Shown one piece after another: positions 1 to 64,000 of a DNA stretch of 64,000 nucleotides (positions are counted from its first letter, which is position 1; each line of letters starts with the position of its first letter). Both the position numbers and the translations under genes were made by a program. Source of the stretch: an uncultured SAR116 cluster alpha proteobacterium (GTDB taxonomy: Bacteria > Pseudomonadota > Alphaproteobacteria > Puniceispirillales > Marisalimonadaceae); NCBI GenBank assembly GCA_902589185.1, contig CACIRZ010000003.1, positions 1 through 64,000 on the forward strand. Reading direction: 5' to 3'. Under the pieces are notes generated by a model. It had not been told where the DNA came from. It did not search any database and saw only the letters and a list, made by a program, of their open reading frames with translations.

Positions 1-60
1 CTCGGGCATGGGACATGGGTGTATGGCTAGTTATGTATAGTTAGGGTGCGTAAGAATTAG
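1..60 (+). repeat. Dispersed repeat copy 1 of 3 (diverged 3' end)
   Basis: cgggcatgggacatgggtgtatggctagttatgtatagttagggtg; matches copies at 1075 and 1888. Confidence 0.85.
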
Positions 61-71
61 TTAATTAAAAA

Positions 72-653
72 TTACTTTTTACCATCACCTTTGCCTCCTT
101 TGCCAAAAGATTTAGAGGAATTTTTTGCTGCAGATTTAGCTACAGTTTTAGCAGCAGATTTTGCTTCAGCTTTAGCAACAGATTTTGCTGAAGATTTGGC
201 AGCAGATTTTGCTTCAGCTTTAGCAACAGATTTTGCTGAAGATTTGGCAACATTTTTTGAAATTTCTTTTGTTTGGTTTTTAGAAGCAGCCTTAACATCT
301 GAACTTAAAGTTTGATTAATATTAGATTTAGTTTTGTTAGATACTTTTTTATCTATTTTAACAAATTCATCATCTATAATTTTATCAATTTTTTTATCCG
401 ACTTACCATTAAGTTTACTTAAAGGTATAGAAATCAAATTATCTTCATATAATATCATTAAATTGTCATTTATAATTTCAACAGATTTATCTTTTTTTGA
501 CAAAGAAGAAATTATTTTTTCTTTCTGTTCTGGTGAAGCGCCCTTATAAACTTTTCCGTCAGCACCAAGAACTTCACCACTTTTTATAGTTACGGCAAAG
601 CTAGTTTTTATTGAGATAAAAATGATTACCAAAATAATAGTAAATATTTTCAT
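72..653 (-). CDS. Secreted protein with Ala/Lys/Ser-rich repetitive C-terminal tail
   Basis: Signal peptide MKIFTIILVIIFISIKTSFA; repeated SAAKSSAKSVAKAEAK units. Confidence 0.75.
   Translation of the reverse strand: MKIFTIILVIIFISIKTSFAVTIKSGEVLGADGKVYKGASPEQKEKIISSLSKKDKSVEIINDNLMILYEDNLISIPLSKLNGKSDKKIDKIIDDEFVKIDKKVSNKTKSNINQTLSSDVKAASKNQTKEISKNVAKSSAKSVAKAEAKSAAKSSAKSVAKAEAKSAAKTVAKSAAKNSSKSFGKGGKGDGKK
151..246 (-). repeat. Two perfect tandem copies of a 48-bp (16-aa) coding repeat
   Basis: gcagcagattttgcttcagctttagcaacagattttgctgaagatttg at 151-198 and 199-246. Confidence 0.9.
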
Positions 654-793
654 TTAAAACTCCTTAAATTCTTATTTAATAAAATGAGATAATTTAAATT
701 ATAATTTTTAAAATTAATATCTCAACAAATTTAATTAATATAAGCAATATATTTGTGCATCACCATGTACATCAACCATTAATCAGTAAACAT

Positions 794-853
794 AATATGC
801 TTACATGTCAATGTGTCAACATGTTATATTGATGTGAAATGGTGCGCTCTGAG
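794..853. repeat. Distal copy of 60-bp direct repeat containing a tRNA-Arg 3'-end fragment (att-like)
   Basis: aatatgcttacat (794-806) and tgaaatggtgcgctctgag (835-853), same spacing as 3581-3640. Confidence 0.8.
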
Positions 854-1074
854 AAAAAGTTCTATGCCTATTCAATGTACCACACACACTGCTACATAAG
901 CTATACCATTAGATTATGTATTAAATGCTTAATGTCAATACGCACGAAATGTGAATCAGTTTGTGCATCAGTTAAATTAACTGTTATTAGTACAGAGCAA
1001 GTGGGTGTGTAAGTATATTAATATACCTCTCTTTAATAACACTTATATGTATTACTTTAAGTGTTGCACACTTA

Positions 1075-1135
1075 CCGGGCATGGGACATGGGGGTATGGC
1101 TAGATATGTTTAGTTAGGGTATGCAGCAGATGGGG
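1075..1135 (+). repeat. Dispersed 61-bp repeat copy 2 of 3
   Basis: ccgggcatgggacatgggggtatggctagatatgtttagttagggtatgcagcagatgggg. Confidence 0.9.
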
Positions 1136-1157
1136 TTTTAGAATTGGTAAAGTAAGG

Positions 1158-1463
1158 TTATTCAAAATTTTTTGTTAACTCAGGACTTAATATTCCAGTT
1201 TCAATAGTAAACTTACATTCAAACTTCGTTGCAAAGTTTTCTATTCTCTCTTTCATTAAAGGTAAGAAATTTTCCATATTTTCTTTCGTATCAAAACAAT
1301 GAACACCCAAACCTTTATCTGGAGAAACATGAAAAGAGTTCATCCATAATCTTCCTTTAGGGTTTTTGGCAGGTTGATTGTCTGCAAGGTAGTCGTGAGC
1401 GATTCCCATTACCTTTGGATTCATGTATCTTATATGAAGGAAAACACAGAAATTTGCTGACAT
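1158..1463 (-). CDS. Small hypothetical protein, possibly dimeric alpha/beta-barrel type
   Basis: 101-aa ORF; resembles the neighbouring small proteins in size and layout only. Confidence 0.55.
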   Translation of the reverse strand: MSANFCVFLHIRYMNPKVMGIAHDYLADNQPAKNPKGRLWMNSFHVSPDKGLGVHCFDTKENMENFLPLMKERIENFATKFECKFTIETGILSPELTKNFE

Positions 1464-1477
1464 TTATTAACCTTTAT

Positions 1478-1821
1478 TTAATAATCTTCACTTACATAAT
1501 CTAATAATGTAATTGCTCTACTACTTACAATTTTTGCATTAATTAGTAAAAAATCTTTTTTATATTTATCATAAAATTCATCTACAATAATTTGACAATT
1601 TTTGAAAGCTTTTTCATCCTTATATTCATATACTTGAGAAAGTGTAAAACTGCCTTGTTTGTTCCAAACTCTATTCATTCTCCATCTTAATAGGCCCTTT
1701 TTTTTGCTTTGTTAAAAAATTCAGAAGCTTTTTCTTCAAAGAACCTTGTGCCAAGTTCCATATGAGTTTCAGATGGAAAATCTACAATTGTATAGCTAAT
1801 TAATTTGGGGGTGTTTTTCAT
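1478..1821 (-). pseudogene. Frameshifted paralog of the 2030-2359 protein (or slippage-dependent gene)
   Basis: ATG at 1821 gives MKNTPKLISYTIVDFPSETHMELG...; frame breaks at T8 (A8 on the coding strand) 1698-1705; continues as MNRVWNKQGSFTLSQVYEY... Confidence 0.65.
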
Positions 1822-1887
1822 GTAAAAATGATAAAACCTTAACAAATGTTTGTAAATGTTAAAAAGGGTTCAATTGTATCAGACACC

Positions 1888-1948
1888 CCGGGCAAGGGAC
1901 ATGGGGGTATGGCTAGATATGTATAGTTAGGGTGTGTAACAGATGGGG
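1888..1948 (+). repeat. Dispersed 61-bp repeat copy 3 of 3
   Basis: ccgggcaagggacatgggggtatggctagatatgtatagttagggtgtgtaacagatgggg. Confidence 0.9.
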
Positions 1949-2029
1949 AATTTGTTTACAGTTAAAATTTCATAATTGATTGTAATAAACTTTAAATTAT
2001 ATGATAATTTGAGAATTAAAAAAGGAAAT

Positions 2030-2359
2030 ATGAAGATGTCTGCACTCATCAATTATACTACTCTTGTCTTTACTACCGAATTTGAGATGAACGAGATGAT
2101 AAATCATATTGATAATACTAGTAAAGTATGGGCACCTCAAATGAAAAAACGTGGTTTAAAACGTTTTGTATGTACTCGTATTTGGAACAAAGGTGATACA
2201 TTTAAATTAGGAATTTTATTTGAATACGATACTAAAGAAGCATTTGAAGCAAACGTTGAGTATTTAGATAAACATTTCAATACTCTTCCTAAAACAAAAG
2301 AATTGATGACTATGGCAAAAATAGAGGGAAGCCGAGGAATTTCAGTTTTTGAAGTTTAA
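2030..2359 (+). CDS. Small hypothetical protein, dimeric alpha/beta-barrel-like
   Basis: MKMSALINYTTLVFTTEF...; start at 2030 preferred over 1976 because of upstream aaaggaaa; homologous by eye to the 1478-1821 product. Confidence 0.65.
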   Translation: MKMSALINYTTLVFTTEFEMNEMINHIDNTSKVWAPQMKKRGLKRFVCTRIWNKGDTFKLGILFEYDTKEAFEANVEYLDKHFNTLPKTKELMTMAKIEGSRGISVFEV

Positions 2360-2420
2360 GTATAATAAGTTTTTCTTTAATGTAAAATATATGAAGAAAG
2401 AAAATTATGAACATATATAA

Positions 2421-3278
2421 TCATACTTCCCTACGATACAGATTAGCTCGTCTTGTAAAGTTACCACTCTTACCTTTTTGTATGCACTTAATTGCACCTA
2501 ACTTTTCTAACTTCTTCATAATAGTTTTCACATCACCTTTAGAGCAATGAGCTTCTTTTGCTGCTACTGCATTTGGCCATGCAAATGTATCTTTCTTAAC
2601 AAATCGTCTCTTAATCTTACCCCACATAAAGTATATATTCTTATCATCTGTATCTATTATAGATGCTTCAACTCTATCTAGCTTTAAGTGTTTGTTTATC
2701 TGTTTGTCTATGTACGTGATTAGAGTATTTAATTGTTCAGGTGATAATGGCTCATTTGAATGTTCATTAACTAACTTATTAGCTCTTAAAACTATCATAT
2801 CTCTGTCAGCATTATCTTCAGCTAACTGAAATGCAGTTTGTTTAGCTTTAGATAACAATTCTTTATCATCTATAAATGCATCACCTAATTGTTCTTTTTG
2901 ATAAGCTGATTGAGCAGTTCTTTGTTTCTTATCTTTTAGTGCATTACCAAATGGTTTTGGTTTAAGAATTTTATCTAATTCACGATAAAACACTTCCATA
3001 GATGTTATTTCTTTTTTGAATACCTTACGTTTAATCTCATGATGTTTATCTTTTGCTTTAGTGTTAAAGTGGTCTTGCCAATAGAATGCTCTTTGGTAAT
3101 ATGCTGGAATAGCACCTCCAATTTTAGCCCAGTTTCCATCAAAAAGAATATGATGAAAAGCATACCATTCTAAGTGTCTTATTATAAAATCAGGATGTTC
3201 AAAATATTTATGTTCTACTGAAGTCATTAAGCTCCTCATCAATATTGGAAAACCTTTACACAATATAGCTTTTCGCAA
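2421..3278 (-). CDS. Winged-helix/HTH-like DNA-binding protein, possibly mobile-element replication or regulation
   Basis: C-terminal KEAHCSKGDVKTIMKKLEKLGAIKCI resembles a winged helix; ORF 5' end at 3278 is TTG, ATG at 3239 or 3224 more likely. Confidence 0.5.
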   Translation of the reverse strand: MRKAILCKGFPILMRSLMTSVEHKYFEHPDFIIRHLEWYAFHHILFDGNWAKIGGAIPAYYQRAFYWQDHFNTKAKDKHHEIKRKVFKKEITSMEVFYRELDKILKPKPFGNALKDKKQRTAQSAYQKEQLGDAFIDDKELLSKAKQTAFQLAEDNADRDMIVLRANKLVNEHSNEPLSPEQLNTLITYIDKQINKHLKLDRVEASIIDTDDKNIYFMWGKIKRRFVKKDTFAWPNAVAAKEAHCSKGDVKTIMKKLEKLGAIKCIQKGKSGNFTRRANLYRREV

Positions 3279-3363
3279 GTATTAGCTATCAAATTTGGGG
3301 ATTTTGTATTATACTATAAATATGCTAAAAATGCAAGGTATTTATAGTACACATAGGTACTAC

Positions 3364-3382
3364 TATACTGTATAACAGTATA
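3364..3382. promoter_or_regulatory. Perfect inverted repeat TATACTGT-ATA-ACAGTATA
   Basis: 8-bp arms upstream of the 2421-3278 gene; nearby TAGTAC-N6-GTACTA at 3345-3362. Confidence 0.55.
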
Positions 3383-3580
3383 ATATTTTAATTACATAAA
3401 TTTCTTATAATTATACATTTGATTTGGTTCTTAAACATATGACTATACGGTCATTCTTATAATATGACCTCACATCATACGGAACACGCTTACTGAAATA
3501 ATACACACCACGCTTTTTATATAAGTAGGAAACATTTAAATGGTCTACCATCTGGTCTACCCTCCAAGCACACATTACAC

Positions 3581-3640
3581 AATATGCTTACATATCAACT
3601 ACTTAGGGCGACTTGGTCACATGAAATGGTGCGCTCTGAG
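3581..3640. repeat. Proximal copy of 60-bp direct repeat overlapping the tRNA-Arg 3' end
   Basis: aatatgcttacat (3581-3593) and tgaaatggtgcgctctgag (3622-3640). Confidence 0.8.
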
Positions 3641-3703
3641 GGACTCGAACCCCCAACCTTTTGATTCGAAGTCAAATACTCTATCCAGTTGAGCTAAGAG
3701 CGC
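3627..3703 (-). tRNA. tRNA-Arg (anticodon TCG), CCA encoded
   Basis: GCGCTCTTAGCTCAACTGGATAGAGTATTTGACTTCGAATCAAAAGGTTGGGGGTTCGAGTCCCTCAGAGCGCACCA folds as cloverleaf. Confidence 0.93.
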
Positions 3704-3750
3704 ATATATTAATTTTTGAAAATATATCAAATTTCAGATAAAAAGGTAAA

Positions 3751-5166
3751 TTAATCTTTTGAAATAGGAGGCATTACTCCGTCTGGTATAGGACAAATAT
3801 ATGGGTTTTTTGATATTTGATCATCAAAGTCTTTTTTTGCCTCAACAATTTTTTCTGGGTATGAAATGAGCATAGATGCTGTAGATGCCATAATTTTTGC
3901 GGCATGAATCATACCTTTATGCGCAGCGGCAGATTTTCCTTGAGCTACGGTTTGCCATGTGTGAAACGGAGTTCCTACTGCGCAAGTTGCTACACGAGCT
4001 TGGACTGTTGGAACTACCCAGCTAACATCACCAACATCAGTAGAACCAATACCACCATTATTTGAACTATCTAGAGGTGCAACAAAATCACATAAGGGTA
4101 AGTCTAAAGGAGCTTTTATACCTATTCTTTGAAAACTATCTAAAATTTCGGTTTCTGTGAAAGTTGAACGAATTTCATTGGCAAAATCTATGTCAATTTT
4201 ATCAAACTTCACAGGTCCTAACTTATCCCACTCGGTCTGCATTATTCTTTCTAAAGTCTTATTTCCCAATAAATTAGAAACTCCACTATAAACCTTTTTT
4301 TCTACTATTGTTTCAGTCATTAAAGCAGCGCCATCTGCAATTTTATAAACTCTATCAACCAAAGATTGGAGTTCCATTAAATTTGAAGCTCTAATTAAAT
4401 GCCTTACAGTTGCTTTAGCATGAACTACGTTTGCTGCATTACCACCAGCATCCATATAAGCATAATGCACTCTAGCTGAGTCAGGCATGTGTTCTCTCAT
4501 ATAATTCACGCCAACATTCATTAGCTCAATTGCATCTAAAGCACTTCTACCCAGGTGTGGTGCGGTTGCTGCATGAGCTGCTTTACCAAAAAATGTGAAG
4601 TCAATTCTAGAATTTGCCAGAGAAATTGGCTTGTTAACAGAATTGAAAGTTGCTGGGTGCCAACATATAGCAACATCAACATTATCAAATAATCCATCTC
4701 TAGCCATATAAGTCTTAGCAGCCCCTCCCTCTTCTGCAGGACATCCGTAATATCTTACTCTAGCTTTAATATTATTTTGTAATAACCAGTCCTTAATGGC
4801 TGTAGCTGCAAGGAGTGAGGCAGCGCCAAGTAAATTATGACCACATCCATGACCGTTTGTATTGTTTTCTACTGGTTTATGTTTAGTAATTCCTGCTTCT
4901 TGGCTTAAGCCAGGTAATGCATCAAATTCACCTAATATTGCTATAATAGGTCCATCTTCTCCATATTCCCCCATGACTGCCGTTGGCATATTACATATAT
5001 TTTCTGTAACTTTAAATCCTTCCATTTTTAACATTTTAATGTGCTCTGACACTGACTTGAATTCTTGATATAAAATTTCGGGAGTGTCAAAAATTCGATC
5101 TGAGAAATTTATAAATTCTTCTTTTTTATTTTCTACTAGTTCCCAAACTTGTTCTTCATTTTTCAT
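3751..5166 (-). CDS. M20-family amidohydrolase (AbgB-like)
   Basis: GHGCGHNLLGAASLLAA, GEFDALPGLSQEAG motifs. Confidence 0.85.
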   Translation of the reverse strand: MKNEEQVWELVENKKEEFINFSDRIFDTPEILYQEFKSVSEHIKMLKMEGFKVTENICNMPTAVMGEYGEDGPIIAILGEFDALPGLSQEAGITKHKPVENNTNGHGCGHNLLGAASLLAATAIKDWLLQNNIKARVRYYGCPAEEGGAAKTYMARDGLFDNVDVAICWHPATFNSVNKPISLANSRIDFTFFGKAAHAATAPHLGRSALDAIELMNVGVNYMREHMPDSARVHYAYMDAGGNAANVVHAKATVRHLIRASNLMELQSLVDRVYKIADGAALMTETIVEKKVYSGVSNLLGNKTLERIMQTEWDKLGPVKFDKIDIDFANEIRSTFTETEILDSFQRIGIKAPLDLPLCDFVAPLDSSNNGGIGSTDVGDVSWVVPTVQARVATCAVGTPFHTWQTVAQGKSAAAHKGMIHAAKIMASTASMLISYPEKIVEAKKDFDDQISKNPYICPIPDGVMPPISKD

Positions 5167-5197
5167 TTTATACTCATCATTTCTGAAAATTAAAAAA

Positions 5198-6811
5198 TTA
5201 ACTAATCAAATTTTCTATGGAAGGGCTAGCTTTTAATAAATCTTTCGTATATTTTTCTCTTGGAAAATTAAAGACATCATCAACTACACCTTGCTCAATA
5301 ATTTTTCCTGATTTCATAACAATAACCCTATCAGCTAAATCCTTAACTACTGGCAAATCATGCGCAATAAAAATATATGACAACGAAAATTTATTTCTCA
5401 AATTTAATAATAATTTTATTATTTGAGCCTGGATTGAAACATCAAGGGCAGATACTGCTTCATCACAGATAATAATTTCTGGATTGAGTGCTAAAGCTCT
5501 TGCAATAGCAATTCTTTGCCTTTGTCCACCAGAGAATTGGTGAGGAAACTTGATTGCATCATCTGGATGTAACCCTACACTTATTAAAAGATCTATTACT
5601 TTACTTTTATGTAATTTTTTATCTAAAAAATCCGAATGAATTACCCATGGCTCAGATATGATATCATAAATATTCATTGTTGGATTTAAAGATGCATATG
5701 GATCTTGAAATACTACTTGAACTTTCCTTCTAAAATTAAATAAATCTTTTTTATTAAAATTTAAAATATTTTGTCCATGATATAAAATTTTTCCATTAGA
5801 GGGGCTTGCCAATCTTAAAATTAAATTAGAAACAGTAGTTTTACCTGACCCTGACTCACCAACAATTCCTAAGACTTCATTAGGAAACAAATTAAAACTT
5901 ACATCATCACAAGCAACGGTATCATAAAATTTTGAAATATTTTTTATCTCTAAGATTGGATCAGAAAACTTTTTTAATATTTTCTTTTTCTGTTTTGTTA
6001 TTTTTCCCGGAATAGAATCCATTAGTTCTCTTGTATAAGCATGGTTAGGGTTTATGAAAACATCCCTTGTTATCCCTTTTTCAACTATTTTACCTTCATT
6101 AAGCACTATTACCTTATCAGAAATTTCTGCAGCAATAGCTAAATCATGGGTAATTAAAATTAAACCCATATTTCTTTCATCCCTAAGCTCACCTAATAAT
6201 TCTAAGATTTTAGCTTGAATTGTAACATCTAACGCAGTAGTAGGTTCATCTGCTATGATTATGTCTGGCTCTAAAGCCAGAGCCATTGCAATCATCACCC
6301 TTTGCCTTTGCCCACCCGAAAATTGATGAGGAAAGTCTTTAGCCCTTTTCGATGGATTTGGGATCCTGACTCGTTCTAATAATTTAACTGCTTTTTTCCA
6401 ACTATCTTTTTTTGAGAGATTTTTGTGTACCTCGAAACATTCAGCTATTTGGGAACCTACTGAAAAAACAGGATTAAGGTAAGATAAAGTGTCTTGGAAA
6501 ATAATAGCTATTTTACTTCCCATTAATTTTCTTCTGTCAGAATCTGAAAGTTTTAATATATCAAGATCATTTAATAAAACTTCGCCACTTTTAATTCTTC
6601 CAGGAGGACAAGTTAGAATACCCATTATTACTGAAGCTGTAACGCTTTTACCTGATCCACTCTCACCAATAATTGCTAATGTTTCACCTTTTTTTAAATC
6701 AAAGTTTATTGATTTTACTGCATCAAAAGATCCTTCATTAGTATCAAATGAAACTGAGAGGTTATTTACTTTTAATAATGATTTCTTTGCATCATTCACT
6801 TTTGTCACCAA
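5198..6811 (-). CDS. Peptide/glutathione-type ABC transporter, fused two-domain ATPase
   Basis: Two Walker A motifs (GESGSGKS, GESGSGKT) and two SGGQRQR signatures. Confidence 0.93.
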   Translation of the reverse strand: MVTKVNDAKKSLLKVNNLSVSFDTNEGSFDAVKSINFDLKKGETLAIIGESGSGKSVTASVIMGILTCPPGRIKSGEVLLNDLDILKLSDSDRRKLMGSKIAIIFQDTLSYLNPVFSVGSQIAECFEVHKNLSKKDSWKKAVKLLERVRIPNPSKRAKDFPHQFSGGQRQRVMIAMALALEPDIIIADEPTTALDVTIQAKILELLGELRDERNMGLILITHDLAIAAEISDKVIVLNEGKIVEKGITRDVFINPNHAYTRELMDSIPGKITKQKKKILKKFSDPILEIKNISKFYDTVACDDVSFNLFPNEVLGIVGESGSGKTTVSNLILRLASPSNGKILYHGQNILNFNKKDLFNFRRKVQVVFQDPYASLNPTMNIYDIISEPWVIHSDFLDKKLHKSKVIDLLISVGLHPDDAIKFPHQFSGGQRQRIAIARALALNPEIIICDEAVSALDVSIQAQIIKLLLNLRNKFSLSYIFIAHDLPVVKDLADRVIVMKSGKIIEQGVVDDVFNFPREKYTKDLLKASPSIENLIS

Positions 6812-7706
6812 TATTTTCTAAACGCCATCTCTGCCTAGGATCTAAAACAATTCTTAACCACGAAGACAATAGATTTAAGGATAAAGCTACTAACATAATA
6901 ATTAGACCAGGGAAAAACGCTAACCACCATGCAATTTGAAGGTAGTTCCTTCCTTGAGCCACCATTAATCCCCAAGTAACTTCTGGAGGCTGTATCCCAA
7001 CACCAAGAAAACTAAGCGCTGATTCTCCCAACATTACAAATGCAAAATCTAATGTTGCAATCGTAATAAGTGTTGGAATTGTCAATGGAGCTATATGTTT
7101 GAAAATTATCCTTAAGTTTGAAGCACCCATTGATATTGCGGCTGAAATAAACAACCTTTCTCTTATTTCAAGCACCTCAGCTCTTGCAGTTCTCATGTAT
7201 ATAGGCATTCTAGTAAAGGCTAGGACAATAACTAAATTTAATAAGCCAGGATCAAACATATATAACACGATTACGGCTAATAAAAGTGATGGAAAGCTCA
7301 TAATTATATCTGCCATTCTCATAATCAAATTTCCTGTTCTACCACCATAATAACCTGAAATTAGTCCTAAAACTCCACCCAAAGTCATTGATAAAATTAC
7401 TGCACTACCTGCTATAAACATTGTATTTTGTGTAGCAAGTATAAGTCTTGCAATCATGCTTCTACCTAGTGCGTCAGCCCCAAAAAAATACATAAAGTGA
7501 TGATCAAAAGAAAAAGGTTCTAAGTTTCTAAGTCTTAAATTCATTTTTGTATAAGATTCACTAATTAAAGAGGGCCCAAAAATTGCTAAAAAAACCATAA
7601 ACAGTAAAAAAATTATTGATATTAAAGCTAGCTTGTCATTCATAAACATAGAAAATATTTTTCTAAATTTATTTATTAAATAATTTTTTTCTAAAATTAA
7701 TTGCAT
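6792..7706 (-). CDS. Peptide-type ABC transporter permease (DppC-like)
   Basis: Hydrophobic; GASNLRIIFKHIAPLTIPTLI permease motif region. Confidence 0.9.
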   Translation of the reverse strand: MQLILEKNYLINKFRKIFSMFMNDKLALISIIFLLFMVFLAIFGPSLISESYTKMNLRLRNLEPFSFDHHFMYFFGADALGRSMIARLILATQNTMFIAGSAVILSMTLGGVLGLISGYYGGRTGNLIMRMADIIMSFPSLLLAVIVLYMFDPGLLNLVIVLAFTRMPIYMRTARAEVLEIRERLFISAAISMGASNLRIIFKHIAPLTIPTLITIATLDFAFVMLGESALSFLGVGIQPPEVTWGLMVAQGRNYLQIAWWLAFFPGLIIMLVALSLNLLSSWLRIVLDPRQRWRLENIGDKSE

Positions 7707-7707
7707 T

Positions 7708-8625
7708 TTATTTATGCCTAATTCTTGGATCTAGAACTGCATATGCAATATCAATTATTATATTTATAGAAAGTATAACTATTGCAGTAATTAAAATTGA
7801 AGCCTGTACAACTGCAAAGTCTCTTTGCATTATTGAATCTATCATGAGTTTCCCAATTCCTGGCCATCCAAATATTGTTTCTACTATTACTGCACCATTA
7901 GCAATAGCTGCAGCTTGATCACCAGCGACTGTTATTACAGGCAATAAACCATTTCTAAGAGCATGTTTAAAAATAACTACTTTTTCTTTTACGCCTTTTG
8001 CCCTAGCTGTTTTAACAAAATCTGAACTGAGAGCAGTGATCATTGATCCCCTTACAACTTGCACTAAAAGTCCTAACGGTCTAATGACTAAAATACCTAT
8101 AGGCATTATCCAATATGGAACTCCCCCAATTCCTGACGTAGGCAACCATCCAAGAGAAACTGAAAATATTAAAATAGCTGTTATCGCAACCCAAAAATCT
8201 GGTGCACTTGCGGCAGTTAAAGAAACAACTCTTGAAATTCTATCAAAAATTCCATTTGGCCTATATGCAGCCAAAGAACCAATCAAAATAGCACCAACTA
8301 AAGCTATTGACATTGCAACAGCAGCTAAAGACAAAGTAACTGGAATAGCTTCTAAAACTATGTCTATCGCGGGTCTTTCTTTTCTAAGAGAATAACCAAG
8401 GTTGCCATCAATCAAGTCTCCTAAAAATTTTCCAAATTGAATATAAATAGGATCATTAAATCCGTGTTTTTCAGAAAATTCTTTTCTTACCTCTAATGGA
8501 GCGTCTATAGGTAAATATAAATGACCTGGATCACCAGTTAAACGAGCAAGAAAAAAAACCATCACAAAAAGTCCAGTGATAGCTAAAATACTAGAAAAAA
8601 TTCTTTTAGATAAATATTGTCTCAT
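7708..8625 (-). CDS. Peptide-type ABC transporter permease (DppB-like)
   Basis: MRQYLSKRIFSSILAITGLF; track start at 8655 is TTG inside a hairpin, ATG at 8625 preferred. Confidence 0.9.
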   Translation of the reverse strand: MRQYLSKRIFSSILAITGLFVMVFFLARLTGDPGHLYLPIDAPLEVRKEFSEKHGFNDPIYIQFGKFLGDLIDGNLGYSLRKERPAIDIVLEAIPVTLSLAAVAMSIALVGAILIGSLAAYRPNGIFDRISRVVSLTAASAPDFWVAITAILIFSVSLGWLPTSGIGGVPYWIMPIGILVIRPLGLLVQVVRGSMITALSSDFVKTARAKGVKEKVVIFKHALRNGLLPVITVAGDQAAAIANGAVIVETIFGWPGIGKLMIDSIMQRDFAVVQASILITAIVILSINIIIDIAYAVLDPRIRHK

Positions 8626-8646
8626 AAATTTATTGTATTTTAAAAA

Positions 8647-8680
8647 AGTTTCCAACCAGAAATATATCTGGTTGGAAACT
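8647..8680 (-). terminator. Intrinsic terminator/attenuator hairpin between binding protein and permease
   Basis: AGTTTCCAACCAGA-N6-TCTGGTTGGAAACT, followed on the minus strand by a T run. Confidence 0.85.
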
Positions 8681-8694
8681 AATTTTTTATAATA

Positions 8695-10215
8695 TTAATT
8701 AAATTTTACCTGTGAAATTTGAATTTCACTATTAGTAGAAATAGTAGGCGTAAATTTAATTCTAGGGTTTACACGAGAAAATCCAACCATATGAAACATT
8801 TGCACATCAGGTATAATTTTTTCATGCAATCTCTTTTGTGCTTTGCGCCAGGTGTCTCTTCTCTTGGTTCCAGTAGCAGCTGTTGCTTCTGTAATCCAAG
8901 CATCTACTTGTTTGTCACATGTTGTAGATTGAGCACCTTTGCATGCATATTTATTAAACATGGAAAAAACAGCATCACCATTATTGTTGTCATGTTGACT
9001 TTGTTGTAAAGCTGGTCCTCTATCTTCAGCATAAGGCCTGCTTAAAAAATTAAGCCATCCTGCAGTTTCCATCATTTTAATTTTTATATTGAAACCAACT
9101 TCAGTCAGCATTGCATGCATAGCTTCCATTGCTTCTGTCGAATTAGGATAGATACCTAATCTTCCAATCAAAACAATTTCTTTATCTACTGGCACACCGT
9201 CTGCCTTAGCGGCTTTAACTAATCTTTTTGCTTCAGCAGGATCATATGGCCACGGCTTAAGATTTGGGTTGTGACCGTTGATACTTGGAACAACAATCTG
9301 AGTCATTTTGACAACGCCTTTTGGAAAAATTGTTCCCATTAATCCATCGAGGTCAATAGCTAGATTCATAGCTTTTCTTACTCTAATATCGTTAAGAGGA
9401 GCTCTTGTTAAATCAATCCTAAGTCTAGAAGTCTCTGAGTTGAAATAACTGAAATCCATTTTTGGATCATTGGCATCTTGTACACCAATACTTGCAGCTA
9501 TATCAGCTTCCCCAGTTTTAACCATAGCAGCTCTAACCGCAGACTCATTTCTCCAAACATATGTTGCATTCTCAACCTCTGGTTTATCTCCCCAATATCC
9601 GTCAAACCTTTTTAAGGTAACAGATTGACCAGGAGTCCATGTATTAAATAAATATGGACCAGTTCCTTTAGGATCACGAACGCCTTTTGCCTCTTGAGTG
9701 TTAGGACTTACAACAGTCATAGTACCCATCAAAGCTGGCATAATAGGTTGAGGTGATTCAGTTTTAACTGAGATAGTATGACTTCCTATTGCCGAAGCTT
9801 TCAATTTAATATTTCCAAAAAACTTCGTTCTAATTTCACAATCATACTTTGGGTTTAACGCTCGATTAATAGACTTTACAACAGCCTGAGCATTTAGATC
9901 TTCACCATCATGAAATTTAATACCTTTTCTAATATTAAATTGCCAAGTTAGATTATCTGTTTGTTTCCATGATGTTGCTAGTCTGGGTGTTACAGACCCA
10001 TCAGCTGGATTAATTTCAGTAAGTGTTTCCGTAACATTTTGTTTTACTATTTTTCCAACAACTGATCTTGTGGCTTCACAAGGATCGACAATGTCGGGTT
10101 CCTCAGCTATGACAATAGTTATATCTTTGCCAGCAGAATAAGCTGGAGAAAACAAACTTCCAAATGCCATAATTGTAGCTGTAGAAATTGCAAATGATAA
10201 ATTTTTTAATTTCAT
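8695..10215 (-). CDS. Peptide-type ABC transporter substrate-binding protein (SBP_bac_5)
   Basis: Signal peptide; VIAEEPDIVDPCEATRS, WQFNIRKGIKFHDGEDLNA. Confidence 0.92.
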   Translation of the reverse strand: MKLKNLSFAISTATIMAFGSLFSPAYSAGKDITIVIAEEPDIVDPCEATRSVVGKIVKQNVTETLTEINPADGSVTPRLATSWKQTDNLTWQFNIRKGIKFHDGEDLNAQAVVKSINRALNPKYDCEIRTKFFGNIKLKASAIGSHTISVKTESPQPIMPALMGTMTVVSPNTQEAKGVRDPKGTGPYLFNTWTPGQSVTLKRFDGYWGDKPEVENATYVWRNESAVRAAMVKTGEADIAASIGVQDANDPKMDFSYFNSETSRLRIDLTRAPLNDIRVRKAMNLAIDLDGLMGTIFPKGVVKMTQIVVPSINGHNPNLKPWPYDPAEAKRLVKAAKADGVPVDKEIVLIGRLGIYPNSTEAMEAMHAMLTEVGFNIKIKMMETAGWLNFLSRPYAEDRGPALQQSQHDNNNGDAVFSMFNKYACKGAQSTTCDKQVDAWITEATAATGTKRRDTWRKAQKRLHEKIIPDVQMFHMVGFSRVNPRIKFTPTISTNSEIQISQVKFN

Positions 10216-10303
10216 AATTTATTTTCCTCCTTAAGTTTATTTAACAAATTTAATTTAAAAATTTTTTACCTCCTTTCACAATTTTTTTAATAACAACAGT
10301 AAT

Positions 10304-11296
10304 TTAATTTAAAACTCTTTCAAGTTTTTGAAGAGTTTTTAAATATTTCGGCTTTGGCTCATCTCCATATGTATAAGGCCAATTGGTATATGAAACTTCT
10401 CCAACATAAATACTACCCTCACTATCAAGTGATATACCATGTGGTGCTTGAAATTGACCTAGTTCAAATCCTGCTCCGTTTTCACCCCCCAAACGTGATA
10501 TTAAGTTACCATTATTATCCAGAATACTTAACCTTGGGCCTAAATTTTTATATTTTCTATTAACCAAAAGTCCTGGTCCCAATTCTCCAACAATACAAAT
10601 TGGACATTTACCTCTAGGCATAAACAAGCCACATGGTCGATGAAGATTATTCCACTGTGTCTCGTATTTACCCTCTGTATTAAAAACCTGTACTCTGTGA
10701 TTTTCTCTATCAGCTACGTAAATCCAACCTTCATCATCAGCTACGATATTGTGAACAAGATTAAATTGACCAGGTCCCGTACCAGACTCACCAAATGTTT
10801 TAATTAGTTTTCCATCAGGAGAATATTTATGAACGCAAGCATTTCCATATCCATCAGTCACAAAAATATTATTATCTGGACATAATGCAGTATGGGTACA
10901 TCTATGAAATGGCAAATTAGACATAAATTCTGAAGGTTTCCCAGGGACTCCAATTTGAAAAATCAATTTTCCATCAGGAGATATTTTTTTAACTGTATGA
11001 TCCCCATCATCGGTACAATATATGTAATCATCTGGACCAATATGAATTCCATGAGGTCTTGAAAACAGGTTTTCACCCCAAGACCTCAAATAATTACCTT
11101 TTATATCAAAAATAATCATTGGGTGTTCGCCTCGGTTAAAGACAAAAACCTCATCTTTACTGTTTACAGCTACACCTGCAACGTCCATAAATGACCATTC
11201 GTCAGGAAGCTTTACCCAATCTTCGATAACTCTATACTTAAATTCCCCTTGACCAAGTAGAACTGACAAAACTATACCTCCCACTAAAATTATCAT
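10304..11296 (-). CDS. NHL-repeat/beta-propeller protein, membrane anchored
   Basis: GESGTGPGQFNLVHNIVADDEGWIYVADRENHRVQVF repeats; N-terminal TM segment. Confidence 0.85.
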   Translation of the reverse strand: MIILVGGIVLSVLLGQGEFKYRVIEDWVKLPDEWSFMDVAGVAVNSKDEVFVFNRGEHPMIIFDIKGNYLRSWGENLFSRPHGIHIGPDDYIYCTDDGDHTVKKISPDGKLIFQIGVPGKPSEFMSNLPFHRCTHTALCPDNNIFVTDGYGNACVHKYSPDGKLIKTFGESGTGPGQFNLVHNIVADDEGWIYVADRENHRVQVFNTEGKYETQWNNLHRPCGLFMPRGKCPICIVGELGPGLLVNRKYKNLGPRLSILDNNGNLISRLGGENGAGFELGQFQAPHGISLDSEGSIYVGEVSYTNWPYTYGDEPKPKYLKTLQKLERVLN

Positions 11297-11325
11297 GTTA
11301 ATAAATTCAAAAGTCTATAAATAAA

Positions 11326-11340
11326 TATCAATTATTGATA
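11326..11340. promoter_or_regulatory. Inverted repeat TATCAA-N3-TTGATA, candidate LysR site
   Basis: Perfect palindrome 30 bp upstream of the 10304-11296 start. Confidence 0.55.
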
Positions 11341-11483
11341 CTATATTTATATTAATTGAGATTTTATAAATTATAATAATTTAGATTAATTATGGAAATT
11401 GTTTGAATATTTTTTTGTTACAAGATGAACTTTTATATTAAACAATTATATTTTTAATAATTCATAAATATAATTGACTATTA

Positions 11484-11506
11484 ATTGATAGTTTGAAAGT
11501 ATCAAT
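11484..11506. promoter_or_regulatory. Inverted repeat ATTGATA-N9-TATCAAT, candidate LysR site
   Basis: Perfect 7-bp arms 18 bp upstream of the LysR ATG, same half-site as 11326-11340. Confidence 0.6.
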
Positions 11507-11524
11507 AAAAATTGAGTTTTAAGA

Positions 11525-12436
11525 ATGAATACTTCTATCACATTGGAGCAAATTAAGTGTTTTATAGCTGTATCTAAAGAATTAAATTTTAGGAAAGCAG
11601 CAAAAAACTTAAATATGTCTCAACCACCTGTTACAAGACACATCTTAAATCTTGAGCACCATCTAAAAACTAAACTATTTAACAGAAATAGTAGATCAGT
11701 TAAATTAACTAAAGATGGTACTCTTTTTTTAACTCATGCTTCAGAAATAATTTCAAGAATAGAAGAAGCAACTAATACTATGGTAAAAAGTAAAAATAAT
11801 CTTACAGGTTCAATTACACTTGGATTTGTTCCCTCTATGGCAACGAATATATTACCTTTAATTGCTAATCATATTAGAATTAAACTTCCTCAAATTAATT
11901 TAATTTTTAAAGAATATATGAGCTATGAACAAGTGCCAGCGCTTAATGCTGGCAACCTTGATATTGGCCTTACTCGACTTCCTAAAGATTTAAATGCTTT
12001 CAACTATTCAAGAGTTGTGAGTGAACCTTATTATCTTGCTGTTAATGAAAACAACCCACTATCTAAAAAAAATGAAATATCGATATATGATCTCCATGGT
12101 GAAGATTTTATTATGTATGATGCAATCATTGGTAAATATAGCTTTGAATTACTATCATCTTTATTTGTAAATAGTGGAGTTAAGCCTAATTTTGTACAAT
12201 ACGTAAGTCAACCAAGCGTGTTTTTGGGATTAGTTAGGGCATCCGTTGGTGTAGCATTGTTGGCTAGTTCTAGTAAAGAAAATTTGCCTGAGAACGTTAT
12301 ATTTAAAAAAATTTTGTTACCAGAATGGGTCAGAGCTGATGTATTTCTTGCAACAAAAAAAGAACCTAAAAACAAATTAATTCCAGAGGTTTATAATTCC
12401 ATAATGGAAGCTTTGTACAATGCTGAAAAAATATAA
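11525..12436 (+). CDS. LysR-family transcriptional regulator
   Basis: N-terminal HTH: LEQIKCFIAVSKELNFRKAAKNLNMSQPPVTRHILNLE. Confidence 0.95.
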   Translation: MNTSITLEQIKCFIAVSKELNFRKAAKNLNMSQPPVTRHILNLEHHLKTKLFNRNSRSVKLTKDGTLFLTHASEIISRIEEATNTMVKSKNNLTGSITLGFVPSMATNILPLIANHIRIKLPQINLIFKEYMSYEQVPALNAGNLDIGLTRLPKDLNAFNYSRVVSEPYYLAVNENNPLSKKNEISIYDLHGEDFIMYDAIIGKYSFELLSSLFVNSGVKPNFVQYVSQPSVFLGLVRASVGVALLASSSKENLPENVIFKKILLPEWVRADVFLATKKEPKNKLIPEVYNSIMEALYNAEKI

Positions 12437-12510
12437 ATATATCTTATACTGTTGAAAAAAAAAGTTAGAAGTTGGATAATTAAAACTATATGAACTAAAT
12501 TTGTGGGAAT

Positions 12511-13257
12511 ATGATATCAATATTAATTACTGGTGCTGCATCTGGGATTGGAGCTGCAACTGCAAAAAAATTAGCTTCAAAAGAAGTTTCTCTTACTTTA
12601 ACGACCAAAACTAACTTAGAAGGCTTAAAGTCTGTAACACAATTCGCAGAAAATAAAGGCGCAAAAGTTAGCTATATTTGTGGTGACTTATCAGAAAAGA
12701 ATTTTATAGGAGAATTAGTAAATTTAGCAAGAAGTAGTACCGGCAATATAGACCAGTTTATATCCAATGCAGGTTATGCTGACAAAAAAGAATTCGGAGA
12801 ATATAATAATGATGATCTGAATAGATCAGTTCAAACTATGGCAATATCCTTTTCAGAAATCATAAACTTATGTATTGAAGATTTTAAGAAATCAAGTTGT
12901 GGCAGGATTATTGTTATCAGTTCATTTGTAAATAAGAGTATTGGATTAAACAATAAGATTTTTCCAATAACAGCTGCTGCGAAAGGCGCTTTAGAAGCTC
13001 TTACTAAAACCCTATCATTCCAATTAGCAAGAGACAACGTGACTGTAAATGCAATTTCACCAGGTTATACAAGAAAAGATGGTAATCATTCTGCTCTATC
13101 ACAAGATGAATGGGATAAAATTATAAATAAAATACCTCTATCTAGACTTGCAAAACCTGAGGATATCGCAAACTTAGTAAATTTCTTACTGTCAAACGAA
13201 GCATCTTATATTACTGGACAAGTAATAAAAGTTGATGGTGGTTTGTCACTTTTATAA
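12511..13257 (+). CDS. Short-chain dehydrogenase/reductase
   Basis: TGAASGIGAA, ISNAGYA, C-terminal ITGQVIKVDGG. Confidence 0.93.
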   Translation: MISILITGAASGIGAATAKKLASKEVSLTLTTKTNLEGLKSVTQFAENKGAKVSYICGDLSEKNFIGELVNLARSSTGNIDQFISNAGYADKKEFGEYNNDDLNRSVQTMAISFSEIINLCIEDFKKSSCGRIIVISSFVNKSIGLNNKIFPITAAAKGALEALTKTLSFQLARDNVTVNAISPGYTRKDGNHSALSQDEWDKIINKIPLSRLAKPEDIANLVNFLLSNEASYITGQVIKVDGGLSLL

Positions 13258-13259
13258 AG

Positions 13260-14501
13260 TTACAACATAAATCTATCTGGTAAAAATGGATCAATATTAA
13301 TAGAAGTTTTCTTATTTTCTATCATATCAGCTAAAACAACTCCAGAACCAGCTGAAGTAGATAATCCAATGTGATTGTGTCCAAAATTGAACCACAAGTT
13401 TTTATGTTTAGGCGCTTTTCCTATCATAGGCAGACTATCTGAAATAGTTGGCCTTGAACCTAGCCAAGGAGCTTTTGTTAATTTATTTTTAAGGGGTAGA
13501 ATTATTTTTAATTTTTGGACTGCTTCATTAATTTGCTCTTCATTTAAATCTGCTTCTCTAAAATTTAATTCAACACCTGATGTAACTCTAATTTCATTTT
13601 TGTTACAGCTATAAACAAAACCACCATCAACGTCATGAATTGCTGGACTTAAATCAATATCCTTCTTAGTACTAAAATGATGATGGTAACCCCTTTCCCA
13701 TGCAAGTGGTATTTTATAACCTAAGTTATATAAAAAACCCTTAGACCAAGGACCTGTACAAATTACGACTTCGTCATAAATTTCTTTTTTTTTATTTAAG
13801 AAAACAGTCCAATGCCCACTAATGAATTTTATATCCTTACAAATTTCTTTATAAAAAGCACCTCCAGATTTTATAAAATGTTTAAAGTAATTTTTTGATA
13901 ATTGAATTGGAGACTTTACTCTCAGTGAATTTTTAAAAAGAACCCCTTTGTAATACTCAATTTGTAAATCTGGAAATTGTTTCTTTATTTCTCTTGAATT
14001 TAAGAGAGTATATTCAGCTTTGTTTCTATCTAAAATATCTAACTCATAAGAATATTTATCATAGCTTAATTGTGTTTTAAAAACCTTCAGCCATCCTGGT
14101 GCTTCAATGTTATTATTAGATTTAGTCTTTTTGATAAGTTTTTTATGCGTTTTTAAAGATAAAACCTGTAATTCTCTTAATACTTTTGCGGCAAGTTCCA
14201 TATGTTTTGTTTTACTAAACATTAAAAAGTTAATTACCCAAGATAATCTTGAAAATACAAATAATTTTGAATATCTAAATGACGTCTTTCTTTCAAAGAT
14301 TAAACTAAATAAAGATCTTAGTAATTGAGGATTATTAATTATCATTAGAGAAGAGTCTGTTAACACACCTGCATTTCCATATGAGGTTTGCGAACCAGGC
14401 TCATTTGGATCGATTAAAGTTACTGAAAACCCTCGGTTTATTAATTCAATACCCGTACAAATTCCAACTATACCTGATCCAATAATTACTATTTTTTTCA
14501 T
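13260..14501 (-). CDS. FAD-dependent oxidoreductase, DadA-like
   Basis: VIIGSGIVGICTGIELINRGFSVTLIDPNEPGSQTSYGNAG; C-terminal NFGHNHIGLSTSAGSG. Confidence 0.9.
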   Translation of the reverse strand: MKKIVIIGSGIVGICTGIELINRGFSVTLIDPNEPGSQTSYGNAGVLTDSSLMIINNPQLLRSLFSLIFERKTSFRYSKLFVFSRLSWVINFLMFSKTKHMELAAKVLRELQVLSLKTHKKLIKKTKSNNNIEAPGWLKVFKTQLSYDKYSYELDILDRNKAEYTLLNSREIKKQFPDLQIEYYKGVLFKNSLRVKSPIQLSKNYFKHFIKSGGAFYKEICKDIKFISGHWTVFLNKKKEIYDEVVICTGPWSKGFLYNLGYKIPLAWERGYHHHFSTKKDIDLSPAIHDVDGGFVYSCNKNEIRVTSGVELNFREADLNEEQINEAVQKLKIILPLKNKLTKAPWLGSRPTISDSLPMIGKAPKHKNLWFNFGHNHIGLSTSAGSGVVLADMIENKKTSINIDPFLPDRFML

Positions 14502-15214
14502 TTATTCAACAAATCTTGATGGGTTAAAATATTCTGACAAATATAATGATTTATAATTAAGTCATTACTTTCTTTGAGAGAATATTTGTTTTTTAAATTA
14601 TTTATAGCAGTTTCTAATGAAAGGTAATTCAAACCTTCAATAATGACTGCTTGAGATACTATTTGATCATTTAATCCTTGTGATGATCTATATTTTTTTT
14701 CTTCAGTATTCATCTGCCCATAACTACTATCGCCTAGAATAATATGCATTCCAGTTACACCATTTAATTTAAGTATTTTGGGTACAAAAGATCTTAAATT
14801 TTCTACATCATGATTATGTGGAATATTTTCACCTAAAAATCTTATTGTTGAAATATAACCACCTACTCCAATTGATTTACTGGATATGACACTACAAATT
14901 GTTCTGGATGGAGATAAGTAATTTGATAAGATTTCTTTTGTCCATTCAGTTGGGTTATTTAACCTTTCTAGATATTTTTTTGATGTAAAAACTTCTTTTC
15001 GTTCAGCCTCATACATCATAAAATATTTGTGATTAATATTTGTGCCAAGAATTCCAACGGCTCTCAAACCTCTTAAAAATCCGGGTAAAGATATCCTCTC
15101 TGGCATATGTTCTTTTGAATGCCACTCATTATATTCGATTTCTTTTTCTTCAACAATTCCACCCCAATTTACTAGAACGGCATTACCTAAAAGACCCATG
15201 AACTTTATTACCAA
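14498..15214 (-). CDS. EthD/dimeric alpha-beta barrel-like protein
   Basis: EIEYNEWHSKEHMPERISLPGFLRGLRAVG; overlaps the downstream gene by 4 nt. Confidence 0.55.
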   Translation of the reverse strand: MVIKFMGLLGNAVLVNWGGIVEEKEIEYNEWHSKEHMPERISLPGFLRGLRAVGILGTNINHKYFMMYEAERKEVFTSKKYLERLNNPTEWTKEILSNYLSPSRTICSVISSKSIGVGGYISTIRFLGENIPHNHDVENLRSFVPKILKLNGVTGMHIILGDSSYGQMNTEEKKYRSSQGLNDQIVSQAVIIEGLNYLSLETAINNLKNKYSLKESNDLIINHYICQNILTHQDLLNK

Positions 15215-15377
15215 TATTTTTAATTGTGATCATAGTAGATAATTAACTTAATTTAATATCAACAATTTTTTGATTTAAATATATTTATATCCAAAAAATT
15301 AACATGTTTACTCTAATTTATTTTTATTTAAGATAAATCAAATGAGGAGAAAAATGCTATTTATGTGGGATGATTAA

Positions 15378-15722
15378 ATGAGAATAATTGGAGTAATAAT
15401 CATTATTGGGATGGTTGTTGGAGCCGTATCAACAATAGATTATAAAAAGTTTATTGATTTACCTTCATTTTTATTAGTTGTGGGAGGATCACTAGGTTAT
15501 GTTTTGGCAAAAGGTAAATCCAGTAATTTTATAAAAAACTTTGGTGATGGTTCAGTTTATATGGGTTGGATTGGCTTAATGATTGGGATTGTAATTATAG
15601 GCAATCATCACGCAAATACAGAAAATATATGGCCAGCTTTTTCAGTTGCATTTCTACCTATATTATATGGTTATTTTATAAAATTAATCACAACGGGTCT
15701 TGAAAAAATTAAAACTGAATAA
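15378..15722 (+). CDS. Short MotA/ExbB-like membrane protein, orphan
   Basis: 114 aa; GMVVGAVSTIDYKKFIDLPSFLLVVGGSLGYVLAKG resembles a MotA N-terminus. Confidence 0.5.
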   Translation: MRIIGVIIIIGMVVGAVSTIDYKKFIDLPSFLLVVGGSLGYVLAKGKSSNFIKNFGDGSVYMGWIGLMIGIVIIGNHHANTENIWPAFSVAFLPILYGYFIKLITTGLEKIKTE

Positions 15723-15727
15723 TTAAA

Positions 15728-16786
15728 TCAACTAAAATTTTTCATTTTTTTAAATTTTGGATAAAGAAATTTTTTTGCAAAAATCAACATCATTAATACA
15801 GTGCATAATCTAAATAAATGGTGTGTCAAAACATAAGCTGGTTCAATATTTAAAAAAGCTGCCAACAATCCCATTTCATTAACTCCACCAGGTGCGAAGG
15901 CCAATAAAATTGCTTCTACATTTATTGATGTTAATAATCCTAATATAAATAAAAAAGGAACTATGCATAACGTTAGAGACAAAACTACAATGATCGCATC
16001 AATTAAATAATTACCAGCTAATTTCCAAGAAACTCCATTCATGTTGCATCCAAAAAAAGTTCCAATAAATAATTGAGAAATTATTAAAAAAGAAATGTTT
16101 GCCTCTAATTTAAAATATCCAAATACATGTAAGATTGCACTTATTATCAGAGGACCAAAAAGAGAGTGTCCAGGAAAATTTAGTTTTTTACCAATATATT
16201 GACCTAATGGAATTAATACAATAAATGCAATTACATGTAAAAAACTACCCTCCAAATTAGGCCAAGTAGATTCTCTTTCGTAAGCGCCTGGAAAAAATAT
16301 GAGTAATAAATTAGGAATAAACATAACTGTTAAAAAAATTCTAGTCATATGAGTTAATGATACTCTTTTCGCATCAGCTTTACATTCTTCAGCGCCTAAT
16401 GTCATTTCTAATAAGCCTCCAGCTGAGCCTATAAAAAAAGCTTCAGGTTTATTTATTTTTCTAGTTTTAAGTAGAATAAAATACGAAAAAAAGTGTGCTA
16501 AAGGCACGTATAACACCAAAAAAATAATAGAGATAATCCAAATATAAACATCATTCAAAATGCTTGGTTGGAAATAACTTCCAAGCCAAACACCAGTAAG
16601 ACCTACAAAAGGTGCACGAAAATTTCTGCTTAAATCAACATTTACTCCTGACAAAGCAAAAATAGCTACACTAAATGCTGGACCAAGCATCCAGGGCAAT
16701 GGTAAAAGCAAAAGGTTAAAAATAATACCACCTAACAGGCCAATTAAAATTGTTTTGATAAAGATTTTAATATTTTTTTTAAGCAA
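15728..16786 (-). CDS. AbrB-family (ammonia monooxygenase-like) membrane protein
   Basis: Hydrophobic; GGLLEMTLGAEE and LAFAPGGVNEMGLLA duplicated motifs. Confidence 0.85.
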   Translation of the reverse strand: MLKKNIKIFIKTILIGLLGGIIFNLLLLPLPWMLGPAFSVAIFALSGVNVDLSRNFRAPFVGLTGVWLGSYFQPSILNDVYIWIISIIFLVLYVPLAHFFSYFILLKTRKINKPEAFFIGSAGGLLEMTLGAEECKADAKRVSLTHMTRIFLTVMFIPNLLLIFFPGAYERESTWPNLEGSFLHVIAFIVLIPLGQYIGKKLNFPGHSLFGPLIISAILHVFGYFKLEANISFLIISQLFIGTFFGCNMNGVSWKLAGNYLIDAIIVVLSLTLCIVPFLFILGLLTSINVEAILLAFAPGGVNEMGLLAAFLNIEPAYVLTHHLFRLCTVLMMLIFAKKFLYPKFKKMKNFS

Positions 16787-17117
16787 TATTTTTTACCAAT
16801 CCCATCTTAATCATTTCCTTTATGGCTAAAATTAATTCTTCAACAAGTAACTCAGCAGAACTTCTTTTAATCTCTTTTTCTGCATTAAAAATACCTTTAA
16901 GAATTAAATGTGAATAATTTTCTAAGAAACTTGCATATTCTGTAATTTTAATTCCATTTGTATGCCTTTTAATCAATTTTACTTGCTAGATTTCTTCAAG
17001 TTCTCGAATAACTTTACTTACACTTGGCAGTGAAACATTCAAACTTTCAGTTACTTTGACAAAACTATTGTATTGAAGAACAGAAAGAAAAAATTGTATT
17101 TGTCTAATTTTTATCAT
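16779..17117 (-). pseudogene. LysR-family regulator remnant with in-frame TAG and no effector domain
   Basis: MIKIRQIQFFLSVLQYNSFVKVTESLNVSLPSVSKVIRELEEI*QVKLIKRHTNGIKITEYASF; TAG at 16986-16988 in frame. Confidence 0.8.
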
Positions 17118-17197
17118 TATAAATAATAAATAATTTTAATTTAATAACTTCTAAATAATGATATGTATATAAAAAAAATAAACAAATTAATTATATG

Positions 17198-17214
17198 CAT
17201 AACTAAAAGTTATG
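17198..17214. promoter_or_regulatory. Inverted repeat CATAACT-AAA-AGTTATG with T-N11-A spacing
   Basis: Perfect palindrome between the LysR pseudogene and the sulfatase gene. Confidence 0.6.
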
Positions 17215-17296
17215 AAAATCTAAAAAAATTGTATTGGCTAAAACATTAAAATTTGTTCATAATTTTAACTAAATAAATACAAATATTATAAATCAC

Positions 17297-18778
17297 ATGA
17301 AGAAAAGCTTACCTAATATAATTTGGTATTGTACTGACCAACAAAGATTTGACACAATAAATGGTCTTGGCAATCAATATATAAATACTCCTAATATAAA
17401 TAAATTCATGAAAAATGGATATACATTCAAAAATGCGTATGTACAAAGTCCTATCTGTACTCCAAGCAGAGCATCATTTTTGACAGGAAGATACCCTGCT
17501 TCCACTCATGCACACAGAAATGGTGCAGAACATTTTCCTGATCATGAAGTGCTAGTTACCAAAATACTTAAGGACGCAGGATATGACTGCGGACTAATTG
17601 GTAAGCTTCATCTCTCAAGTGCTGAAGGAGGAGTTGAAAAAAGAACAGATGATGGATACGATACATTTTATTATAGTCACGATTCAACTCCCAAATTAAA
17701 TCCAGAGACTGATGATTATAAAAGATGGATTGTTGAAGAAAAAAAACAGAATCTAAAAAAACTTTTTGAACCCGTTAATAATTTTTGCTGTGACGGTGTC
17801 CCTGAAGAATTTCACCAAACTACATGGTGCACTGAAATGGCAATAAAATTTATTAATAAAAAGAGAAATGGTCCATGGATGTTATCTATTAACCCGTTTG
17901 ATCCCCATCCTCCTTTTGATCCTCCGAAAGAATATAGAAAGAAGTATAATCCAGATGACCTTCCTGGACCTTTGTTTAAATTAAATGATATTGAAAGACA
18001 AAAAAAATTTAAAGAAGTTTGTCAGCAAGCAGTTGACGCTGTAAATCCTGGCGGAGAAAATCCTCCACCTCCGCCAGAGGGTGGGTATAAAAACCCAGGC
18101 AATTGGCCCCCTGAATCATTTAATGGCAAAATTGTTAAGGCACATTATTACGCCATGATTGAACTTTTAGATAAACATTTTGGGATACTTATCAATCATT
18201 TAGAAGAAATAGGCCAACTTCAAAACACTCTTATCATTTTTCATAGTGATCATGGTGAAATGTTGGGTGATCATGGACTAATTTATAAAGGAAGTCGTTT
18301 TTTTGAAGGATTAGTTCATGTACCATTAATGTTTTCGTGGCCTGGAAAGATAAAGTCAGACATAGTTAGTTCGGCATTAGTTGAATTGGTTGATTTAGCC
18401 CCAACTATCTTGGATGCAGCAGGCATAAATGTACCTTACTATATGCAGGGAAAATCCCTTTTTGAAAAAATGTGTTCAGGTAATGAAGTTAACTTTCACA
18501 AGCCTGTTGTAGTTTCAGAATTTAATGACTCATTAGGATCTCCAAGAATTGTAAGAGATACACACGCTACTATGACCTTTGATGGAAGATATAAAACAAT
18601 AATTTATCATGGACTTGGATTTGGTGAAATTTATGACTTAAAAAATGATCCAGGAGAATTTAAAGATCTTTGGGAAAAAGGAATAGATGATAAGTTAAAG
18701 TTAAAATTAATGCACATACATATTGATGCAGTAATGAATACCAGCTCAGCTGGAATTCAAAGAAAAGGAAGATTTTAA
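17297..18778 (+). CDS. Sulfatase
   Basis: SPICTPSRASFLTGRYP active site; HSDHGEMLGDHGL. Confidence 0.93.
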   Translation: MKKSLPNIIWYCTDQQRFDTINGLGNQYINTPNINKFMKNGYTFKNAYVQSPICTPSRASFLTGRYPASTHAHRNGAEHFPDHEVLVTKILKDAGYDCGLIGKLHLSSAEGGVEKRTDDGYDTFYYSHDSTPKLNPETDDYKRWIVEEKKQNLKKLFEPVNNFCCDGVPEEFHQTTWCTEMAIKFINKKRNGPWMLSINPFDPHPPFDPPKEYRKKYNPDDLPGPLFKLNDIERQKKFKEVCQQAVDAVNPGGENPPPPPEGGYKNPGNWPPESFNGKIVKAHYYAMIELLDKHFGILINHLEEIGQLQNTLIIFHSDHGEMLGDHGLIYKGSRFFEGLVHVPLMFSWPGKIKSDIVSSALVELVDLAPTILDAAGINVPYYMQGKSLFEKMCSGNEVNFHKPVVVSEFNDSLGSPRIVRDTHATMTFDGRYKTIIYHGLGFGEIYDLKNDPGEFKDLWEKGIDDKLKLKLMHIHIDAVMNTSSAGIQRKGRF

Positions 18779-18809
18779 GAAAAGAATTTTAAAAAATTTG
18801 AGTTAAAGC

Positions 18810-20423
18810 TTATTTTGTTTTTGCGTTTTTTAATATAATGTCCGAACCCTTTTCCCCTATTACAATTGAAGGTGCATTAGTATTAGAAGATGGCATGCAA
18901 GGCATTATAGAGCTGTCTACCACCCTTAAATTTTCTATCCCAAACACTTTTAAATTGTAATCAACAACATCATTTGGGCCTTTCCCCATTCTACAAGTGC
19001 TAACAGAATGCCATGAAGTTTGCCCTGTTTCGCGTGCAAAATTAAGTAAACCTTCATCATCTTCTATATTTTTTCCTGGACGAACTTCTCTCACAATATA
19101 TGGAGAAATAGACTTCTGGGTTGCAATTTTTCTTACTAACCTAAGCCCTTTAATCGTTAAATTTCTATCTTCTGGTGTAGATAAATAATTTGCTTTAATA
19201 ATTGGATTATCCCTAAAATTATTACTTCTTAAATGAGTTGTTCCTCTTGAGGATGGATATAAAGGAAAAACTCCTAAACTAAATCCTGAAAAAGAATCCA
19301 TTCCATGATTTTTCTTTCTTGAATATCTATTATTTCCAGAAATAAGCATTATCTGCACTTTCAAATCTGGATATATTTTGGAATTTTTACTCCTCATTAA
19401 TGCATGAACAGTTGCAGATGCAATAGACATTAGGCCATCACGCCTAAAGATATATCTTAATGCTTCCAAAGCTCCTCTAAATTTATTGTTTAATATGTCA
19501 TTTACAGTTACTTTCAAATTAGTTTCATAAGTAAGTCTTGTTTGCAAATGGTCAGTTAAGTTCTCTCCTACACCTTTAATATGAGAAAGAACCTCTATTC
19601 CATGAGACTTCAATAAAGGTCCTTGCCCAATACCAGAAAGTTCTAATATTTTCGGTGAATTAATAGACCCTCCTGATAATATCACTTCACCTCTAATTCG
19701 AATTTCTTTTGAAAAATTATCTTTATTATATATCACTCCTACTGCTTTTTTTCCTTCAAAAATAATCTTTTCAACTTCGGCATTTGTTATAATTTTTAAG
19801 TTTTTATTTTTTTTTGCAGTTTTTAGATAAGTTGAGGATGTAGAACATCTTAGACCATTTTTTGTAGAATATTGAAGCCACCCAACACCATCAAAATTTA
19901 AATTATAATCTTCATTAGGTTTTGCTCCAACATCTACACAAGCTTGAAAAAAAGCATTTGAGAGCTTGTCACAATAACTTCCACTAGATATCTTGATAGG
20001 GCCACCTATCCCCCTATCTGGATGATTACTTTCACGTCTATCTTCTAACTTACGAAAGTAAGGTAGTAACTCATTATAACCCCACCCTGGATTATTTCCA
20101 TCTCTCCATGCATCGTATCTATGAGGAGCGCCTTTCACATATAACATTCCATTTATTGAGCTAGACCCCCCTAAGACTTTCCCTCTAGGCCATAAAATAT
20201 TTCTTTTGTTTAGTTCTTTTTCTGGCTCAGTTTGAAAATTCCAAATAAATCTTTGGTCTGTAAGAGTCTTTCCTACTCCAATAGGAACATGAAGCCAAGG
20301 ATGATTATCATTACCACCTGCTTCTATTAATAAAACTTTATATTTTTTATTTTCTGAAAGTCTTGTAGCCAGAACTGCTCCTGCTGAACCTGCACCAACA
20401 ATAACAAAGTCAAAAACGTCCAT
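18810..20423 (-). CDS. GMC-family oxidoreductase (choline dehydrogenase-like)
   Basis: FVIVGAGSAGAVLATRLSE; WPRGKVLGGSSSINGMLYVKG; SWHSVSTCRMG. Confidence 0.93.
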   Translation of the reverse strand: MDVFDFVIVGAGSAGAVLATRLSENKKYKVLLIEAGGNDNHPWLHVPIGVGKTLTDQRFIWNFQTEPEKELNKRNILWPRGKVLGGSSSINGMLYVKGAPHRYDAWRDGNNPGWGYNELLPYFRKLEDRRESNHPDRGIGGPIKISSGSYCDKLSNAFFQACVDVGAKPNEDYNLNFDGVGWLQYSTKNGLRCSTSSTYLKTAKKNKNLKIITNAEVEKIIFEGKKAVGVIYNKDNFSKEIRIRGEVILSGGSINSPKILELSGIGQGPLLKSHGIEVLSHIKGVGENLTDHLQTRLTYETNLKVTVNDILNNKFRGALEALRYIFRRDGLMSIASATVHALMRSKNSKIYPDLKVQIMLISGNNRYSRKKNHGMDSFSGFSLGVFPLYPSSRGTTHLRSNNFRDNPIIKANYLSTPEDRNLTIKGLRLVRKIATQKSISPYIVREVRPGKNIEDDEGLLNFARETGQTSWHSVSTCRMGKGPNDVVDYNLKVFGIENLRVVDSSIMPCMPSSNTNAPSIVIGEKGSDIILKNAKTK

Positions 20424-20560
20424 TAGACTACCGAAATTTAATTTAAAAATAATTCATAACTTTAATATATCTTAAATATAATAATATCTAATTAACAATT
20501 TTTTATTATATAAAGTTAAATAATAATTTATAATATATTTGATTTTATTTAAATTTTTAT

Positions 20561-21529
20561 GTGTCTGGAATGGAATATATAAAACTTGGTAAAACTGGTC
20601 TTAGAGTAAGTGTTGCTTGCCTTGGGTGTGGAGGATCGAGCACAATTGGCAAATCAACTGGTAAAACTGAAAATCATTCGATTAATCTTATAAAAACAGC
20701 TTTGGATTTAGGTGTTAATTTTTTTGATACTGCAAATGTCTATGGAACAGAGGGAATTCTAGGAAAAGCAATTAAAAATGTTAATCGAGATCAAATAGTC
20801 ATTTCAACAAAACATCAAGTTGCAACAAAAGATAAAAAGTATTCACATATAGACATTATTTCTGGAATAGAAAATTCATTAAAGGAACTAAATACTGATT
20901 ATATAGACATTTTTCATTTGCATGGAGTTGCACCTAAAGACTTTGATCATGCAATTACAATAGTGCCAGAACTTCTTAAAGAAAAAGAAAAGGGTAAATT
21001 CCGCTTTCTAGGAATAACTGAATCTTCTCCAATAGATCCAGAGCAACTGACTATTTCAAAAGCTATAAGTACAAACTACTTTGATGTAATCATGCTTGCA
21101 TTTTCAATTATGAACCAAAATGCTAAAAAAAAAATATTACCAAAAACAATGTCTAAAAATATTGCTACTATGTCTATGTTTGTTGTAAGAAGCCTGTTTT
21201 CAGTAAAGGATCGATTACAGGAAGACATTCATAAACTTGTAAAAGACAAACAACTTCCAGAATGGTTTTTAGATGAAAAAGAGCCTCTAGAATATATTTT
21301 AAAGGATAGTGGAGCCAATAGCATTATTGATGCTTGCTATAGATATGTTAGACATCAACAAGGAATTGACACAGTCCTTTTTGGAACAGGTAATATTGAA
21401 CACTTAGAGGAAAACATTAAATCGATTTCAAATCTAAAATTATCTGATGAATGTATTAACAAAATTAATCAATATTTTAGTCACTTAAAAGGAATAGGAT
21501 TGGATTTTCCTGAGAGAAAACAACAATGA
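20561..21529 (+). CDS. Aldo/keto reductase
   Basis: LGKTGLRVSVACLGCGG; NFFDTANVYGTEGILGKAI. Confidence 0.92.
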   Translation: MSGMEYIKLGKTGLRVSVACLGCGGSSTIGKSTGKTENHSINLIKTALDLGVNFFDTANVYGTEGILGKAIKNVNRDQIVISTKHQVATKDKKYSHIDIISGIENSLKELNTDYIDIFHLHGVAPKDFDHAITIVPELLKEKEKGKFRFLGITESSPIDPEQLTISKAISTNYFDVIMLAFSIMNQNAKKKILPKTMSKNIATMSMFVVRSLFSVKDRLQEDIHKLVKDKQLPEWFLDEKEPLEYILKDSGANSIIDACYRYVRHQQGIDTVLFGTGNIEHLEENIKSISNLKLSDECINKINQYFSHLKGIGLDFPERKQQ

Positions 21530-21603
21530 CTATTTTAAATTTCCATGTAATATCATAAAATTATATATGATAAAAATTTAGAAATTAGAAATGAGTATTT
21601 AAA

Positions 21604-22230
21604 ATGACTTTGAAAATTTATGGTAGAAAATCATCATGTAATGTTCAAAAGGTATTATGGCTATGTTCAGAAATAAATATTGATTTTGAAACATTAGATT
21701 ATGGTGGTATATATGGTGGAACTAAGGAAGAATCTTTCAAGAATTTAAATCCCAATAGCACAGTCCCATTAATAGATGATGATGGATTTTATTTATATGA
21801 ATCTAATGCTATTATTAAATATTTATCTATTAAATACAATTATTGTAAAATAGACAGCCCAAAAATAATTGCTTTAAGAGATCAATGGATGGATTGGGCT
21901 GGTTTTACATTAGCAGCTCCATGCGCAATAATTACACTAAATTTAATTCTACTACCACCTGATAAAAGGGACCCCAGTAAAGTTTTAAAAGCTAAAGATC
22001 AGATTCTAAGATTATTAAAAATTTTAGATAATCAATTAATTAAAAATAAGTTCATTTTAGGCGAAGAGTTTAGCCTAGCAGATATTCCAGCTGGTTGTTG
22101 GTATAATAGATGTTTGAAATTTGATTTTGATTTATCACAATTCGAAGGGATTACTAATTGGGGTTCTCGTTTGTCTAAAAGAAAATCATATCAAAATGCT
22201 ATTTTATCCGCTCCCATGCCTCCTAACTAA
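21604..22230 (+). CDS. Glutathione S-transferase family protein
   Basis: GRKSSCNVQKVLW, PNSTVPLIDDDGFYLYESNAIIKYL. Confidence 0.92.
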   Translation: MTLKIYGRKSSCNVQKVLWLCSEINIDFETLDYGGIYGGTKEESFKNLNPNSTVPLIDDDGFYLYESNAIIKYLSIKYNYCKIDSPKIIALRDQWMDWAGFTLAAPCAIITLNLILLPPDKRDPSKVLKAKDQILRLLKILDNQLIKNKFILGEEFSLADIPAGCWYNRCLKFDFDLSQFEGITNWGSRLSKRKSYQNAILSAPMPPN

Positions 22231-22233
22231 AAA

Positions 22234-22989
22234 TTATATGTTTTTAATCAGAAGAGAAATTCCAATTATCATTAAAGTGTAAAGAACGGCTTTTTTAAAA
22301 TTTTCATTAGTAAATTTAATTCTAATACTTGTTCCTATTTTTTGACCTAAAATTGCTGGAAAAACTAGAAAAGCACTCCAAATTAGATCGTTAAATGTAC
22401 CTAGACCATTGTAAATCCACATAGGATAAATGATTATAGAACCAATAAAATATAAAGTAGCCATGGTTCTGATTAAAGTTTCTTTTTCTAGGTTTATAGA
22501 AACAAGGTAAGCTAAAATATAAGGAGAATACATAGTAGACAAACCACCAATAATTCCTGAAAAAAAGCCTAGAGGTACAGTTAATTTCTTTTCTAGATTC
22601 GGATTAATATATTTTATATTGATACCAAACAAATTAATAATTGCTGCAAAAATAATTGAGATAGCAATTATTTGAGAAATTGTGGATAAATTAATTTCTA
22701 AAATTAAATTGCATCCGATTATAATTCCTAAAATTAATGCAATAAACATTGGGAAAAATCTAAAAGATCCAATTCCTTTAGGAATATTCATTTGAATAAT
22801 ATTAGTAATCAATACTGGAACACACAAAAGTATAATTGCCGTAGTAGGCGGAAGAAAAAAAGCTATAATTGGAACAGAAAACATTGACATACCAATACCA
22901 ACTGTACCTTTGATTATTCCTCCTATGAAAACTGATGCAAAAATTATTAAAGCTATATCAAATTCAAATATATTAAAAAAAAAATTCAT
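22234..22989 (-). CDS. TauE/SafE (TSUP) family permease
   Basis: GGIIKGTVGIGMSMFSVPI and GFFSGIIGGLSTMYSPYI. Confidence 0.88.
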   Translation of the reverse strand: MNFFFNIFEFDIALIIFASVFIGGIIKGTVGIGMSMFSVPIIAFFLPPTTAIILLCVPVLITNIIQMNIPKGIGSFRFFPMFIALILGIIIGCNLILEINLSTISQIIAISIIFAAIINLFGINIKYINPNLEKKLTVPLGFFSGIIGGLSTMYSPYILAYLVSINLEKETLIRTMATLYFIGSIIIYPMWIYNGLGTFNDLIWSAFLVFPAILGQKIGTSIRIKFTNENFKKAVLYTLMIIGISLLIKNI

Positions 22990-23083
22990 TAATTTTGGAC
23001 TTATAAAATTTAGTTAAATAAAATTTTTTGCATAATATGATCAAAGGAATTATATCTGTTTTGATAATTTTTCATTTAGAAAA

Positions 23084-23929
23084 CTATTTTAACCTAGTGC
23101 CATTTATAGTTATGCGATGCATCAGTCTCCTTTCACCATAATAATCATTGACAGCTAAATGCCATGTTGATCTATTATCCCAAAATGCGACAGAACCCTC
23201 CTCCCATTTAAATCTACATGTAAATTCTGGTTTAGTTGCATGAGAGTATAAATACTTTAATAGTGGTTTCGACTCTTCATCACTCCATCCATCGAAACCA
23301 AGTGTGAAGGTAGGATTGACAAATAGAGCTTTTCTTCCTGTCTGGGGATGTGTAATGACAACAGGATGAATTGCATCTTGTTTGGCTTTATCAGAGTTAA
23401 TTATTCTGCCAACCGTGTCATCGTTTCTTTCAGCACGAGAAGTTCCAAACACGTGCCTACTCGAGTGTCTTCCATGCATATTTTTCAAAGTGTCTTTGAG
23501 ACCATCTGATAAAGTTTCATAGGCGGCATACATGCTAGAAAACAAGGTGTCCCCTCCTTTTTTTGGAACTTGATGGGCAAATAAAATAGATCCCATTGCT
23601 GGTTCTAAATCATAGGTATGATCTGTATGCCAAGCACCACCGATATTCTTTTTTTGATCAGGTTCTTTTGAAACTAATGCAATTTTAGGATAGCCTTCTA
23701 AATTTGTAAAAAAACGATTTATATTTATTTCACCCCACAATTCTGCAAAAATTATTTCTTCTTCAGGTGAGAGATTTTGATTTCTAAAGAAGATAACTCC
23801 ATATTTACCAAATACTATTTTAATTTCTTTAAATTGTTCTTTAGAAATTTTCTTTAAATTAATACCATCAATTTCCGCTCCAATATTACCTGAAAGAGGT
23901 TTAACATTTATTGTTGAATAATTTGTCAT
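23084..23929 (-). CDS. TauD/TfdA-family Fe(II)/2OG dioxygenase
   Basis: GGAWHTDHTYDLEPAMGSILFA; SVAFWDNRSTWHLAVNDY. Confidence 0.93.
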   Translation of the reverse strand: MTNYSTINVKPLSGNIGAEIDGINLKKISKEQFKEIKIVFGKYGVIFFRNQNLSPEEEIIFAELWGEININRFFTNLEGYPKIALVSKEPDQKKNIGGAWHTDHTYDLEPAMGSILFAHQVPKKGGDTLFSSMYAAYETLSDGLKDTLKNMHGRHSSRHVFGTSRAERNDDTVGRIINSDKAKQDAIHPVVITHPQTGRKALFVNPTFTLGFDGWSDEESKPLLKYLYSHATKPEFTCRFKWEEGSVAFWDNRSTWHLAVNDYYGERRLMHRITINGTRLK

Positions 23930-23957
23930 GTTAAAAACTGATTATTTAAGAAAAAAA

Positions 23958-25142
23958 TTAATTCAAGATTATCGTGTTAAGTTTATTTTTTTCAATATAT
24001 TCCCAATCATATTTAACTCCCAAACCTGGTTGATCAGAAACCTTAACATTTCCATTTTCATCAATGCAATCAAGTTGATCTGAATATTGTTCATTATAAA
24101 TAGGAAGCGACCAAGGGTTTTTACATTTTGGATGTACTAAATTTACTTCATAAAAATTTGAATTTCTACTTGCTGCCATTAATTGCCTCATTGCAGGTCC
24201 ACAGGCATGAACTTCACAATCAATACCTAAACCTTCAGAAGATGCCACCAGTTTATGACAACCTGTAATACCTCCATCATAATCTGGATCTGCTCTAGAA
24301 AAAAAAGAGGCACCATTAGTTAGCATATCTACTGAAGTCTCTAAATTTCTAACATGTTCACCAACTAGAATAGGGGTGTCTAAGTTTTGGGATAGTACTT
24401 GATTACCATTTATAGAAACGCCTCCGTCTTTATAAGGATCTTCGTACCAGTAAAAATTATATTCATCACATACTTTTCCAACTTCAAGAGCATCAGCTAA
24501 TGTATTAAAATGGCACCCAGCGTCATACATAATTTTCATTTTATCGCCAACACGTTTACCTACAGCTTTTAACATTTCTATTTCTTCTTTTACATCACCT
24601 TTGTTCCATCCATGCATTTTATAACCTTTATAACCTAGTTCTAAGCATTCTTCTGCAAAATCAGCGTAAGCTTCAGGACTAGATAAACCATTTTTGTCCC
24701 TGTCTCCATGCATAGTACTAGCATATGACGGAAGTAATTTACGATAACCTCCTAAAAGATCCGATATTGAACAATCATGTTTTTTACCAGCCAAATCCCA
24801 TAAAGCAATATCTATAGGTCCAATTCCTACTTCTCCAATATGTTTGCACAACCCCCTAAGTTGTCGATAGATCTCTTCTCTATGGAGTGGGTTTTTGCCT
24901 ATAATATGATATGAAAGAGCCTCTGAGGCAGCCATAATTACCTTAGCTCTACTTCTTGGAGGAATATATTCTCCGACATGGCCATCTGTATCAAAAATTC
25001 TTATTCCAAATCTAATATGCTTTTTTTTAGAGTTTGGAGAATAAAAAATACCAATACCGCTTTTATTTTCCTCAATATCAATTAGTTCAATTTCAAAAGA
25101 TGTTAATTCAATTTTATTAATTTTTGATTTTGACACTTTCAC
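23958..25142 (-). CDS. Enolase-superfamily (mandelate racemase/muconate lactonizing) enzyme
   Basis: IDIALWDLAGKK; YKMHGWNKG; DAGCHFNT; YWYEDPYKDGG; GEHVRN. Confidence 0.9.
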   Translation of the reverse strand: MKVSKSKINKIELTSFEIELIDIEENKSGIGIFYSPNSKKKHIRFGIRIFDTDGHVGEYIPPRSRAKVIMAASEALSYHIIGKNPLHREEIYRQLRGLCKHIGEVGIGPIDIALWDLAGKKHDCSISDLLGGYRKLLPSYASTMHGDRDKNGLSSPEAYADFAEECLELGYKGYKMHGWNKGDVKEEIEMLKAVGKRVGDKMKIMYDAGCHFNTLADALEVGKVCDEYNFYWYEDPYKDGGVSINGNQVLSQNLDTPILVGEHVRNLETSVDMLTNGASFFSRADPDYDGGITGCHKLVASSEGLGIDCEVHACGPAMRQLMAASRNSNFYEVNLVHPKCKNPWSLPIYNEQYSDQLDCIDENGNVKVSDQPGLGVKYDWEYIEKNKLNTIILN

Positions 25143-25158
25143 CCTCCTTTTTTACAAA

Positions 25159-26598
25159 TTATGTTTTAGGTGGAGGTGTTGCAGCATTTGCACCTAACTT
25201 TTTGGCTTCTTCTATTCCACCATAACGCTCAATCATGTCGTCCTGATCCTTAAATGCCAACTCATTAATTTCTTTTGGGTTGCAAATATTATGTAAATCT
25301 TTTTCCAACTCAACCAAAATATTCAAATATTTTGGGTCTTTTGATAAGTCATTAATTTCTTCAGGATCATTTTCAAGATCAAACAATTCTGGTTCAAAAC
25401 CCTCATAGTAAATATATTTCCAATTACTTTTTCGTATCATATAGGCGCCTGAAACTGAAGATGATGCATGATATTCACTAAATATAATCCTAGTTTCGTC
25501 TGGTGAATTGTTAGCAATCTTGTATAAAGATGCGCCTGGCCCATTATTAGGACTCTTTGCACCAAAATGGTCAACTATTGTCTCAGTTAAGTCTAACAAA
25601 GAAACTGGTGTGTCACATTTACTAGGTTTAATTTTAGGGCCAGATACTATTAGTGGTATAGCAGCTGACTCTTCATACATATTGGATTTTCCCCATAACC
25701 CCCTTGCGCCAACATTATCTCCATGATCGCTAGTATAAATTATTGTTGTATTATCTAAAAATCCACATTCTGAAACTTTGTTTATTATTTTTCCAATATT
25801 ATAATCGAGAAAAGAACATAAACCGTAATATGAAGCTATTGCGGCCCATCTTTCTTCTTCATTTTTGAAGTCATTTTCGTCATTCCTAAGCTCTTTTTGT
25901 TTTTTTATCCAAGGATGTTGTATATACCCATCTCTAGGGTTTAATTTGGTTTCAGGTAAAATTTTGTGAGGATACATGTCATAAAACTCTTGAGGTACCA
26001 CAAGTGGAAAATGAGGTGCTACCAGCCCAATATATAAACACCAAGCTTTTTTATTATAATCTTTTGATTTATTCTCTAACCACTTAAGTGTCTGACTTAC
26101 AACTGCCTCATCATAGTCAGTGTAATTACTAGTTCCTGGACCAATATATTCACCTAACATTCTTTGGTCTCGTGTTTTTCGTTCATGTTCTCGTCTAATT
26201 GATCCCCAAACCATTCCGACACCCTTATAAACCATCATAGGAATATGTTTTTGATCAAATCCATCATCATCATCTTGAGCTCTGTAATGAAGTTTTCCTA
26301 TTGATTCAACCGAAACTTTCATTTTTTGTAACATATGGCCCCAACTAGGTAATTGTCCATAATATGGCATTGCATTATCCCATAATCTATTTTTATGAAC
26401 TGGCAGCCCAGTAGCAAATGATGCTCTGGCAGGAACGCATATTGGACAAGGGGTGTAGGCATTAGTAAAATTAATTCCATTAGAGGCTAATTTATCAAGA
26501 TTAGGAGTTTTAACGAAAGGATGATTAACTGAGCCAAGTGCTTTAGCTTGATGTTCATCTGACATAATTATAATCAAGTTTTCTTTTTTATTATCCAT
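25159..26598 (-). CDS. Sulfatase (variant CVPAR site)
   Basis: CPICVPARASFATG; TSDHGDNVGARGLWGKSNMYEES. Confidence 0.92.
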   Translation of the reverse strand: MDNKKENLIIIMSDEHQAKALGSVNHPFVKTPNLDKLASNGINFTNAYTPCPICVPARASFATGLPVHKNRLWDNAMPYYGQLPSWGHMLQKMKVSVESIGKLHYRAQDDDDGFDQKHIPMMVYKGVGMVWGSIRREHERKTRDQRMLGEYIGPGTSNYTDYDEAVVSQTLKWLENKSKDYNKKAWCLYIGLVAPHFPLVVPQEFYDMYPHKILPETKLNPRDGYIQHPWIKKQKELRNDENDFKNEEERWAAIASYYGLCSFLDYNIGKIINKVSECGFLDNTTIIYTSDHGDNVGARGLWGKSNMYEESAAIPLIVSGPKIKPSKCDTPVSLLDLTETIVDHFGAKSPNNGPGASLYKIANNSPDETRIIFSEYHASSSVSGAYMIRKSNWKYIYYEGFEPELFDLENDPEEINDLSKDPKYLNILVELEKDLHNICNPKEINELAFKDQDDMIERYGGIEEAKKLGANAATPPPKT

Positions 26599-26627
26599 TC
26601 ATCTTCTCCTAAAATGATATTCAAAAA

Positions 26628-26660
26628 AATAAAAGAGAGACATTATATCTCTCTTTTATT
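26628..26660 (-). terminator. Intrinsic terminator-like hairpin after TctC
   Basis: AATAAAAGAGAGA-N7-TCTCTCTTTTATT followed on the minus strand by a T run. Confidence 0.8.
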
Positions 26661-26676
26661 AAGGTCTTAATTAAAT

Positions 26677-27636
26677 TTATTTACTCATAAATTTACCTTT
26701 AATATCAGTGTAAACACCTTGTTCTAGATTTAATAAATCTAAAAATTGTGATGATGTATAATATTTTGGAGCAAAACCAAAATTATTACCAAACTTTTTA
26801 AATTCTTCACTGTTGGTTGCTACTTCTATAAATTTTTCAAGTTTTGCAATAACATCTTTTGGTGTTCCTTTTGGAGCCCAAACACCTCTAGTAACACCGA
26901 CATCAGCAGGTATTCCCATTTCTCTTAGTGTTTTAGTTTTTTGAATTGGTGGATAAGTTATTTTAGCTAAAGATCCTCCTGTACCAATTACATTTAATAA
27001 TCCTGCTTTTACCTCATTGAGTAAAACTGGAGAATGTATTATACAGATGTCAACTTCGTTGGCGATAGTAGCTTTCTTTAACATTGCACCACCATCAAAG
27101 GCCACAATTCTGAACCCAGCATTTTTGTAACCATTTACGGCATTAGCTAAAACATCATGGGCACCAAACTTTCCACCAATTCCTGCAATTAATTTACCAG
27201 GATTAGCTTTTGATTTTTCTATTACCTCTTCTAAAGTTTTATAACCTCTGTCTTTGTGAGCTAAGACATAAGTTGGCGTAGTATATATACCTCCTACTGG
27301 TGTAAGGCTACCTATAGACTTAAAAGGCATTTTTCTAAAAGTTGAAAGTCCTATTATATCGGTTGAACCAGTTAAAATAAGATTATAACCATCTGGTTTA
27401 GCTTTCATAACTTGAATTATACCCTTAGATCCTGCACCTCCATTTACATTTGTAATGACAACATCTACACCTGCTGCCTTGCTAAAGGCGCCTACAAATC
27501 CCCTGGCAATAGAATCAGTTCCACCACCTGCTTTATAAGGCACTATTATTCTTATTGGTTTATCAGGGTAAGCGGCTAAAGCCAAGTTACCCAGGAAAGT
27601 AAAAAAACAAAATATTCCTAAAATTAATATTCTCAT
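26677..27636 (-). CDS. Tripartite tricarboxylate transporter substrate-binding protein (TctC/Bug)
   Basis: AYPDKPIRIIVPYKAGGGTDSIARGF. Confidence 0.93.
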   Translation of the reverse strand: MRILILGIFCFFTFLGNLALAAYPDKPIRIIVPYKAGGGTDSIARGFVGAFSKAAGVDVVITNVNGGAGSKGIIQVMKAKPDGYNLILTGSTDIIGLSTFRKMPFKSIGSLTPVGGIYTTPTYVLAHKDRGYKTLEEVIEKSKANPGKLIAGIGGKFGAHDVLANAVNGYKNAGFRIVAFDGGAMLKKATIANEVDICIIHSPVLLNEVKAGLLNVIGTGGSLAKITYPPIQKTKTLREMGIPADVGVTRGVWAPKGTPKDVIAKLEKFIEVATNSEEFKKFGNNFGFAPKYYTSSQFLDLLNLEQGVYTDIKGKFMSK

Positions 27637-27652
27637 GTCGTCCTCCTTTTGG

Positions 27653-29143
27653 TTATTGTTTTGAAATTTTCTGTCTTATTAAGCCTTGTCTTATTTCATT
27701 AAAAACAAGGAATACTATTATTCCAATCATAATTAATCTTGGCCAAGTATCTATAAACGTAAACCAATTTGCATCTGCGAGTTGCAAAGCTGCCCTTGTG
27801 TTATACTCTATAATAGGACCTAGAATAACTCCAAGCACGATTGTAACAACTGGGAAACCTCTTTCTTCCATGAAAAACCCAAACACACCAAGAAAAATGG
27901 CAACATATACTGGAAAGAATTCATTGTAACTTGCATAGGCTCCCATCGTTGCAAATATCATAACAAAAGGAAATAAAATTGATCTATGTTGTCTTAAGAC
28001 GTAAACAAAAAACCTTATTGCACCTAGAGCTATCACAAACATAAATACACCAGCTAACAGCAAGCCTGCTAACATACCATAAACAACTTCAGCACCAGTT
28101 TTCATAAGGGTGACACCAGGTTGAAGACCATGTAAATAAAGGGCTCCAATCATGATTGCTGTTGATGCATCTCCTGGGATACCAAGCGTTAACATAGGAA
28201 CCATAGTACCTCCAGTTGTTCCGTTGTTAGCAGTTTCTGGTGCTACAACTCCATCAGGTTCACCTTTACCAAAATTATCTGGATTCTTGGAATTATTTTT
28301 TACTACACCATATGAAAGCCAAGTTGCACCGTCCGCTCCCACTCCTGGTACAGCGCCAATAATAGCTCCAAAAAAACCTCCGACACTCCAAGCTCGCCAT
28401 CTTTTTAAAAAATCTAATGTAGAGGGTAATTCAATTTTAAATTTTGTTGCAACAAGTTGAGACGAAGATTTCATAAGAGATAAATCTGAAATTACTACCG
28501 CAAATCCAAATAAGCCAACTAAAGCTGCTGCAAAAGGAACACCAGATAGCAGATCAATAGATCCAAAAGTAAATCTCTCAATTGCATCAGTTCTATCCAT
28601 TCCCACTGCACCTATTAACAAACCTATACTTACACCAATAAAGCCTTTTAACATTGATCCACGAGTGAATGCAGAAACCATTACTAAACCCATAATAGCT
28701 ATAAGTGCTATGTCAGCATTTGAAGATTTAAGAGCTATACTTGAAATAAAAGGAATGCAAGTTACAGCTATTATCCAACTTGTAGCCCCTCCAAAAAAAG
28801 AAGAGTAAGTTGCATAACCTAATGCGAGTGCTGATTGTCCTTTTTCAGCCATTGGAAAACCATCTAGTGCTGTACATGCACCAGCTGGTGTTCCAGGAGT
28901 TCTTAATAATATAGCTGAGAACGATCCCCCTAATTTAGTGCCAACATAAACACCTATCATAGTTAAAAGTGCTGGAAGTGGATCTAATGAATATGTAACA
29001 GGTAATAATATTATTATAGCCATTGGGGAGCTAAGACCTGGCAAGGCACCAACAAGCAGACCTAGAAAAGTTCCTAAAAATAATAATAATAAGTTAAATG
29101 GTTCGAAACAATTTGCAAACCCACCTATTAAACCTTCTAACAC
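27653..29143 (-). CDS. Tripartite tricarboxylate transporter large permease (TctA)
   Basis: LVGALPGLSSPMAIIILLPVTY; ETANNGTTGGTMVPMLTLGIPGDASTAI. Confidence 0.95.
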   Translation of the reverse strand: MLEGLIGGFANCFEPFNLLLLFLGTFLGLLVGALPGLSSPMAIIILLPVTYSLDPLPALLTMIGVYVGTKLGGSFSAILLRTPGTPAGACTALDGFPMAEKGQSALALGYATYSSFFGGATSWIIAVTCIPFISSIALKSSNADIALIAIMGLVMVSAFTRGSMLKGFIGVSIGLLIGAVGMDRTDAIERFTFGSIDLLSGVPFAAALVGLFGFAVVISDLSLMKSSSQLVATKFKIELPSTLDFLKRWRAWSVGGFFGAIIGAVPGVGADGATWLSYGVVKNNSKNPDNFGKGEPDGVVAPETANNGTTGGTMVPMLTLGIPGDASTAIMIGALYLHGLQPGVTLMKTGAEVVYGMLAGLLLAGVFMFVIALGAIRFFVYVLRQHRSILFPFVMIFATMGAYASYNEFFPVYVAIFLGVFGFFMEERGFPVVTIVLGVILGPIIEYNTRAALQLADANWFTFIDTWPRLIMIGIIVFLVFNEIRQGLIRQKISKQ

Positions 29144-29151
29144 ATCATCTC

Positions 29152-29664
29152 CTATAAAGGTAATTTAAGAAAATAGACAAACAAGCCATAACTGAACCCT
29201 CCTCCTAATAGAGACAAGATTATCATAAAAATATAATCTCTTCGGTCATATAAATAAAATCCAAAAAAAAGGAAAATACTTGTCAATAACATAAAATTTA
29301 TTTCGCCTAAAATTATTGCAAACAATATAAGCAAAACAACAGTTCCTAATCTTTTAAAGTATAAAGATTTATTATCCTTTATTGCTTGTGATAACTGATT
29401 GTAAAAATCAAAATGATCGCTCGAGGATAGATATTTTTTTATTGAAATAACTAAGTAAAGCAGCCCTAAAACAGTTAGAAATGAGGCCACTCCTAGTGGA
29501 TAGGTAGCAAAATTCATCCCATCAGAGCCCATGTCCAGAGGTGCATCTGCAGGATTATACGTAAAAAAACATCCAATACTTATGACAAGTACCATTAATG
29601 CTATTAATATATCTTTAAAGTAGTCAGTTTTTTTTTCTTTTTTTTCTGTATCATTTGCTAGCAT
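29152..29664 (-). CDS. Tripartite tricarboxylate transporter small permease (TctB)
   Basis: Four-TM 170-aa protein next to TctA. Confidence 0.88.
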   Translation of the reverse strand: MLANDTEKKEKKTDYFKDILIALMVLVISIGCFFTYNPADAPLDMGSDGMNFATYPLGVASFLTVLGLLYLVISIKKYLSSSDHFDFYNQLSQAIKDNKSLYFKRLGTVVLLILFAIILGEINFMLLTSIFLFFGFYLYDRRDYIFMIILSLLGGGFSYGLFVYFLKLPL

Positions 29665-31137
29665 TTAATCAAACTCAGCTTTTTGTCCAGGAGCAGGAGA
29701 ATAACCAAAATCCCCTCTTTCTTTGATAGCATCTACACCACCATGTTTTAAAATTTTTTCATTTTGTTCTCTTTTTGCTCTTTTATTAACTTCTTCTGGG
29801 TTACATATATTTATTAAATCACCATGAAAACTTTCAAGAATTTTTTTGTAATTATTGTCCCTAGCTAGGTCATTTTCTTCATAAGGATCTTCCTCTAAGT
29901 CAAATAGTTGAGGATTATAACCTTCAGCAAAATACACATACTTATATTTACCTTTTCTTAACATAAAAGCTCCAACAGGAGAGGCTGCTGCGTGATATTC
30001 TGAAAGCACTATTCTTTCATAATCTTCATTTTCATTAGCTATTTTGATGAGTGATTTACCCGGTAAATCATTATCTTTTGAGTTTTGTTCTAATTTTAGA
30101 CTATCTACAACAGTTGGGAAAACATCAACTAAACTAACTGGGGTTTTAATTCTTTTAGATTTTAAGATATCTGGACCTTTTATAATCATAGGGATACCAG
30201 CAGATTCCTCAAACATAGTACTTTTTCCCCACATACCTCTCATTCCTAGAGCATCACCGTGATCAGAAGTATAAATTATATTAGTATTTTCTGCGAAAGC
30301 TGATTTATTTAGAGTTTCTAGTACTTTACCTATATTATGATCAAGAAAAGAACATAAACCAAAATATGCAGACGTCGCTTTACGTACCTTATCTTCATCA
30401 AAGTAGTCATCATAGTTCATACACTTTCTCATTGCTAAATAGTATGGATGCTGACTTCTTTGATTTTCTTCATACAACAATGGCCAAGGAACTTCGCTTT
30501 CAGGGTACATATTATAAAACTCTTCGGGTGCAATTAATGGAAAGTGAGGACAAACAAATGATACAAAGAGAACCCAAGGCTTATCATCAACATTTCTATT
30601 AGAAATCCAGTCACTAGCATCTTCTGCTATTTTTTTATCATAATTTGAATATGTAGTTTCTCCACTGCCTACATCTTTAGCCATATTTGCAGCACCTTTA
30701 CGAACAGGAAGTTCTTGCCGTATCAATCCCAAAAGATCACCTACTCCTCCTACAACATTCAATGGATTTATTTGCTCAGAAAAACCAGTTGGTGCCTGGT
30801 CATCTAAAAAATGAAGTTTTCCAATTGACACTGCGTCACAATCACCTTCAACTGCACGATGCCCCCAACTAGGTATTTTACCATCATATGGATCAGCATT
30901 ATCCCAATATCCAATTTCAGCATTATACCTTCCAGTTGCTAAAATTGCTCTTGATGGAACACAAATTGGTGAATTACAATATGCATTTTCAAATAAAACA
31001 CCTTCTGAAGCTAATTTATCTAGATTTGGTGTTCTGACATGGCTATGACCAACTGCGCCAAGCATTCTCTTATTATGCTCGTCAGAAAGTAAAATAAGTA
31101 AATTTTTACTTTCCATTAATCCCTCCAACTTTACCAA
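29665..31137 (-). CDS. Sulfatase
   Basis: SPICVPSRAILATGRYN; TSDHGDALGMRGMWGKSTMFEES. Confidence 0.93.
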   Translation of the reverse strand: MVKLEGLMESKNLLILLSDEHNKRMLGAVGHSHVRTPNLDKLASEGVLFENAYCNSPICVPSRAILATGRYNAEIGYWDNADPYDGKIPSWGHRAVEGDCDAVSIGKLHFLDDQAPTGFSEQINPLNVVGGVGDLLGLIRQELPVRKGAANMAKDVGSGETTYSNYDKKIAEDASDWISNRNVDDKPWVLFVSFVCPHFPLIAPEEFYNMYPESEVPWPLLYEENQRSQHPYYLAMRKCMNYDDYFDEDKVRKATSAYFGLCSFLDHNIGKVLETLNKSAFAENTNIIYTSDHGDALGMRGMWGKSTMFEESAGIPMIIKGPDILKSKRIKTPVSLVDVFPTVVDSLKLEQNSKDNDLPGKSLIKIANENEDYERIVLSEYHAAASPVGAFMLRKGKYKYVYFAEGYNPQLFDLEEDPYEENDLARDNNYKKILESFHGDLINICNPEEVNKRAKREQNEKILKHGGVDAIKERGDFGYSPAPGQKAEFD

Positions 31138-31168
31138 TTTATCATAGACAACAAGTATAATAAAATAT

Positions 31169-31205
31169 AATTTATAATTTTTATATACTAATAAAAATAA
31201 TTTAT
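31169..31205. promoter_or_regulatory. Composite operator-like element: AATTTATAATTTTTATAT-N4-ATAAAAATAATTTAT
   Basis: 18-mer identical to 37403-37420; 15-mer identical (other strand) to 37425-37439 and (same strand) to 44183-44197. Confidence 0.5.
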
Positions 31206-31208
31206 GAT

Positions 31209-32099
31209 ATGAACCTAATAGAATTTAAAACATTTCTAACCGTAATTGAAGAAAAAGGAATAACTGCTGCAGCTGAAAAATTAAACATAACACAACCAGC
31301 AGTATCTAAACGTCTTGAAAATTTAAAAAATGCTTTTGGAATTGATACTTTATTTACAAGAGTTTCAGGCGGCTTGACGGTAAGTAAAAATGCCCAAATT
31401 TTAATTCCATATGCAAAAAATATCATTGCACTTACAGAAAATGCAAGGAATGAAGTTAATAACTTCAAACAAGGAACAAAAGGAAAAATTTTTATAGGAG
31501 CTGGCGCAAGTTGGACCTTGAGTTGTCTTCCAAAAGCAATATCTAAAACATTAGAAAGTTTTCCAGATTTAGTAGTTGACTTAAATGTAGACCTTCCAGA
31601 TCTTCAAGTTAAAAAATTACAAGATAATAAAATAGATATTTTGTTTGCCAGGAAACCGCAAAATGAAGATTTTTTTTATTTTGAACCCTTAAAAGTAGAT
31701 AAGTTTATAGTTATGGCGTCGAGAAAGCATCCTTTAGCTAATAAAAAAATCTCTTTAAAGGAGCTTACTAATTATAAATGGGCAATCTCAACTACAGCAA
31801 AACAAACTCAAGAATTATTTTTTAACTTTTTTTCATCCAAAGATTTACCAAGTCCAACCATTTCATTTTCCACTAATTCATTAAATGTTGCGTTAAATTC
31901 TCTATTAAATTCCACATTACTTTTATTCACAACACATAATACTCTGGAAATATTTCAATCAGAAAAATTTTGCAAAATAGAAATAAGTGATTTTGATGTA
32001 TCAAGAGAGACAGGCCTAATCATTCGTCAAGGCTATACAAGTAATTTTTTGAATACACTCATCAAAAACTTAAAAAAGATGATGAAAGAAGAGAATTAG
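31209..32099 (+). CDS. LysR-family transcriptional regulator
   Basis: MNLIEFKTFLTVIEEKGITAAAEKLNITQPAVSKRLENLKNAFG. Confidence 0.95.
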   Translation: MNLIEFKTFLTVIEEKGITAAAEKLNITQPAVSKRLENLKNAFGIDTLFTRVSGGLTVSKNAQILIPYAKNIIALTENARNEVNNFKQGTKGKIFIGAGASWTLSCLPKAISKTLESFPDLVVDLNVDLPDLQVKKLQDNKIDILFARKPQNEDFFYFEPLKVDKFIVMASRKHPLANKKISLKELTNYKWAISTTAKQTQELFFNFFSSKDLPSPTISFSTNSLNVALNSLLNSTLLLFTTHNTLEIFQSEKFCKIEISDFDVSRETGLIIRQGYTSNFLNTLIKNLKKMMKEEN

Positions 32100-34333
32100 A
32101 CTTTTTTGATATATATAGGACTTGACCATGCTTGATGACCATCCTCTTGTATTACTTTTATATAAAATTTATGATCATTAGATTTGTTTAAATTTATATT
32201 AAATTCTTTTTCAAAGCTAGTTTGTTTAAGTTTTTTGGGTAATTTTTGAACATGCATTCTGATATCCATACCACCAAATTTGTATACTCGAGGTTTATAA
32301 TCAATTGAACTTATATTTATATTTATATTTTTGAAATTGTTTTCAATTGTTAGATTGTTTTTGAATGTGTCTTTGGTGATCCAAAAATCTATTCCTGAGT
32401 TTCCTCCAGTTGTAACTGTTTTCCACTCCAAGGTATTAGGGTTTAATTTTTTTGGTTGTCGATTTGGATTCCAAAAATTAAAGCACTTATATTCAATGAT
32501 TTTTCCAGTTTCAAATGATGCTTTACAATCCCAATTTACTAGTCTACCTCGACCTCTATAATATTGACCTGCACATGTAATTCTAATTCTATTACTAAAT
32601 TCATTTCTTTCAAATGCATAAATGGTCTTTAAAAGTTTTAGACCATCATACAACTCTATTTTTTCTAAAGGTGATGTGCCCTCAACTTTTACATTTAATT
32701 TGAGTTCATTAGAAGCTGTAAGAATATCATCTCCCATTAAACATGAATCGATGGATACTTTCTTTTTACTTATAGGACTTATTAAATGAGTTTTGTTTGA
32801 AAAATCACCTTTAACATCCAAAAAAATTCTTGCTCCAGTTGTAGCATAATGATGCCTTGCTCTGAATTCTTCAAATAGACAATCTCTGTCTAAAAATGGT
32901 AATAAATGACATGTTAGGCCACCATAAGACCCAAACAGACTATCTCCAGGGTAACTTGCGCCAGGCCTTCCTTTATGACCATCACTTGCTGCCACTATAC
33001 CAACTTTATAATTTAACTTAAATGCGTCTTTTATTAGCCAATCAAAAGTTCCCCACGCAGAGTGCACCTCAACTGAAGGTTCTAAGTTTGCGTCATGAGC
33101 ATAACCTATGTCAGCATAACGTCCTCCAACATGAGCAACAACCAACGCATCTTCATTTTTTAATTTTTTTATTAATTCTTTAGAAGTATGAGCATCATTT
33201 CCTTTTTTACTCTCTTCATACAACAGCGCCCTACTTGAACGGAAGATTGGACGTCCTTCGCTTTTATACCAAACATTATGATCACCACCTACTGATGTAT
33301 TACCAGACCACTCATAACCAGGAACAGATATAAATTCTCCATTTTTATTATAAGTCTTAGTTATTTTGTTTAATTCTTTCCAAAATTTATCAGTTATTTG
33401 AAAATCATTACCTTGGTGACCACATATATCTAAAAATGATTTATTTTTTGCAAAATTAAAATATTCTTCTGCGGTATTTGTTCCGATTGTTTCTCTACTC
33501 TGACCATGCATGTCGCTCCAGTAATGAGCAAATGTAGAATTTTTGATTATTATAGGGTTACTTATAGTCAAAATATTATTATCTACATCTTTTAATTCAA
33601 TTTTATAAACACCCTCTTCATGAATATTTAAATCATGTATAATTTCAGAAAATTGACCTTTCTTAAAAGTTATTTTTTTTGGTAATCCAATAATCTTTTC
33701 TTTAGAGTGAAGAAAAAATACCATTCGTACTTTATTGGATGGATTGCCCCACTTATCCTCACATTTAATTGAAATTCTAAACTTTTCTTTTGGTCTTCTA
33801 AGAGAAGGAGCAACCAATTTCCAGTTTTTACCAATAGTAGGTACTATTGAAATTTCTGGGTGCTTTCCATCAGGCAAGGGTATGAAATCTTGAGTAGCAA
33901 ATGGATCTACTAGGATTTTAAAATCAAACTTTTTTTCACAAAATGTTTGCAATCTCACCCCAGGAGATCCAAATCTTCTGTCACCAATTCTAATAATAAT
34001 TTTGTCGTTTTCTTTTAAAAATTTTTTACAAATGATATATAAATTTTTTTGTAATGGCCTTATACTTCGCCTAATTTCAATTTTGAGTTCAATTGGTATT
34101 TTTTTTGAACTTTCAACAGTAACGTAACCTTCAGCTTTAGGGTCATGTTGTTGTAATTTACTACCGTCAAAATGAGGACGCAAACCAACCATAAATCCTC
34201 CTTGGTCATCAATTCCAAATTTACCAGCTTTATAAATTAGTTTAAATGACTGCATTGAACCAACCTCAAAACTACCTTTAGGAATAATCTCAGCACTTCC
34301 CATTAAATGTTGCTCGTAATTATGATAGGGCAT
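32096..34333 (-). CDS. DUF3604-type protein
   Basis: YWSDMHGQSRETIGTNTAEEYFNFAKNKSFLDICGHQGND; GIVAASDGHKGRPGASYPG. Confidence 0.8.
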   Translation of the reverse strand: MPYHNYEQHLMGSAEIIPKGSFEVGSMQSFKLIYKAGKFGIDDQGGFMVGLRPHFDGSKLQQHDPKAEGYVTVESSKKIPIELKIEIRRSIRPLQKNLYIICKKFLKENDKIIIRIGDRRFGSPGVRLQTFCEKKFDFKILVDPFATQDFIPLPDGKHPEISIVPTIGKNWKLVAPSLRRPKEKFRISIKCEDKWGNPSNKVRMVFFLHSKEKIIGLPKKITFKKGQFSEIIHDLNIHEEGVYKIELKDVDNNILTISNPIIIKNSTFAHYWSDMHGQSRETIGTNTAEEYFNFAKNKSFLDICGHQGNDFQITDKFWKELNKITKTYNKNGEFISVPGYEWSGNTSVGGDHNVWYKSEGRPIFRSSRALLYEESKKGNDAHTSKELIKKLKNEDALVVAHVGGRYADIGYAHDANLEPSVEVHSAWGTFDWLIKDAFKLNYKVGIVAASDGHKGRPGASYPGDSLFGSYGGLTCHLLPFLDRDCLFEEFRARHHYATTGARIFLDVKGDFSNKTHLISPISKKKVSIDSCLMGDDILTASNELKLNVKVEGTSPLEKIELYDGLKLLKTIYAFERNEFSNRIRITCAGQYYRGRGRLVNWDCKASFETGKIIEYKCFNFWNPNRQPKKLNPNTLEWKTVTTGGNSGIDFWITKDTFKNNLTIENNFKNININISSIDYKPRVYKFGGMDIRMHVQKLPKKLKQTSFEKEFNINLNKSNDHKFYIKVIQEDGHQAWSSPIYIKKV

Positions 34334-34336
34334 AAA

Positions 34337-35830
34337 TTAATTCTCCAAGGATTTATCTTTTGTTTTTATGCGAAAAAATAGAACTAATAATCCAACAACA
34401 AAAAAAGCAATCGCAATTGGTCTGTTTAAAAAAATACCAATACCTTGTTCAGATAAAAGTAGAGATTGTCTGAAAGCTTCTTCAGCATTTCTTGCCAAAA
34501 CAAATGCTATTAACAAAGCAGGCAGGCTATATCCAGTCAATCTTAGCAAATAACCAATCACTCCGAACAAAATTGCAATTCCTACATCAAATAAGCTTTG
34601 CCTAGCTGAATAAGCAGCTATAAATCCAGTAATCAAAACAAAAGGATAAATCATATTTGGAGAGAGAACAGCGATAATTCTTCCAAGTAAAGGTCCAAAA
34701 AAGTATCCAATTATACCATAAGTTACAATTCCCAATAAGCCGCAAGCAAATAAACCATAAACAAGTTCTTTACTAGTAGCAAAGATTGTAGGCCCTACTT
34801 GAATTCCATGTATCAAGAATACTCCAATTAATATAGCGGCTATTGTACTGCCTGGAATACCTAGAGTTAGAAGCGGTATCATTGTTGGTCCAGAAACAGC
34901 ATTATTAGCTGATTCAGGAGCAGCAACCCCTTCAACAATTCCAGTTCCCCACAATTTTTTATTTTTAGACCTTCGCTTTTCTTCCCCATACGCAACAAAA
35001 CATGCAACAGCTGACCCTAAACCAGGCATCATTCCAATAAATGCTCCTATCGCAGAAGACCTGGTCATGATCATTAAACATTTTTTAATTTCAGAAAAAG
35101 ATAATGAATGGTCAGATTTAATGTTGGATTTTATAGAAATCTCTTCAATTTTGCTGGATAGAACTTTATTAAATTGAAACAAAATTTCTGAAAAGACAAA
35201 TAATCCAATTAATAAAGGAACAAGATTCAAACCATTTTCAAGTTCATAAATGTAAAATGTATATCTCGATTCACCCGTAATTGGATCCATTCCTATAAGT
35301 GACAACAAAGCTCCTAATAAAGTAGAGACTATTCCCTTAATAATGGATTTTCCTATAACACTTCCAATTATAACAAATGCTGCAAAATAAACTGCAAAAT
35401 ATTCTGGAGGACCAAAAGACAGTGTCCAAGCAGCTATGTAAGCCACACCAAATATTAAAATAAATTCACCTATAAAATCTCCAAATACTGATGCAACTGT
35501 AGCAATTTTTAGAGCTTTTCCTGACTGACCTTTTTGCGTCATTGGATATCCATCTTGCATTGTGGCTGCTGCTGCCGCAGTGCCTGGTGTATTAAACAAT
35601 ATAGCAGAAATAGATCCTCCATATCTTCCTGATTTGCCAATTACATACAAAAAACCAAGTGCAGATAGTGGGTCCAAGTAAAATGTAGCAGGTACAATCA
35701 TTGCAATAGCCGCAGCAGCTGACAGACCTGGAATAGCTCCAACTACCATACCTACAACAGCACCTAAAAAAACAAATATCAATGCAGAAGTGTTAGAAAA
35801 TAAATAATCAAATCCATTTAAAATTTCCAT
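34337..35830 (-). CDS. TctA large permease, second Tct system
   Basis: VVGAIPGLSAAAAIAMIVPATFYL; ESANNAVSGPTMIPLLTLGIPGS. Confidence 0.95.
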   Translation of the reverse strand: MEILNGFDYLFSNTSALIFVFLGAVVGMVVGAIPGLSAAAAIAMIVPATFYLDPLSALGFLYVIGKSGRYGGSISAILFNTPGTAAAAATMQDGYPMTQKGQSGKALKIATVASVFGDFIGEFILIFGVAYIAAWTLSFGPPEYFAVYFAAFVIIGSVIGKSIIKGIVSTLLGALLSLIGMDPITGESRYTFYIYELENGLNLVPLLIGLFVFSEILFQFNKVLSSKIEEISIKSNIKSDHSLSFSEIKKCLMIMTRSSAIGAFIGMMPGLGSAVACFVAYGEEKRRSKNKKLWGTGIVEGVAAPESANNAVSGPTMIPLLTLGIPGSTIAAILIGVFLIHGIQVGPTIFATSKELVYGLFACGLLGIVTYGIIGYFFGPLLGRIIAVLSPNMIYPFVLITGFIAAYSARQSLFDVGIAILFGVIGYLLRLTGYSLPALLIAFVLARNAEEAFRQSLLLSEQGIGIFLNRPIAIAFFVVGLLVLFFRIKTKDKSLEN

Positions 35831-36333
35831 CAGAAGCTCACTATATTAAAAATTTCATAATAAGGATCAGGATTATGTAAACCTAAAATTTTAATAAAAA
35901 AAATATAATAAATAAGAGCTCCACTAATAGAAATAACTAAATTTTTTTTTAAATTTTTGTTTTCAAATATGTAGAGTATTAAGGGTATTATCAGCAATGT
36001 GCTTGTTAAATATCCAATAAAATTAGTCAAAAACAAGTATAAAAAGGTAATTAATATCAATAGGACTTTTTTCAAAATTAAAATCAAATCAATATTTTCT
36101 AATTTCTCATTACTGTTTTTATTAGGAAAACTACTAATTATTAATAGAATTGATAGGCAAATTATTCCAATATTTAAGAAAGTTGGAGCTGTTTTTGGAC
36201 CTACAACTCCTTCCCCTGTTGTGACATCAGAAAATTCTGTAGATCTAATATCAAATAATAAAAACAAACTAATCATGAGTAAAGCTAACCCAGAAGAAAA
36301 GTTAAAATTTTTAAATTTATTTAAATTGAACAT
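35830..36333 (-). CDS. TctB small permease, second Tct system
   Basis: MFNLNKFKNFNFSSGLALLMISL; track start 36351 lies inside the 36341-36368 hairpin, so 36333 preferred. Confidence 0.82.
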   Translation of the reverse strand: MFNLNKFKNFNFSSGLALLMISLFLLFDIRSTEFSDVTTGEGVVGPKTAPTFLNIGIICLSILLIISSFPNKNSNEKLENIDLILILKKVLLILITFLYLFLTNFIGYLTSTLLIIPLILYIFENKNLKKNLVISISGALIYYIFFIKILGLHNPDPYYEIFNIVSF

Positions 36334-36340
36334 TTTAAAA

Positions 36341-36368
36341 AAAAAGGCCATTTGTAAATGGCCTTTTT
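36341..36368 (-). terminator. Intrinsic terminator-like hairpin after TctC
   Basis: AAAAAGGCCA-N8-TGGCCTTTTT with continued T run on the minus strand. Confidence 0.85.
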
Positions 36369-36372
36369 CATT

Positions 36373-37359
36373 CTACTTATTGAAAACTCTTTTAGCAACA
36401 GGTGTTACTTGAGCTCCTAGATCGTTTAGTAGTTTAACTGATTCTTCTGGCGAAGCATAAATAGCTGATAAACCAAGCTTTTTAATTAATTTTTTAAAAC
36501 CTTTACTCTCAGCAACTTTTTTAATTGCGACAATTAATTTTTGAGCTGCATCTTCTGGAATGTCTTTTTTTGCCCAAACCATCATTGGATTTGCAATTCC
36601 CATTGGAGGCAAACCAGCTTCCTCAACAGTTGGAACATCTGGATAATTTGGATCTCTGGTATTCCCTAAAGCACCTAAAGGTCTCATCTTCGTATCAAAG
36701 CCAGCTAACAATTGTATTCCAACAAAACCGTAATCAACTTGTTTACTAATAATCGAAAGTCTTGCTTTTGCACCGCCTTTATGCGGTATTGTTTGAGCTT
36801 TTATTCCATTAGCTTGTAAAAAAGCATGTCCACCTAAAGTATGTAAACTTGCATTGCCTGTATTTGCCCACCTCGCGACTTTATCAGGATTTGCTTTATA
36901 ATAATCAACAAAATCTTTGGCAGTTTTAAAAGGAGAGTCCATAGGAACCATTAATGAAGTATTTAGAACACCTACTGTCCCAAGAGGTCTAAAAACCTCT
37001 AATGGCTTAACTTTAGCTTTATCACCATCTAATACATCTTTAATGAAAAAAGGTCCAGGCGCCATAACATATAGCCTATATCCATCAGATTTTGCATCTG
37101 CAACAGCTTTAGCTGCAATGAAGCCACTGGCGCCAGGTTTATTAGTAATCATAAATGGCATACCTAAATGCTCATGTATAAAGCTGGCTAATGTTCTTGC
37201 ATAAGAATCTGTTCCCCCTCCAGCTGCATAACCAACCATCACATTTATTGGTTTAGTTGGATAATCAGACGAATGAGCACCAAAAGAAAACAGAAAAGAA
37301 CATAAAATTACAGAAATTAGTTTAAATTTATTTTTAAGAAAAACCATTATAACCCCCAA
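36373..37359 (-). CDS. TctC/Bug-family substrate-binding protein, second Tct system
   Basis: SDYPTKPINVMVGYAAGGGTDSYARTLA. Confidence 0.93.
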   Translation of the reverse strand: MGVIMVFLKNKFKLISVILCSFLFSFGAHSSDYPTKPINVMVGYAAGGGTDSYARTLASFIHEHLGMPFMITNKPGASGFIAAKAVADAKSDGYRLYVMAPGPFFIKDVLDGDKAKVKPLEVFRPLGTVGVLNTSLMVPMDSPFKTAKDFVDYYKANPDKVARWANTGNASLHTLGGHAFLQANGIKAQTIPHKGGAKARLSIISKQVDYGFVGIQLLAGFDTKMRPLGALGNTRDPNYPDVPTVEEAGLPPMGIANPMMVWAKKDIPEDAAQKLIVAIKKVAESKGFKKLIKKLGLSAIYASPEESVKLLNDLGAQVTPVAKRVFNK

Positions 37360-37402
37360 AAAAATGATATTAACATGTTAATTTAAAATATTTGATATTA
37401 GA

Positions 37403-37439
37403 AATTTATAATTTTTATATCTCCATAAATTATTTTTAT
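37403..37439. promoter_or_regulatory. Composite operator-like element: AATTTATAATTTTTATAT-N4-ATAAATTATTTTTAT
   Basis: Shares 18-mer and symmetric half-sites with 31169-31205. Confidence 0.5.
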
Positions 37440-37843
37440 ATAATTTCTATATAACCTTCTGAGGGATCTACAATGACTTTATCACCAGTTTTTAATAAAG
37501 ATGTTATATCCCCGTCTATAAATCTATCACACATAGTTAAATTTGCATGAGCTGCTCCTTGGGCTAATATGGTATTAGCCTTATTAAAAAGAATTGCTTT
37601 TGGAACCATATCCCTAACCTTCATTTCATATAACATCCATGCAGATGCCACACCTCCCTTAGATTCATTTAAAACTAAAATCTTATTTTTATACGATTTA
37701 CCAAATAATTTATGTTGTGGCCTAGAAAATACACCTTTAACCCTATCCAAATCATAACGAGCAGAAAAATTATCTTTGGCACATAGGACAATCCCTTCTG
37801 TCTTATCACCAATCCCTGGATGACATTTAAATATTTTTCTCAT
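37436..37843 (-). CDS. Aconitase X swivel-domain (small) subunit
   Basis: DUF126-like; 4-nt overlap with the large-subunit gene. Confidence 0.85.
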   Translation of the reverse strand: MRKIFKCHPGIGDKTEGIVLCAKDNFSARYDLDRVKGVFSRPQHKLFGKSYKNKILVLNESKGGVASAWMLYEMKVRDMVPKAILFNKANTILAQGAAHANLTMCDRFIDGDITSLLKTGDKVIVDPSEGYIEII

Positions 37844-39069
37844 ACTATTTCCCCTTTAACTGCTGCTAGTATGCAATTTTCCATACTTGCTAAAGCAGGT
37901 GTATATCCGTAGCCACCTAATATGTTAACAATTTTTGTTGAGTTGCTTAATAATCTTTTCCAACTATTTGCTTCTCCAATTTCACGTGCATACTGTTGAT
38001 AGAAACAAGTGCCCTGCAAAACCTTTGCACCAGAATTTTCGATCTTTTCAATAAATCCCATTCTTATTGAATCTGCATATACTTGTGGTGACGTACAAAC
38101 TATAACTGGCACCTTGAAGCTTTGATTATTACTTAAATTTGCTACTTTTTGAATTTCAACTATTGATAATTGAGGTGCAGCAAAAACAACCACATCAATT
38201 TTATCACCTTTATTACCAAATGAAGATTTTAAGGCTTCAAAATCTGATGAATTTATATCAATTAAATCAAGATTAGCAAATTTTTCAATTTTAAGATTCT
38301 TTGCCTCGGGCGTAATTTTATGAAGATGGAATAAAGGTGTAGACCCATAACTTGCCATAGCTGCACCCATATGTTTCAATTCATCAGAATTAGGAATTAC
38401 TTCTAAAGCCTCTATTAAAGGAACTTCCCAATAAGAACCTAAATTTTTTCCAATAATAGCTCCTAAAATTCCCCAATCTGTTAAATCTTTTGGTTGGTAT
38501 TTCACGCAAAATCTTTTAGTTGGCAACCTATTCTCATCAAGGTGGAGACCATACTTAGGTGTTCTTCCAGTCAAACCCGCTGCTAAAGCTGATGGACCTC
38601 CCTCAAAATTAGATCTTGCTCCACATACACTATTGGAATAAATGACAACTCCAGTATCACCATATGCAACATGATCTCCATAAACAGGAGGCATGATAGT
38701 CTGATAATTAACGCAAGTGTCAGTCATCATAATACCCATTGATGTACAAGCTCTTATAGTTCTTCGATCTATTTCTGCCATTTCTTCAGTTTGACCAAGT
38801 GGTTTATAATAATTTAAATCTACTCCTCTAGGGTCAGTTATAGTAGGGATAGATACTTTAGCACCCTTATTAACTAAATTTTCTAAAAAAATAACTCCTG
38901 CTTGACCTATTGATTCAGGATCTACCATCATATGTGCTTGACTTACATTTACAAATTTACTCGCTGAAAAAAACTTTCCAACTTTAATTTGATGTTCTAT
39001 TGCCCATTTCTTTGCCTGACCAAAATCACCATTAAGCATTGATTTTTCTTCATCATTCAAATACATCAA
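37840..39069 (-). CDS. Aconitase X catalytic (large) subunit
   Basis: YLNDEEKSMLNGDFGQAKKWAIEHQIKVGKFF; VYSNSVCGARSNFEGGPSALAAGLTGRTPKYGLH. Confidence 0.9.
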   Translation of the reverse strand: MMYLNDEEKSMLNGDFGQAKKWAIEHQIKVGKFFSASKFVNVSQAHMMVDPESIGQAGVIFLENLVNKGAKVSIPTITDPRGVDLNYYKPLGQTEEMAEIDRRTIRACTSMGIMMTDTCVNYQTIMPPVYGDHVAYGDTGVVIYSNSVCGARSNFEGGPSALAAGLTGRTPKYGLHLDENRLPTKRFCVKYQPKDLTDWGILGAIIGKNLGSYWEVPLIEALEVIPNSDELKHMGAAMASYGSTPLFHLHKITPEAKNLKIEKFANLDLIDINSSDFEALKSSFGNKGDKIDVVVFAAPQLSIVEIQKVANLSNNQSFKVPVIVCTSPQVYADSIRMGFIEKIENSGAKVLQGTCFYQQYAREIGEANSWKRLLSNSTKIVNILGGYGYTPALASMENCILAAVKGEIV

Positions 39070-39148
39070 TTATCCCCTTTAAAAAAATATGTATTTACAA
39101 AAGATATAATTTTATTTTATTGATTTATAATTTACGAAAATTTTTTAT

Positions 39149-40261
39149 ATGACAAACAAAATTATTAAATTTAAATTATTTGAAGCCAATGTCACTAAAA
39201 AAACCAAATGGATATTTGTAAAATTAGAAAATGATATTGGTGTTTTTGGATGGGGAGAAGCAACACTCCAAGGTAAAGAAAAGGAAATTTTTAGTAATAG
39301 TGAAAGAATTTTTGAATTAATATTGAATAAAAACTACATATCACCTCAAGATATAAAAAAGCAAATACCTTTTAATAATATAGTAGAAGCTGCAATAAGT
39401 TCTGCTATTATGCAATGCTTATGGGATATTGAAGGTAAGTTGAAAAAAAAATCAATTAGTTCAATGTTTGGGAAAAATCATGAAAAAATAAGTACATATG
39501 CGAATTTTAATCGATCAACAGTCGATAGAACGCCTATCGGAATTGCAAATAAGCTCCAGGAAGTAATAAAAGATGGTTTTACAAAAATTAAGTTCGCTCC
39601 TTTTGATGAGGTTTCAGTAGGATTGACATCTAAAGAAATACGAGAAGCAATGCAACCTGGATTAGAAAGGATAAACATAATCAAGCAAACTGTTGGTCCT
39701 AAAGTTGATGTAATGATTGATTGTCATTGGAGATTTAATTTTGAAACAACTATAGATCTAATCAAAGAGATTGGAGGTTTAAATTTATATTGGTTGGAGT
39801 CCCCCATACCAGAAACAATTGAAAGTATAGAAGAAATAAAAAAAATAAGATCAATTACAAATTCAAAGGGTATGTTTTTAGCTGGTTTGGAAAAAAAAAT
39901 TCTCACTGCAGGTTTTGAAAGATATGTCAAATCTGGTGTTTACGACGTTATGATGCCTGACATTAAATACGCAGGCGGGCCGGACGAGCTTATAGCCTTA
40001 GATAAATTTTTTAATGACCATAATGTAAAATTTTCACCACATAATCCAACTGGGCCAGTAGCTCACGCTCACACTCTTCAAATCTGTGCAGCTGCAAATG
40101 AGCCACCTTTGATGGAATATCAATATAAAGAAACTGATTATTTTAAAACATTGTTAAAAAATCCAAATCCTGAAATTGTAAATGGTAAATCAAGACTTCC
40201 AGCAGATGATTTTGGAGTGGGCATAAAAATAAATGAATTAGAACTCAAGAAATTTAATTAA
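39149..40261 (+). CDS. Enolase-superfamily (mandelate racemase-like) enzyme
   Basis: FTKIKFAPFDE; VDVMIDCHWRF; YWLESPIPET; VMMPDIKYAGGPDEL. Confidence 0.9.
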   Translation: MTNKIIKFKLFEANVTKKTKWIFVKLENDIGVFGWGEATLQGKEKEIFSNSERIFELILNKNYISPQDIKKQIPFNNIVEAAISSAIMQCLWDIEGKLKKKSISSMFGKNHEKISTYANFNRSTVDRTPIGIANKLQEVIKDGFTKIKFAPFDEVSVGLTSKEIREAMQPGLERINIIKQTVGPKVDVMIDCHWRFNFETTIDLIKEIGGLNLYWLESPIPETIESIEEIKKIRSITNSKGMFLAGLEKKILTAGFERYVKSGVYDVMMPDIKYAGGPDELIALDKFFNDHNVKFSPHNPTGPVAHAHTLQICAAANEPPLMEYQYKETDYFKTLLKNPNPEIVNGKSRLPADDFGVGIKINELELKKFN

Positions 40262-41459
40262 TCACACCTTCTTTTTTAAGCGCCCCTAATTGATCTTTAT
40301 TTATTCCAATGTTTTGCAAAACATCCTCAGTGTCTTCTCCTAAAGTTGGAGGTGGATTTTTGGGTGAAACCTCACTTTCATCAACTTTAAAACCAATACT
40401 TGGCACAAAAAAATCTTTGTTGATACTTTTAATATTAATTTTATTCCACAATTTTCTTTCTTTGAATTGCTTTTCTGCGACTGCCTCTGGCAATGACCTT
40501 ATTTTGCCAGCAGGCACATCAAATTTATTTAAAAGTATTTCTAAATCTTCTGCTGTTTTTGTAATAAATATATTCTGAAATTCCTCTCTAAGCTCACTTT
40601 GTTTTGATTTTCTTATTTTTTCTGATTTCCATTTTTTAGTATCAAACGACCCAATTGTGTTTAGCGCCTTACATAAAGATAAAAATTGAATATTATTGTT
40701 AGCAGCAAGTAAAATAGGGGACGTTAGAGTATTATACATTCCAGATGCAGGTGAACCACTTTGTGCTTCATTTCCCATTGGGGTAGGTATCCATCCAGAA
40801 TTCAAATGTTCAGTAACCATATTTGCCATTAATAAAAATGAGGTGTCAAGCATGGATACATCAAGTCTAATAGATTTTTGTTTTTGTTTAACCTCATGAA
40901 TTGCAGACACGATAGCAAATGCAGCATTCATTCCCGTTGAGTAGTCTATGAAGGGGGAACCCACTTTAGTTGGGCCAGTTTGTTTAGTTCCAGTAGTGGT
41001 CATAATTCCACTCATCCCTTGAACCACGTGATCATAAGCACCCCTATTCTTGAGAGGTCCATCCTGCCCGAATGCAGAAATTGAACAATAAATAATTTTA
41101 TTATTAATATTTGAAACGTCTTCCCAACCAAGTCCTAATTTTTCAGCTTTTCCAGGTCTCATGTTTTCAACAAAAATATCAACCTTTTTAATCAACTCTA
41201 ATGCTATTTCTTTTCCTTTTTCTGACTTTAGGTTTATTTGGATAGACTTTTTATCTGAATTTTGAATTAGAAATGAAGTCCCCATATATAAGCTATTAAG
41301 AGATTGATCTTTTCCGCCAACTCTTGTCCAATCACCTTGCTCAAGATTCTCTATTTTGATTACCTCAGCACCCAGTAAAGCTAATTGGTAAGTGCAATAA
41401 GGACCTGCTAAAACTCCAGTCAAATCCAAAACTTTTATACCCTTGAGTGGTTTAAACAT
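40254..41459 (-). CDS. Family III CoA-transferase (CaiB/BaiF)
   Basis: LKGIKVLDLTGVLAGPYCTYQLALLGAEVIKIE. Confidence 0.95.
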   Translation of the reverse strand: MFKPLKGIKVLDLTGVLAGPYCTYQLALLGAEVIKIENLEQGDWTRVGGKDQSLNSLYMGTSFLIQNSDKKSIQINLKSEKGKEIALELIKKVDIFVENMRPGKAEKLGLGWEDVSNINNKIIYCSISAFGQDGPLKNRGAYDHVVQGMSGIMTTTGTKQTGPTKVGSPFIDYSTGMNAAFAIVSAIHEVKQKQKSIRLDVSMLDTSFLLMANMVTEHLNSGWIPTPMGNEAQSGSPASGMYNTLTSPILLAANNNIQFLSLCKALNTIGSFDTKKWKSEKIRKSKQSELREEFQNIFITKTAEDLEILLNKFDVPAGKIRSLPEAVAEKQFKERKLWNKINIKSINKDFFVPSIGFKVDESEVSPKNPPPTLGEDTEDVLQNIGINKDQLGALKKEGVIN

Positions 41460-41538
41460 ATAAAACTCCTAAATTTAAAACTTATTCGACTCTAAAGTGA
41501 AAAGCTGAAAAAATTATAATTGTAGTTAATATTTTAAT

Positions 41539-42540
41539 TTAATTAATTAAACCTCTTCTTTTGAATGTTGGCTCCCATTCTCTAGTTCTCTTATAAACTT
41601 CTGGAAGGGGTCTTTCATAAGACATAGATAACCATAATCTAATCATGCATCTTCTTTTATTAGGATCGGGATAATCTTCATAAGTTTCCCTTGAGTGAAA
41701 CGTAGTTGCATTACTAGCTATTTCTAGATCTCCAGGACTTAGATTCATGCTTAAACAAAACTTATCGTCATTACATAATTTATCCAACAGATCAAGAGCT
41801 TCAAATTGTAATTTTGTTAACTTTGGGACTTCTTCAAAACGTTGAGCTGACCTTATATATCTTCTTTTATATAAAGCTGTTATGAGATTATCATGCTTTA
41901 CAAATATTGGAATTTTTTGAATTTTGTCGTCGTTTGGATTTTGAGCTCTGGAGTCAAAATGAAATTGTTCTTGAAGAACTTTGGCAAGATCAGGTCTATT
42001 TTGTTCAATTTCTTTAAATATTGCTACTGATGATACTAATTTAGATAATCCTCCTGTTTTGGCATTTCTTATGCATAATAAAGCAAAAATATCTGCTCCA
42101 TCAGTATGAAATTGAAGTTCCTCATTTGTTTGAAACCCTCTTATATGATCAGTATTGGCAAAACTTGCCCCAGTATCAGTGACTACGTGAAGTAATGATC
42201 CTGCTTTATCTTGTTTTTCAGGATACCCCAAATATTGTCCTAAACCCCAGAGCATTACCTTTGTTTCTTCATCATTAAATTCTGTGATAGGAAGCCCTTT
42301 AATAACAACGAATCCAAAGCCAAACTGAATTTGTTTTTTTATAAGATTAATTTTATTAACAAAATTATTTAATGGAAAGTCTGAATCTTTAATATCATAA
42401 AGAGATTTATTAGATTTAATTGCAAATTTAGTAGCTTTAAAAAGTTCTTGTTTATCTAAATGATCTAAATTTATTAACCAGTTTTTATCAATTTGAAGCT
42501 CTTTTGTCGTCCATTCACCATTGATTTTACTAGTTTTCAT
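41539..42540 (-). CDS. TauD/TfdA-family Fe(II)/2OG dioxygenase
   Basis: GFQTNEELQFHTDGADIFALLCIRNAKTGG; ATTFHSRETYEDYPDPNKRRCMIRLWLS. Confidence 0.9.
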   Translation of the reverse strand: MKTSKINGEWTTKELQIDKNWLINLDHLDKQELFKATKFAIKSNKSLYDIKDSDFPLNNFVNKINLIKKQIQFGFGFVVIKGLPITEFNDEETKVMLWGLGQYLGYPEKQDKAGSLLHVVTDTGASFANTDHIRGFQTNEELQFHTDGADIFALLCIRNAKTGGLSKLVSSVAIFKEIEQNRPDLAKVLQEQFHFDSRAQNPNDDKIQKIPIFVKHDNLITALYKRRYIRSAQRFEEVPKLTKLQFEALDLLDKLCNDDKFCLSMNLSPGDLEIASNATTFHSRETYEDYPDPNKRRCMIRLWLSMSYERPLPEVYKRTREWEPTFKRRGLIN

Positions 42541-42570
42541 AATTACAAGAATTTCCTATTTAATTACAAT

Positions 42571-44112
42571 TTATGCCATTCCAACAGGTTCATCAAAATT
42601 TGATAACTCTTTTCCTGGTCTTTCTTCAATCATATCCATCAACTCTTTTTTAAGATTACTCGAATTATCATCATCAAATAGATTTGTCATCTCATTAGGG
42701 TCAATATCAAGATTATACATTTCACCAGCACCAGTATTTTTTTCAATTGTAAGTTTTGCATTCTTTGTTCTTACGGTACGTAGTTCTAATTCAACGCCAC
42801 ACCTACTAGCATTAACTTTCCACTCACTATGTGCAACATCTCTTGATTCATTGTTTCTTATGACTGGTATCAAGCTTTTACTTTGAGCTACATGAGGCAA
42901 TTCTGCTCCAGCAATATCGCAAATTGTTGCTGCAATATCCATTGTAGAAACAGGATCTTTTATGACTTTATTCTTAGGTATATTTGGACCATTTACAATC
43001 AATCCAACCCTTAATAGACCTTCATATGGAGTTGGTCCCTTTAAATATAAGCCATGATCTCCTAAAAGATCTCCATGATCAGTTGAATAAATAATAATAG
43101 TATTTTTATCCATGCCTAATCTTTTTAGTTCTAAAATTATTCTGCCTACATTATGGTCTATTAATGAAATCATTCCAAAATAATTTGCAGTCATCTCCCT
43201 TAATTGTTTTTCCGTTTGATCTACTGAACGAGAAAGCTTGGCTCTAAAAAATTTAAGTTGGGGATCAGCAAGATTTGGTTCACTTTCCAAAGATGCTTTA
43301 TGCCACCAAGGCCTATTATCTAAGTCTTTTTGACCCTCAGCAGGCAAATCAACATCATCTAGATTATACATTGTACTCCAAGGAGTAGGACAATCAAAAG
43401 GATGATGAGGATCAGGAAATGATACCCAAGAACAAAAAGGTTCATTTTTATTTTGATTATTTAAAAAAGAGATCGCCCTATCCCCACACCATGTACTTGA
43501 ATGCAATGCTACAGGTAAAGATGAATGCCAAGTTTGAGCGGCACCATAACCTGGTTTAGCTGGTTTATGCCAAATATCAAAAATCTCTGGTCCACCAGCT
43601 TCTTCAAATACAAAACGTTCAAAATGTTGACCTTCTGGTGGAAGTGTAGGTCCTTTTTCTTTGTACCAATGACCTAAAGTCATGAGTTCAACATGCTTAA
43701 AGCCCATGTAAGGACCATACCATTCTGAACCAAATTTTGTTGAACTATGTTTGCATTCTGGTGTACCTGTAGGCTCAAAAGTTGAGGACGTAGCAAAATG
43801 CGCTTTACCAATAAATGAAGTTTTATAGCCTACTTTATTAAGTTGTTCTGCAAATCCTAATTCGGCAATTTCTGGGTTTAAATCAATGCCATTATCACAA
43901 ACCCCATGTGTGAAAGGTAGCTGACCAGTAAGAATTGAAGCTCTTGAGGGCTGACAAACTAAATTTGGGGTAATACATGAATCAAAACGGCTACCTGTTT
44001 TTGCTAATTTATCCAAATGTGGAGTTGAAATTTTACGACCAGCAAAACCATAACAATCTGCTCTTTGTTGATCTGATGTAATAAAAATAATATTTGGTTT
44101 TTTTTCTGACAT
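42571..44112 (-). CDS. Sulfatase
   Basis: VCQPSRASILTGQLP; STDHGDLLGDHGLYLKG. Confidence 0.93.
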   Translation of the reverse strand: MSEKKPNIIFITSDQQRADCYGFAGRKISTPHLDKLAKTGSRFDSCITPNLVCQPSRASILTGQLPFTHGVCDNGIDLNPEIAELGFAEQLNKVGYKTSFIGKAHFATSSTFEPTGTPECKHSSTKFGSEWYGPYMGFKHVELMTLGHWYKEKGPTLPPEGQHFERFVFEEAGGPEIFDIWHKPAKPGYGAAQTWHSSLPVALHSSTWCGDRAISFLNNQNKNEPFCSWVSFPDPHHPFDCPTPWSTMYNLDDVDLPAEGQKDLDNRPWWHKASLESEPNLADPQLKFFRAKLSRSVDQTEKQLREMTANYFGMISLIDHNVGRIILELKRLGMDKNTIIIYSTDHGDLLGDHGLYLKGPTPYEGLLRVGLIVNGPNIPKNKVIKDPVSTMDIAATICDIAGAELPHVAQSKSLIPVIRNNESRDVAHSEWKVNASRCGVELELRTVRTKNAKLTIEKNTGAGEMYNLDIDPNEMTNLFDDDNSSNLKKELMDMIEERPGKELSNFDEPVGMA

Positions 44113-44182
44113 TTTTTTCTCTTTTTATAAATATATTAATAGTCCAAAAATTATTAATAAAATAAAAAATATCTTTTGTTAT

Positions 44183-44197
44183 ATAAAAATAATTTAT
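44183..44197. promoter_or_regulatory. ATAAAAATAATTTAT element upstream of sulfatase
   Basis: Identical 15-mer to 31191-31205; match extends to 17 bp (ATAAAAATAATTTATGA). Confidence 0.4.
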
Positions 44198-44306
44198 GAA
44201 AATATTATTTATATTGAAATAATTTTAATTTTTGAGAAAAACAGGCAATACATTACAATAAAATAGTTACAGCCAAGTTAATTATAAAAAATTTAATATT
44301 ACCAAA

Positions 44307-45521
44307 TTACTTATCTTCAAAAAAAACTACATTATTTTTTTTTAAGAGTTTGATTTGATAATTTTTAAAACCTAATTCTTTTAAAATATCAACAGTATTT
44401 TGTCCTAACCTACTTGGAGGCGTAATTGGAGGATGATTTTTTTGGTTATTAAATCGAAATGGTAAGGTAAGGACTTTAAGGTTATCACTATCAAATTCAT
44501 GAATAAAATTTCGAGCGCAATTTTGTTTTAGGTTTAAACTTTCTTTTAAGGACAGAACTCTAGCAGCAGGAACTTTAAAATTATTAGCAAGTGTTTCCCA
44601 TTGTTCAGCAGTTTTAGTTTTTAAGATTTCTTGAAGCTCCGCAATAAGTAAATTTTTATTTTTTTTTCGATTATTTTTATTTGAAAATCTCTCATCAACT
44701 AGCCATTTCTCTTTTTTTAACATTTTAGCTAACGCAACAAACTGATGTTCTTCATTAATTCCAAGGGAGATTAAGCCATCTTTACAAGCAAAACTTCCAG
44801 CAGCTGGACTTTTGCTATTAGCAGCGTTCCCTCTCTGCTTTGGTTCATTTCCTGTAATTAGATAATCAACAACAGTAGAACTCATAAGTGTATATGCAGT
44901 TTCTAACATAGACACATCAATAAAACTTCCTTTACCAGTTTGTGATCTTTTAAAAAGAGCACTGGAAATTGCAAAACTAGCTGCTAAAGCAACTCCATAA
45001 TCTATAATTGGTGCACCTGTTCTAATTGGTCCTTGCTCTTCAAAACCAGTTAAATTCATTAGACCACTTATTGCTTGGATATTTACATCATATGCTGGTA
45101 CGTTTTCTTTATCTCCATTTCTTCCATAACCCGTAAGAGAACAATGAATAAGTTTATTATTAATTATGTTAAAGTAATCTGGAGTTAAGCCAAGTTTATC
45201 TAATGTTATTGGTAAATGATTTTCAACTAGAACGTCAGAGATTTTTAAAAGTTTTTCAAAAATTTCAAAACCTTCTTTTTTGCTAATGTCAATAGCAATT
45301 GATCTTTTACCAGAAGCTTGAGTAAGATAAGGAGTACTCATTCCAATTAAATTTCCCTCTTCATAAGTACCTCCCCTATGCCTCATTGCATCACCTTTAA
45401 AAACGGATTCTACTTTAATAACATTAGCCCCTAAGAGGGCTAGATAATAAGAACATGCTGGACCCGCTAATACATGAGTAAAGTCTAGTACTTGTATGCC
45501 TTCAAGAGGTTTAAACATCAC
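44307..45521 (-). CDS. Family III CoA-transferase (CaiB/BaiF)
   Basis: LEGIQVLDFTHVLAGPACSYYLALLGANVIKVE. Confidence 0.95.
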   Translation of the reverse strand: MMFKPLEGIQVLDFTHVLAGPACSYYLALLGANVIKVESVFKGDAMRHRGGTYEEGNLIGMSTPYLTQASGKRSIAIDISKKEGFEIFEKLLKISDVLVENHLPITLDKLGLTPDYFNIINNKLIHCSLTGYGRNGDKENVPAYDVNIQAISGLMNLTGFEEQGPIRTGAPIIDYGVALAASFAISSALFKRSQTGKGSFIDVSMLETAYTLMSSTVVDYLITGNEPKQRGNAANSKSPAAGSFACKDGLISLGINEEHQFVALAKMLKKEKWLVDERFSNKNNRKKNKNLLIAELQEILKTKTAEQWETLANNFKVPAARVLSLKESLNLKQNCARNFIHEFDSDNLKVLTLPFRFNNQKNHPPITPPSRLGQNTVDILKELGFKNYQIKLLKKNNVVFFEDK

Positions 45522-45568
45522 TTTTTAGGTAATAAATTAATTGCGCGACAAAAACATTATAAAAAGTT

Positions 45569-46390
45569 TTAAAAAGGTTTGTCGCCTTTAATTGTAACCC
45601 TTCTTCCTTTCCTTTCATTAGGAAAATAGTCCCAAATTGCTTTATGCAGGGTACATCTATTATCCCAAAAAGCCATATCATTTTGTTTCCATCTATATCT
45701 AATCTGAAACTCTGTTTTTTCGCAATGTTCAAATAAATAATTTAAAATAAGTTTACTTTCATGTTTACTTAAACCTTCAATTTGCGTTGTAAAAAAACGA
45801 TTTACATATAAGGCCTTTTTTTTAGTTACAGGATGTGTTCTTACCACAGGATGTATTGCTGATGGATATTTTATATTTTCATCTATTTTACTATATCTTC
45901 CTCTATAAAAATGTTCAGATTCGTGGGTCGCATTAAGTTTATCTAAAAATTGTTTCATAGGATTGCTTAAAGCATCATAGGCCATGTACATGTTTGCAAA
46001 CATAGTATCGCCTCCACTTTCTGGTAAAATATGAAGTTGAAGCATTGTCCCTAAAGGAGGCTTGATGTCACAAGAAACGTCAGAATGAAAATCCTCTGCA
46101 CCATTTGATATCTTGCTATTTTTATCAGTGTGTATTTCAAATATTTCAGGAAAATTTTTCATTTTTGGAGCAGCAGGATGAATATGTAAATCTCCAAAAC
46201 ATTTGCCAAGTTTGATATGATTTTCTGGAGAAATTTCAAATTGCTCTTGAAAAAAAACTACTAAAAATTTATGGAATGCATCTTTAATTATTTTTAGTTC
46301 TGAATTAGATATTTCTTTTGACAGATCAATACCTGTTATAATAGCACCAATGTTTGGAGCATATGATTTTATTGTAATTTTCTTATTCAT
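45569..46390 (-). CDS. TauD/TfdA-family Fe(II)/2OG dioxygenase
   Basis: NGAEDFHSDVSCDIKPPLGTMLQLHILPESGGDTMF; MAFWDNRCTLHKAIWDYFP. Confidence 0.93.
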   Translation of the reverse strand: MNKKITIKSYAPNIGAIITGIDLSKEISNSELKIIKDAFHKFLVVFFQEQFEISPENHIKLGKCFGDLHIHPAAPKMKNFPEIFEIHTDKNSKISNGAEDFHSDVSCDIKPPLGTMLQLHILPESGGDTMFANMYMAYDALSNPMKQFLDKLNATHESEHFYRGRYSKIDENIKYPSAIHPVVRTHPVTKKKALYVNRFFTTQIEGLSKHESKLILNYLFEHCEKTEFQIRYRWKQNDMAFWDNRCTLHKAIWDYFPNERKGRRVTIKGDKPF

Positions 46391-46447
46391 GATATTTAAA
46401 TTCTATAAAAATAATAATAATATTTCAAAATTTTAATTTTAAGTAAT

Positions 46448-47263
46448 TTACCAAGATATCTCAAACTCACTAGAATGTTGAAATTTACTTGTTGGCACTG
46501 CCTCACCTCTAGGTATAGGAGCTATTGGATTAAGTTTATAATTATCAATACCTCTAACTAATTGCCCTTCAAAATGTGGCCAAATTGACAAATCAGCTTT
46601 TACATTAACTGGAGAAAATCTCATCGTCAGACCACATCTTCTGTAATTTGATATATTCGGTTCAGATCCATGTAATAATGCATCATTGTGCAAAGAAATT
46701 TCTCCTGCTTTTAAATTTAATGAAATTATGTCATCTTGTTTAATTTGATCATTAGAAACCTCTTGATCTAGAACAAGATTTTGAGCTTTATTTGTGTGAT
46801 GCTTAAACTCACCTTGAATGTGGCTTCCTTTAACAACTCTCATAGCTCCATTTTCTTCATTTGTATCATAAAGAGCAAGCCAAACAGTAACTGCATTCGC
46901 AGGAAATAAGGGCCAATATTGTGCATCTTGATGCCACGGAACAACTGATCCATCTTTTGGTTCTTTTAGAAAAAATTGGCCTCCCCATAAAAAAAAGTTG
47001 GGTCCTAACAAATCTTCTACATAATCAAGTATTTCAGGGGTTGTGCATAATTTATAGAACTTATGACTAGCTTTATGCCACTGTGCAGTCTGATTAATAT
47101 CAATTTTTTTATCTACTTTTTCACTTAAAGAAACAAAAAAGTTACTTAAGTTATCGTTTGCTTCTGAGGAAAAAACAGGCAAACCAGTTAAATAACCATC
47201 TTTTTTATATTGATCTTTTTCTTCATTTGACAAACGTCTTACTTTTTTTGAGATTTTAAACAT
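46448..47263 (-). CDS. PhyH-family Fe(II)/2OG dioxygenase
   Basis: VVPWHQDAQYWPLFP; GEISLHNDALLHGSEPNIS. Confidence 0.92.
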   Translation of the reverse strand: MFKISKKVRRLSNEEKDQYKKDGYLTGLPVFSSEANDNLSNFFVSLSEKVDKKIDINQTAQWHKASHKFYKLCTTPEILDYVEDLLGPNFFLWGGQFFLKEPKDGSVVPWHQDAQYWPLFPANAVTVWLALYDTNEENGAMRVVKGSHIQGEFKHHTNKAQNLVLDQEVSNDQIKQDDIISLNLKAGEISLHNDALLHGSEPNISNYRRCGLTMRFSPVNVKADLSIWPHFEGQLVRGIDNYKLNPIAPIPRGEAVPTSKFQHSSEFEISW

Positions 47264-47291
47264 TTTAATTTCTAAATATCATTTAATTAAT

Positions 47292-48107
47292 TCACCATTG
47301 ATTTGAAAATTCACTTGAGTATTGAAATTTTTTAATTGGAGTACCCTCACCTCTAGGTATTTCTGCAATTGGGTTATGTTTAAAATCATCAACACCTCTA
47401 GCAAGTTGTGTTTCAAAATGTGGCCAGATTGACAAATCAGCTTTCACGTTGACAGGAGCAAATCTCATAGTTATACCACACCGTCTTCGATTTGAATGAT
47501 TTGCTTCAGAACCATGAAGTAAACCATCATCATGTAGTGAAATTTCACCTGCCTTTAAATTCAATGAAATTATGTCATCTTTTTTTATTTGATCATAAGA
47601 AACCTCTTGATCAAGAACAAGATTGCTAGCCTTGTTAGTATGATGCTTAAACATTCCTTGTTTATGACTGCCTTTAACAACTTTCATAGCAGCATTTTCT
47701 TCGTCAGTATCATATAATGCCAACCAAACCGTTACTGATTTAGCTGGTGACAAAGGCCAATATTGGGCATCTTGATGCCAAGGAACTACTGAACCATCCT
47801 TTGGTTCTTTTAAGAAAAATTGACCTCCCCATTGAAAAAAATTTGGACCCAATAAATCTTCTACATAATCAAGAATTGCTGGCGTTCTACATAAATTATA
47901 AAATTTTAAACTTGCTTTATGCCACATATTTGTTTGATTGATATCAATATCACTACTTAATCGAGAACTCAAAGAAACAAACAAATCATTTAAATCATCT
48001 TTTGCTTCAACATCAAAAACTGGTAACCCAGTCAAATACCCATCTTTGAGATATCTTTCTTTTTCTTCATTTGTTAGTCTTCTAACTTTATTTGAAATTT
48101 TAAACAT
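47292..48107 (-). CDS. PhyH-family Fe(II)/2OG dioxygenase (tandem paralog)
   Basis: VVPWHQDAQYWPLSP; GEISLHDDGLLHGSEANHS; same 271-aa length as neighbour. Confidence 0.92.
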   Translation of the reverse strand: MFKISNKVRRLTNEEKERYLKDGYLTGLPVFDVEAKDDLNDLFVSLSSRLSSDIDINQTNMWHKASLKFYNLCRTPAILDYVEDLLGPNFFQWGGQFFLKEPKDGSVVPWHQDAQYWPLSPAKSVTVWLALYDTDEENAAMKVVKGSHKQGMFKHHTNKASNLVLDQEVSYDQIKKDDIISLNLKAGEISLHDDGLLHGSEANHSNRRRCGITMRFAPVNVKADLSIWPHFETQLARGVDDFKHNPIAEIPRGEGTPIKKFQYSSEFSNQW

Positions 48108-48131
48108 AAAAACCTCGTATCAACTACAATT

Positions 48132-49316
48132 TTATAACACTTCAAATAAACCAGCTGCGCCTTGTCCTCCTCCAATACACATTGTTACAACAGCATATTT
48201 GATTTTTCTTCTTTTGCCTTCCATTAATGCATGACCAACTAACCTTGCTCCACTCATTCCATATGGATGACCAATAGATATAGAGCCTCCATTAACATTT
48301 AAGTTTTCATTTGGAATTCCTAACTTATCTCTACAATAAATTACTTGAACTGCAAAAGCTTCATTTAATTCCCATAATCCGATATCATCCATTGTTAAAT
48401 TATTTTGTTTTAAAAGTTTTGGTATAGCATAAACAGGACCGATACCCATTTCATCAGGCTCACATCCTGCAACAGCAACCCCGTGACAAATTCCAATAGG
48501 ATTTAAATTTCTCTTCTCTGCGAGTTTCATAGACATCAAAACAGATGATGATGAGCCATCGGATAGTTGGCTTGCGTTTCCAGCAGTTATAAATGAGTTT
48601 TCACCCATTACTGGTTTTAAATTTCTTAGTACCTCAATATCTGTACTTGGTCTATTACATTCATCCTTAGTAATTTCTACTTCTTCGTAAAATGTTTGGT
48701 TGCTTTCTATATTTTTTAATGCTTTGGTTGTTTTAACTGGTATAATTTCGTCATTAAAATAACCATTATTCTGAGCATTATATGTTCTTTGTTGACTTTG
48801 TAATGCATATTCATCTTGTTGTTCTCTGCTAATATTGTATCGGTTAGCTACAACTTCAGCAGTATCAATCATACTCATATATATGTCAGGCTTATTTTTC
48901 ATTAATAACTTATCTTGAGATTTATATTTATTTGAAAATTCATTTTGAACAAGTGAAATCGATTCTACTCCTCCACCAACGACAATATCCATTTCTTTGC
49001 ACGCTATCTGTTTTGCACCTATTGCAATAGCCATAAGACCAGAAGCACATTGTCTATCAACACTCATACCTGGGACGTTAACTGGTAAGTTAGAATTTAT
49101 AGCTGCCAATCTTCCAATGTTATATCCTTGACTACCTTGCTGAACTGCAGCTCCTAAAATGACATCTTCTATTTCTGATGGATCCAGTCCAGCTTTTTCG
49201 ATAGATGCTTTTATAGAAAAACTGGCTAAAGTAGGAGCATCTGTATCATTAAACGATCCTCTATATGCTTTCCCAATAGCTGTTCTAGCAGTTGATAAAA
49301 TTACAGCTTGATCCAT
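48132..49316 (-). CDS. Thiolase / acetyl-CoA acetyltransferase
   Basis: [53 protein letters not shown]. Confidence 0.95.
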
Positions 49317-49339
49317 AATGTCCTCTTTTTAAGTATATT

Positions 49340-50113
49340 TTAAGTATAGGTTAAATTATTTTTACCAGAAATATCTCTACCTCTCATATGATATATTTTT
49401 CTATCTTGATATTTGCTAGCATTTAATTTTGAAAATAAATTTTTATCTTTTACCATTTGATGGTCAAAAACACTTGATGTTGGCATAAAGCGCATTGTAA
49501 CAGCTCTCCTTGCCATTGAAGAATTATTTGCTTCAGATCCGTGCACTAAATAAACATCATGTAATGAGATCTGTCCTCTTTTAAGTGTCAAATTAACTGC
49601 ATCTTTTTCGTTATATTCACTTTCATCAAGTTCCTGATTTAAAGTTAAATTTTTATTATCATTAATATTATGACTTTTAAGTTGTTTCTCTTTATGTGAA
49701 CCTTTAATAAAACGCAAACATCCATTTTCAACGTTTGCGTCGTCAATTGCCAACCATACAGTACAAGTTGCTAGAGGTCTTATGGGCCAATATTGTCCAT
49801 CTTGATGCCATGGAGTTGCATGACCATTGATTGCAGGCTTAGCGAAAAAACTTGAATTCCATAAAGCAAAATTAGAACCTAAAATTTGTTCAACATAATT
49901 CAAAATAATTTCATTTTTGCAAAATTCTAAAAAACTTTCATCATAATGTAAGATTGCAGGACAATAATTTTTAAATTCTGGATGTTTTTTTAATAATTCA
50001 TCATGTCTTTCTTCAATTTTTTTAAGAGTGTCTTCAGGCATTTTGAAGTCAGGGACAACATAACCATCATTCTCGTATTGCTCTATTTGTAATTTGGACA
50101 ACAATTTATTCAC
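49340..50113 (-). CDS. PhyH-family Fe(II)/2OG dioxygenase
   Basis: ATPWHQDGQYWPIRP; GQISLHDVYLVHGSEANNS. Confidence 0.92.
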   Translation of the reverse strand: MNKLLSKLQIEQYENDGYVVPDFKMPEDTLKKIEERHDELLKKHPEFKNYCPAILHYDESFLEFCKNEIILNYVEQILGSNFALWNSSFFAKPAINGHATPWHQDGQYWPIRPLATCTVWLAIDDANVENGCLRFIKGSHKEKQLKSHNINDNKNLTLNQELDESEYNEKDAVNLTLKRGQISLHDVYLVHGSEANNSSMARRAVTMRFMPTSSVFDHQMVKDKNLFSKLNASKYQDRKIYHMRGRDISGKNNLTYT

Positions 50114-50151
50114 CTCACGCTAGCTGCATTATTTTCAAATATAAAAAATAT

Positions 50152-50985
50152 TTAAAAAACCTTTTCACCTTCAAGCATTACTCTATGCATTACTCTTAAT
50201 TGACTTGTATCATAGTCTGAATTAGCTTTATGCATAGTGCAACGGTTATCCCATATAACTAAATCACCTTTTTCATAATTATGACTATATTGATATTTTT
50301 CTTGAAATGAAAAATCATATAACTCATCTAACAAAACATCACTCTCTATTTCGTTTAATCCTTCAATGTAGTCTATCCTATTTGGATTAATATAGATTGA
50401 TTTTTTATTAGACATAGGATGTGTTCTTATTAGTGGATGATCAACAGGAGGAGTTTCTAGCTCTTGTTCTTTTGATAGCTTTGCAACTTTTGAAACGTTC
50501 CGTCTACTTTGCCATTTATGGATCGCTCGAGAAGTTAATATTTTATTTTTTATTTTTGAAGGAAGATCGTTATAAACAGAATAACAATTTATAAAATCTG
50601 TTCCACCTCCGTTTTCTGGAAGAATTTCTGGATATATAAATGTTAAAGTTGCAGGTTTATCTCTATAAGAATCATCAGTATGCCAATGACTCGCATATAC
50701 TGCAGGTTTATTGTCTTTAGTTCTATTCGAGACAACTATCACCTCAGGAATATTTTCAATAGTTTCGTCTTTAACAAAATATTTTTTTGGAGTTCCAAAT
50801 ATCTTTGAAATCTCGACCAATTTTTTAGCACTAAGATTTTGATTTTTTATGCATATAACTAAATGATCAGTTATTGCTTTAATTAATTTCTGCTTGTTTT
50901 CATTACTTAATTTGTTGTTCAAATCTAAGCCAGTTATTTCAGCTCCCATTACATTTGAAAGTGATTTAATTTTAAAATCTGCCAT
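50152..50985 (-). CDS. TauD/TfdA-family Fe(II)/2OG dioxygenase
   Basis: ASHWHTDDSYRDKPATLTFIYPEILPENGGGTDF; GDLVIWDNRCTMHKANSDYD. Confidence 0.93.
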   Translation of the reverse strand: MADFKIKSLSNVMGAEITGLDLNNKLSNENKQKLIKAITDHLVICIKNQNLSAKKLVEISKIFGTPKKYFVKDETIENIPEVIVVSNRTKDNKPAVYASHWHTDDSYRDKPATLTFIYPEILPENGGGTDFINCYSVYNDLPSKIKNKILTSRAIHKWQSRRNVSKVAKLSKEQELETPPVDHPLIRTHPMSNKKSIYINPNRIDYIEGLNEIESDVLLDELYDFSFQEKYQYSHNYEKGDLVIWDNRCTMHKANSDYDTSQLRVMHRVMLEGEKVF

Positions 50986-51076
50986 GACACCCCCCTGTCA
51001 TAAAAAATTATAAATTTATGCTAATAAATAAATAAAAAATTACAAGAATCTTAATACTAAAGGAATATAAAAAATT

Positions 51077-53608
51077 TTAGAAATGAGACCTCAAAACAAC
51101 TAAAGGCTTTGATATAATCAAACCAATCATTCTGAATAAACTAAATAAAGTGATTAACAATGGGACTAATAATGCCAAAACAAAAATTGTTTTGTAATCA
51201 ACATTTATCTCAATATTGAATACATAATTTAATAAAATATAACTTACAAAAAATCCAATAATTAGAGAAACAACTGATGAAATTAGACCTATTATGAAAT
51301 ATTCTTTAAACCAAAGATAGGCTACTCTTCTTGGAGTTGCACCTAGTATTTTTAAAATAGCAACTTCATATAATTTGTCTTTTTTTCCCACATCAATTAT
51401 TCCTGATAGGACTATTATACCAGAAAAAAGAGTTATAAAAGCAATAGAATTTATAATAATAATCAAAAGATTTAAAATTGACTTTATAGCTTTATAGCTT
51501 TCTTCAATAGATATAGATGAAATATTTGAAAATTCAGAAACTATTTTTTCAACAAAATTATTATTTAGGTTTTGTCCAACATTTTTTGTAGTTGCAATCC
51601 ATGAATGAGGTGCATTTGCAATATTACTATTACTTAATATAAATACGAAATTAATATCCATATTCTCCCAAATGATTTTCCTTGTATTAAAAATTTGAGC
51701 TTCAAAGTTTCTTCCAAGAATATTAAATTTAATTTTATCTCCAATTTTTAAATTCATACCTTTTGCAATTTTATCTCCAATAGAAACTAAAAGAGGTCCA
51801 TCATAATTTTTAGGCCACCACTTACCAGAAATTAATTTAGTATTTTTAGGCATTTCATTACTCCAGGAAAATGCTCTATCTCTTCTTAATACCCATTCAA
51901 CTTCTTTATTTACTTTCAAACCCTGAACTGATTGACCATTTATCTGCAGAATACGTCCTCTTAACATAGGCTGTGAGTTAAAACTGTTATCTCCTAAATA
52001 TGATAAGGCGCTAGTCTTAATTTTTTCGATTTGCTGAGGCTGTATATCAATTAAAAAATGGCTAGGTGCTTGTTGATTAATTGCAATGGTAATTCTTTTA
52101 TCAAGACTTGATTCAATAATATTTAAGGTAATTAAAAGTGATAGTCCTATACTAAAAGAAATTACTATTGATCTTGCAAATGAGTTACTTTTCGTAATTG
52201 CTTTTCTAATGTATTCAAATGTTGTTCCTAATCTGAATTTAATTTTTGACAAAATATAAAATTTTAAATTTGTTAATCCATATATAAACACAAAAGAACC
52301 AGTCATTGATATCAAAATATAAAATGATAATTTCTTATCATTAATCAAATTCATTGTTAAAACACATAAAAAACATATTAATAGAAAAATTATAACCTTT
52401 ATTTTATAGGATGATCTAATCAATGAATTCTCATATGAGTTTCTTATTAATTCAATTGGCTTAATTTTATAAGTTTTTAAAAGAGGCAAGATAGTAAATA
52501 AAATACATGTAATTAAACCATATAAGAAGCTAATAAAAATTGGTTCAAAAAAAATAGATGGTTCAAATGTATTAAAAATTTCCTGACTTATAATTGGTGA
52601 AAAGAAATATGGAATTGATATTCCTACTATTATAGCAGGTATAATACTTATTAAAAAAATGATTATAATTTGATTAAGATATATGTTTAAAACTTTTGAA
52701 TTTTTTGCTCCCAATGACTTCATGATAGCTATATTTTTAGTTTTCTTAATTATATAACCCTTAACACCGTTAGAAATACCTACTCCAGAAATTAGAAGAC
52801 TTATCAAACCAACTAATGAAATGAATATTGAGGTTCTATCAACAAAATTATTAAAATTATTGGTAGTGTTTTCTAAACTCCTTATAGAAACATTTGTTCC
52901 TTTTACTAAATCATTTAAGAATGCTAAATTAATATTATTTTGATTGTTTGGAACAAATTTTATTTTGTATTTTATCAATGAACCAGCTTTCAAAAGACCT
53001 GTTTCAATTAGGGATTCTTTAGAAAGCAAAACTCTTGGACCAAACGTTGCAAAAGAAAACATTCGATCTGGCTCTTTTTCTATTATCCCATCAATTTTAA
53101 ACTTAGATTTACCTAAATTAATTAGATCACCAACGTTAATACCAAGTTGGTTTTTTAAAGATTTATCAATTAAAATATTTTTAATATTTTTTTTAGTATT
53201 TAAAGACAGTTTAAGTTCTTGATTAGGAGAAATTTTAACTTTACCAATTAATGGATAATTATTATCTACAGCTTTTAATTCTACAATACGACGCTTTATT
53301 TGAGATTGAGAGTTATAAGAAAGCATTGTTCTTAGCTCAATTATTTGAGTTGTCGCACCGTTTTCTTCTAACCATTTTTTTAAATTTTTTGGAAATTCTT
53401 GATAAGTAGTTGATAATTCAAAATTACCACCAAGCATCTCCGCTCTTTTATTCTTAATTTCAGATTTAAGGTTTTCAGAAATACTTCCAACTGCTGCAAT
53501 TATAAAAACACCTAAAAATATTGAGGCAACAACAATTTTAAACTCATTGAAAGACCCGCGTAATTCTCTAAAAGATAAAATTAAGTTTTTATAATTTTCT
53601 ACAAACAT
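51077..53608 (-). CDS. FtsX-like ABC transporter permease (YbbP type)
   Basis: 843 aa; duplicated FtsX-like segments (KNIAIMKSLGAKNSKVL, YEVAILKILGATPRRVAYLW). Confidence 0.88.
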   Translation of the reverse strand: MFVENYKNLILSFRELRGSFNEFKIVVASIFLGVFIIAAVGSISENLKSEIKNKRAEMLGGNFELSTTYQEFPKNLKKWLEENGATTQIIELRTMLSYNSQSQIKRRIVELKAVDNNYPLIGKVKISPNQELKLSLNTKKNIKNILIDKSLKNQLGINVGDLINLGKSKFKIDGIIEKEPDRMFSFATFGPRVLLSKESLIETGLLKAGSLIKYKIKFVPNNQNNINLAFLNDLVKGTNVSIRSLENTTNNFNNFVDRTSIFISLVGLISLLISGVGISNGVKGYIIKKTKNIAIMKSLGAKNSKVLNIYLNQIIIIFLISIIPAIIVGISIPYFFSPIISQEIFNTFEPSIFFEPIFISFLYGLITCILFTILPLLKTYKIKPIELIRNSYENSLIRSSYKIKVIIFLLICFLCVLTMNLINDKKLSFYILISMTGSFVFIYGLTNLKFYILSKIKFRLGTTFEYIRKAITKSNSFARSIVISFSIGLSLLITLNIIESSLDKRITIAINQQAPSHFLIDIQPQQIEKIKTSALSYLGDNSFNSQPMLRGRILQINGQSVQGLKVNKEVEWVLRRDRAFSWSNEMPKNTKLISGKWWPKNYDGPLLVSIGDKIAKGMNLKIGDKIKFNILGRNFEAQIFNTRKIIWENMDINFVFILSNSNIANAPHSWIATTKNVGQNLNNNFVEKIVSEFSNISSISIEESYKAIKSILNLLIIIINSIAFITLFSGIIVLSGIIDVGKKDKLYEVAILKILGATPRRVAYLWFKEYFIIGLISSVVSLIIGFFVSYILLNYVFNIEINVDYKTIFVLALLVPLLITLFSLFRMIGLIISKPLVVLRSHF

Positions 53609-53617
53609 TTAGATTAC

Positions 53618-54301
53618 TTATTCCGCTATTAAGCCATTATCAATTTTTATAATTCTATCGCATAATTTTGCTACAGATGTGTCATGAGTAACCAAAATTA
53701 ATGTGGACCCAAAATCTTTTTTTAATTTGAATAGTAATTTAATTACATCTTCACTATTTCTTTTATCTAAATTCCCAGTTGGTTCATCAGCAATTAAAAT
53801 TTCTGGATTTGATATTAATGACCTTGCTATAGCAACTCTTTGCTGTTCTCCACCAGATAGTTGGTGGGGATAGTGAAAGATTCTATTTTTCAATCCAACT
53901 GCAGTTAATAGTTCTGTTGCCATTTTATTATTTTTAAAACTTCCTGCAATCTCAATTGGTAAATTAACATTTTCAAGAGCGGTCATTGAAGGTAACAAAT
54001 TGAATGCTTGAAAAATAACTCCAATATTTTTAGATCTATATATTGCCAAATCATCTTCATTTAAATTATGTATAGGTGAATTTTTAAAAAAAATTTTTCC
54101 TTTAGATATCAGTTCCAAACCCGCAATACACATAACTAAAGTAGATTTACCTGCTCCACTTTCTCCAATAATACCAACACTTTCATTTTTAAAGATTTTT
54201 AGATTTATACCTTTTAAGACGTTGATTGTTTCAAACGCACTTTTAAGATCTATATGAATATTTTCTAATTCAATAAGTTTTTTTTTATTTTCATTTTTCA
54301 T
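53618..54301 (-). CDS. ABC transporter ATPase (YbbA/LolD type)
   Basis: GESGAGKSTL; LSGGEQQRVAIARSLISNPEILIADEPTGNLD. Confidence 0.93.
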   Translation of the reverse strand: MKNENKKKLIELENIHIDLKSAFETINVLKGINLKIFKNESVGIIGESGAGKSTLVMCIAGLELISKGKIFFKNSPIHNLNEDDLAIYRSKNIGVIFQAFNLLPSMTALENVNLPIEIAGSFKNNKMATELLTAVGLKNRIFHYPHQLSGGEQQRVAIARSLISNPEILIADEPTGNLDKRNSEDVIKLLFKLKKDFGSTLILVTHDTSVAKLCDRIIKIDNGLIAE

Positions 54302-54378
54302 TTTAAATATCTTTAAAAAGTTTATGTTTTTGAAAAAATAATCTTCCTAAAAAAAAATTAATCAGGTTAAATAAAATT

Positions 54379-55008
54379 ATGAAATTTATAATTAGATTAT
54401 TTTCTACATTAATTATTACATTTTGTTATATAGAACTTGCTTACTCAAAAACAACAAAAATTATAATTTTTGGAGATAGTTTAATTGCTGGATATGGATT
54501 AGTTGTTGAAGATAATTTTGTAAATCAATTAAAGCTTAAAACTAAAGAAAACAAAATAAACAACTTAACTTTATTCAACAGTGGTGTTTCAGGAGAAACA
54601 TCTACAGGTTTATCAAATAGATATAAATGGGTTCTTGAAGATAATTATGACGGTGTAATTATTCTGATTGGTGCAAATGATGCGTTAAGAGGTATTGATC
54701 CAAGCTTAACAAGTCAAAATATCGAAAAAATTTTAAGTTATTTAAAAGAAAAACAAATTCCAACCATGCTAATTGGTATGAAAGCACCCAATAATTTAGG
54801 AGAAATATATGTAAATGAGTTTAATGCAATATATCCTAGGCTATCAAAAAAATATGATACAGCCTATTACCCTTTTTTTCTAAAAGATGTTGCTCTGACG
54901 CCTTCATTAAATCAAAGAGATATGATTCATCCTAACAAAAAAGGCGTGAAAATAATAGTAAACAATTTTTTCCCATACTTCTTAGAATTTTATGAGAGTT
55001 TGAAATAA
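54379..55008 (+). CDS. tesA: SGNH-type arylesterase/thioesterase (TesA-like)
   Basis: IIFGDSLIAGYGL; GVSGETSTG; GANDALRG; DMIHPNKKG. Confidence 0.9.
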   Translation: MKFIIRLFSTLIITFCYIELAYSKTTKIIIFGDSLIAGYGLVVEDNFVNQLKLKTKENKINNLTLFNSGVSGETSTGLSNRYKWVLEDNYDGVIILIGANDALRGIDPSLTSQNIEKILSYLKEKQIPTMLIGMKAPNNLGEIYVNEFNAIYPRLSKKYDTAYYPFFLKDVALTPSLNQRDMIHPNKKGVKIIVNNFFPYFLEFYESLK

Positions 55009-55182
55009 TTACCGTCTAAAGATCAAAAATCTTACTAAACGCAATAAACCTCTTAAAGCTATTGAACTAAAAAATGGATTTTTAACTAAAATTTTTAACT
55101 TATTTCTTATTTCGGGTAATTTGTTTTTAAATAACCACAATATTACAAATATAAAAATAAAAATTAATATTGTTTTAATCAT
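55009..55182 (-). CDS. 57-aa single-TM small protein
   Basis: MIKTILIFIFIFVILWLFKNKLPEIRNKLKILVKNPFFSSIALRGLLRLVRFLIFRR; missing from ORF track. Confidence 0.6.
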   Translation of the reverse strand: MIKTILIFIFIFVILWLFKNKLPEIRNKLKILVKNPFFSSIALRGLLRLVRFLIFRR

Positions 55183-55943
55183 TTTAAATTAAGGCTAATT
55201 TCACCCAATTCACCAAAATTAGCAGTCACAATATCACCTGTAACAACCGGTATTGGTTTGGAGCATGTTCCTGTTGATACTATCATATCTTTTTCAAGTA
55301 ATATATTATTTTGAGATAATTCGTTCACCAACCAAGTTAATGCAATTCTAGGATCACCTAATACGTTAGATCCAATCCCTTGATGTGTAAATTTTGAGTT
55401 TGATATTGAAACTTTATGATTAGAAAAATCTATATCTTTCCAGTCCAACTCAACAGGTTTAGAAATTACAAATTGATCAGCACATGCATTGTCAGCAATA
55501 AGACTAAGTTCTCCAACTGAAGAGAAGTTATTGAACCTGGAGTCAGGCAATTCAATTGCTAAATGTAAGGTTTCAACTAATTCCATTACTTCTTTAACTT
55601 TGTAATATGAGTTGTTTGGTTTTATTTCAGTTCCAATCTTAAAAGCAAATTCAGGTTCAGCAACTGCCATCTGATTATTTCCTAATGTTAGATTACTTTT
55701 TAGAAATTTTGTCTTATCTTTGAAAATTCTACCTGCTAAAGGGCCTGAAACTCCTATATGATTTTGACCATCTTTGCTGGTAGCTGCTATTTTCCAACCT
55801 AATATTTTGTTTTCACTTACAATTTCAATTTGTTCTTGAATTTTATAAGCCTCTTTTCGAGAATTAGGCTTGATTTTTTCTGACAAAGGACCTAATTTTT
55901 TACCATCGTTCCAACTTTTCCAAATTAATTTTGCAACTTCCAT
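55179..55943 (-). CDS. 2-keto-4-pentenoate hydratase family (MhpD-like)
   Basis: GWKIAATSKDGQNHIGVSGPLAGRI; VAEPEFAFKIG; ELPDSRF. Confidence 0.88.
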   Translation of the reverse strand: MEVAKLIWKSWNDGKKLGPLSEKIKPNSRKEAYKIQEQIEIVSENKILGWKIAATSKDGQNHIGVSGPLAGRIFKDKTKFLKSNLTLGNNQMAVAEPEFAFKIGTEIKPNNSYYKVKEVMELVETLHLAIELPDSRFNNFSSVGELSLIADNACADQFVISKPVELDWKDIDFSNHKVSISNSKFTHQGIGSNVLGDPRIALTWLVNELSQNNILLEKDMIVSTGTCSKPIPVVTGDIVTANFGELGEISLNLK

Positions 55944-55973
55944 TTATATAAAATTCCTTACAAATCAATAATC

Positions 55974-56477
55974 TTAATTATTTTTCGATTTTTCCCAAAT
56001 AGTGATATCTTGTGGTATAGGAGGCAAAGGTGTAGATCCCATCATCTCTGCAATTATTCCTCTATGATAACCACCATGCATGACGAGATGAGAAATGATC
56101 ATAGATCTTGAAATTAAAACTTTATTACCACCTATTAATTCACATTCAACTTTTTCATTTAAATCTTGTTCACTTAGGTTATTTGTATATTTTTTTATCT
56201 CTATCTCTTCATTTTTTTTAGCTTCCCAAAGATCTCTAATATTTTCGTGCAAAATTGTTTGAAGATTATTGAATGAATGTTTCTGTTTCTTCATATTAGC
56301 TAACCAGATTTTGTCTATAACTAGTAAATGATTTAATGAATTTCTTATACTATTCATAAAAGATTTACGTTGCTTATTAATTTCATCGACAGACAGTGTG
56401 GTTATTGTCTTAAAAAACTCATTATTTGCCCAACTATTATAATCCAATAAATTTAAAAGATATTCTTTTTCTTTCAT
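55974..56477 (-). CDS. DinB-family protein
   Basis: YNSWANNEFF; SLNHLLVIDKIWLANM; SHLVMHGGYHRGIIAEMM. Confidence 0.85.
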   Translation of the reverse strand: MKEKEYLLNLLDYNSWANNEFFKTITTLSVDEINKQRKSFMNSIRNSLNHLLVIDKIWLANMKKQKHSFNNLQTILHENIRDLWEAKKNEEIEIKKYTNNLSEQDLNEKVECELIGGNKVLISRSMIISHLVMHGGYHRGIIAEMMGSTPLPPIPQDITIWEKSKNN

Positions 56478-56499
56478 TTAAAAATTCCGTAAATAATTT

Positions 56500-56664
56500 T
56501 TATTTATTTTTATCATTAAAGTTTTTGAATAGTATTTTATACAAACTTGATTTTGAGCCACTTTGAATATTCCACTTTTTTTTCAACAATCTATAAAGAT
56601 ATAAACACCCTATACCTATCAATAAATATAAAATAGCTGATGGATCTTCCATGGATATACTCAT
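56500..56664 (-). CDS. 54-aa small membrane protein (possible)
   Basis: MSISMEDPSAILYLLIGIGCLYLYRLLKKKWNIQSGSKSSLYKILFKNFNDKNK; TM plus basic tail. Confidence 0.4.
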   Translation of the reverse strand: MSISMEDPSAILYLLIGIGCLYLYRLLKKKWNIQSGSKSSLYKILFKNFNDKNK

Positions 56665-56894
56665 AATAAAATTTTTATTATTTTAATTTCATATTTTAAC
56701 TAAGTTTAGTCAAGAAAACTATATATCTAAAATTGTTTGCTTTGTTTGATATTTAATTATTATTTTAAAAAATAATTTGGTGAGTAATTTTTAAAGTTCA
56801 TTTAGTTAAGCTGTATTTTTTATTATTTTATGATATTTATAATATATGAAAATTATAGTCGGAATATTTTTGTTTTTTTGTGTTCTAAACATAG

Positions 56895-58259
56895 CTATGT
56901 ATTCGATGTCCTTTTTTGGTTAATTTCTGATTTCCAATCTCGACCTAACATACATAAACCTAAACCAATGCCAGTAATCCCAAGACCAAAAGAAACTGCA
57001 TAAAATATTGAGTTTATTGACCACGAAAATTTAATAGCTAAGTAACAAATAATGGATACAGACAAAAATCTAATCATCCCTACCAAAACAGGATAAAAAA
57101 TCTTACCTGTTCCTTGACTAGCAAAATACAATGTTTGCCCAGCTGCAAAGAAACAGTAAAATGGTCCAACAATAATTAAATAAAGAATTGCTGATTGTTT
57201 TGATAAAAAATTAGTTTGAAAATTATCTAGCCATAATTCCGGATAAAACGATACAATTCCACTGATAATTCCCACTACTAAAAATGAAATAATCGCTCCT
57301 ACCCACGCTATGTTTCTTGCTCTATTAATCTGATTTGCTCCAGCATTTATTCCAACTGTTGCTGTAAGGACAGATCCAATTCCAAAAACTAATGGAGTAA
57401 TTATAATCTCTAATCTACTACCTAAACCGTAACCAGCAAGAGCGTCTACACCATAATAACTTACTGTAGCAGTAACCACGCCAACTGTTCCTGCTATTGT
57501 TGTACTATTTATCAGCCCTCCAATACCTACTTTCATTATATCAAAAAATGATTCTTTATTAAGTGGATAAGGACAGAGTTTTACAATATTTTGTTTGAAC
57601 TTAATATAAAAGTACAAATAAAATACCATTATGAAATGTGATAAAATCATAGCAATTGCAGGTCCTATTATTCCAAAATTTGGAAACCCAAACCAGCCTA
57701 ATGTTAGAGCTCCTGCTAAAACTATTTGTAAAAAGCAACCTGAAATTTGAACTATTGCTGGAATAACGAATTCACCAATAGCTCTTAAAACTGCTGAAAG
57801 AATATATAATAACCAAGTAAATACAGCACCACCAAAAGCAATTTGTGAAAAGTTAACAGCTCCTTCTAAAACATCATTATCACCTCCCATTGACATAAAA
57901 ATATACTTTGGAAATAAAAAAAAAATAACCGAGTAAATTATAGACATTGAAATACCAATCAAAACCGCATGCCAAATTGCAGAATTAGCACTTTCAATTA
58001 AATTTGCTCCCAAAAATCTTGAAATAGAAGATGTACTTGCACCACCAATTGCACCTGCTGACATCATTTGCATTAATGTTATAAATGGGAAAACTAAAGC
58101 TAGACTAGCTAATGACACATTTCCTAGTTTCGATACAAAATATGCATCAGAAATTACTATTAATACCATTGAAATACCAGTGATAGAATTCGGCAATGAA
58201 AGTTTACAGATCATTTTTAGAATTGGTCCATTGAGAATTAAATCAAGATTATTTTTCAT
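56895..58259 (-). CDS. MATE-family efflux transporter
   Basis: 12-TM; MLSLPNSITG-like start; GAIGGASTSSISRFLGANL, VGINAGANQINRARNIAW. Confidence 0.92.
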   Translation of the reverse strand: MKNNLDLILNGPILKMICKLSLPNSITGISMVLIVISDAYFVSKLGNVSLASLALVFPFITLMQMMSAGAIGGASTSSISRFLGANLIESANSAIWHAVLIGISMSIIYSVIFFLFPKYIFMSMGGDNDVLEGAVNFSQIAFGGAVFTWLLYILSAVLRAIGEFVIPAIVQISGCFLQIVLAGALTLGWFGFPNFGIIGPAIAMILSHFIMVFYLYFYIKFKQNIVKLCPYPLNKESFFDIMKVGIGGLINSTTIAGTVGVVTATVSYYGVDALAGYGLGSRLEIIITPLVFGIGSVLTATVGINAGANQINRARNIAWVGAIISFLVVGIISGIVSFYPELWLDNFQTNFLSKQSAILYLIIVGPFYCFFAAGQTLYFASQGTGKIFYPVLVGMIRFLSVSIICYLAIKFSWSINSIFYAVSFGLGITGIGLGLCMLGRDWKSEINQKRTSNT

Positions 58260-58297
58260 AAATAAAAACTATTAGAGTATTATAATGGTTATGCATA

Positions 58298-59290
58298 TTA
58301 TTCAGATAAAGAAGGACATCTGCCTTCAGATTTAAGTATTTCAAACGCTCTAAAGGTATTTTCAATTCCTTTTTTAACAGAAATTGAAGGATAATCACCT
58401 ATGTGATTTCTAAGAGGCAAATCATCTAAATCTGGAGGAAAAGGAAAAGATTTATCAACACAACTTATATTTGCTTCTTTACTCAATTCTTTGATTAATG
58501 ACAATCCATATTCGATAGTTTCACAACTACCATTTAAATTAAATACATGTGAACCAGTTAAATCTTTATTCACTGACGTTATGAATGCTATCGCTGCCTC
58601 ACCTGCATATAACCAGCTATATTTTCCATTAAATGGAATTTCGTATTTTTTATCCAATGCAGCAGCTTGAATGGCCAAAGTATTTTTTGAACTCATACCT
58701 TGATCTCTTGCTAATCCGTATACAATGTTGGGCCTAATACCTATTGAAGGCACTTGCCAATCAGACCAGTATACGAAAGCTGTGTGTTCATTGGCTAATT
58801 TGTATGCTCCATAAAGTGTTTCCTTCCATGGACCATTTGGAGGAAGTCCCAGAGCTGCTACTGAAGATGCATAAACCGTTCTTTTAATATTTGCTTTTTT
58901 TGCAATTTCTAAAATATTTATAGTGCCTTCAACATTTACACGAGCACCTAAAGCAGGGTTTTCTGCACAAAAAGGAACTTGAAGACCTGCCAAATGAATA
59001 ATGGCACTTGGTTTATAACTAGTTATGATTTTACTCAGTTTTTCAAGATTAGTAATATCACATATCTTCCAATCAATTTTGTTGGTTTCATTTCCAAGAA
59101 GAAGCTCCAATCGATTTTTATTATCAGATAAATCTACAGCTATACAGGGAATATGTGATCTATGGAGTATTGTTAAAACCCAAGCCGCTATACAACCGCC
59201 TGCGCCCGTTACAACTATAGGGCCATCAAAACTATTTTTTTTTATAAGTAAATCATCCGTTAAAAAGTCTAAATTCATTTTAATGCTCAC
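58298..59290 (-). CDS. NAD-dependent epimerase/dehydratase
   Basis: VTGAGGCIAAWVL; YGAYKLANEHTAFVYW. Confidence 0.92.
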   Translation of the reverse strand: MSIKMNLDFLTDDLLIKKNSFDGPIVVTGAGGCIAAWVLTILHRSHIPCIAVDLSDNKNRLELLLGNETNKIDWKICDITNLEKLSKIITSYKPSAIIHLAGLQVPFCAENPALGARVNVEGTINILEIAKKANIKRTVYASSVAALGLPPNGPWKETLYGAYKLANEHTAFVYWSDWQVPSIGIRPNIVYGLARDQGMSSKNTLAIQAAALDKKYEIPFNGKYSWLYAGEAAIAFITSVNKDLTGSHVFNLNGSCETIEYGLSLIKELSKEANISCVDKSFPFPPDLDDLPLRNHIGDYPSISVKKGIENTFRAFEILKSEGRCPSLSE

Positions 59291-59343
59291 ATAATAATAT
59301 TTAAATTAAGACTGACACATAGAGGAAGATTAATAAATACAAT

Positions 59344-60480
59344 TTATAAAACTTTTTTTACAAAATTGTTAATATCCAATGCTAACTCTAGGGGTTTTTC
59401 CATTGCTGCGAAATGTCCTCCAGATTTATGGGATGACCACATAACAATATTTTTATAATATTGTGATGCAAGACTTAATGGAGGTGAAAAAATTTCCTTA
59501 GGAAACTCGCTATATCCCATTGGTGATAATATTGGCTCATCCTTACTAATTGGCCAATCTGACCTATGCCTGATATAATAAGGCCAAAATGAAGCACCAA
59601 TACATCCAGTTATCCAATATAGGGTAATGTTAGCTAACATTTTATCTATATTGATTTTTGAAAATAAATCGCCACCATGATCTATCCAGGTATAAAATTT
59701 TTCACTTATATATGAACATAATGATACAGGAGAAGCGTTAAGTGCATGAGCTAGAGTAAAAGGTTTAGTCCCTTGTAATTGCTGATAACCAGATTCAAAT
59801 TGAAGAAAGTTGTTTAATTTTTGATAATATCTTTTTTCTTCATTATTATTTGGTATCTTATCTAACCCTCTTGGCAGAGGCAACAAGTTTAAATGAATAC
59901 CCCTAACAGATTTGGAATCATTTTTAGACATTATTGAAGCAATAAAAGATCCTAAATCTCCACCTTGTACAAAATAATTTTCATACCCCAAATTTTTCAT
60001 AAGTGTTAAAAAATGATTGGAAATTTCTACTAGATCCATTGGTTTTTGATCAGTAAAAAAAGAATAGCCTACATTTGGTAAAGAAGGAATTACAATATCA
60101 AAAGGCTGACATCTAAGTAAATTATGATCTTTGGGATTTGTTAACAAAGGTATTAAATCAAAGAATTCAAATATCGATCCTGGCCATCCGTGAATGAGCA
60201 ATAATGGTAAAGCATTTTTTTTTGGCGATTTAATATGTAAAAAATGAGTTTTTATGCCTTCATCAATAAAATAAAATTGATTAAATGAATTTAGTTCTTT
60301 CTCTGATTTTTCCCATGAAAATTTATTTTTCCAATAATCTAAAATATAAGCAAGTCTATTATATGTAATACCCGCATCCTTATTAAAATCTGGTGCCCAA
60401 TCTATAATTCTACTATTAGAAATTTGTAATTTAAGATTTTCTATTACTTTTGGATTTGTAACTGAAACAAATTTTTCCAT
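59344..60480 (-). CDS. Epoxide hydrolase (EHN-domain alpha/beta hydrolase)
   Basis: LLLIHGWPGSIFEFFDLIPLL; FVQGGDLGSFIAS; SHKSGGHFAAMEKP. Confidence 0.92.
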   Translation of the reverse strand: MEKFVSVTNPKVIENLKLQISNSRIIDWAPDFNKDAGITYNRLAYILDYWKNKFSWEKSEKELNSFNQFYFIDEGIKTHFLHIKSPKKNALPLLLIHGWPGSIFEFFDLIPLLTNPKDHNLLRCQPFDIVIPSLPNVGYSFFTDQKPMDLVEISNHFLTLMKNLGYENYFVQGGDLGSFIASIMSKNDSKSVRGIHLNLLPLPRGLDKIPNNNEEKRYYQKLNNFLQFESGYQQLQGTKPFTLAHALNASPVSLCSYISEKFYTWIDHGGDLFSKINIDKMLANITLYWITGCIGASFWPYYIRHRSDWPISKDEPILSPMGYSEFPKEIFSPPLSLASQYYKNIVMWSSHKSGGHFAAMEKPLELALDINNFVKKVL

Positions 60481-60587
60481 AATTAATCCAACTCTTATTT
60501 TTTAAAAAAATATTTACATTATAATTATTGTTTTTCAAAAAAAAAATACCAAGTATAAGTATGTCTAATTAATCACAAAAAATAAAA

Positions 60588-61151
60588 ATGCGAAATCCTT
60601 TCAAAAAATTACTTGTTAACTCATTTGTTACTTTAATTACTTTTACTTACTTCACATATCTAAGTAAGGCAGATACTTTTGTTTATTCTGGTGGATGCTT
60701 TTGGTGTACTGAAGCAGATACAGAAAAACTTGATGGAGTGTCAGATGTTATAAGTGGTTTCACTGCAGGCACAACAAAGGACCCAAAATATATACCTGGG
60801 CAGTGGGGTGATCACCGTGAAGCAGCACTAGTGATATATGATCCTAAGAAAATTACATTTAAAGAACTTGTAACTCATGTATTCAAGACTATTGATTATG
60901 AAGATGCTGATGGACAATTTTGTGATAGAGGTAGGTCTTACACACCTGCAATTTATTATAAAAATGATGATCAGAAAAAAATTATATTGTCTTTAGCTCC
61001 AAAAACTTCAATAGTTCCCGTAGAAAAAGAGAGCAAATTTTACCCTGTAAGAGAAGAGCATCAAAATTACTACAAAAAACAAAGCTATAAATATGAATAT
61101 TATAGATTTATGTGCAGAAGAGATAAAAGATTAGAACAATTAAATAATTAA
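60588..61151 (+). CDS. msrA: Exported peptide methionine sulfoxide reductase A
   Basis: N-terminal hydrophobic segment then VYSGGCFWCTEADTEKLDGVSDVISGFTAG. Confidence 0.93.
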   Translation: MRNPFKKLLVNSFVTLITFTYFTYLSKADTFVYSGGCFWCTEADTEKLDGVSDVISGFTAGTTKDPKYIPGQWGDHREAALVIYDPKKITFKELVTHVFKTIDYEDADGQFCDRGRSYTPAIYYKNDDQKKIILSLAPKTSIVPVEKESKFYPVREEHQNYYKKQSYKYEYYRFMCRRDKRLEQLNN

Positions 61152-61157
61152 TTGATT

Positions 61158-61781
61158 TCATACTTTAGTTAATTCTCTATTGCCTCTTGGATCTACCCAA
61201 CCAATTAAACCATCTTCCCTTTTATAAATCATATTAAGCCCGCTATGCTTTGAGTTTCTAAACATAAGCGCAGAAGCATTTCCTAATTTCATTTTTTCAA
61301 GGGCATCAACAACTGTTAATTCTTCTATCTCTGTATCTAATTCTGCAAAAATAAGTGGCTCTTGACTGTTATTTTCTTTGTTTATAGAAACACCTGTTGG
61401 AGGTTCATTAATTATTTGAAATTGTGCATCCAACACGTTTGATTTTAGAAAGTTATCTTTATGTTTAGAGTTTTTAATTTTTCTTTTATATCGTCTTAGT
61501 TGTTTTGAGAGTTTTTCAAGAGTAGAATCAAATGCTATTTTTGCAGTTTCACCATTTGATTGAGCTGTAAATTCCATTTTTTTTGTAATATGAAGTACTA
61601 TGATAATATAAAAAATCTTATTTTTTTTTGAGACACTTACAATTGAAGAAACAGCATTTGGAAAGAATTTAGTAACTGCATCAAATAAGTTTAACTCTGC
61701 ATATTTGGTAAAAGATTGACCTACTTTAACTTGCTTACCAAATATTTTAAAGTTCATAAAGACCCTCCTTAATATTACCAT
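61158..61781 (-). CDS. hpf: Long-form ribosome hibernation promoting factor
   Basis: RaiA-like N-terminus; C-terminal AELDTEIEELTVVDALEKMKLGNASALMFRNSKHSGLNMIYKREDGLIGWVDP. Confidence 0.9.
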   Translation of the reverse strand: MVILRRVFMNFKIFGKQVKVGQSFTKYAELNLFDAVTKFFPNAVSSIVSVSKKNKIFYIIIVLHITKKMEFTAQSNGETAKIAFDSTLEKLSKQLRRYKRKIKNSKHKDNFLKSNVLDAQFQIINEPPTGVSINKENNSQEPLIFAELDTEIEELTVVDALEKMKLGNASALMFRNSKHSGLNMIYKREDGLIGWVDPRGNRELTKV

Positions 61782-61865
61782 TAAATTACAAAATTATTAG
61801 AGACTATTGTCAATAATTTAATTTTTAAAATATAAAGTAATTTTAAATTGTAATGTGAGTTCGAT

Positions 61866-62168
61866 ATGACCTGTTACTTAATAGTTAAATCAGACACAAA
61901 GCTTGTTGATAGAGAAAAATTTGACAATTGGTATGAAAAAGAGCACTTAATCGAAGCAAGGGAAGCATTTATGGCTAAAAGTGCAAAAAGAGGCTGGATA
62001 AAAGATTCCAATTTTCATCTTGCCATATATGAATTTAAAAATAGTAGAGATGCTGAAAAAGCAATAAATTCAAAAAATTTAGAGAATCTTATAAAAAAAT
62101 TTGATCAAAAATGGGAAAAAAAAGTACATAGAACGAGAGAGTTAATAGAATTTATACAAACCATTTAA
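61866..62168 (+). CDS. Small dimeric alpha/beta-barrel-like protein
   Basis: DNWYEKEHLIEAREAFMAKSAKRGWI. Confidence 0.55.
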   Translation: MTCYLIVKSDTKLVDREKFDNWYEKEHLIEAREAFMAKSAKRGWIKDSNFHLAIYEFKNSRDAEKAINSKNLENLIKKFDQKWEKKVHRTRELIEFIQTI

Positions 62169-62560
62169 TAATTCTGATTAGATATCTCAATTAAGTTTTT
62201 ATCTGGGTCTCTGACATATATAGATTTTATTGTGCCATTAGCTCCAGTCTTTATGACTGGGCCATCTTCTATTTTAATATCAAATTTATCAAATATTTTT
62301 ATCCAGTCATTAACATTTTTTTCGCTTAAAAAACAAATGTCCATAGTACCTGGGAGTGGTTTATACGCGTGCGGTTTAAAAGGTTTAGAAGCTTCATGTA
62401 AATTAATTTTTTGTATGCCAAATTTAAGAGATTTTCGTTTTACATTATCTGTTGTTGATAAAAATTCTTGTAATTCCATACCTAAAATATTTGAATAAAA
62501 ATGTATGGATTTGTTTATATCAGTAACTGTTATTACGACGTGATCTATAAAAAGTGACAT
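62165..62560 (-). CDS. VOC/glyoxalase-family protein
   Basis: IDHVVITVTDINKSIHFYSNILGMEL; VRDPDKNLIEI. Confidence 0.93.
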   Translation of the reverse strand: MSLFIDHVVITVTDINKSIHFYSNILGMELQEFLSTTDNVKRKSLKFGIQKINLHEASKPFKPHAYKPLPGTMDICFLSEKNVNDWIKIFDKFDIKIEDGPVIKTGANGTIKSIYVRDPDKNLIEISNQNY

Positions 62561-62643
62561 GATAAAATACTTTATATTAATTAAAAAATTAGGTAAGTCT
62601 TACAATAATTATGTAAAAAAATTAACTAGAAAGTAAGAAAGTT

Positions 62644-63048
62644 GTGATTTTAAAAAGAAAATTTATTTATGTAATTTTGTTTATTGTTTTATTACCATTA
62701 AAATCAATGGCCAGTGATGTGCATCTTCCGTCTGCTGGATTTGATTGTAGTGATACAAACAACAAGTTTGAGTTTTTATTTGACAGATCAAAAGACATGG
62801 ATAATCCAAAAGTTTATAGAAGAATGAATGGTAAGTTTGTTTTAATTGGAAAATTGTTAGCTGAAAAACAAGGAGCTTACGTAATTTGGGAAGATAAATA
62901 TTTTTTTACTACAACTGATTTTGCATGGATTTTTGACAAAGTAACTTCAAAATTATCATCAGCTGTATTAAGCGTAGGATTGGGAACAGAAAATTTAAAT
63001 AAAATACCAAAACCAATGACATGCATGCAAAAGATTTTTTATTACTAG
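62644..63048 (+). CDS. Hypothetical secreted protein
   Basis: GTG start, signal peptide ending SMASD. Confidence 0.6.
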   Translation: MILKRKFIYVILFIVLLPLKSMASDVHLPSAGFDCSDTNNKFEFLFDRSKDMDNPKVYRRMNGKFVLIGKLLAEKQGAYVIWEDKYFFTTTDFAWIFDKVTSKLSSAVLSVGLGTENLNKIPKPMTCMQKIFYY

Positions 63049-63105
63049 CTTTTTAAAACAATTGTTTTGACTTAATTATTTATAAGTAATAATAAATTAT
63101 TTAGT

Positions 63106-63182
63106 GGACGCGTAGCTCAGCTGGATAGAGCAACTGCCTTCTAAGCAGTAGGTCAGAGGTTCGAATCCTCTCGCGTTCACCA
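63106..63182 (+). tRNA. tRNA-Arg (anticodon TCT), CCA encoded
   Basis: GGACGCGTAGCTCAGCTGGATAGAGCAACTGCCTTCTAAGCAGTAGGTCAGAGGTTCGAATCCTCTCGCGTTCACCA. Confidence 0.95.
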
Positions 63183-63201
63183 CTTTTTATAGGAGATATG
63201 A

Positions 63202-63369
63202 TTGTTCGAATTAGGATTAATTAAAGGTACTGCTTTAGGCTTGACTGGCGGTATATTAATAGGGCTTGTCTTTAAAGAAGCTTGTAAACAATTAAAAGAT
63301 AAAAAAAATCAGAGATTTAACAATTCATCCGTAAATAAAAATTCAAGTGATGATATACAAGAAGATTAA
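63202..63369 (+). CDS. 55-aa small protein with TTG start
   Basis: MFELGLIKGTALGLTGGILIGLVFKEACKQLKDKKNQRFNNSSVNKNSSDDIQED; AGGAG upstream; missing from ORF track. Confidence 0.55.
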   Translation: MFELGLIKGTALGLTGGILIGLVFKEACKQLKDKKNQRFNNSSVNKNSSDDIQED

Positions 63370-63390
63370 TAATATTTAATTATTGACCTT

Positions 63391-64000
63391 TTATTTATTC
63401 CAATCTCGGTACCAGTTTTTAAATAAAGTATATTGACTTTCTGCATAATTTTTCTGACTCTCACTCAACTTATCAGTAGGATTAAAGTGCAAATCGTACG
63501 CTTTTTCTCCGTTTAAAACCATTAAATATTTATAATAAAGCACCAGATCTGGTCCCTCATCAAAAGATGATAAAACTGCGAGTGCACACTCAAGTTCCAT
63601 AGCTTTTTGTCTTGCTTTAGAGTTGCCGCTTGCAGCTTTTTCACATAGATCAATTAAATGTAATACTTCTTTTGGAAACGCATTCCCCACTCCAGTTATT
63701 GCTCCAACTGCGCCGCAGTTTACGTAGCCATGATATACAGTTGTATCTACCCCAATCATCAAGGATATATCATCATATTTAGAAGTAATATGTTCTGCTG
63801 CATAACTAAGATCATTGGCTCCTCCAAATTCTTTAAATCCCACTAAATTTGGATATTCTTTTCGTAAATCAAAAAATAAATCTGCTCTTGTTGAAAACCC
63901 ATAATAATGACTATTGTAAATAACTGCAGGAAGTTTGGGAGCTCCACTTAAAATAGACGCAAAATGTGCTCTCTGAGCTGAAAGCGAAGGTCCCCTAGAT
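63391..64000 (-). CDS. Dihydrodipicolinate synthase (DapA) family protein, 5' end beyond window
   Basis: Frame open upstream of track start: RGPSLSAQRAHFASILSGAPKLPAVIYNSHYYGFSTRADLFFDLRKEYPNLVGFKEFGG. Confidence 0.9.
   Translation of the reverse strand, partial: SRGPSLSAQRAHFASILSGAPKLPAVIYNSHYYGFSTRADLFFDLRKEYPNLVGFKEFGGANDLSYAAEHITSKYDDISLMIGVDTTVYHGYVNCGAVGAITGVGNAFPKEVLHLIDLCEKAASGNSKARQKAMELECALAVLSSFDEGPDLVLYYKYLMVLNGEKAYDLHFNPTDKLSESQKNYAESQYTLFKNWYRDWNK

Follow-up and report, generated by a model that had tools for sequence, protein, structure and literature searches.

An integrase-less, att-bounded mosaic unit at a tRNA-Arg gene in a SAR116 genome, and an inverted second att copy in related elements

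Background

The yeast 2-micron plasmid (Flp/FRT) has two unique halves and two long inverted repeats, each with a recombinase site. IntpTN3, a tRNA-targeting tyrosine recombinase of Thermococcus nautili, inverts DNA between inverted att sites in vitro (PMC5495485). Two further small elements, SE-6283 and SE-6945, are strand-biased circularizing integrative elements, and the main text of their description does not mention tRNA targets (PMC9345347). Cis-mobilizable elements (CIMEs) have a size range of 1.2-13 kb in a study of S. salivarius (PMC7563491). Tycheposons, as described in Methylophilaceae, are 4-200 kb in size and have their own recombinase (PMC10872708).

SAR116 bacteria are abundant in the ocean, and most of them are uncultured. 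The variation among their genomes is poorly explained. We analyzed a SAR116 window, a stretch of 64,000 nucleotides that is the very start of contig C3, from an assembly that is 62% complete. A whole-genome search assigns it to the alphaproteobacteria of the SAR116 cluster. It was compared to relatives (denoted here by G and a number), where the genomes of the genus are mostly single-cell assemblies. We interpret positions 835-3640 of the window as a mosaic, integrase-less, att-bounded CIME-like unit, with a probability of roughly 0.75, and we infer that an integrase would drive its excision and re-insertion. The value of this unit lies in the parent family that it exposes.

Attachment sites of the unit

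The 19-bp 3′ end of tRNA-Arg(TCG), TGAAATGGTGCGCTCTGAG, is present exactly and in the same orientation at 835-853 and 3622-3640, as the original prediction stated (Table 1). When the left 3.6 kb was simulated 200 times with a Markov model, no match to this 19-mer exceeded 10 bp, so the core repeat is not explained by chance. We also confirmed the 13-bp block AATATGCTTACAT located 41 bp ahead of both core copies, with a constant offset of 2,787 bp. However, these blocks do not amount to the single 60-bp direct repeat that had been described. The two copies are identical at 42 of 60 positions, with the exact 13-bp and 19-bp blocks flanking unrelated DNA, and a 20-bp stretch between these blocks (814-833) agrees at only 6 of 20 positions. 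The repeat is imperfect because its copies are the att arms of two different integrase types. The 13-bp block opens the conserved IHF-type site of these arms, and is not a duplication made by integration.

Table 1. Features of the unit, its target gene and the neighboring element (window coordinates)
Feature	Position	Strand	Remarks
G-rich block, third, partial copy	3..47	+	within neighboring element
193-aa Lys/Ala-rich cargo protein	72..653	-	neighboring element; probable signal peptide
P′ arm type B	754..834	.	leftward neighbor element; TGTGCATCACCATGTACATCA at 754-774
Distal att core	835..853	.	attR of 2.8-kb unit and right end of next leftward element
P arm type B (leader L1)	854..970	.	sites TGTGAATCAGTTTGTGCATCA at 950-970
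Conserved leader module	973..1140	+	ends in G-rich block (CGGGCATGGGACATGGGGG...GATGGGG)
Small cargo ORF, 101 aa	1158..1463	-	no family; recurs in sister islands
Disrupted DUF6974 gene	1478..1845	-	split into ORFs 1478-1678 and 1687-1845
G-rich block, second copy	1889..1948	+	left border of DUF6974 cassette
DUF6974 cargo gene, 109 aa	2030..2359	+	PF22388, 2.9e-13
268-aa protein	2421..3227	-	possible winged-helix region
Integrase remnant	3411..3575	-	first 54 codons of DUF6538 tyrosine recombinase; PF20172
P′ arm type A	3541..3626	.	conserved beside intact IntA genes in relatives
Type A P′ arm-site pair	3541-3561	.	TGGTCTACCATCTGGTCTACC; two sites 12 bp apart
IHF consensus in P′ arm type A	3593-3605		TATCAACTACTTA
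Candidate IHF site sequence			TATCAAnnnnTTA
Proximal att core (attL)	3622..3640	.	tRNA 3′ end, CCA side; exact copy at 835-853
tRNA-Arg(TCG), target gene (attB side)	3627..3703	-	ARAGORN; Rfam RF00005

Relatives with the same tRNA reveal a grammar, in which each core has a P′ arm to its left, and is followed on its right by the tRNA or else by a leader, the P arm. Each integrase type has its own pair of arm sites spaced by 12 bp, and uses it in P′ and P alike: GGTCTACC for type A, TGTGCATCA for type B and TTTCACA for type C. The arm geometry is constant, with the P′ pair at -86, the IHF consensus at -34 and the P pair at +93. A perfect IHF consensus occurs in 11 of 18 arms, versus 0.2 expected from shuffled sequences.

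In the window, the distal site reads armB-core-L1, which is type B on both sides, while the proximal site reads armA-core-tRNA. The ends of the unit are hybrid: the right end is complete, with a type A P′ arm, an IHF site, the tRNA core and 54 integrase codons, and on the left is a type B P arm. Leader L1 also follows the core in about ten relatives.

The core repeat and the arms support the proposed integration at the tRNA gene. The suspected tandem insertion was borne out as well, in that an armB of the neighbor is directly left of the distal core. This outer arm (754-834), whose IHF site has decayed to TGTCAATGTGTCA, belongs to a second element to the left, as had been anticipated. Since the contig starts at window position 1, the neighboring element cannot be followed further.

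Contents of the unit and its relatives

The enclosed DNA was originally thought to have no integrase. However, the ORF at 3411-3575 on the minus strand matches DUF6538 (PF20172, 4.2e-11), and over 56 aa it shares 91% identity with intact integrases in the same genus, which have PF00589 as well (8.4e-15). This remnant is situated where the integrase of intact relatives begins, and its start codon lies within the arm. Homology at the DNA level breaks off abruptly at 3413-3416 in comparisons with all relatives that have a longer integrase. The catalytic domain is absent, as the frame stops after 54 codons and DNA homology stops at roughly 3413. An intact integrase of this family was not found in the window's own assembly, which is 62% complete. 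The earlier proposal of a non-autonomous cargo unit is supported, and mobilization in trans is plausible. Given that the ends are of types B (left) and A (right), it may be that no single integrase serves the unit.

The remaining genes are small cargo. The first ORF of the disrupted DUF6974 gene (1478-1678) retains a match to PF22388 (2.4e-8). The 268-aa protein weakly resembles DnaD-like helicase loaders or replication initiation proteins (PHROG 186, 3.9e-4; PHROG 270, 6.7e-3). The Lys/Ala-rich protein of the neighboring element has one homolog among 40 genomes. PADLOC assigned no defense function to four proteins of the window or to a cargo protein of G037.

The leader module (973-1140) is found in 32 of 40 genus genomes. 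We considered whether its G-rich leader could be an RNA, but Rfam gave only the tRNA and sub-threshold noise, and covariation does not support a structure. RNAalifold on 18 copies yielded a covariation term of +0.78, with compensatory changes in 3 of 35 pairs. We therefore treat the leader as conserved DNA. Integron-like cassettes were similarly rejected, as RNAalifold found no foldable attC sites in these copies.

DNA comparisons reveal sharp seams within the 2.8-kb unit. The leader extends from the core to about 1136, and the gene at 1158-1463 and the segment 1477-1821 match different sets of genomes, the latter with a 90% DNA match in G005. For the cassette at 1889-2364, identity reaches 98.9% in G004 and 98.7% in G019, although the flanking housekeeping DNA of these genomes matches the window at only 85.9% and 85.4%, which means recent transfer. 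The block at 2469-3420 is 90.7% identical to DNA beside an element with a type C integrase (IntC) in G005.

Pieces of the 2.8-kb block thus occur separately in other SAR116 genomes, in agreement with the expectation that content varies between relatives. The concern that the block might be a fixed feature did not hold up, because no relative has the same 2.8-kb block or combination. G012 has a 1.85-kb unit and G019 a 1.4-kb unit with this same pair of ends (L1...armA) around other cargo. Sites without the unit, for which the original prediction had suggested looking, are also present: an armB-core-tRNA junction occurs in G009, G019, G025, G026 and G031.

A sister element of 1.83 kb, also integrase-less, is present at tRNA-Gly(GCC) in G022 and has both arms. 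Its order is chromosomal flank, core, L2 with a GGTCTACC pair, G-rich block, cargo, armA, core and tRNA, and one of its two cargo genes has a T5orf172 domain. Contiguous matches show that this tRNA-Gly(GCC) site is empty in G010 (94%) and G013 (92%), so empty sites do exist for the sister element. The same site is occupied by an 18-kb element in G032, and G062 and G034 have other insertions there. Judged by these sequence comparisons, the sister elements show that this class of element is mobile.

Integrases of the parent elements

Members of the integrase family were found in 31 of 40 genomes of the genus, and in 85 of the 136 genomes searched in the order. Intact integrases with related arms are located at tRNA-Arg(TCG) as well as at tRNA genes for Gly, Leu, Phe, Thr, Asn and Arg(ACG), and the family targets at least nine different tRNA genes. 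The parent elements encode a DUF6538 tyrosine recombinase, and the 3′ ends of several different tRNA genes are where it inserts. Inspection of parents by eye and partial family searches revealed, apart from the integrase, small ORFs, restriction genes and a polymerase-like gene; no relaxase was seen among them. Protein and pattern scans of IMG/VR revealed neither a close relative of the integrase nor the att signature, and phage records (INPHARED) had no close relative of the integrase. In PLSDB, the sole long match was the integrated copy in Ruegeria TM1040, and no plasmid form was found.

Of 58 full-length integrases, 45 are followed by a near-perfect inverted copy of the P′ arm and tRNA core (44 of 57 once one locus that was counted twice is removed). 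Nine of the 13 loci that do not have this copy are probably cut off by contig ends. The copy begins right after the integrase stop codon (often by 3-31 bp) or beyond intervening cargo. In several loci of the latter kind, the arm encodes the start codon and first residues of the cargo protein (MCAWRVDQM, MMYMV). For the inverted copies, the median length is 80 bp and the median identity 98.8%, and among 30 loci at which the end was measured, 26 have a copy that stops 13-17 bp inside the tRNA. Arms of different loci are far less similar, with a median ungapped identity of 32% in a crude comparison that pools all integrase types. As a control, an unrelated type D integrase that uses the same tRNA does not have an inverted copy of arm and core.

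A complete cognate P arm abuts the inverted core in almost every case that we inspected, with the tRNA-Phe locus of G032 as an exception. Given this P arm beyond the inverted core, the integrated element retains an extra attP in inverted orientation. Direct attR and attL together with an internal inverted attP are found in G003, G032 (18 kb), G048 (twice), G053 and G037. The G003 element is 4.1 kb, and its P arm is in an inverted repeat of 239 bp (99.6% identity). The corresponding repeats are 394 bp (99.0%) and 197 bp (100%) in G048, 298 bp (99.7%) in G053 and 435 bp (97.9%) in G037, where a 405-bp stretch is 100% identical. One of the G048 pair is in a tandem array, as are the left neighbors in G048 and G053.

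The internal copy mostly has only the core-proximal P′ arm site, except in G003. This lone P′ site may be the reason that the integrase almost always adjoins the tRNA. Among integrated loci, an integrase that faces the leader was seen only in L060 (a 2.4-kb contig) and in tandem arrays; free flipping is not evident.

The clearest complete example is in a finished megaplasmid of the cultured Ruegeria sp. TM1040, at tRNA-Phe (NC_008043.1, approximately 586101-598854). Its P-arm inverted repeats extend over 1,148 bp with 100% identity, and include a duplicated BRO gene whose two copies have the same protein accession. The inverted repeats of arm plus core are 85 bp and likewise 100% identical. 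In the internal copy, a second P′ site lies inside the integrase gene. We found no description of the inverted-attP arrangement, including in connection with DUF6538 or TM1040, in the open literature, which covers few subscription journals.

Possible mechanism and alternative explanations

If the unit is mobile, an integrase of type A or B, supplied by a relative that is resident or incoming, would bind the arm sites spaced by 12 bp and, with the help of IHF, recombine the two cores. The unit would exit as a 2.8-kb circle (armA-core-L1) and re-insert at a core, or else travel by tandem accretion. Its cargo could additionally be reshuffled by homologous recombination between shared leader or G-rich blocks.

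With lower confidence, we suggest that the excised circle of the parents would have two inverted att sites, such that the integrase could invert one half. Inversion and repair would then keep the repeats identical, as in the 2-micron plasmid. A broader proposal is that the parents form a tRNA-integrating class with a built-in inverted attP, that in their circles two inverted att sites divide an integrase half from a cargo half and the integrase flips one relative to the other, and that integrase-less units are stripped derivatives of these circles. This proposal is tentative, and we put it somewhat short of even odds. If it is true, flipping of one half keeps the long inverted repeats identical, and flipping may drive amplification or switch the gene next to the tRNA or leader. 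The window unit is possibly an immobile small derivative.

The proposed mobility of the unit has to be weighed against a different history, in which two or more elements (type B and then type A) inserted in tandem at tRNA-Arg and a deletion joined the left part of one to the right end of the other, so that the 2.8-kb block is a dead scar that no longer moves. A B-type P arm paired with an A-type P′ arm is consistent with this history, as are the integrase cut off at 3413, the disrupted DUF6974 gene, the degenerate IHF site in the outer arm and the fact that the 62% complete assembly yielded no intact integrase. However, G012 and G019 have the L1...armA pair around different cargo, the proximal arm A and both cores are intact, and the cassette at 1889-2364 moved recently. 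Moreover, G022 has a clean integrase-less element whose ends match. We consider the dead scar credible but rather doubtful, and prefer the att-bounded mosaic unit.

The unit was originally likened to a tiny satellite or tycheposon-like cargo element mobilized in trans. In a reading of this kind, a helper phage would mobilize the cargo, which would travel in phage particles or vesicles. The unit is below the range of 4-200 kb and has no complete recombinase of its own (PMC10872708). No capsid, packaging or known defense genes were found, and neither IMG/VR (integrase relative or att signature) nor phage records (integrase relative) provided evidence of a satellite. Thus, despite the marine host, the tRNA 3′ end, the small cargo and the missing complete recombinase, this explanation is very unlikely. 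Even less credible is a chance repeat, or an artefact of amplification or assembly. The genus genomes are mostly from single cells, and multiple displacement amplification does produce inverted chimeras. Nonetheless, the 19-bp match is far above chance, and the inverted copies stop at a recurrent point within the tRNA. The same architecture is found in single-contig genomes and, with its inverted repeats, in the finished TM1040 megaplasmid, which excludes an artefact of single-cell amplification.

Comparison with known systems

Like CIMEs, the window unit keeps its att sites, has lost its recombination genes and carries small cargo (PMC7563491), and it is located in tandem between the target gene and another element. 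However, CIMEs are derivatives of ICEs or IMEs and depend on conjugation for their movement, whereas no conjugation or mobilization module was seen in the parents examined. The ends of the window unit also belong to different integrase types. As the parents may or may not be ICEs or IMEs, we call the unit CIME-like.

Tycheposons of Prochlorococcus and Methylophilaceae resemble the unit in that they are marine, anchored at tRNAs, associated with a tyrosine recombinase lineage and variable in cargo, but the window unit is only 2.8 kb and has just an integrase remnant. To our knowledge, an inverted second attP like that of the parents has not been reported in tycheposons. Integrons also have cassettes of small ORFs that are separated by a conserved repeat, with a site-specific recombinase nearby. 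By contrast, the repeat in the window does not have covariation support, and the sites consist of tRNA cores, arm sites and IHF sites, as opposed to attC and attI.

SE-6283 and SE-6945 are similarly small, with a tyrosine recombinase and inverted end motifs (PMC9345347). They differ in having imperfect 19-bp end motifs, two recombinases (IntA and IntB) and the genes CDS2 and CDS4 (PMC9345347). The inverted sites of IntpTN3 are chromosomal paralogs or constructs, while the parents described here have a built-in second attP.

The predicted circle of the parents is similar to the 2-micron plasmid in that two unique halves would lie between long, near-identical inverted repeats with att sites. Unlike that plasmid, the parents are bacterial, integrate at tRNA genes and use lambda-like core, arm and IHF sites. 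Their internal copy, apart from that in G003, mostly lacks the outer P′ arm site, and replication of the circle is hypothetical. If the inverted attP is active, bacteria would have in these tRNA-integrating elements a counterpart to invertible circles like the 2-micron plasmid. Such activity would explain both the upkeep of near-perfect inverted repeats and the moves of one integrase clade between tRNA targets. As Ruegeria sp. TM1040 is cultured, the arrangement can be tested directly.

Related loci in other genomes and in the window's own genome

In G031 (locus L049), a type B integrase lies at the tRNA, while the internal inverted attP and the start of the cargo are of type A, and this locus is a natural hybrid of the two types. 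In G019, additional leader-arm segments occur in inverted direction beyond the internal inverted attP, as if this site had taken insertions of other units. A further integrase, type D (MSCVRKRGKSW...), is distinct from the DUF6538 type and targets the same tRNA-Arg as the window unit. The far ends of type D elements carry partial tRNA copies of 66 bp, indicating a longer core than in DUF6538 elements.

The window's own genome (G000) has two additional loci with the att system of the window unit, one of them at tRNA-Gly(GCC). Like the window unit, neither contains an intact integrase.

Cargo and associated repeats

DUF6974 proteins (PF22388) are the most frequent cargo family, and further copies lie elsewhere in the genomes. 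The family was found in 38 of the 40 genomes of the genus, with up to 10 copies per genome. Present in 32 of the 40 genomes of the genus, the G-rich sequence CGGGCATGGGACATGGGGGTATGGCTAGATATG...GATGGGG terminates leaders. It also occurs as solo copies between cargo genes and looks as if it marks cassette seams. No covariation supports this block as an RNA. Judged by eye, large MORN-repeat-like and caspase-like proteins are a repeated cargo of these tRNA islands. A complete element at tRNA-Thr in G037 includes a protein of 508 aa with polymerase-like motifs, which might have a role in replication of the circle. In Ruegeria sp. TM1040, two BRO-family genes share one protein accession and are located inside 1,148-bp inverted repeats that bracket a type I restriction system.

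Coordinates of features in the window and in extracted loci (L) or contigs (C)
Feature	Locus	Positions	Remark
Leader-arm segments	L039 (G019)	8107-8190, 6490-6580	inverted
Type D element	L040	8728
Type D element	L045	5706
Type D element	L041	7840
Same att system	G000:C26	15000-16000
Same att system	G000:C10	32800-34000
DUF6974	window	1478-1845, 2030-2359
G-rich block	window	3-47, 1076-1140, 1889-1948
G-rich block	L033	5311-5367, 5930-5986
MORN-repeat-like/caspase-like	L098	1717-3732	by eye
MORN-repeat-like/caspase-like	L125	1-762	by eye
MORN-repeat-like/caspase-like	L040, L045, L050		by eye
508-aa protein	L203 (G037)	6055-7581	motifs DYSGISLRIL, HDGF
BRO-family genes	L208 (Ruegeria sp. TM1040)	26364-26939, 36708-37283	opposite orientation
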